From a virus, in the IMG/VR virus record IMGVR_UViG_3300037107_000031, positions 1 through 23,776 of that record: DNA of 23,776 nt. One strand, written 5' to 3'. Each line of letters opens with the position of its first letter. Position 1 is the first letter of the stretch. The position numbers and the translations under genes are program-made. This document shows, in pieces, positions 1 to 23,776 of this stretch. The notes beneath the pieces were generated by a model. The model had not been told where the DNA came from. It made no database searches and saw nothing but the letters and a program-made list of their open reading frames with translations.

Positions 1-1287
1 CTCGGCGACGTGGCAGACAAGATGCAGAAGCTCCCAAGCCTTGCGCAGAAGATGGCGCTCGGTTCGCGGCTTGGTTTCGATCCGGCCATCGTCCCCATCT
101 TGGCCAAGGGCCGGGCGGAATTCGAGCGCATGGCAAGCGCTGCCCAGAAGGCCAATCCCTTTGGCGACAAGGACTACGAGAACGCACTCAAGACCGAAGA
201 GGGATTCAAGAGGGCAGGTTCGGCTGTGCAGCGATTGCGGGACCGTCTCGCCGTCGGGCTATTTCCGACCGTCAACAACCTGTTGAAGAAGTTCACCGCA
301 TGGGTGAGCGACGAGAAGAACATTGCCAAGCTACGCGACGCTATCAACAAGGTGGTAGAGGTTGTGGGCGAGCTCGCGCGAAACCTCGACAAGATTCTGG
401 CCGTGTTCGCCGTCATATACGCGCACAAGTACGGGATGATGTTCCTGGAGTGGGGCACCAAGATCGTCGGGGTTGTCTCGGCACTGCGAAAGGGAGCCAC
501 TGCGGCGGCGCGCCTGTCGACAGGCTTCAGGGCGATCCAAGACGTGCTCACCGCCGGCATACTGGGATTGCTGCTGCTTGTGGCTGAAGACCTGTGGGTC
601 TTTCACCGAGGCGGAACGAGTGTTACCGGCTGGATGCTGACGAAGTTTCCCCGAGCGGTCGACGCCATGGTGTTGGCGCTCGATGTGCTGGGCGCTGCAT
701 TTCTTGCGCTTTCGCTTAGCAGCGGACCAGTTGGCGTCTTCGCCTTCGCAATCGGCGGGATCATCATCGGGGCCATGGCGCTCAAGGATGCCTGGAATCC
801 CGTCATGCAGTGGTTCGGGGAAGCGTGGGATTTGCTCGCCGACAAGGTTGCCAGCTTCGTCAACACGATGGACTACCCGTTGCGGGTCGTGGCCAAGCTC
901 CTCGGCGTCGACCTATCGATGAACGAGAACCATGGGGCCACTCGCAACGCTGCCTTCAACGTCGAGCATGGGTCCGAGCAACGGCATCGGCAGGAGGTCT
1001 ATCAGCGCGGGGCGCTCGGCGCAGGCGGGATGTTGCCGGGCATGGGGGCGTTCGGCGCGATGGTGCCGAGTCTTGGCATCGGCAGATTTTCCACGCCGGT
1101 CGCACAAGGGAACAACGTCACGACGATGGGCGACCTGCACTTCCACATCGACGGCTCGAAGATGGGGCCGGGAGACTCGGAAAAGCTGTTTCGTGAGTTC
1201 AGCGCGAAGCTTGAAGCGCGCGGAATTGGTCAAGGGCGCGACTCCGCACGCGTGAAGGCACGCAACGGGCAAGGAGGGGCGCACTGA
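1..1287 (+). CDS. Phage tail tape measure protein, C-terminal part (5' truncated)
   Basis: The frame is open through the left edge, so this is the C-terminal part of a longer protein; a GTG at 10 is only an internal codon. About 429 residues remain. The first 130 are helical and charged. They are followed by hydrophobic stretches near residues 130-150, 180-200 and 225-260, and then a Gly/Met-rich tail. Membrane-like helices inside a long helical protein, directly upstream of baseplate genes, are typical of tape measure proteins. These set tail length and may help DNA cross the membrane. The stop shares one base with the next start (TGATG). The family call rests on composition and position rather than on a diagnostic motif. 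A tail-length chaperone or other structural protein is less likely. Confidence 0.75.
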   Translation, partial: LGDVADKMQKLPSLAQKMALGSRLGFDPAIVPILAKGRAEFERMASAAQKANPFGDKDYENALKTEEGFKRAGSAVQRLRDRLAVGLFPTVNNLLKKFTAWVSDEKNIAKLRDAINKVVEVVGELARNLDKILAVFAVIYAHKYGMMFLEWGTKIVGVVSALRKGATAAARLSTGFRAIQDVLTAGILGLLLLVAEDLWVFHRGGTSVTGWMLTKFPRAVDAMVLALDVLGAAFLALSLSSGPVGVFAFAIGGIIIGAMALKDAWNPVMQWFGEAWDLLADKVASFVNTMDYPLRVVAKLLGVDLSMNENHGATRNAAFNVEHGSEQRHRQEVYQRGALGAGGMLPGMGAFGAMVPSLGIGRFSTPVAQGNNVTTMGDLHFHIDGSKMGPGDSEKLFREFSAKLEARGIGQGRDSARVKARNGQGGAH

Positions 1288-1904
1288 TGGCGACCACCGC
1301 GATCATCACCCGCCGCTTCGACTTCGGGACTGACCCGGTAGGCGGGCTTGCCGACGTGATGATCTTCGATTCTATCATTCGCGAAAAGCACCAGTTTCAC
1401 GTGGAAATCACCAAGAACCCAGTGGAGACAGGCCAGAGCTTGGCCGACCATGCCTATGTGGCGCAGGTGCCGCTTGAACTCGAAATCGTTGTGAGTGACA
1501 CGCCTTTCGTCGACACCTCGACCGGGCTTCCCCTGCATGGGCAGGCGTGGCCGAGCAACCAGAGCACGAAGCGATCAGTGGTGGCCTGGCAGGCCATTCT
1601 CGACAAGGCGTCGCAGTTCGTGGTGTTCGATGTTCAGACCGGGCTCAAGCTCTACCAGAACATGATGTTCCAGGATGGATCGGCCGAACAGAAGAAAGAC
1701 TCCGCCGGCATCTTGCGCGCGACGATTCAGCTCATCCCAGTGCAGTTTGCCACCACGGCGCTTGTGGTGTACCCACCGCGCGGACCGAAGAAGACGAAGC
1801 GGCAGGCGGCGCCACCGGCGGACGCTGGGAAGCAGGAAGCATCAGAGCCGAGCGACCAGCAGTCAAAGCCGACGTCGATCGCGGCGCAGATTGTGGGGCT
1901 GTGA
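1287..1904 (+). CDS. Dit-like baseplate protein
   Basis: 205 residues. The N-terminal half (residues 25-75) fits the Dit-like phage tail protein N-terminal domain: an Ile/Glu-rich strand, then an ITKNPVETGQ stretch, then a DHAYV element, then strands ending in VVSDTPF. In this family the phrase 'PVE.G....DHA' is the recognisable core. The C-terminal part, from about residue 165, is Pro/Lys/Gln/Ser-rich and probably disordered. The protein is expected to join the tail tube end or tape measure to the baseplate hub. It starts one base inside the stop of the tape measure gene and its own TGA overlaps the next ATG, so it is translationally coupled on both sides. Family from recognition of the motif, role from family and gene order. 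Confidence 0.72.
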   Translation: MATTAIITRRFDFGTDPVGGLADVMIFDSIIREKHQFHVEITKNPVETGQSLADHAYVAQVPLELEIVVSDTPFVDTSTGLPLHGQAWPSNQSTKRSVVAWQAILDKASQFVVFDVQTGLKLYQNMMFQDGSAEQKKDSAGILRATIQLIPVQFATTALVVYPPRGPKKTKRQAAPPADAGKQEASEPSDQQSKPTSIAAQIVGL

Positions 1905-2299
1905 TGCAGGTAGTACCTTTCACCTCCGACCCTTGGCAGACCTTCAGTTGCACGCTGAACGGGACCGAGTACGGCTTCGCGGCCAACTACAACGACCGCA
2001 ACGGCGTGTGGTCGTTCGATCTGTCGCTCAAGGCAACCGAGACTGGTCTCGTGGCGGGCGTGCCCATCCTGCTAGGCTGCGACTTGCTCGCGCCGTTCGG
2101 GCTTGGCATCGGCAAGCTGCTGGCGGTCGACCTTGCGGCGGCTCCCGCGTGGATTCTCCCGCCGAATGGCGACCCGCTGCACCCGATTTCCGCCTACCAG
2201 ATGACCGACGCTGACCCGCTGACCTTGTTCAACGATGACCTGGGGGCGCGCGTGATTGTCGTCTACCTCGTTCCGGGGGAGGCGGTTCCGTCGCCATGA
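1904..2299 (+). CDS. Baseplate plug protein, Pam3 gp18-like (DUF6983-like)
   Basis: 131 residues. The ATG at 1904 overlaps the previous TGA (TGATG), which is why I prefer it to the much longer upstream extension of this frame; that extension lies wholly inside the Dit-like gene in another frame. The pattern resembles the small cyanophage Pam3 gp18 type domain: WQTFSCTLNG at the N-terminus, then a YNDRNGVWSFDLSL stretch near residues 30-43, then a GVPILLGCDLL element. In Pam3 this protein plugs the centre of the baseplate hub. Its place between the Dit-like protein and the hub is exactly where the family is found in small myophages. It ends in a 4-nt overlap (ATGA) with the hub gene. Confidence 0.7.
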   Translation: MQVVPFTSDPWQTFSCTLNGTEYGFAANYNDRNGVWSFDLSLKATETGLVAGVPILLGCDLLAPFGLGIGKLLAVDLAAAPAWILPPNGDPLHPISAYQMTDADPLTLFNDDLGARVIVVYLVPGEAVPSP

Positions 2300-3333
2300 G
2301 CAGTCAATGGGGTCCGAATCTCTACGTGCTCCAGAACGACGGGCCGAAGTTCCCGCGCGCGTTGCAGTTGCTCGTTGGCAAGGACGGGGACGGCAATGTC
2401 TCGCCGGCCACGGGGCTACTCATCGACGCCATGCCGAAGGACAACTCGCCAGGGCTGCGTATCACCTTCGAGATCACCAAGACGATCTACCGCACGCCGA
2501 ATCAGGCTCTCATCAAGATCTACAATCTGAACCAGGACCACGAGCGGCAGATTGACCGCGAGTTCAACGATGTGATCTTGCAGGGAGGATACCGCGGTCA
2601 GGTGCGGACGTTCTTTCGGGGCAACATCCGCTTCACCCACTTCTACCGCGAGGAGAACGACCACATCAGCGAGATCAACGCGGGCGACGGCGACAAGGAC
2701 TTCCGCGGCGCCCTCGTGAATTTCACATTGACGGCTGGCCACGATGACGAAGACACGATCCGAAGCCTCGTGACCAGCATGCGGGCTACCACCATGGGGC
2801 GCGTCGCTGGCAATAAGCTCAAGACGAAGCGACTGCGCGGCCGTACCTACTCGGGCAACGCGCGCGACGTGATGGACAAGATCGCCAAGGACAGCGACGG
2901 CCACTGGTCGATCCAAAACGGCTCGATGGTGCTTGTCCCGGTCGACTCGGTCCTGCCTGGGGTGGCCATCGCGATCAGCTCGGAGACTGGCCTACTCGGC
3001 GCGCCCGAGGTGAACAACAAGGGAATCAAGATCAAGTGCATGCTCGACCCGCGCATCACCCCAGGGTGCAAGCTGTGGCTGCAAAACAACGACGTGAAGC
3101 AGAAGCACTTGAAGGCGTCCATCGAAGGCCAGAAGCACAAGCTGAAAGGCCCAAAGATGCCGGTGCGCTTGGACCCGGACGGCGTCTATAAAGTCTACGC
3201 GGTCAAGCTGATTGGTGACACGCGCGGGCCAGACTGGTACTGTGAATGCATGTGCGTGGCGCTGGATTCCCCGATTCCTTCCAAGGTTGGGGTGCCGATG
3301 TCTTCGACACCCGATGACGACGTGATGCTATGA
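2296..3333 (+). CDS. Baseplate hub protein (gp27/XkdQ-like)
   Basis: 345 residues. The N-terminal half is beta-rich, with a segment describing tail-protein-like strands (LRITFEITKTIYRTPNQA, then IKIYNLN near residue 75). This 'Ppn.a.i.iyNl' phrase is shared by many hub proteins that fold like T4 gp27 or Mu gp44. Further on come an 'INAGDGDKDF' turn, a helical RSLVTSM element near residue 155, and a C-terminal half with LVPVDSVLPG and a short Lys/Gln/His-rich loop. The hub forms the trimeric platform under the tail tube that holds the spike. Four-base overlaps on both sides (ATGA at 2296 and 3330) tie it to plug and spike. Exact family not certain; the role is supported by order and fold-like features. 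Confidence 0.65.
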   Translation: MSSQWGPNLYVLQNDGPKFPRALQLLVGKDGDGNVSPATGLLIDAMPKDNSPGLRITFEITKTIYRTPNQALIKIYNLNQDHERQIDREFNDVILQGGYRGQVRTFFRGNIRFTHFYREENDHISEINAGDGDKDFRGALVNFTLTAGHDDEDTIRSLVTSMRATTMGRVAGNKLKTKRLRGRTYSGNARDVMDKIAKDSDGHWSIQNGSMVLVPVDSVLPGVAIAISSETGLLGAPEVNNKGIKIKCMLDPRITPGCKLWLQNNDVKQKHLKASIEGQKHKLKGPKMPVRLDPDGVYKVYAVKLIGDTRGPDWYCECMCVALDSPIPSKVGVPMSSTPDDDVML

Positions 3334-4052
3334 GCGACGACCTGACCACCAAGCTCCAAGAACTCGACGCCGCAGTTGACGACGACGAGGCAGCGCTCAA
3401 TGCGGCCCTCGATGCCCAGCGGTTGAACCTGCACACCAGCATGCCGGGTACAGTGACGAGCTACGACCCTGGCACCCAGACGGTACAGGTGCAGCCTGGC
3501 ATTCAGCGCCTCTTTCGCGGCCAGGGCGCGGTTGACCTTCCCAAGCTGGTAGACGTGCCGGTGTTCTTCCCGCGCGGCGGCGGCTTCGTGCTGTCGTTTC
3601 CAGTGCAGGCTGGAGACGAATGCCTGCTGGTGTTCTCCGAGCGCGCGATCGATTTCTGGTGGAAGAACGGCGGCAGCCAGCTTCCTTCCGAATTGCGCAC
3701 CCATGACCTTTCCGACGCCTTCGCGTTCGTGGGCTTTTCAAGTAACCCAGGCGTGGCCAAGGTTTCGCCAGGGCTGGACCCGTCGGCCGTCGAGCTGCGC
3801 TCTCTTGATGGGCAGGCCAAGATTCAGATTGATGGCTCGCAGAACATCACCGTGCAATCCAACACCGGAGACATCACGGCAAGCTCCGCCACGGGCACGG
3901 GCATGATCAAGCTCAACGCGCAACCGGGGGCGACTTCGCTCCTAAACGGTGTTCTTCTTGGCGCGCACCCCTGCCCCATTCTTGGCACGACACACGGCTC
4001 ATTCGGCGGCGGGGTTTCGCCTGCGTTGCGGGTACTGGCGGGCTCAACATGA
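3330..4052 (+). CDS. Baseplate spike protein, Gp138 N-terminal domain type
   Basis: 240 residues. Residues 30-125 match the Gp138 N-terminal OB-fold pattern: MPGTVTSYDPGTQTVQVQP, then DVPVFFPRGG, then FPVQAGDECLLVFSERAID with a following Trp-Trp pair, then a DLSDAFAFVGF element. The last third (about 150-210) has short repeating strands such as IQIDGSQNITVQSNTGDI, as expected for a trimeric beta-helix needle, and a small C-terminal cap. The protein should form the membrane-piercing tip below the hub, comparable to T4 gp5/gp5.4 or P2 gpV. An N-terminal coiled coil of about 25 residues (QELDAAVDDDEAALNAAL) may contact the hub. Start overlaps the hub stop by 4 nt. Confidence 0.8.
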   Translation: MSDDLTTKLQELDAAVDDDEAALNAALDAQRLNLHTSMPGTVTSYDPGTQTVQVQPGIQRLFRGQGAVDLPKLVDVPVFFPRGGGFVLSFPVQAGDECLLVFSERAIDFWWKNGGSQLPSELRTHDLSDAFAFVGFSSNPGVAKVSPGLDPSAVELRSLDGQAKIQIDGSQNITVQSNTGDITASSATGTGMIKLNAQPGATSLLNGVLLGAHPCPILGTTHGSFGGGVSPALRVLAGST

Positions 4053-4444
4053 AGTGCCGCAAGCTCATCAAGCAGGGCGATGGGACGTGGAATGTGGCGG
4101 GCGGTCACGGTCTCAACAGTTACCTGACAGGCGACCCGGCAATCGAGCAATCCGTTTCGTGCGAGCTTCAACTCGTCCTCGGCGAATGGTTCCTCGACGT
4201 TACCCGCGGCATCCCATGGTATGCGCAGCCCAATTCAACCACGACGCCCATCATGGGAGTATTCCCAGCTGACCTCGCCCGCGCGGAATCGCTCATCAAG
4301 GCGGCCATCTTGAGTGTGCCGGGTGTCAACTCGCTGACCGCATTCTCGCTCACCTTCAACCACACAACCCGCGCGGCGACCTGCACCGCGAGCGGAGTCA
4401 CAGAGAATAGCGGCACCTTCGCCGTATCGGGGTCTTTGCCATGA
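4049..4444 (+). CDS. Baseplate wedge protein, gp25-like
   Basis: 131 residues. Central helices and the phrase LVLGEWFLDVTRGIPWY (residues 43-59), followed by a spacer and a long helix leading to LSVPGVNSL (about residues 88-96), resemble the T4 gp25 / P2 gpW wedge family, where a 'G.F.d...GiP' segment and a late 'PGV..i' turn are typical. The family links the sheath to the wedge proteins and starts sheath assembly. Placement between spike and baseplate J protein agrees with this. Both ends overlap neighbours by 4 nt (ATGA at 4049 and 4441). The N-terminal Cys in the CRK motif has no assigned role. Confidence 0.62.
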   Translation: MKCRKLIKQGDGTWNVAGGHGLNSYLTGDPAIEQSVSCELQLVLGEWFLDVTRGIPWYAQPNSTTTPIMGVFPADLARAESLIKAAILSVPGVNSLTAFSLTFNHTTRAATCTASGVTENSGTFAVSGSLP

Positions 4445-5724
4445 GCTTGCTGAATTCCCAATTGACTGCCTCGGGCTTCGTCAGAACGTCGCTCTCGAAC
4501 ATCGTGAGTGCGCTCAACACCATCTGGCAGGGAGCCTTTGGGGCAGACGCAGACATCGATCCGCGCTCGGCCGATGGCAACATCATCGGATCGATCGCCG
4601 AGATGTTCGACGACCTGAACGGTATCGCAGGCGACACGCTAAACCTTGCGAACCCCAACGGCGCCACTAGCAACATGCTGGCGAATCTCGCCTACCTGAC
4701 CGGCATTACAAAGAATGGCGCCAGCTTCCCATCTGCGCCTTGCACATTCACGGGCACGCCGACCACCGTTGTCCCCTACACGTTCACGGTAAAGAGCACG
4801 GTCGATGGTACGTCATGGATGCCGCCGCAGTCTCCCGCCGCTCAGTATGTGATTGGAAGCGGTGGAACCGTGACGGGCTCGCTCATCTGCACTACCATCG
4901 GACCGCTTGTCAGCGGAGGCCCAGCGCCCGCAGCGACCCTCACCCAGATCGTCACCATCACCGCTGGCATCGCATCCGTGACCAACACGGTGGGTATTCC
5001 CGGCGCGGTCGTTGAGGGAGATCCAAACCTGCGCATTCGGCGCCAGAACGCGACGGCCATTGCATCGCAAGCTATGACCGACGGCATGCAGGCGGCGATC
5101 CAGGCGCTTCCTGGCGTCGTCAATGCGGTGGTGTGGGAAAACAACCTCGGCTCCCCTGTGACCATCGGAACCGGCGGGAGCAACGTCATCAACGCGAACA
5201 CGGTGCGGGCTATCGTGCAAGTCACGCCGCTGGGATCGGCTGACCCTTCCACCACGGGATCAGGCAATGACCCAATTGCCAACCTGCTTTGGACCCTCAA
5301 GGGAAACGCCTGCAACACGCAGGGGGCATGGTCTAAGTACCCACTGGACAACGTGGGCAACTCTCACTTAATCCAGTACGACACCGCGCAAGCCTTGGCG
5401 ACTTCCGTTCGGATCAACATTGCCCCACGCTCGAACTTCCCAACCGATGGGATTGCGCAAATCAAGCAGGCCGTGAGCAACTGGGGAGCAGGGGTCGACG
5501 CGACCACGGGGCGTCCCAACATCCAGATCAGCGGGGACGACAAAGGCACGCTGTCTTGGACCGATGTGCTTTCCTCTTTCGTGGCAACCATTCCGGGCTT
5601 CGACTTCCTCGACATGGAATTCTCCAACCCCGTCCTAGGAGGGTGGACCACGTCACCGCAGAGCATGCAAGTTCCCTTCGGGTATTTCGTCGCCATCTCA
5701 AGCGTAACGGTGAACGGAGCCTAG
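4441..5724 (+). CDS. Baseplate wedge protein, baseplate J-like (T4 gp6-like)
   Basis: 427 residues. It starts with a short helical region containing an 'IWQGAFGADADIDPRSADG' stretch and a helical NIIGSIAEMFDDLNG segment, characteristic of baseplate J family openings. It continues with a beta-rich middle (strands around FTGTPTTVVPYTF) and the family's hallmark: VEGDPNLRIRRQNA near residues 193-206, followed by a helix and LPGVVNAVVWEN. A C-terminal helical/beta domain holds LSSFVATIPGF. The family forms the wedge ring that reorganises during contraction. The presence of this gene with a gp25-like and spike gene makes a contractile tail the best reading. It overlaps the wedge gene by 4 nt and lies 1 nt before the next gene. 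Confidence 0.82.
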   Translation: MSLLNSQLTASGFVRTSLSNIVSALNTIWQGAFGADADIDPRSADGNIIGSIAEMFDDLNGIAGDTLNLANPNGATSNMLANLAYLTGITKNGASFPSAPCTFTGTPTTVVPYTFTVKSTVDGTSWMPPQSPAAQYVIGSGGTVTGSLICTTIGPLVSGGPAPAATLTQIVTITAGIASVTNTVGIPGAVVEGDPNLRIRRQNATAIASQAMTDGMQAAIQALPGVVNAVVWENNLGSPVTIGTGGSNVINANTVRAIVQVTPLGSADPSTTGSGNDPIANLLWTLKGNACNTQGAWSKYPLDNVGNSHLIQYDTAQALATSVRINIAPRSNFPTDGIAQIKQAVSNWGAGVDATTGRPNIQISGDDKGTLSWTDVLSSFVATIPGFDFLDMEFSNPVLGGWTTSPQSMQVPFGYFVAISSVTVNGA

Positions 5725-5725
5725 G

Positions 5726-6466
5726 ATGTCATCACCCACGCAGGACTACATCGGCCAGGCAGGGAACCCGCTCACCCAGGGGCTCGGCCGATTGTGCGCG
5801 CAGTACGCGAAAAGCCCGTCTCTTCAGACACTCATCACCGGCATTGGCGGAATGGCGAATGATCTGGAGCTCCTCTTCCAGCGCGTTCAGCGCTACCTGA
5901 ACCCGCTCGACGATACCAGCTACACGCCAGACGCCGGGGTCACCTATCCCGTCAACACCCGCGGCGCGCAAGGTGAGCAGCTCCAGACCATCGGCCGCAT
6001 CGTAGGAGTGACCAACGTGGTCCCAGCAGCCGGGCTTACCACCGCGCCGCAAAACTTGTCAGACGCCCAATATCTGAAGCTCGTCAACGCGAAAATCTTC
6101 CGCAACTTCGTGAGGGGTGGAACCGGGCCGCAGCTTCTACAATCGATTCAGACGATCATGCCGGATCTTACATCCGCCAGCCTGGTCAAGATCAGCGACA
6201 TCGGCCACATGACGACGCTCGTCGCTGTGGGGCGCGCGGTGAATGACTGGGAGGCGGGGATCTTCGCTATCCCAGGCGGGCAGAACAACCTCAAGGGCGC
6301 GATACTTCCAAGGCCGACCGGCGTTGCCTTCCTGACCTACTGGCAGAACGCCGGGTGCTTCGGGTTATCTTCCTCTTCAAATCCTGGCGTGCCGCTGTTC
6401 ACAGGCGCGCTCGGGTTCAACTCTTCCCACCTTTCCAACACCGGCCACTGGGCCAGGAGCTTCTGA
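5726..6466 (+). CDS. Baseplate/tail protein, DUF2612-like
   Basis: 246 residues. It follows the baseplate J-like gene by one base. Residues 60-85 (YPVNTRGAQGEQLQTIGRIV) and 105-125 (SDAQYLKLVNAKIFRNFV) carry the 'G..Ld..G...g....d..Yr..l...i..N' layout known from DUF2612 and related P2 gpI / Mu gp48 tail proteins. These sit between wedge and fibre and help fix fibres to the baseplate. The C-terminus is Ser/Asn/Gly-rich (residues 210-246), which may form a flexible connection. An AGG-like ribosome site overlaps the preceding stop. The assignment to DUF2612 is from pattern memory; the tail-I role follows from gene order. Confidence 0.6.
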   Translation: MSSPTQDYIGQAGNPLTQGLGRLCAQYAKSPSLQTLITGIGGMANDLELLFQRVQRYLNPLDDTSYTPDAGVTYPVNTRGAQGEQLQTIGRIVGVTNVVPAAGLTTAPQNLSDAQYLKLVNAKIFRNFVRGGTGPQLLQSIQTIMPDLTSASLVKISDIGHMTTLVAVGRAVNDWEAGIFAIPGGQNNLKGAILPRPTGVAFLTYWQNAGCFGLSSSSNPGVPLFTGALGFNSSHLSNTGHWARSF

Positions 6467-6467
6467 A

Positions 6468-7346
6468 ATGAGTATCGCAAAGCCAACACTTTCTGACATC
6501 TGGGCGAACGCAGCGCCCGCAGGAGATACAGGAATCGCCGATCCAGGTGGGCTAAAGGACACCGGGTGGACCGCCGCCAGTGCGTGCCCGCCGTTCTCCT
6601 GGTTCAACTGGATATTGAACAAGTGCGATGCTGTCAGCAGGTATCTAGAGGCACGTGGCATCCCAGATTGGGACGCGGCGGAGTCATATTCAATCGGTGA
6701 CAGGGTGCAAGGTTCAGACGGATCCACCTATGTCGCTACGACCATAAGCGGACCTCCGGGTACGGGCGAGAACCCAGGGACAGGTGGGCGCACCAAGTGG
6801 GCTAAGTGGGGAACGGGAATACCGGCCTACCGTTCAGATGGAACCTATTATCTGAACGACGTGGTGTTCGCCCCATCCGATGGCGCTAGCTACGTCTGTA
6901 TCCTAGCGAATGGTCCGGGAAGCCCAAAAGAGCCGCACGCTTCCCCTACGTATTGGACGCACTGGGGACACCGCGACGCCGACATAGCGAACTTGATCAG
7001 CTTCTACGACAGCACGACAATAGGCACTAGCCCAACCGGGATCAGCATGACGGACGGCATTTTGAGCAACGTCGTAGATCTGCGCGTTGGGGTCGCTACG
7101 GTGTTTCGTGATTTGTCGTTCACGATTGACAATATCCCTGCCTCCCCTGGGTACGTCGACGTCACGCTGGCATCTCCAATAGCTTTTGGCAGTGCCATAA
7201 AAAACGTACAGGTAACAGGGGTATCAGTGCCAACTGCGACGTGGGACACGAGGGGAATGTTGCTTGGTGCAAACTCTGTTCGAATTTTCAGTAACAATCT
7301 CTATGGCCCAATGGCCACCGCCTACGTGAGGCTGTGCGGATACTAA
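6468..7346 (+). CDS. Tail fibre protein with two CBM5/12-like modules
   Basis: 292 residues. The N-terminal 65 residues have the baseplate-binding style often seen in phage fibres: 'IWA...APAGDT', then a GW, then a 'PPFSWFNWILN' helix, then 'GIPDWD'. Two similar modules follow at about residues 68-115 and 120-167. Each has an aromatic residue, 'Y..GD.V' or 'YYLNDVV', a short 'GSTYVA' or 'GASYVC' strand, a Gly/Pro-rich loop, and ends in W..WG or TYWTHWG. This is the layout of carbohydrate-binding modules of families 5 and 12. The last 120 residues are beta-rich with no clear family. The protein probably binds host surface sugar. It starts one base after the previous TGA. Confidence 0.7.
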   Translation: MSIAKPTLSDIWANAAPAGDTGIADPGGLKDTGWTAASACPPFSWFNWILNKCDAVSRYLEARGIPDWDAAESYSIGDRVQGSDGSTYVATTISGPPGTGENPGTGGRTKWAKWGTGIPAYRSDGTYYLNDVVFAPSDGASYVCILANGPGSPKEPHASPTYWTHWGHRDADIANLISFYDSTTIGTSPTGISMTDGILSNVVDLRVGVATVFRDLSFTIDNIPASPGYVDVTLASPIAFGSAIKNVQVTGVSVPTATWDTRGMLLGANSVRIFSNNLYGPMATAYVRLCGY

Positions 7347-7350
7347 GGAA

Positions 7351-9444
7351 ATGGCGGTTTTTGACCCCAGCACACACGGAGATCTAGCCGGCGACATCAT
7401 AGCGACGTCGATCACCGCGGCACTGGCCAGTGGCGTCCCCATTTGGCGCGCCGTCGGCAACACCCTAGATCTGTACTACGCGCACAAGTGGATCGAGGTA
7501 ACTTTCGATCCGTCATTGACCACATATTCTAGCGGAAGTGGAGCGCCTTTTTCTGTTTCAACTATTGCGCTTCAGAGCGATCCGATCACTGGCCTCCCCG
7601 TAGCGATATGGATCAAGGTTGGATACGGTCCTATGGACTGGTCCAAAATTTGGCCCGTCGACGTCGCTGGCATTGTCAACGAGATCACGACAAACGAGAC
7701 CTTCGTCACCAGCATCACAAATACCGTCATAGGTTCGGCGTCTTCTCCATCTGTCGCCTCGACCCTCTATCCGTCCGAGATTGCCGATCCGAATCTGCGA
7801 TCAAGCGTGGTCTGTTTCGGCGGGTTCAATTTCCACCCAACGCCCAGCCAGACCTACGATGAAACCGGCTCTTTCGCGGCCGGAGTGATGCACTACTGGA
7901 CGCAGATTCCCGGCATAAGCACGTGGCAGCGAAACGATCCTGGCGCGCTCTACGGGCAGTCGACGGCCGACGGCGGTGGCGGACTCGGCGGTGGCTCGTC
8001 GTTCACTTACCCGCTGCAAGTGGGCGACCATTTCCTGATCGCAGATTCTCAGTATGCCCAGTATTGCTGGATTTACGAGGTAGTCACGGCCGGCGACGGC
8101 ACGACCTCAGCGATCATTCGTCGGGCTACCGATTCGAACACGACCGCGACAGTGTGCAACGGCGCGACGGTCGAGGTCGCGGGCGGCGGCGTCCGCAACG
8201 GATTCACGGCCTACGGGATTGGCAATTTCGTGTCCATCACGACGGCCAACCCGATCACAGTGGACACCACCGTTATCAATACGGGGCTGCCGACCACTAG
8301 CTACACGCCTACGACGACATACGGGCTGCTTACTGGTTCTCAGCTCTCAAGCGTGGCCAGCGTCGACAACACCGATGTGCTGACGTCGGACACCACGGCC
8401 AGCGCGGGAACCGCGGTGATTCCTTTCAGCCTACAGTTCGAGACGGAACTGGGGACGCCGGCGGCATCGTCGTTTCCCGCCTCGCTCGTCAATTTTGCCA
8501 TCGAAGCGTTCACTCTTTCTGGGCTTACCGGGACCGCTGTGATCCAGGCTGTCATCACTCAGAACCTGGGCGGCGCTACCATCCTGACGGCCAGCTCGGC
8601 GCCGGTAACAAATGGAACCACCACAGGAATCACGTTTCAGGGCCTTCCAGGTGCGGCGGTTCCGTTGTCTCCGACTGACCGACTGTCCATTGCTTATTTT
8701 CTCGACTACACGTCGAGCACGCCAGTCTCCGCCGTCCTCACGTACTCGTCGCCCGCGCGCGGGACGTGGGTACAGGTCCCGTTTCAGCTTGCGATGGTAG
8801 GCATCACGCCGACCGGATCTATCCCCTGCCCGTTCGGCGATACCTACCCCAGCATCGACACCACGCCGGCGGTCAAAGCTCAGTGCGTGGGGAACTTTGA
8901 CGACCTCGCGGCCAGCGCGACGATCCCAGTCGAGCTGAACGCGTGGGCATTGGCGGACATTGGATTCACCGGCACCGCGACGATCAAGATCGGCGGCACC
9001 AAGGACGCCGCAGACGGCACGACCGCGGGGACACTGACGGTCACGGGTACCGGCTCCTATGCGCTGATTCAGATCGTCGCCAGCATCACCAACCCCGGCG
9101 GGAAGCTGCCCATCAAACTGGTGATGTCCTCGTCGGACGCTGCGCACGTGTTCGTTATTCAGGGCGTGGTGCTGGTCATCGGCGTGGCAGTGGGCGGATC
9201 CATTGTCGGCGGCGGAGGTGGCGGCGTCTCGCTGCCCATCGCAGAGTCGAGCGTTACCGGGCTAGTGGCAGACCTTGCTGCCAAGCAGGCCACGCTGGTC
9301 AGCGGCACGACCATCAAGACCGTCGGTGGCGTTTCGGTTCTCGGCGCGGGTGACATTCCAGTCGGCGGCGTTTCCAACTGGGACGGCGGCCAGGCGAACA
9401 CAAACTACGGCGGAACCATCGCCATCAATGGGGGGACTGCCTAA
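7351..9444 (+). CDS. Long tail fibre protein
   Basis: 697 residues, starting after a short gap with an AAGGA ribosome site. Residues 1-110 may be the attachment region. Residues 150-330 include a Gly-rich turn (GGGGLGGGSS near 210), and residues 330-610 are two Thr/Ser/Val-rich beta domains that resemble each other in length and layout. A run of glycines (VGGGGGGVSL near 620) leads to a helical trimeric linker (SVTGLVADLAAKQATL) and then TIKTVGGVSVLGAGDI, a phrase repeated in many phage tail fibres. The protein ends with an Asn/Gly-rich tail. It is the likely shaft and tip of a side fibre. The stop overlaps the next start (TAATG), suggesting coupled synthesis with the Mtd-type protein. Confidence 0.72.
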   Translation: MAVFDPSTHGDLAGDIIATSITAALASGVPIWRAVGNTLDLYYAHKWIEVTFDPSLTTYSSGSGAPFSVSTIALQSDPITGLPVAIWIKVGYGPMDWSKIWPVDVAGIVNEITTNETFVTSITNTVIGSASSPSVASTLYPSEIADPNLRSSVVCFGGFNFHPTPSQTYDETGSFAAGVMHYWTQIPGISTWQRNDPGALYGQSTADGGGGLGGGSSFTYPLQVGDHFLIADSQYAQYCWIYEVVTAGDGTTSAIIRRATDSNTTATVCNGATVEVAGGGVRNGFTAYGIGNFVSITTANPITVDTTVINTGLPTTSYTPTTTYGLLTGSQLSSVASVDNTDVLTSDTTASAGTAVIPFSLQFETELGTPAASSFPASLVNFAIEAFTLSGLTGTAVIQAVITQNLGGATILTASSAPVTNGTTTGITFQGLPGAAVPLSPTDRLSIAYFLDYTSSTPVSAVLTYSSPARGTWVQVPFQLAMVGITPTGSIPCPFGDTYPSIDTTPAVKAQCVGNFDDLAASATIPVELNAWALADIGFTGTATIKIGGTKDAADGTTAGTLTVTGTGSYALIQIVASITNPGGKLPIKLVMSSSDAAHVFVIQGVVLVIGVAVGGSIVGGGGGGVSLPIAESSVTGLVADLAAKQATLVSGTTIKTVGGVSVLGAGDIPVGGVSNWDGGQANTNYGGTIAINGGTA

Positions 9445-9926
9445 TGGCCGTGCAAATCCAGCTACGACACGACATTGCGGCCAACTGGACGACGGCAAAC
9501 TCCGTGCTCGCCGTCGGGGAACTTGGCATTGAAACCGATACCCTGAAGGCCAAGATCGGGAACGGAGCGACGGCGTGGAACTCGTTGCCCTATGGGCTCA
9601 CTGCCACCGTCCCGTTCGCCCACACGCCTTTTGGCCCCGACACCGCCACGGTGTCTGGCTCGCTCACCATCCCCACCGGCTATTCCACCCTCAAGGCGAC
9701 CGGGATCGAGGACTTTCTTGGCATGTCGCCGGGCAGTCTCCAGGCGGGCGACATCTTCTACCTGACCTTGGCCTCGGGGCGCATCGTGCGCAACGGCGGG
9801 TCGGTCGTATCGCCCGTGGTGCCCTTCTCGATGGCGAACGGCGACCTGACCGCACCGGCAGGAGCACAACTCACCTGGCAGCTCGGGCCGGGTGGCACGC
9901 AGTGGAACTTGAAAGGCGCAGTCTGA
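9444..9926 (+). CDS. Fibre-associated protein with Mtd-type N-terminal domain
   Basis: 160 residues. The first 52 residues match the N-terminal domain of the major tropism determinant family: 'IQLRHDIAANW...NSVLAVGELGIETDT', then LKAKIGNGATAWNSLPY. The family uses this small beta domain to trimerise and to attach to the fibre. The remaining 105 residues are beta-rich and end in GTQWNLKGAV. I see no C-type lectin core, so this is not a complete Mtd. The gene sits between two fibre genes and shares bases with both (TAATG at 9442-9446, TGATG at 9924-9928). It probably acts as a short fibre tip or adaptor. Confidence 0.72.
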   Translation: MAVQIQLRHDIAANWTTANSVLAVGELGIETDTLKAKIGNGATAWNSLPYGLTATVPFAHTPFGPDTATVSGSLTIPTGYSTLKATGIEDFLGMSPGSLQAGDIFYLTLASGRIVRNGGSVVSPVVPFSMANGDLTAPAGAQLTWQLGPGGTQWNLKGAV

Positions 9927-12058
9927 TGAAAAAGAAGATCCTTGCTATCGTGGTCTTGGCCCTCGTGGCCGTCGGGATGTCCGGGCCTGCCCTCAGCGCG
10001 TGGTCGATGTTCTGCCCGCTGGACTCGACGGGGAAGGTGTCGATCACCTATCTGCCCACCGGCACCACGTCCAGCACCGTCGCAGTCGGAAACGACTCGC
10101 GCCTCAGCGACGCCCGCACGCCAACGGCCCACGCCTCGACCCACATCTCGACGGGCAGCGACCCCATCGCCGCAGCGGTAGCCGGCGGGGCAAGCGGGTT
10201 GCTGACCGGAGCGCAGGCAACGCTGCTGGGCAACACCTCGGGCACCAACTCGGGCGACGAGACGGCGGCGTCCATCGAAAGCAAACTGTCGGTCTCCTCG
10301 GGCAACGTGACCGCGCTTGGCAACCTATCGGGGACCAACACCGGCGACCAGACGCTCCCCACCGACGCGACCATCGCCACGACCAACGTCGTGACCAACA
10401 ACGCATCGACCACCAAGCACGGTTGGCTACTCCAGGCCACGGCCCCACCTTCTGGCAGCCTCAACGTCTGCGGAATCGCCAACGGCGAGACGGCCTGGAG
10501 CAACAAGACGATCATCGGTACGACCACGCCGTCAACACAGGCGTTCGGCGATTCCGCAAGTCACGGTGCATCGGTCGAAGCGGCGGCGGCAGACCACAAG
10601 CACGCGATGCCAGCGGCCCCCACTGCGTCAAGCGTGGGCCTAGGCAGCGTCACCAACGCGGCACAGACCCTCGCCAGCGTCGTGCCCAACACGGCGCCAT
10701 CGTCCGGTCAAATCCTCGTCGGGAACGCAGGCGGCACCGCCTACGCGCCCGTCGCAATGAGCGCGGACGCCACCATGGCGAACACCGGCGCGCTCACCAT
10801 CGCGGCCGGTGCCGTCACATTGGCCAAGCACGCAAACCTTGCCGCAAACTCAATCATCGGCAACAACACCGTCAGTCCGGCCACACCGCTGGCGCTCACG
10901 GTGGCGCAGACTCAAGTGCTGCTCAGCGTCCAGCCCAGAGGCTACACCACCACAGCGATGGTCGGCACGACCACGACGCTCACCTCGGCCAGCACGCGCT
11001 TGCAGATATTTACCGGCTCGGGCGCAACAGCGCAGACCGTAGTGCTGCCCGATGCCACGACGCTGCCATTCGCCGACACCGAGTATGAATTCGACAATGC
11101 CACTACCGGCACCGGCAATCTCACGTTGCAGACCAACGGAGGCGCAACCCTCTATGTTTTCGGGCCGGGCGGGGGCGGACGAGTCGTCCTACTCACCAAG
11201 ATCGTGGCGGCGGGCACGTGGGACAACGACGCCTACAACCCGAACCCGGCGAGCGGAAAGGTGCTCAACGTAAGCAACAGCATCACGCTGGCGGGAACCG
11301 ACGGAACTACGGTCACGTTTCCAGGCTCCAACACCACCGTTCCACAGGCTTCGTTTCTCGTCACCATCGCGGGGCTGACGGCGGGACGCACAGTCACCCT
11401 GCCGGATGCGGCTACGACCGTCCCGACCATCACGCAACCGCTCACATTCTTAGGCCCAACAGCGGCCCGCACGATCACTCTGCCCGATGCGGCATTCACG
11501 GTCGCGCGCACCGACGCCGCAAACACCTTCACCGGCGTTCAGACGATGTCATCCCCCGCGCTCACAACGCCAACGATTGGCGGCGTCACCACCACGGGCG
11601 TCACCGGGACGAGTGGAAAGATCGTGCTCGACCAGACCCCCACGCTTGTCACACCTGTGATCGGCGCTGCCACCGGGACATCCCTCACGGTGACGGGCGC
11701 TGTCCTCTCCAGCGGCGGCGGACACGGATACAGCACAGGCGCGGGCGGAACCGTTTCGCAAGGTTCCAGCCGGACCACCGGCGTCACCCTTTCGAAGCTC
11801 TGCGGCCAAATCACATTGTTCACGACGACCCTTGCGGCGGTCACGTCGCAGGCGTTTGTCGTGACCAACACCTTCGTCGCGGCGACCGATATGGTCATCG
11901 TCCAGCACGCCAGCGGCGGCACCCTCGGGCTCTACAACATCGCCGTCACCCCGGCGGCTGGTTCATTCACGATCACGATTCGCAACAACTCGGCATCAGT
12001 CTCGCCGAGCGAGGCCCCAGTGCTGCAATTCGTGGTCATCAAGGCGGTAACATCATGA
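9926..12058 (+). CDS. Fibre-like protein with N-terminal Sec signal peptide
   Basis: 710 residues. The ATG at 9926 overlaps the previous TGA and is preferred to the longer frame, whose extension lies inside the preceding gene. It opens with a textbook Sec signal: three lysines, a hydrophobic core at residues 5-20, then a PALSA cleavage site near residue 25. The mature part is Thr/Ala/Gly-rich and clearly fibre-like. It has the phage fibre phrase DSRLSDARTPTAHA (residues 57-70), two versions of 'G..SGTN.GD.T' (near 105 and 135), an 'AADHKHAMPA' element, and repeated 'TLPDA' turns between about 480 and 540. Fibre proteins normally assemble in the cytoplasm, so the signal is odd. The end overlaps the next gene by 4 nt. 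Confidence 0.7.
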   Translation: MKKKILAIVVLALVAVGMSGPALSAWSMFCPLDSTGKVSITYLPTGTTSSTVAVGNDSRLSDARTPTAHASTHISTGSDPIAAAVAGGASGLLTGAQATLLGNTSGTNSGDETAASIESKLSVSSGNVTALGNLSGTNTGDQTLPTDATIATTNVVTNNASTTKHGWLLQATAPPSGSLNVCGIANGETAWSNKTIIGTTTPSTQAFGDSASHGASVEAAAADHKHAMPAAPTASSVGLGSVTNAAQTLASVVPNTAPSSGQILVGNAGGTAYAPVAMSADATMANTGALTIAAGAVTLAKHANLAANSIIGNNTVSPATPLALTVAQTQVLLSVQPRGYTTTAMVGTTTTLTSASTRLQIFTGSGATAQTVVLPDATTLPFADTEYEFDNATTGTGNLTLQTNGGATLYVFGPGGGGRVVLLTKIVAAGTWDNDAYNPNPASGKVLNVSNSITLAGTDGTTVTFPGSNTTVPQASFLVTIAGLTAGRTVTLPDAATTVPTITQPLTFLGPTAARTITLPDAAFTVARTDAANTFTGVQTMSSPALTTPTIGGVTTTGVTGTSGKIVLDQTPTLVTPVIGAATGTSLTVTGAVLSSGGGHGYSTGAGGTVSQGSSRTTGVTLSKLCGQITLFTTTLAAVTSQAFVVTNTFVAATDMVIVQHASGGTLGLYNIAVTPAAGSFTITIRNNSASVSPSEAPVLQFVVIKAVTS

Positions 12059-15000
12059 TCCGAACCCGCGCCATCTTCCTCGGCATCTTCATCGCCTCGC
12101 TGGCATTCCCCGCGTGGGCCGTCACCACAACCGAGGGCACCGACGGCACCATCGGCGTGTCCGGTGCTGCACAGAAGGACCTTTCGCGGGTCAGCGCAGC
12201 CCACGTGAGCGGCCAGACGTTCTGCTCGCAGGCCGCGCGCGGGGCGGTCGTCAATCTCCCGGGTGGCTCGGTCATCACGCTCGATGCGTGTTCGACCAGC
12301 ACGCTGTCGACGACAGACGTGATACCGCCGCCGCTCTATTTCCTTCCTGGTAGCCTCACCGGGACCGGCACGATCACCGCCACGGCCACGGCCGGAACCT
12401 CGACCAACACGAGCACCTACACCGTCACAGCCACCGCAACCGGCACCGGAACCAGCGCGGGGACCGGAACTGTCACCGGAACGCAGACCGTTTCCGGTAC
12501 AGCGAGCGCGACCGCCAGCGGGACCCACTCGTGGACGGGCACCGTTACTGGTATTGGCACCGGTGTCAGCACCACGACCGAGACAAATGTCAGCGTTGGA
12601 AACGCGAGCGCGGCGTCCGGAATGCTTTCAATCGGATCGAGCGGCCAAACAAAATTCAATCCTGCGGGGTCGTTGTCGCTAGCGCAAGTGATTGCCGGAA
12701 GCGCCGTGACGTTGGGTGCCGATGGGCTGGGGTTCAACAAGGACGGCGGAAACACCTTTGGCTCGGCCTATGGCTACGCTGGGCTGCTATCATTTGCACC
12801 GTCAGTTGGTCTGTTTTCATTTGGAATTTCAACTGCGCCTGGGACGCCAGGTACCAGTTATTCTGGCGTTGGCAACACTCGATTCACTATTTGCCCAACA
12901 GGTCTGTCTATCTCAATCGGGTATTCCTTGTGCAACTCCAACCTGTTGAACATCGGATCGGGGGGCACCTTTCCCGCTGGCTTCGATGCTGTTGGAAATG
13001 TCTTCGCCCCGAACATCAGCGCCACTCCAGGTACGGCTAGCGTAGCTGCGGTTAGCGACGGCAGCGGAACACTCAATGGCTGGGTCACGCACGCGAGCGG
13101 CGACGTGCCGACCTCGCGCAACGTCTCGACCACCAACGGCCTTCAAGGCGGCGGCGATTTGTCGGCAGACCGCACGCTCTCACCAGTCTACGGCACGACC
13201 GCCAACACGATCATGCAGGGGAATACGACCCATCTCCCGGGTGATGTCGCGACGTCGACCATCAGCGGGACCAACGTCACCGTCGATATGTCGGCTGGCA
13301 CCATTACGGCCACGCACGCGAGCACATCAGCGGCGGTCGTGGTGCTTCCCAACGCAACGAAAACCCTCACGGGCACGCAGACCATCACCGCAACCGACAT
13401 CGGCACGACCACCCCAGGAACCGGCGTCGTCCCCGTCACGACAGCAAACAACCTCAACAACTGGGTCACCTCCGCCCCGGCCAACGCCATCGTCGCCACC
13501 GGCGCCAACGTCGCCATCAACGCGACCGCCCCGACCGGCGCAAACCAGGTGCTCATCACCACCGACACCACACACGCGACCTGGCAGACTCCAGCGGCCG
13601 GCGTGCCGACCTCGCGCAACGTCTCGACCACCAACGGCCTTCAAGGCGGCGGCGATTTGTCGGCAGACCGCACGCTCTCACCAGTCTACGGCACGACCGC
13701 CAACACGATCATGCAGGGGAATACGACCCATCTCCCGGGTGATGTCGCGACGTCGACCATCAGCGGGACCAACGTCACCGTCGATATGTCGGCTGGCACC
13801 ATTACGGCCACGCACGCGAGCACATCAGCGGCGGTCGTGGTGCTTCCCAACGCAACGAAAACCCTCACGGGCACGCAGACCATCACCGCAACCGACATCG
13901 GCACGACCACCCCAGGAACCGGCGTCGTCCCCGTCACGACAGCAAACAACCTCAACAACTGGGTCACCTCCGCCCCGGCCAACGCCATCGTCGCCACCGG
14001 CGCCAACGTCGCCATCAACGCGACCGCCCCGACCGGCGCAAACCAGGTGCTCATCACCACCGACACCACACACGCGACCTGGCAGACTCCAGCGGCCGGC
14101 GTGACCCTCGCGACCACAACCCCAGCAGCACTCACCTACGGCGGAGCGGGCGCAGTCGGGACCGGCACGACAGCCGCCAAGTCCGACCACGTGCACCCGC
14201 TCGCTCAGATTACGTCGGCGCAGGTGACGGGCGCTCTCGGCTACACTCCAGTTAGCAGCGGCGCTGGAACTGTAGGAGCGCTAGCCAAGTATTCCGGAGC
14301 AAATGCAATCGTCCCGTCCTTTGGCATCAGCGCCACTCCAGGTACGGCTAGCGTGGCTGCCGTCTCAGACGGCAGCGGGACGCTCAACAGCTGGATCACT
14401 GGCGCCGGGGTCACAACCGCACTCGGCTACACTCCATTGTCTGGGAGCGGTACCACTGGCGGAATAGCAAAGTACACCGGGTCTAACACCCTGGCGTCAT
14501 CATTTGGCATTAGCGCCACTCCAGGTACGGCTAGCGTAGCTGCGGTTAGCGACGGCAGCGGAACACTCAATGGCTGGGTCACGCACGCGAGCGGCGACGT
14601 GATTCAAGGCGCGACTGGAGTAGCCGGCGCGCTGGCGCTGTTCTCCGGGGCGCAGACAATTGGCCCGAGCTTCGGCATCAGCGCGACGCCAGGAACAGCA
14701 AGCGTGGCAGCCGTCAGCGACGTCTCCGGCACCCTCAACGGCTGGGTGACGAAGCATGTGCAAAGCATAACAACGTACACAGGGCCACCGTCGAACTGGT
14801 CCACATCAGGGGGTTCGCCTCTCACTGTAATTGGCCAGGGAGTGTCAGCGAGCAGCTCTACTGGGTCTCTGTCCATCGCGGCAATAACGAACGTATCGAC
14901 AACTGCAACGCTAAACTCGTGCGTTGTGACCTTGTATGTCAATGGCGCGCAAGTAGGAGTCCAATCAGTCAGTAATGCGGGTGTAGCCGCAGTTCCATCC

Positions 15001-15126
15001 GCTGGGACAGCCACATTCTCAGGTGGAGGCTACACGATTGCAGTGACAATCACTTCGATCGGAGCTTACTCCTGCGGGACGCAGGCTGGTCTGACTCAGA
15101 TCATCGTCACGGAGTACAGCAATTGA
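12055..15126 (+). CDS. Giant repetitive fibre-like protein with signal peptide
   Basis: 1023 residues, starting at the ATG in the ATGA overlap with the previous gene. Residues 1-22 form a second clear Sec signal ending in FPAWA. Residues 100-170 are a Thr/Gly/Ser/Ala low-complexity tract. Residues 170-345 are a separate beta-rich domain. Residues 351-516 and 517-682 are an exact 166-residue duplication. After that come two ALGYTP motifs, frequent in phage fibres, and several copies of the phrase ISATPGTASVAAVSD (near residues 322, 760, 820 and 876). The last 120 residues form a more complex beta domain with two Cys and are the likely binding tip. It is the last gene before the strand switch. 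Function as an adhesin or fibre is inferred; location is unclear because of the signal. Confidence 0.7.
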   Translation: MIRTRAIFLGIFIASLAFPAWAVTTTEGTDGTIGVSGAAQKDLSRVSAAHVSGQTFCSQAARGAVVNLPGGSVITLDACSTSTLSTTDVIPPPLYFLPGSLTGTGTITATATAGTSTNTSTYTVTATATGTGTSAGTGTVTGTQTVSGTASATASGTHSWTGTVTGIGTGVSTTTETNVSVGNASAASGMLSIGSSGQTKFNPAGSLSLAQVIAGSAVTLGADGLGFNKDGGNTFGSAYGYAGLLSFAPSVGLFSFGISTAPGTPGTSYSGVGNTRFTICPTGLSISIGYSLCNSNLLNIGSGGTFPAGFDAVGNVFAPNISATPGTASVAAVSDGSGTLNGWVTHASGDVPTSRNVSTTNGLQGGGDLSADRTLSPVYGTTANTIMQGNTTHLPGDVATSTISGTNVTVDMSAGTITATHASTSAAVVVLPNATKTLTGTQTITATDIGTTTPGTGVVPVTTANNLNNWVTSAPANAIVATGANVAINATAPTGANQVLITTDTTHATWQTPAAGVPTSRNVSTTNGLQGGGDLSADRTLSPVYGTTANTIMQGNTTHLPGDVATSTISGTNVTVDMSAGTITATHASTSAAVVVLPNATKTLTGTQTITATDIGTTTPGTGVVPVTTANNLNNWVTSAPANAIVATGANVAINATAPTGANQVLITTDTTHATWQTPAAGVTLATTTPAALTYGGAGAVGTGTTAAKSDHVHPLAQITSAQVTGALGYTPVSSGAGTVGALAKYSGANAIVPSFGISATPGTASVAAVSDGSGTLNSWITGAGVTTALGYTPLSGSGTTGGIAKYTGSNTLASSFGISATPGTASVAAVSDGSGTLNGWVTHASGDVIQGATGVAGALALFSGAQTIGPSFGISATPGTASVAAVSDVSGTLNGWVTKHVQSITTYTGPPSNWSTSGGSPLTVIGQGVSASSSTGSLSIAAITNVSTTATLNSCVVTLYVNGAQVGVQSVSNAGVAAVPSAGTATFSGGGYTIAVTITSIGAYSCGTQAGLTQIIVTEYSN
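13018..13107 (+). repeat. 90-bp direct repeat, copy 1
   Basis: This stretch encodes the ISATPGTASVAAVSD phrase and the following GWVTHASGDV. It recurs base for base at 14512-14601. It directly precedes the 498-bp tandem unit and overlaps its first bases. Confidence 0.9.
13105..14100 (+). repeat. Perfect 498-bp tandem duplication (two copies)
   Basis: Copies at 13105-13602 and 13603-14100. I compared them line by line and found no difference. The period is a multiple of three, so the frame is kept and each copy encodes 166 residues from PTSRNV to TPAAGV. Zero silent changes imply a very recent duplication, active homogenisation, or an assembly artefact. Confidence 0.95.
14512..14601 (+). repeat. 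90-bp direct repeat, copy 2
   Basis: Identical to 13018-13107. The distance between the copies is 1494 bp, exactly three times the 498-bp tandem period. Two more divergent versions of the same protein phrase lie around 14330-14400 and 14675-14750, so the region is a family of shuffled modules. Confidence 0.9.
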
Positions 15127-15131
15127 TATTC

Positions 15132-15362
15132 CTACTTGCACGGCCACGGACCAGGACACACGACAGGATCGTGACTCGTGCACGTGTCGACGCATCCGCA
15201 TCCAGCATCGTAGCACGTGACCACGCAGCCCCACTGAGTGCACGGGCCAGCTTCGCCAGCTTCGGATGTTCCAGCGTCGAGCTGTCCGCGTGGAATCGTG
15301 TCCGGCTCTCCGCACCCGCCGAGCATCCCGAGCATTCCCAAGACAAGCATCGCGCGCTTCAT
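15132..15362 (-). CDS. Small Cys-rich lipoprotein
   Basis: 76 residues on the minus strand, the only convincing minus-strand gene here. It has a type II signal peptide: basic start MKR, Leu/Met/Gly-rich core, and lipobox LGGC with lipidated Cys17. A short Asp/Ala/Glu/Gly linker follows (DAGTSEAGEAG). The C-terminal 37 residues contain eight cysteines, an even number that suggests disulfides in the periplasm. A good ribosome site (GAGGTGG) lies just upstream of the ATG. The gene ends 5 nt from the stop of the giant fibre gene, so the two converge. It is likely a moron: a surface or periplasmic protein made independently of the late operon. A role in superinfection exclusion is possible but unsupported by any motif. 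No family recognised. Confidence 0.72.
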   Translation of the reverse strand: MKRAMLVLGMLGMLGGCGEPDTIPRGQLDAGTSEAGEAGPCTQWGCVVTCYDAGCGCVDTCTSHDPVVCPGPWPCK

Positions 15363-15412
15363 GGTTCCACCTCACCCGCCCAAGGACGCCGCGCGCACGA
15401 TCTACCCAAAGC

Positions 15413-15474
15413 TGCGAGACTCAGGGGGAGCACGCGCGGAGTCCTTCGACGGATCAAGTGTTCTGAGTCTCGCA
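15413..15474. promoter_or_regulatory. 12-bp perfect inverted repeat in divergent intergenic region
   Basis: TGCGAGACTCAG at 15413-15424 is the exact reverse complement of CTGAGTCTCGCA at 15463-15474, with a 38-nt spacer. It lies in the 349-bp gap between the divergently read lipoprotein gene (minus) and the lysis cassette (plus). It could be a pair of half-sites for a regulator or the stem of a structured transcript. I see no good promoter next to it. Confidence 0.6.
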
Positions 15475-15538
15475 TGACTTTTACGGTACACGGTTCTTCG
15501 GAAAGCGCAAGAACGAATCACGTGGCCCAGAAAGACCG

Positions 15539-15571
15539 CTGGCCGGCCTTGATTTCTCAAGCACCGGCCAG
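15539..15571 (+). terminator. Strong two-part hairpin, possible terminator
   Basis: CTGGCCGG (15539-15546) pairs with CCGGCCAG (15564-15571). Inside it CTTGA pairs with TCAAG around a TTTC loop. The + strand continues TAGACTGCTTTTG, a weak T-tract starting several bases after the stem. It may stop leftover transcription before the lysis genes, or it may be an RNA regulatory structure. The hairpin is certain as sequence; the function is a guess. Confidence 0.45.
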
Positions 15572-15711
15572 TAGACTGCTTTTGTGGAAAGCTTTGGAGA
15601 AATACTCCCATGCTCGCGACTCGCTGTCAATGCTCGCGCGCGGCTGGGCCTGGTTTCTAGGAGCACACGCCTAGCCTTCCCACCATTTGACAGTCGGAGC
15701 AGCACCGCCCA

Positions 15712-16227
15712 ATGGAAGCATCACACACACTTCTCAACTACGGCATCGCGGTCGCGATTCTCGTTCCCGTGATGTCGTTCGTCCTGTGGGGTGGAACGCT
15801 GCTACTGAAGAACTTGCTGAAAAATATCGACGAGTTTTTCAAGAGCTTGCTTGAACAGCAGAAGGAAGTCACCACGGCGCTGAAGGAACTGGCCCGCAGC
15901 TTCACCGGGATTCAGTACAACTGCCAGGCATGCCGGGTCGACAGCCTCACGTCGCTGCGAGAGGCAGAAGCGTCGCTGACCAAGAAGTTCGTCGAGATTA
16001 CGGCGGCGATGCACGACAAGACGTTCGCGGAGCTGTACAAGGGTTTCAACGAACTTGGAGCCAAATTCGAGAAGGCACTCACGGGGACAGCCGGGTCTAT
16101 CCGCGCGGGGAACGAAGATCTGGTCATGAAGATCGAAAACCAGCGGCTGCGAGACGAGATCGACGACCTGAGCCGGCCGCACGACATCACGGTGGGGGCG
16201 ACGCCGCAGCCGATTGGGCGCCGATGA
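15712..16227 (+). CDS. Membrane-anchored coiled-coil protein
   Basis: 171 residues. One N-terminal transmembrane segment (about residues 10-32) is followed by a long charged helical region (35-60 and 75-150), probably coiled coil. A CQAC pair lies near residues 70-73. The C-terminus is Pro/Gly-rich and polar. Topology is like a bitopic membrane protein with most of the chain on one side. First gene of the lysis cassette, with a GGAG ribosome site about 12 nt upstream. It could be a spanin- or antiholin-like component, but no diagnostic motif is present. It ends in a 4-nt overlap (ATGA) with the next coiled-coil gene, suggesting that the two products work together. Confidence 0.7.
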   Translation: MEASHTLLNYGIAVAILVPVMSFVLWGGTLLLKNLLKNIDEFFKSLLEQQKEVTTALKELARSFTGIQYNCQACRVDSLTSLREAEASLTKKFVEITAAMHDKTFAELYKGFNELGAKFEKALTGTAGSIRAGNEDLVMKIENQRLRDEIDDLSRPHDITVGATPQPIGRR

Positions 16228-16580
16228 GTGACGCCAGCATCGCCGAAATCCTCGCCGTCCTGGACCTGATTCGGCGTGAGCAGGCCGAGGCCAAGGCGAC
16301 GCTCTCCGCGCTTGAGACTATCCACGCTGAGTCGAATGCGGCGAACCGGGCAGCCATCGGGAAGATCAACTTCCACGTGGGGCAACTCGCGGCGAACCAG
16401 CGCGAAATGGGCGACCAGCTGAATACGTTGCAGAAGCGGGTGAACGCCATCCCCGACATTTTTGAGCGGTGCAAAGGCCACTGTTTGATCGCGAACCCGG
16501 AGCATCTCAGCACGTCGATTGCGAAGGCCATTCGCGAGACGAGCACCAGCCTGCCCGCGATGCCAGACCCCACCAAATAG
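16224..16580 (+). CDS. Small coiled-coil protein, function unknown
   Basis: 118 residues from the ATG that overlaps the previous stop by 4 nt. The first 80 residues are strongly helical with heptad-like spacing (for example LAVLDLIRREQAEAKATL, then GDQLNTLQKRV). A CKGHC element follows near residues 83-87. No signal peptide or membrane segment. The 4-nt coupling to the membrane coiled-coil protein and the similar build suggest a soluble partner of it. No family recognised. The stop codon overlaps the ribosome site of the next small gene. Confidence 0.65.
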   Translation: MSDASIAEILAVLDLIRREQAEAKATLSALETIHAESNAANRAAIGKINFHVGQLAANQREMGDQLNTLQKRVNAIPDIFERCKGHCLIANPEHLSTSIAKAIRETSTSLPAMPDPTK

Positions 16581-16591
16581 GAGACCTGCTC

Positions 16592-16786
16592 TTGATCCAG
16601 CCCGCGACTGCACCCGTTGCCATCCCTCCATTCGTCGCGCCACCGTCGCGAGACTCAGCCCGCGGCCACGACGAGAGGCGCCTCGGCGGCAAGTTGATCT
16701 ACTGCTTCGGGTGCAAGGAACGGCGCCCGCCTGGCGGGTGGTCGCATGCATGCGCGAAAGACGCGCGGCGGTTCATGGGCGGTTGA
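16592..16786 (+). CDS. Small Cys-rich protein (TTG start)
   Basis: 64 residues if read from TTG at 16592. I chose this start because AGGAG at 16579-16583 sits 8 nt before it and there is no in-frame ATG before the conserved-looking part. The N-terminal third is Pro/Ala-rich. The C-terminal part has C..C, a Gly/Pro/Arg loop and H.C (CFGCKERRPPGGWSHAC), so it may bind zinc. The stop shares one base with the next ATG (TGATG). No known function. Confidence 0.5.
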   Translation: MIQPATAPVAIPPFVAPPSRDSARGHDERRLGGKLIYCFGCKERRPPGGWSHACAKDARRFMGG

Positions 16787-17067
16787 TGCGCTTGCCAGCC
16801 GACACCAATACGCCGAAGGACGGAACGCCGCGGGTTCAAGCCGATGATGCCGTGACGGCGAAAACCCCCGTGCGGGTTACCGGGCTGAACAAGCACGCGA
16901 CGGTGGCCGAGGCAATCATCATCGCCGACACGCGGGACGCCAAGCACGCGAAGGACTGCCCCGCGAAGCGCGAGATTCGCGCGCTGCGGGTTGCGCTGGA
17001 GATGGCCGCGCTGGCTGTGCTGGCCGTTCTCGCAGCCGTGCTGTGGTGGAGATTCGGGCGGCGTTGA
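16786..17067 (+). CDS. Small protein with C-terminal membrane helix
   Basis: 93 residues from the ATG that overlaps the previous TGA. Residues 1-65 are polar and include an 'IIIADTRDAKHAKDC' element. Residues 70-88 are a single hydrophobic helix rich in Ala/Leu/Val that ends in WWRFGRR, so this is a tail-anchored type protein with a positive end. Placed before the promoter of the holin gene, it may belong to the lysis machinery as a holin partner, but no motif supports that. Its stop codon overlaps the -35 box of the following promoter. Confidence 0.6.
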   Translation: MRLPADTNTPKDGTPRVQADDAVTAKTPVRVTGLNKHATVAEAIIIADTRDAKHAKDCPAKREIRALRVALEMAALAVLAVLAAVLWWRFGRR

Positions 17068-17092
17068 CAATTATGGCCGATTAGGATTTAAT
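17064..17092 (+). promoter_or_regulatory. Near-consensus sigma-70 promoter
   Basis: TTGACA at 17064-17069, a 17-nt spacer, and TTTAAT at 17087-17092 (one mismatch to TATAAT). It is the best promoter pattern I found in the window. It reads into the 49-residue ORF and the holin gene. A late phage region with such a host-like promoter suggests that lysis genes can be transcribed separately from the tail operon. Confidence 0.7.
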
Positions 17093-17101
17093 CCCTGGGG
17101 T

Positions 17102-17115
17102 GCTCACTTTTGAGC
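17102..17115 (+). promoter_or_regulatory. 5-bp leader hairpin before small ORF
   Basis: GCTCA, loop CTTT, TGAGC in the leader between promoter and ribosome site (AAGGA at 17121-17125). It is too far from the start to cover the ribosome site. It could stabilise the 5' end of the mRNA. Confidence 0.4.
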
Positions 17116-17131
17116 TTAAAAAGGACCTCCG

Positions 17132-17281
17132 ATGAACCTGAAGACACCCGCGAACGTCAAGGCGCTGCTCGCCTCGGTGAAGAAGCGCGCCACCAACGCG
17201 CAGATCGCAAAGTACTGCTCGAAGTCGGGCCGCCCGTTCGTCGACCCGGTCAAGTTAGCCGCGCACCTCAAGACTCTGTGA
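17132..17281 (+). CDS. 49-residue basic protein directly behind the promoter
   Basis: Starts at ATG 17132 with AAGGA at ideal distance, and ends at TGA 17281. The product is Lys/Ala/Arg-rich (residues 10-30 hold LLASVKKRATNAQIAKYC) and may form two short helices, with a single Cys. No signal or membrane segment. It is the first gene of the transcription unit that includes the holin, 9 nt upstream of the holin start. Such a position would suit a regulator of lysis timing or simply a leader peptide; neither is shown by the sequence. Short but well supported by promoter and ribosome site. No family recognised. Confidence 0.65.
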   Translation: MNLKTPANVKALLASVKKRATNAQIAKYCSKSGRPFVDPVKLAAHLKTL

Positions 17282-17290
17282 AAGGGATCC

Positions 17291-18292
17291 ATGAAAGACT
17301 TCCTCGCATCTCTCGCACCGCAAGTTCTCGACATCCTAGGCCCGATGCTGATCGCCGCGCTCACCTACGCGTCGGTGAGGTTGGCTGCGTACATCAAGGC
17401 CCACACGGAAAACGTGCGCGCCCAAGGGATCCTGCTGCGGCTCAATGATGCCGTGGCAACCGGCGTCGGCTCTGTCGAGCAAACCGTTGTTTCGACATTG
17501 CAGGCGAACACCGTCGACGGCAGACTGTCCCCGCAAGCGGCCGGGAAGGCCAAGGACGCAGCGATTGCGCTCATCAAAGCCCAGCTTGGCGACAAGGGCC
17601 TAGCCGAGCTGATCGCCATCCTGGGCGTTGCCCCGGCGGCGGTTGACGGCGTGATCTCTAGCAAGGTCGAAGCGAGCGTGGGCAAGCTGCCTGATTCGCC
17701 GCCGCGGCCGAGCAACAGCGGCGCGGTCGTACCGACGGGGAAGATGCGCGACCCTGATGAGGACATCACCAAGGACATTCCGCCGCGCGACCCGACCAAG
17801 GGCTCGGTCAGCCTGTCGGGGTTGCTCATCGTGTGTGCCTTCTCGGCGTTCGTCGGGACGTTCGCGATGCTCAAGGTGAGCCACGCTCAGACGCCCACGC
17901 CGGTCTACGGGGGCTGCCTCAGCGGCGGGACAGTGTGCTTCGGTCCATCGGCTTCGATCACGGTGGCATCGTTCAATCTCGCAACCAGCCAGTTCACCGG
18001 CGGTGTGCAGCCCGGCGTTGGCTACGGTGTGACCTACACCCCCCCATCTGCCCCGTGGGCCGCGGTGGGCGCCGATATCGATGCGAGCTTGCGTCTCGGC
18101 CAGGGACAGCCCAACACTGCGACGTTCAGTCTCATGGGCCACTTTGCGAACTACATTTTCCTCGGCGTTGGGCCGTCGATCACGCAGGAGCCGGTGGGCG
18201 TTCCGGCGCTGGTCCAGTGGTCTATTCTCGGCGGGCTCGGTGTACCGATTGACCTCAGCGCGTACAAGGCGCAAGCGGCGGCTGCGAAATGA
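17291..18292 (+). CDS. LLH-type holin with exported barrel-like C-terminal extension
   Basis: 333 residues. The first 120 look like the LLH phage holin family: one membrane helix (10-34), then a long helical segment with 'NVRAQGILLRLNDAVATGVGS' spread over residues 41-61 and 'QLGDKGLAEL'. LLH holins are normally about 110-150 residues. Here a Pro/Asp-rich linker (135-170) leads to a second hydrophobic helix (176-194) with an AHA-type cleavage site near 199. A further 130 residues of Gly-rich alternating strands (GVGYGVTYTPP, SLRLGQGQ, FLGVGPSI, LGGLGVPIDL) follow that resemble outer membrane barrel strands. It has an AAGGGAT ribosome site and ends in an ATGA overlap. Confidence 0.6.
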   Translation: MKDFLASLAPQVLDILGPMLIAALTYASVRLAAYIKAHTENVRAQGILLRLNDAVATGVGSVEQTVVSTLQANTVDGRLSPQAAGKAKDAAIALIKAQLGDKGLAELIAILGVAPAAVDGVISSKVEASVGKLPDSPPRPSNSGAVVPTGKMRDPDEDITKDIPPRDPTKGSVSLSGLLIVCAFSAFVGTFAMLKVSHAQTPTPVYGGCLSGGTVCFGPSASITVASFNLATSQFTGGVQPGVGYGVTYTPPSAPWAAVGADIDASLRLGQGQPNTATFSLMGHFANYIFLGVGPSITQEPVGVPALVQWSILGGLGVPIDLSAYKAQAAAAK

Positions 18293-18690
18293 CCGTCGAT
18301 CCAATTGAATATCCAAGCGGCAAAACAACTCTGCTCGCCTGGGTGCAGGCTGACGGGACCGTGGTCGTTGGCGTCAAGGCCGAGGGCGACTACGGCGACG
18401 GTGCTCCGCTCAAGGCCAAGGTGTCGTCCGAAGTGTTGCGCCAGCTTGCGGATATTGTGGACGCTGCTCGCACCCGCGACCTAGAATCGCAGCTCGCCGC
18501 GGGTGCCGAGACGCTGGGCCACGAGCGGGCGCTTTGGATCGAGACGTGTGCGAAGGCGCAGGTCGTGGTCGACGCCGCGTGCTCGTTTGTTGATGGCGAT
18601 CCTCTTACTGGTAGCCCGCAAAGTGATGACACCAGAAGGGCGCTCGATGAAGTTGTCGGCGCATACCAAGACGAGAAAGGGCAGGGCTGA
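18289..18690 (+). CDS. Unknown small protein in lysis cassette
   Basis: 133 residues from the ATG that overlaps the holin stop by 4 nt. The first 45 residues are beta-like (TTLLAWVQADGTVVVGVK). The rest is helical and acidic, with Ala/Arg/Asp-rich heptads (residues 45-105) and one WIETC element. No signal peptide, membrane segment or known motif. Tight coupling to holin and protease genes suggests a cytosolic accessory role in the same operon. I do not recognise a family. Confidence 0.6.
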   Translation: MTVDPIEYPSGKTTLLAWVQADGTVVVGVKAEGDYGDGAPLKAKVSSEVLRQLADIVDAARTRDLESQLAAGAETLGHERALWIETCAKAQVVVDAACSFVDGDPLTGSPQSDDTRRALDEVVGAYQDEKGQG

Positions 18691-18692
18691 CC

Positions 18693-19526
18693 ATGGAACG
18701 AAAACATCTAGGATGGCATAAGCCGACACTTGAGCAGCAGGTCCGCGCACTTCGTACAGCGCAGCCGGAGGCTAGCAATTCTGACCTGTTCACCGTGAAG
18801 GCAACTGGCTACGCCGCCATCCCGCGCACGTCGCTACCCTCTCCGGTGCTCAACCAGTTGAACTGCGGATCCTGTACAGCCAACGCCTGGGCGCTTGCAC
18901 TCTACGTCGCCATGGTCAAGCAAGGCATCCCGGCGTTCGTCGCCGCTCGCTTGGCCATCTACTACGGCGAGCGTGCCCTTGAAGGATCAACGGCGGTAGA
19001 CGCAGGGGCTGCCATCGCCGACGGTGCTGCATTCCTGGCAAGCTACGGCGTGCCCAAGGAAAGCGACTGGCCCTACGACGTTTCAAAGTTCGCAGTGGCG
19101 CCCGGCCCGACGGTGTCGCGCGACGCCTACGACGGGCGCGGCAAGGTGAAGGTAAACTATCACCCGATTTCCTCGACGGGTAAGCAGCTGATCGCTGACA
19201 TAGGCGACTCGGTGGCGAGCGGATTTGTTCCCGTATTCGGCTGCTCGGTTACCGATGCCTTTTGCTCGTCGCAACCGAACGGGACTATTCACGCGCCCAC
19301 GAGCAACGACCAGATAGCCGGTGGACACGCCGAAGGAATCGTTGCGTTCGACCCGGACAACGAGAGCGTGATCGTTCAGAACAGCTGGGGTCCGGATTGG
19401 GGGGACTCAGACCCAGCGTTGCCTCGTGGATGCTGGCGCATGGGCTTTGACTACCTGACATCGCCAAGTTACGGGGCGTCCGACATCTGGATCATTTCGT
19501 CGCTGCCACAAGGAGTTGGAAATTGA
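18693..19526 (+). CDS. Papain-like cysteine peptidase (family C1)
   Basis: 277 residues. The C1 signature is complete: Gln55 for the oxyanion hole, catalytic Cys61 in CGSC, His212 in AGGHAEGIVAFD, and Asn230 in VQNSWGPDWG. Typical secondary motifs are also present: 'DAGAAIADGAAFLASYGVP' and an EsDWPYD phrase near 123-129. In papain Trp follows the catalytic Cys; here it is Thr62. There is no signal peptide and only a short N-terminal region of about 45 residues before the core, so no large propeptide. Place between holin and hydrolases. Possible roles: processing a phage or host protein during late infection or lysis, or virion-associated activity. The family is certain, the substrate unknown. 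It ends in TTGA overlap with the lipoprotein gene. Confidence 0.9.
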   Translation: MERKHLGWHKPTLEQQVRALRTAQPEASNSDLFTVKATGYAAIPRTSLPSPVLNQLNCGSCTANAWALALYVAMVKQGIPAFVAARLAIYYGERALEGSTAVDAGAAIADGAAFLASYGVPKESDWPYDVSKFAVAPGPTVSRDAYDGRGKVKVNYHPISSTGKQLIADIGDSVASGFVPVFGCSVTDAFCSSQPNGTIHAPTSNDQIAGGHAEGIVAFDPDNESVIVQNSWGPDWGDSDPALPRGCWRMGFDYLTSPSYGASDIWIISSLPQGVGN

Positions 19527-19783
19527 CAAAGCTCATTCTTGCCCTCGCCCTCTCATTCGCAGGCTGCGCCACCACGCAGCCCTGCCCTGTCGACGTAACC
19601 AAGCCCTGCCCCACGCCGGCCGCGACGTGCGCAACCGCGTGCGCTCAAGGTGCGAAGCTCAAGTGCCTCTGGGCGACACCTACGCCAATGGGTGCCAGTT
19701 GCGAAACCGTGTGCCAAAATTCCTCTTTAACAGTTCCATGGGATGTGGCTGGCTTGTCGACGACATCGACGTGCAACCCATGA
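19523..19783 (+). CDS. Cys-rich phage lipoprotein (Rz1-like position)
   Basis: 86 residues from TTG at 19523, chosen because AGGAG ends 7 nt upstream and the signal peptide begins right there. Residues 1-15 form a type II signal with lipobox SFAGC. The mature part has eight more cysteines and a 'TPMGASCETVCQN' phrase that I recall from small phage proteins encoded near lysis genes. It has the place of an Rz1-type outer membrane spanin subunit, but it is not nested in an Rz gene and is Cys-rich rather than only Pro-rich, so that role is doubtful. Overlaps the peptidase gene (TTGA) and the next small gene (ATGA). Confidence 0.7.
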   Translation: MTKLILALALSFAGCATTQPCPVDVTKPCPTPAATCATACAQGAKLKCLWATPTPMGASCETVCQNSSLTVPWDVAGLSTTSTCNP

Positions 19784-19917
19784 GCCGTCGTGACGCCGAC
19801 ACCAGCGAGCCAACGCAACCGCAAGAGTCGCCCCCGGCGACGTCGGCGTGGCAGAGGGCTATCGAGCTGGCGAAGCGGCTGCGCGGGCAGGACAAGGAGG
19901 GGCGGGAATGCGCCTGA
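19780..19917 (+). CDS. 45-residue polar protein
   Basis: Starts at the ATG overlapping the lipoprotein stop by 4 nt. The product is rich in Ser/Pro/Glu/Gln in the first half and has a basic helix at the end (AIELAKRLRGQDKEG). No membrane segment. The end overlaps the start of the transglycosylase gene by 10 bases, and its final codons carry the AGGAGG ribosome site of that gene. It may exist mainly to couple translation. No family recognised. Confidence 0.45.
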   Translation: MSRRDADTSEPTQPQESPPATSAWQRAIELAKRLRGQDKEGRECA

Positions 19918-20420
19918 CCGTCGCTCTCCTGCTGGCCGGCCTGCTCCTTTGCTGCTACGGCAGTCGCGCGCGTGCCGACGTTGCGGAACTTGCGCTTCGC
20001 CGAATGTGCGGCCCCTCGGCGGTTCGGCTTGCGCCGCTCGTGCGGGCCGAGGCGCGGCGGAACCTGTCCGACGTGCGGCTTGTGGCCATCATCTTCACCG
20101 AATCGGGCTGCCATCCCGATCGCGTAAATCTCACCACCGGCGCCGTCGGCTTGCTCGGCATCATGCCGGGGCGAAGCGCGGACCCTGACCGTCTTGAAGC
20201 CGCTCAGCTTTTGGACCCGGCGACGAATCTCCACCTTGGGGCAAGCCACATGCTCAGGCTAATAAGCCTCTGCGGCTCGTTCGCGGGGGCTGCGCACGTG
20301 TACCACAGCAAGGACGGCAAGTGCCGAAACTGGCGCGGCGATGCCTACGTGGCTCGTCTGTTGCGGATGGAGCGAGATTTCCTGCGCTGGTTGCGCGGCG
20401 AAGAAGCGAGGGTGTCATGA
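19908..20420 (+). CDS. Secreted SLT-type lytic transglycosylase
   Basis: 170 residues from ATG 19908, with AGGAGG 8 nt upstream. A signal peptide covers residues 1-23 (basic start, Leu-rich core, RARA site); the CC pair in the core is not a good lipobox. The SLT fold is recognisable: catalytic Glu65 in FTESGCHPDRV, then the glycine motif GAVGLLGIMPG at 78-88, then N107-L-H-L-G with a following helix, and a late HVYHSKDGKC. It should cut peptidoglycan glycan strands in the periplasm. Having its own signal peptide means it can be exported without the holin. Upstream and downstream overlaps show it is co-translated with tiny neighbours. Confidence 0.85.
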   Translation: MRLTVALLLAGLLLCCYGSRARADVAELALRRMCGPSAVRLAPLVRAEARRNLSDVRLVAIIFTESGCHPDRVNLTTGAVGLLGIMPGRSADPDRLEAAQLLDPATNLHLGASHMLRLISLCGSFAGAAHVYHSKDGKCRNWRGDAYVARLLRMERDFLRWLRGEEARVS

Positions 20421-20584
20421 CAGTATGCGGGCGTTGCGGGGTGGAGATAACATCGCTCGGACTGGTTCACCAGTGCTTCGCCAACTATTGGATGTTGCCG
20501 GCCCGCATGTGCGCATGCGGACAGTTCGCCGACATGACGGCGCCCGCTATTCGGTACCCAGTATCAATCGCGGTGATGCCATGA
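20417..20584 (+). CDS. Small zinc-ribbon-like protein
   Basis: 55 residues from the ATG that overlaps the transglycosylase stop by 4 nt. Four or more potential metal ligands are visible: C..C at residues 4-7, H..C near residues 18-20, then C.C near 32-34. This spacing fits a small zinc-binding knuckle. It may bind nucleic acid or protein. It ends in ATGA overlap with the next tiny gene. No family recognised. Confidence 0.55.
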   Translation: MTVCGRCGVEITSLGLVHQCFANYWMLPARMCACGQFADMTAPAIRYPVSIAVMP

Positions 20585-20700
20585 TCTCCGGCAAGCGCAT
20601 CGTCATCATCACCCGCGAGGAATTCGCGCGCGAGATGGTAATCCACGGATGGATCATGCCGGCAGATGTTCCCGCGCTGAAGGCGAAGGGGTTGCGGTAA
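20581..20700 (+). CDS. 39-residue protein
   Basis: Starts at the ATG that overlaps the previous stop and ends at a TAA whose last base is the first base of the next ATG. The product has a strand (KRIVIITREE) and a helix ending in LKAKGLR. It looks like a piece of a phage small-protein family that often precedes VRR-NUC genes, though I cannot name it. Support comes mainly from perfect coupling on both sides. Confidence 0.5.
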   Translation: MISGKRIVIITREEFAREMVIHGWIMPADVPALKAKGLR

Positions 20701-20987
20701 TGCGGTACACTAAGCGCGACTCCATCCACAGCGCCGTCGTGGGCGCCTTTCGCGACATGGGCCTCAGCGTGTACGATGCCGCGCATGCCGGACGCGACTT
20801 TCCTGACCTCGTCGTGGGCTGCAACGGAATCACCTACCTGGTGGAGCTGAAGACCGGGAAGGCACCGCAAACCGAAGGCCAGGCCGCTTTCGCGAAGGCG
20901 TGGCGGGGTTCGCCGGTCGTGGTACTCCGCTCGGTGAAGGACTGCGTTGACTGGGCCTGCAAAATTCGGCGAGCGCGGGCAGCTTGA
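20700..20987 (+). CDS. VRR-NUC / resolvase-like nuclease
   Basis: 95 residues. The PD-(D/E)xK core is visible: Pro35-Asp36 in GRDFPDLVVG, a turn with Asn-Gly, then Glu49 and Lys51 in YLVELKTG, followed by a helix with Gln57 (APQTEGQAAF). A conserved helix with AFRDMG lies at residues 14-21. Size and order match the phage VRR-NUC family, whose members cut DNA or branched DNA. Its site in the middle of the lysis cassette, between two peptidoglycan hydrolases, is notable. It may help with genome processing late in infection. The start overlaps the previous stop by one base (TAATG). Confidence 0.78.
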   Translation: MRYTKRDSIHSAVVGAFRDMGLSVYDAAHAGRDFPDLVVGCNGITYLVELKTGKAPQTEGQAAFAKAWRGSPVVVLRSVKDCVDWACKIRRARAA

Positions 20988-21103
20988 CCGACCTCTGCCC
21001 AGCGCGTGCGCTTGGATTTGTAGGCAAATGCCTCGCGGCGTCTGGGGGTTGCGACCGGATTATCGCGGGTCGCGGGTGCGCAAACAAGAAGGGGAAAACG
21101 ACG

Positions 21104-21679
21104 ATGGACATCGGTGACTATTTCGACGATCTCGAGACCCACGAAGGTTGTACGAGCTGGCTCTACTGCGACGTGCGCGGCTTCGTGACGGTGGGTATCG
21201 GCAATCTCGTTGCAAGCGCTGACGCCGCGAAGGCGTGCCCGTTCGTCCATAGGGACACCAACGCGTGGGCCACCGACGACGAAAAGGCCGCCGGGTGGCA
21301 GACGATCAAGGACGCCTTCGACGCCACGAAGTCTGCCGCTTTCTACGCAGGGAAATGCGACTTGCGCTTGGCGCTCGACTACGTCAAGTCGCTGGTCAGT
21401 ACGAGACTCGCGAACGAGTTCATCCCTGGACTAGTTCGACTCTGCCCGCAGTTCTCGACGTTCCCCTTGCCGGCCAGGCGCGCCCTCGTGGACATGGCGT
21501 ACAACCTCGGCGTGCATGGGCTCGGGATGTTCCCGCACATGCTCGCGGCGTGCAACGCTGGCGACTGGGCCATGGCGGCGGGGCAGTGCCACCGGAGTTC
21601 TTGCAGAGATACGAGAAACGCATGGACCGCACAATGTTTCATCGACGCCGAAGTGGCCACGCCGGGCCCGACGTCTTGA
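21104..21679 (+). CDS. Endolysin, GH24 lysozyme (T4-like)
   Basis: 191 residues from ATG 21104, chosen for AAGGGG about 10 nt upstream and because the catalytic domain starts right there. A TTG at 20984 in the same frame, overlapping the nuclease stop, would add 40 residues; this is the alternative. The T4 lysozyme triad is present: Glu14 in ETHEG, Asp23 in YCDVRG, Thr29 in FVTVGIGN. An insertion of about 60 residues follows (40-100). The late 'PLPARRALVDMAYNLGVHGL' segment also matches the family. No signal peptide in the ATG form, so it needs the holin to reach the cell wall. The C-terminus from residue 155 is Cys/Arg-rich and less like the family. Confidence 0.82.
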   Translation: MDIGDYFDDLETHEGCTSWLYCDVRGFVTVGIGNLVASADAAKACPFVHRDTNAWATDDEKAAGWQTIKDAFDATKSAAFYAGKCDLRLALDYVKSLVSTRLANEFIPGLVRLCPQFSTFPLPARRALVDMAYNLGVHGLGMFPHMLAACNAGDWAMAAGQCHRSSCRDTRNAWTAQCFIDAEVATPGPTS

Positions 21680-21825
21680 CCGTCGTCGCCGGATGTTCGT
21701 GGCCCCTGTGCCTGCTCCCCTGGTCGCGCTGCTGGTGCGGCTACCGCCTAGCTCGGCGCACGTTCGGGCGACCGGGGCCTTCGCTTTATCTGGCGTGCTA
21801 GGATGCGAGGCGAAAGAAGGTTCCC

Positions 21826-22008
21826 ATGAGCATCGTTGGCCTGATTTTGGTGTTGGTGATCGCTGGCGTCGTGTTGGCCTACGTGCCGATGGACGGGCGC
21901 GTGAAGACGATCATCATCGTCGTCTTGGCACTGGTGACGTGCGGATGGCTCATGAACTACTTCGGCCTCTGGGGGTATTTGCAGGCAGGGCCGCATCGGG
22001 GACGATAG
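21826..22008 (+). CDS. Small two-helix membrane protein (Thivi_2564-like)
   Basis: 60 residues with an AGAAGG ribosome site. Two hydrophobic helices (about 3-20 and 28-48) are separated by a short loop with VPMDGRVKT. The loop motif followed by II.VV resembles the Thivi_2564 small membrane protein family known from phages and bacteria. A role as holin or antiholin is plausible after an endolysin gene. A gap of 146 bp separates it from the endolysin; I see no gene there. Nothing overlaps on the right side, where the gene-free stretch begins. Confidence 0.65.
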   Translation: MSIVGLILVLVIAGVVLAYVPMDGRVKTIIIVVLALVTCGWLMNYFGLWGYLQAGPHRGR

Positions 22009-22026
22009 GTCGCTCCCGACAAAAGA

Positions 22027-22056
22027 AACCCCGGTTGACTTTCGTCCGCCGGGGTT
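22027..22056 (-). terminator. Hairpin with T-rich exit on the minus strand
   Basis: AACCCCGG (22027-22034) pairs with CCGGGGTT (22049-22056). Read on the minus strand the stem is followed by TCTTTTGTC, as in an intrinsic terminator. On the + strand only CCACACTC follows, so it is not a good terminator for the lysis operon. It may end minus-strand transcripts entering from the right, or be the 5' part of the structured element described next. Confidence 0.55.
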
Positions 22057-22059
22057 CCA

Positions 22060-22500
22060 CACTCTCGGTTGCTGAGACCTTATGGGAAACGTACCATCGT
22101 TACCATGCTCGCGCAAGCGGGCCATGCAAGGCGCCCTGACTGGCGCTGTTGGATCGCATCCGTGCGCCAGGTCTGCGCACAACGTCGGCGGACGAAATGG
22201 GTCACTGACTCGGAGGTACGATGCTGGAGGCTCTGCGCATGGTCGCGCGGCTACCTGGCACGAGACCGGGCTGAACTGCATAACCGTTGGTCTGAATGAT
22301 TGGCTCCAGGGTGTACGGGAACCCGGAGAAGACACGGTCGGGTCGCCTAAACAAGCGGCCCCGGTGCAGGCGGATACGGGAAGCAAGAACGTCGCGGCTC
22401 AACAAGTCCATCTGAGCCGAGTGGTCCGAGCTGACCGCCCGATATTGGGATCTCACCAGTCCACCTAGTCTGCACTCGCAGATCTACAGGATGGATGGCT
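22060..22500 (+). ncRNA. Candidate structured non-coding RNA region
   Basis: No frame here gives a convincing protein, yet local hairpins follow each other almost without gaps. They include 22085-22104 (AACG/CGTT plus GG/CC), 22107-22122 (6 bp around a GCAA tetraloop), 22130-22147, 22162-22180 (GTGCGC/GCGCAC), 22263-22293 (AGACC/GGTCT), 22306-22326, 22340-22361 (7 bp), 22395-22419 (CGGCTCA/TGAGCCG), 22421-22438 (6 bp) and 22448-22485. Several stems contain G-T pairs on the + strand, which would be A-C mismatches on the other strand, so the + strand is favoured. No tRNA, tmRNA or RNase P signature is seen. Length and phage setting resemble the large ornate phage RNAs (GOLLD, ROOL), but I cannot match it to one. 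No clear promoter or end. Confidence 0.5.
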
Positions 22501-22678
22501 CTGGGGCCCGTGTACCTAGCGCATGACGCGGTTTTATTGAAAGACGCAACTTGCGCCTATCACCACGTAGCGTTACCGAACGATTCCCGCACCTTACATC
22601 GCCCGCGCTGAGTCAAAGCCACGTGCTGTTCGCATGTGCAGTATTGCAGAAATACCATTCCCCATGCACACTGGGATC
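22501..22678. other. Gene-free stretch upstream of lipoprotein
   Basis: I see no credible gene here. A short GCG/CGC stem followed by GGTTTTATT (about 22519-22536) might be a weak + strand terminator for the RNA candidate. CGCAA/TTGCG lies at 22545-22555. No convincing promoter for the lipoprotein gene was found. Confidence 0.4.
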
Positions 22679-23107
22679 ATGCGAACAACAATCACGATTC
22701 TTTCGGTGTTTTTTCTCGGCTGCGAAACCAATACGGCTGGGCTGCGGGACTCTCCCGACGCCGGCACGACGCCGGACGCGCAGCCTGCCCCTGACCTGCG
22801 TCCGGAACCGCAACCAGACGCGCGTGCCGCGGGCGTGTCGGACACCGGCGCAGAAACTGCGGAGGGCCCGGAGGCTGGGCCGGAAGCTGCGCCCGACACG
22901 CAACCGACAGCGGAGTGCCTACAGGCGATGAAGTGCTGCGTGGGAGTGAAGAACGAGTGGGACTGCCGAGACCTCTACATCACGACCTTCACCCCCATGG
23001 ACTGTTGCGCCTATGCGTACTTCCAGGCCAATTCGACGAACGTGCCCCATTGCTCGCCAGAGCTGGTGACGATGTCTGGGTGTGGCGCGGGCGTCCCTGC
23101 CTTTTAG
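22679..23107 (+). CDS. Lipoprotein with Pro/Asp linker and Cys-rich domain
   Basis: 142 residues from ATG 22679, chosen because the type II signal starts there; an in-frame ATG 45 nt earlier would add a non-signal extension. Lipobox FLGC with lipidated Cys15. Residues 20-90 are a disordered Pro/Asp/Ala/Glu linker with repeated PDA/PD steps, typical of surface lipoproteins in Myxococcota and relatives. The C-terminal 50 residues carry eight cysteines, including two CC pairs, and aromatic residues (AYAYF). It probably sits on the cell surface or in the periplasm. In a phage region it may be a moron that alters the host surface. The ribosome site is weak. No family recognised. Confidence 0.72.
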   Translation: MRTTITILSVFFLGCETNTAGLRDSPDAGTTPDAQPAPDLRPEPQPDARAAGVSDTGAETAEGPEAGPEAAPDTQPTAECLQAMKCCVGVKNEWDCRDLYITTFTPMDCCAYAYFQANSTNVPHCSPELVTMSGCGAGVPAF

Positions 23108-23159
23108 TCTTGCGGAAATACTGCGGGCGGTGGTACAACGCGAAGCGGAGGAACTGAAC

Positions 23160-23399
23160 ATGCAGATCGTAGAAGTTGATGACAAGGAAAAGACCGTGGC
23201 AGACCTGACTCACCTGGAAGGAGTTGGGCCGCACGTGAAGGTGGTGGAGCAGGACGCGGCGAAGGGCAAGGACGTGGTGGTCAAATTGGGCGACACCGAA
23301 GCGACGCTGGTCAGCGCGGAATACTCGGACGCGTCCGCCGAGTTGACCCAGGGACAGGCGCTGGCCCTGACGAAGCGGGCTCTGGCGGGGGAGGTGTAG
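23160..23399 (+). CDS. Small acidic protein of unknown function
   Basis: 79 residues from ATG 23160, with GGAGGAA about 6 nt upstream. The chain has alternating short strands (MQIVEVDD, KVVEQD, KDVVVKLGDTEATLVSAEY) and a C-terminal helix (TQGQALALTKRAL). No signal peptide, membrane segment or Cys. It ends one base before the next ATG, so the two genes form a pair. A weak promoter-like pattern (TTGCGG, 18 nt, TACAAC at 23110-23139) lies upstream. No family recognised. Confidence 0.62.
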   Translation: MQIVEVDDKEKTVADLTHLEGVGPHVKVVEQDAAKGKDVVVKLGDTEATLVSAEYSDASAELTQGQALALTKRALAGEV

Positions 23400-23400
23400 C

Positions 23401-23776
23401 ATGAAGAACGTCGTCACCCGTGAATTCCTGAAGAAGCACAGAGCTTGTTACTACAACGAGGAAGGTGGCGAGGAGAAGGTCAACGCGTTGGTGCCTGACG
23501 AGGGATTGACAGCGCTGCAAGTGGCGCGCTTGAAAATCTCAGAGCAAGATCGGATTTGGGTACTCACGCGAGAGGGCGTGCTCGCCGATTCTGCGCTGTG
23601 GGAGTGGGCAGCGCGCACGGTGGAACGCGCCCTGTCGCGGGCCAAGACGCCCGACCCGCGAAGCCTTGCTGTGGTCCCGTTGCTGCGACGTCTGGCCAGC
23701 GGAGAAAAGGTGTCCAGGTCTGAGATCGAAAAGATCCGCGCCTCCGCCGCCTCCGCCTCCTACGCCGCCGCCGCCT
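23401..23776 (+). CDS. Ala-rich protein, Imm-5-like putative immunity family (3' truncated)
   Basis: The frame starts at ATG 23401, one base after the previous stop, and runs off the right edge; about 125 residues are visible. The first part (residues 1-65) has 'REFLKKHRACYYNEEGG' and an IWVLTREGVLADSALWEWAARTVER stretch split over 55-80. Then comes PDPRSLAVVPLLRRLASGE (about 86-104), a short 'VSRSEIEKIRA' helix, and the beginning of an Ala/Ser/Tyr repeat. The 'pR....v..l..w..Ge.....e...ara.A..Aa..A' layout is that of proteins annotated as putative immunity (Imm-5-like), often found in phages. Its true role in phages is not established. The repeated GCC codons at the edge may cause length variation. 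Confidence 0.6.
   Translation, partial: MKNVVTREFLKKHRACYYNEEGGEEKVNALVPDEGLTALQVARLKISEQDRIWVLTREGVLADSALWEWAARTVERALSRAKTPDPRSLAVVPLLRRLASGEKVSRSEIEKIRASAASASYAAAA

Follow-up and report, generated by a model that had tools for sequence, protein, structure and literature searches.

A candidate new class of large structured non-coding RNA beside the lysis genes of a contractile-tailed phage

What is encoded between the lysis genes and a lipoprotein gene of this phage, in a stretch (22009-22630) where no protein is recognisable? The window analysed here, i.e., the whole stretch of DNA under study, corresponds to a 23,776-base virus record of IMG/VR. By gene content it belongs to a contractile-tailed phage, with fibre-like long genes extending to ~15 kb and the following landmarks:

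4441-5724: baseplate J protein
18693-19526: papain-like (papain-family) cysteine protease, among lysis and tail genes
19848-20420: lytic transglycosylase
21104-21679: phage lysozyme
21826-22008: small membrane protein
22024-22530, + strand: proposed large structured non-coding RNA, ~507 nt
start near 22634-22694, + strand (the strand of the RNA): putative lipoprotein gene

The preliminary description had proposed a large structured phage RNA at 22060-22500, read from the + strand and devoid of any credible protein. We consider it very probable that a real, new, structured non-coding RNA is encoded here. The non-coding structured stretch was confirmed and its size revised, the element being slightly larger (~22024-22530), with ends placed by conservation and structure and not as mapped transcript ends. 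Its definition rests on alignment A2, consensus-fold tests, pair counts and the conservation profile against the copy L010, and no promoter or terminator consensus was found at either end. Elsewhere in the window, the long fibre-like frame 11218-15126 contains two identical 300-base copies, 498 bases apart, at 13101-13898, which may reflect a recent duplication or may have arisen in assembly.

Three further contigs, all of them in IMG/VR, carry a homologous stretch. In G003 (81 kb), found by a DNA-pattern scan, the copy (L010) is 84% identical to the window and has the same neighbours, being preceded by the gene of a similar small membrane protein and followed by that of a lipoprotein. In G004 (19.7 kb), the copy (L011) is 71% identical and lies after another lipoprotein gene; a Mu-type portal is encoded on this contig, and the G004 phage at least is therefore Mu-like. 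The third copy (L004) belongs to G002, a related phage whose endolysin is 94% identical to that of the window; it is 73-74% identical, matches only the 3' domain (22208-22542) and sits at a different genome place, among tail genes. The element is hence found in three gene contexts: between lysis genes and a lipoprotein gene (window and G003), after a lipoprotein gene (G004) and among tail genes (G002). The four copies form two sister pairs, the window with L010 (84% identical) and L011 with L004 (83%). Beyond these copies and L119, a partial copy that a contig end truncates in a nearly identical relative of G002, no homologue was recovered by repeated DNA-pattern scans of IMG/VR, by a single pattern scan across 85,000 genomes of bacteria and archaea, by blastn against phage and plasmid records, or by nhmmer and a covariance model run over all fetched loci. 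In these collections the RNA family is rare.

Between the window and L010, identity per 50 bases is 78-98% over 22081-22430 and 38-60% in most of the flanking coding sequence, which implies that the RNA is constrained more strongly than the adjoining genes. Conservation falls to 46-52% at 22531-22630. Two short islands are also common to the window and G003: GTGCAGTATTGCAGAAATACCATTC (22634-22663), which stands before the lipoprotein gene and is shared despite diverged surroundings, and the related TTGCGGAAATACTGCGG (23100-23125), which precedes the next gene. Their appearance is that of a repeated element with a regulatory or promoter role. Regarding the lipoproteins themselves, they give the impression of being myxobacterial in style; no relative was found with the lipoprotein as scan query, and a host search in three genomes reached via DNA-pattern matches gave no convincing match.

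Does this conserved stretch fold? Taken alone, the window sequence has a minimum free energy of -173.8, to be compared with -172.5 +/- 6.7 in dinucleotide shuffles (z -0.19), a test with little power for a GC-rich RNA of 440 nt. The hairpins seen in this one sequence thus do not exceed chance expectation. The preliminary description had named this lack of excess folding energy as grounds for abandoning its proposal, as it had the presence of a homologous protein across the stretch; the former is what we found, and it is outweighed by covariation. Indeed, the RNAalifold consensus energy of the four copies, compared with column-shuffled alignments, has a z of -6.3. For the three full-length copies the + strand scores -5.2 and the - strand -2.05, which agrees with the strand first proposed, and the bias holds for the 5' part alone (-5.4 and -2.8) as well as for the 3' part alone (-4.5 and -1.85) in these three copies.

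The model comprises 109 pairs (helices H0 and H2-H16 plus a pseudoknot), counted on alignment A2, with 96.5% of cells paired. In this alignment of four rows, one of them truncated, that fall into two sister pairs, 21 of the 109 pairs are altered on both sides, whereas shuffles give 10.4 +/- 2.2, none of 500 reaches 21, and controls made by shifting the 3' partners one to three columns have 1-5 double-changed pairs; since the model was derived from and tuned on the same alignment, these controls compensate partly and not wholly. Covarying pairs in homologues, whose absence the preliminary description had also named as grounds against its proposal, were recovered. Many helices are invariant and simply consistent with the model, because the four copies form two sister pairs. 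The principal elements, all on the + strand, are the following:

22027-22056: 5' hairpin H0, its position shared by the three full copies, two covarying pairs
22107-22122: hairpin H2, with an invariant GCAA loop
22130-22147: hairpin H3, with an invariant CTGACT loop and one covarying pair
22162-22180: hairpin H5, two covarying pairs (T-A to G-C and G-C to C-G)
22209-22213 with 22266-22270: helix H7, two covarying pairs (three by a looser rule)
22229-22252: hairpin H8, enclosed by H7
22271-22373: multi-branch core H9-H12, from pair counts and covariance model R1
22271-22281 with 22364-22373: core helix H9
22283-22293 with 22330-22338: H10, one double change (T-A to G-C) in L004
22305-22311 with 22322-22327: H11, whose loop supplies the 5' strand of the pseudoknot
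22340-22346 with 22355-22361: core helix H12
22394-22420: hairpin H14, with five of its seven pairs covarying
22424-22432 with 22497-22507: helix H15, closing the 3' domain
22312-22318 (H11 loop) with 22508-22514: pseudoknot, five of its seven pairs double-changed

The four hairpins named in the preliminary description, at 22107-22122 (GCAA loop), 22162-22180 (6 bp), 22340-22361 (7 bp, one T-G) and 22395-22419, exist at those coordinates and are all part of this model, the last as the stem included in H14. In H2, pairing is kept through T-G to C-G and G-C to G-U changes. Outside H14 and the pseudoknot, double-changed pairs number one or two each in H7, H5, H0, H3, H8, H10, H11 and H16; of all helices H0 is the least secure, with 83-92% of its cells pairing. 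Pseudoknot pair 22317-22509 is G-C in both the window and L011, but L010 and L004 have A-U there, and as these two copies come from different sister pairs the switch occurred at least twice. Run with default settings, RNAalifold closed the 3' domain by a long-range helix without pseudoknot, between 22311-22321 and the 3' end. This alternative was set aside as it crosses the double-changed helices H10 and H11; its long-range pairing is retained in our model as the pseudoknot. The invariant TCCA of the H14 loop (22407-22410) is complementary to the TGGA in the invariant GATGGATGG (22490-22495), and their pairing, suggested by this complementarity and invariant in the alignment, is a possible second tertiary contact. 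As read from the aligned sequences, the locus is a conserved non-coding RNA of the + strand with roughly 18 helices and a pseudoknot joining a hairpin loop and the 3' tail.

An RNA placed before a gene may also be a control element of that gene, and we weighed whether a riboswitch-like 5' leader acts in cis on the downstream lipoprotein gene. In the window and in G003 the lipoprotein gene does follow the RNA on the same strand, but more than 100 poorly conserved bases lie between them, the lipoprotein gene is located upstream in G004, a tail-region gene follows in G002, and no known riboswitch model of Rfam matches. A riboswitch would hold a constant position upstream of the gene it regulates and this RNA does not, so that we regard a cis-acting leader as improbable. 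Action in trans is likelier than the control of one neighbour because the genomic positions change.

The G002 copy raises another possibility, namely that the window carries, as an orphan, the guide RNA (omega-RNA, reRNA) belonging to an IS605 TnpB nuclease. Precedents exist for structured reRNAs adjoining tnpB, RAGATH-18 being one (PMC11061315). In G002, the RNA stretch begins ~12 bases past the stop of a TnpB gene (OrfB_IS605, Cas12f1-like TNB domains), which places this gene directly before the homologous stretch. The likeness to TnpB omega-RNAs and RAGATH-18-derived reRNAs, namely a structured RNA beside tnpB, is however confined to one of the four contigs, the RNAs of the window, G003 and G004 having no adjoining tnpB. 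IS605 elements (tnpA and tnpB), 87% identical in DNA, are located at L007 7179-8847 (G002) and at L122 18404-19664 (G004), and both copies share their left edge at TGAC; in G004 the tnpB copy runs off the contig end and the sequence following it is not visible. As a family, IS605 elements insert beside a motif of this type and have a terminal hairpin. In G002, the right end of the element contains the hairpin CCCCTACC...GGTAGGGG and, ending in GTTGTCAC, closes before the RNA starts. The junction can be placed in the window:

22206-22210, + strand: TGAC/T, target-adjacent motif and IS junction of the G002 copy (junction at the slash)

The uninterrupted RNA of the window and of G003 reads TGAC/TCGGAGG precisely where the G002 copy resumes. 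Since the edge of the element coincides with TGAC in the intact RNA, the IS was inserted into the RNA gene. The RNA hence lies outside the IS, whose right end GTTGTCAC precedes it, and it extends ~180 nt 5' of the IS junction, whereas the scaffold of an omega-RNA lies within the IS and stops, with its 3' end, at the right end, beyond which comes the guide. A guide-RNA origin is accordingly very unlikely, and both a TnpB omega-RNA and an IS605-derived mini-element were dropped, L010 and L011 being full-length without tnpB and the IS edge lying at TGAC. The 5' half of the RNA was sought elsewhere in G002 and not found; it was probably lost through later recombination. The broken copy in this relative points to an RNA that the phage can do without, or to a 3' domain able to function on its own.

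Finally, a short gene for a 128-aa protein (22082-22468, + strand, overlapping the RNA), whose nucleotide constraint would mimic structure, is scarcely credible: this sole long + frame is open in the three full copies and partly in the fourth and, oddly, ends at the identical aligned position in all of them despite three different stops (TAG, TAG, TAA, TGA), but it has no Pfam, PHROG or tblastn match, as foreseen in the preliminary description, its third-position GC is ~0.59 (0.69-0.84 in neighbouring genes), and a protein would leave the 21 covarying pairs unexplained. Substitutions at the three codon positions number 36/39/32 between the window and L011, 11/17/18 between the window and L010 and 7/18/14 between L011 and L004, with no third-position excess and with other frames looking equally constrained. 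The frame is judged not to be a gene because substitutions are spread evenly over codon positions.

To what class does this non-coding RNA belong? No model of Rfam 15 matched in a cmscan of the whole window at the gathering threshold. Likewise, cmscan of 21900-22800 and 22020-22540 (E<=10) and of L004, L010 and L011 (E<=2) returned no Rfam match, GOLLD and ROOL included, and the models of group I and group II introns and other Rfam ribozymes found no match. With ARAGORN, neither the window nor the fetched segments of related phages gave a tRNA. GOLLD, which is frequently but not universally found near tRNA genes, forms a homo-14-mer RNA cage, and ROOL (Rumen-Originating, Ornate, Large) forms an RNA nanocage. 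Like GOLLD, the present RNA is phage- or prophage-encoded and large, with many helices, a conserved 3' domain and a less conserved 5' region; unlike GOLLD, it is ~500 nt long (often >800 nt in GOLLD), has no Rfam match and has no nearby tRNA genes. It shares with ROOL a phage origin, a similar length class and a pseudoknot, and differs from it by the lack of an Rfam match and of a tRNA island. Only in 2025 were GOLLD, ROOL and OLE shown to form RNA-only assemblies, the solved ROOL being a 659-nt RNA that has pseudoknots and no known protein partner (PMC12286853). GOLLD expression increases during lysis (PMC12286853), and the present RNA adjoins lysis genes in two of the four contigs.

Hundreds of nucleotides long, non-coding, phage-encoded, with a covariation-supported fold and a pseudoknot, the RNA answers to the loose description of a large ornate phage RNA. 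It is similar in kind to GOLLD and ROOL and a member of neither, as judged by Rfam match, the only membership test available. Of the two outcomes that had been envisaged, membership in GOLLD or ROOL is contradicted by the absence of an Rfam match in the four copies, and a new class is supported. Among the large ornate phage RNAs, it is most suitably treated as a new class.

What might such an RNA do? Positions 22024-22530 (+ strand) of the window would encode a trans-acting non-coding phage RNA of ~500 nt, of a class absent from Rfam. From its context, it may be transcribed together with the late (lysis) genes, and it would fold as a single compact multi-domain particle. By analogy with the self-assembly of GOLLD and ROOL, it may act as an object, assembling with itself or with protein. 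It behaves like an accessory cargo gene, occupying differing places in related phages and being broken by IS605 in one copy. A late particle acting in trans is a mechanism that we put forward tentatively, as a possibility drawn from this analogy. Stated in full, as a new large phage RNA class without sequence relationship to GOLLD or ROOL that forms a homo-oligomeric or RNA-protein particle late in the infection by Mu-like phages, the proposal is rather unlikely to hold in every part.

As few classes of large ornate phage RNAs have been described, another independent one would point to a repeated emergence of such RNAs in phages. Whether self-assembly is a property that these RNAs share, and what purpose it serves, could moreover be studied conveniently on the RNA described here, given its length of ~500 nt, its separable 3' domain and the naturally disrupted copy in a related phage.
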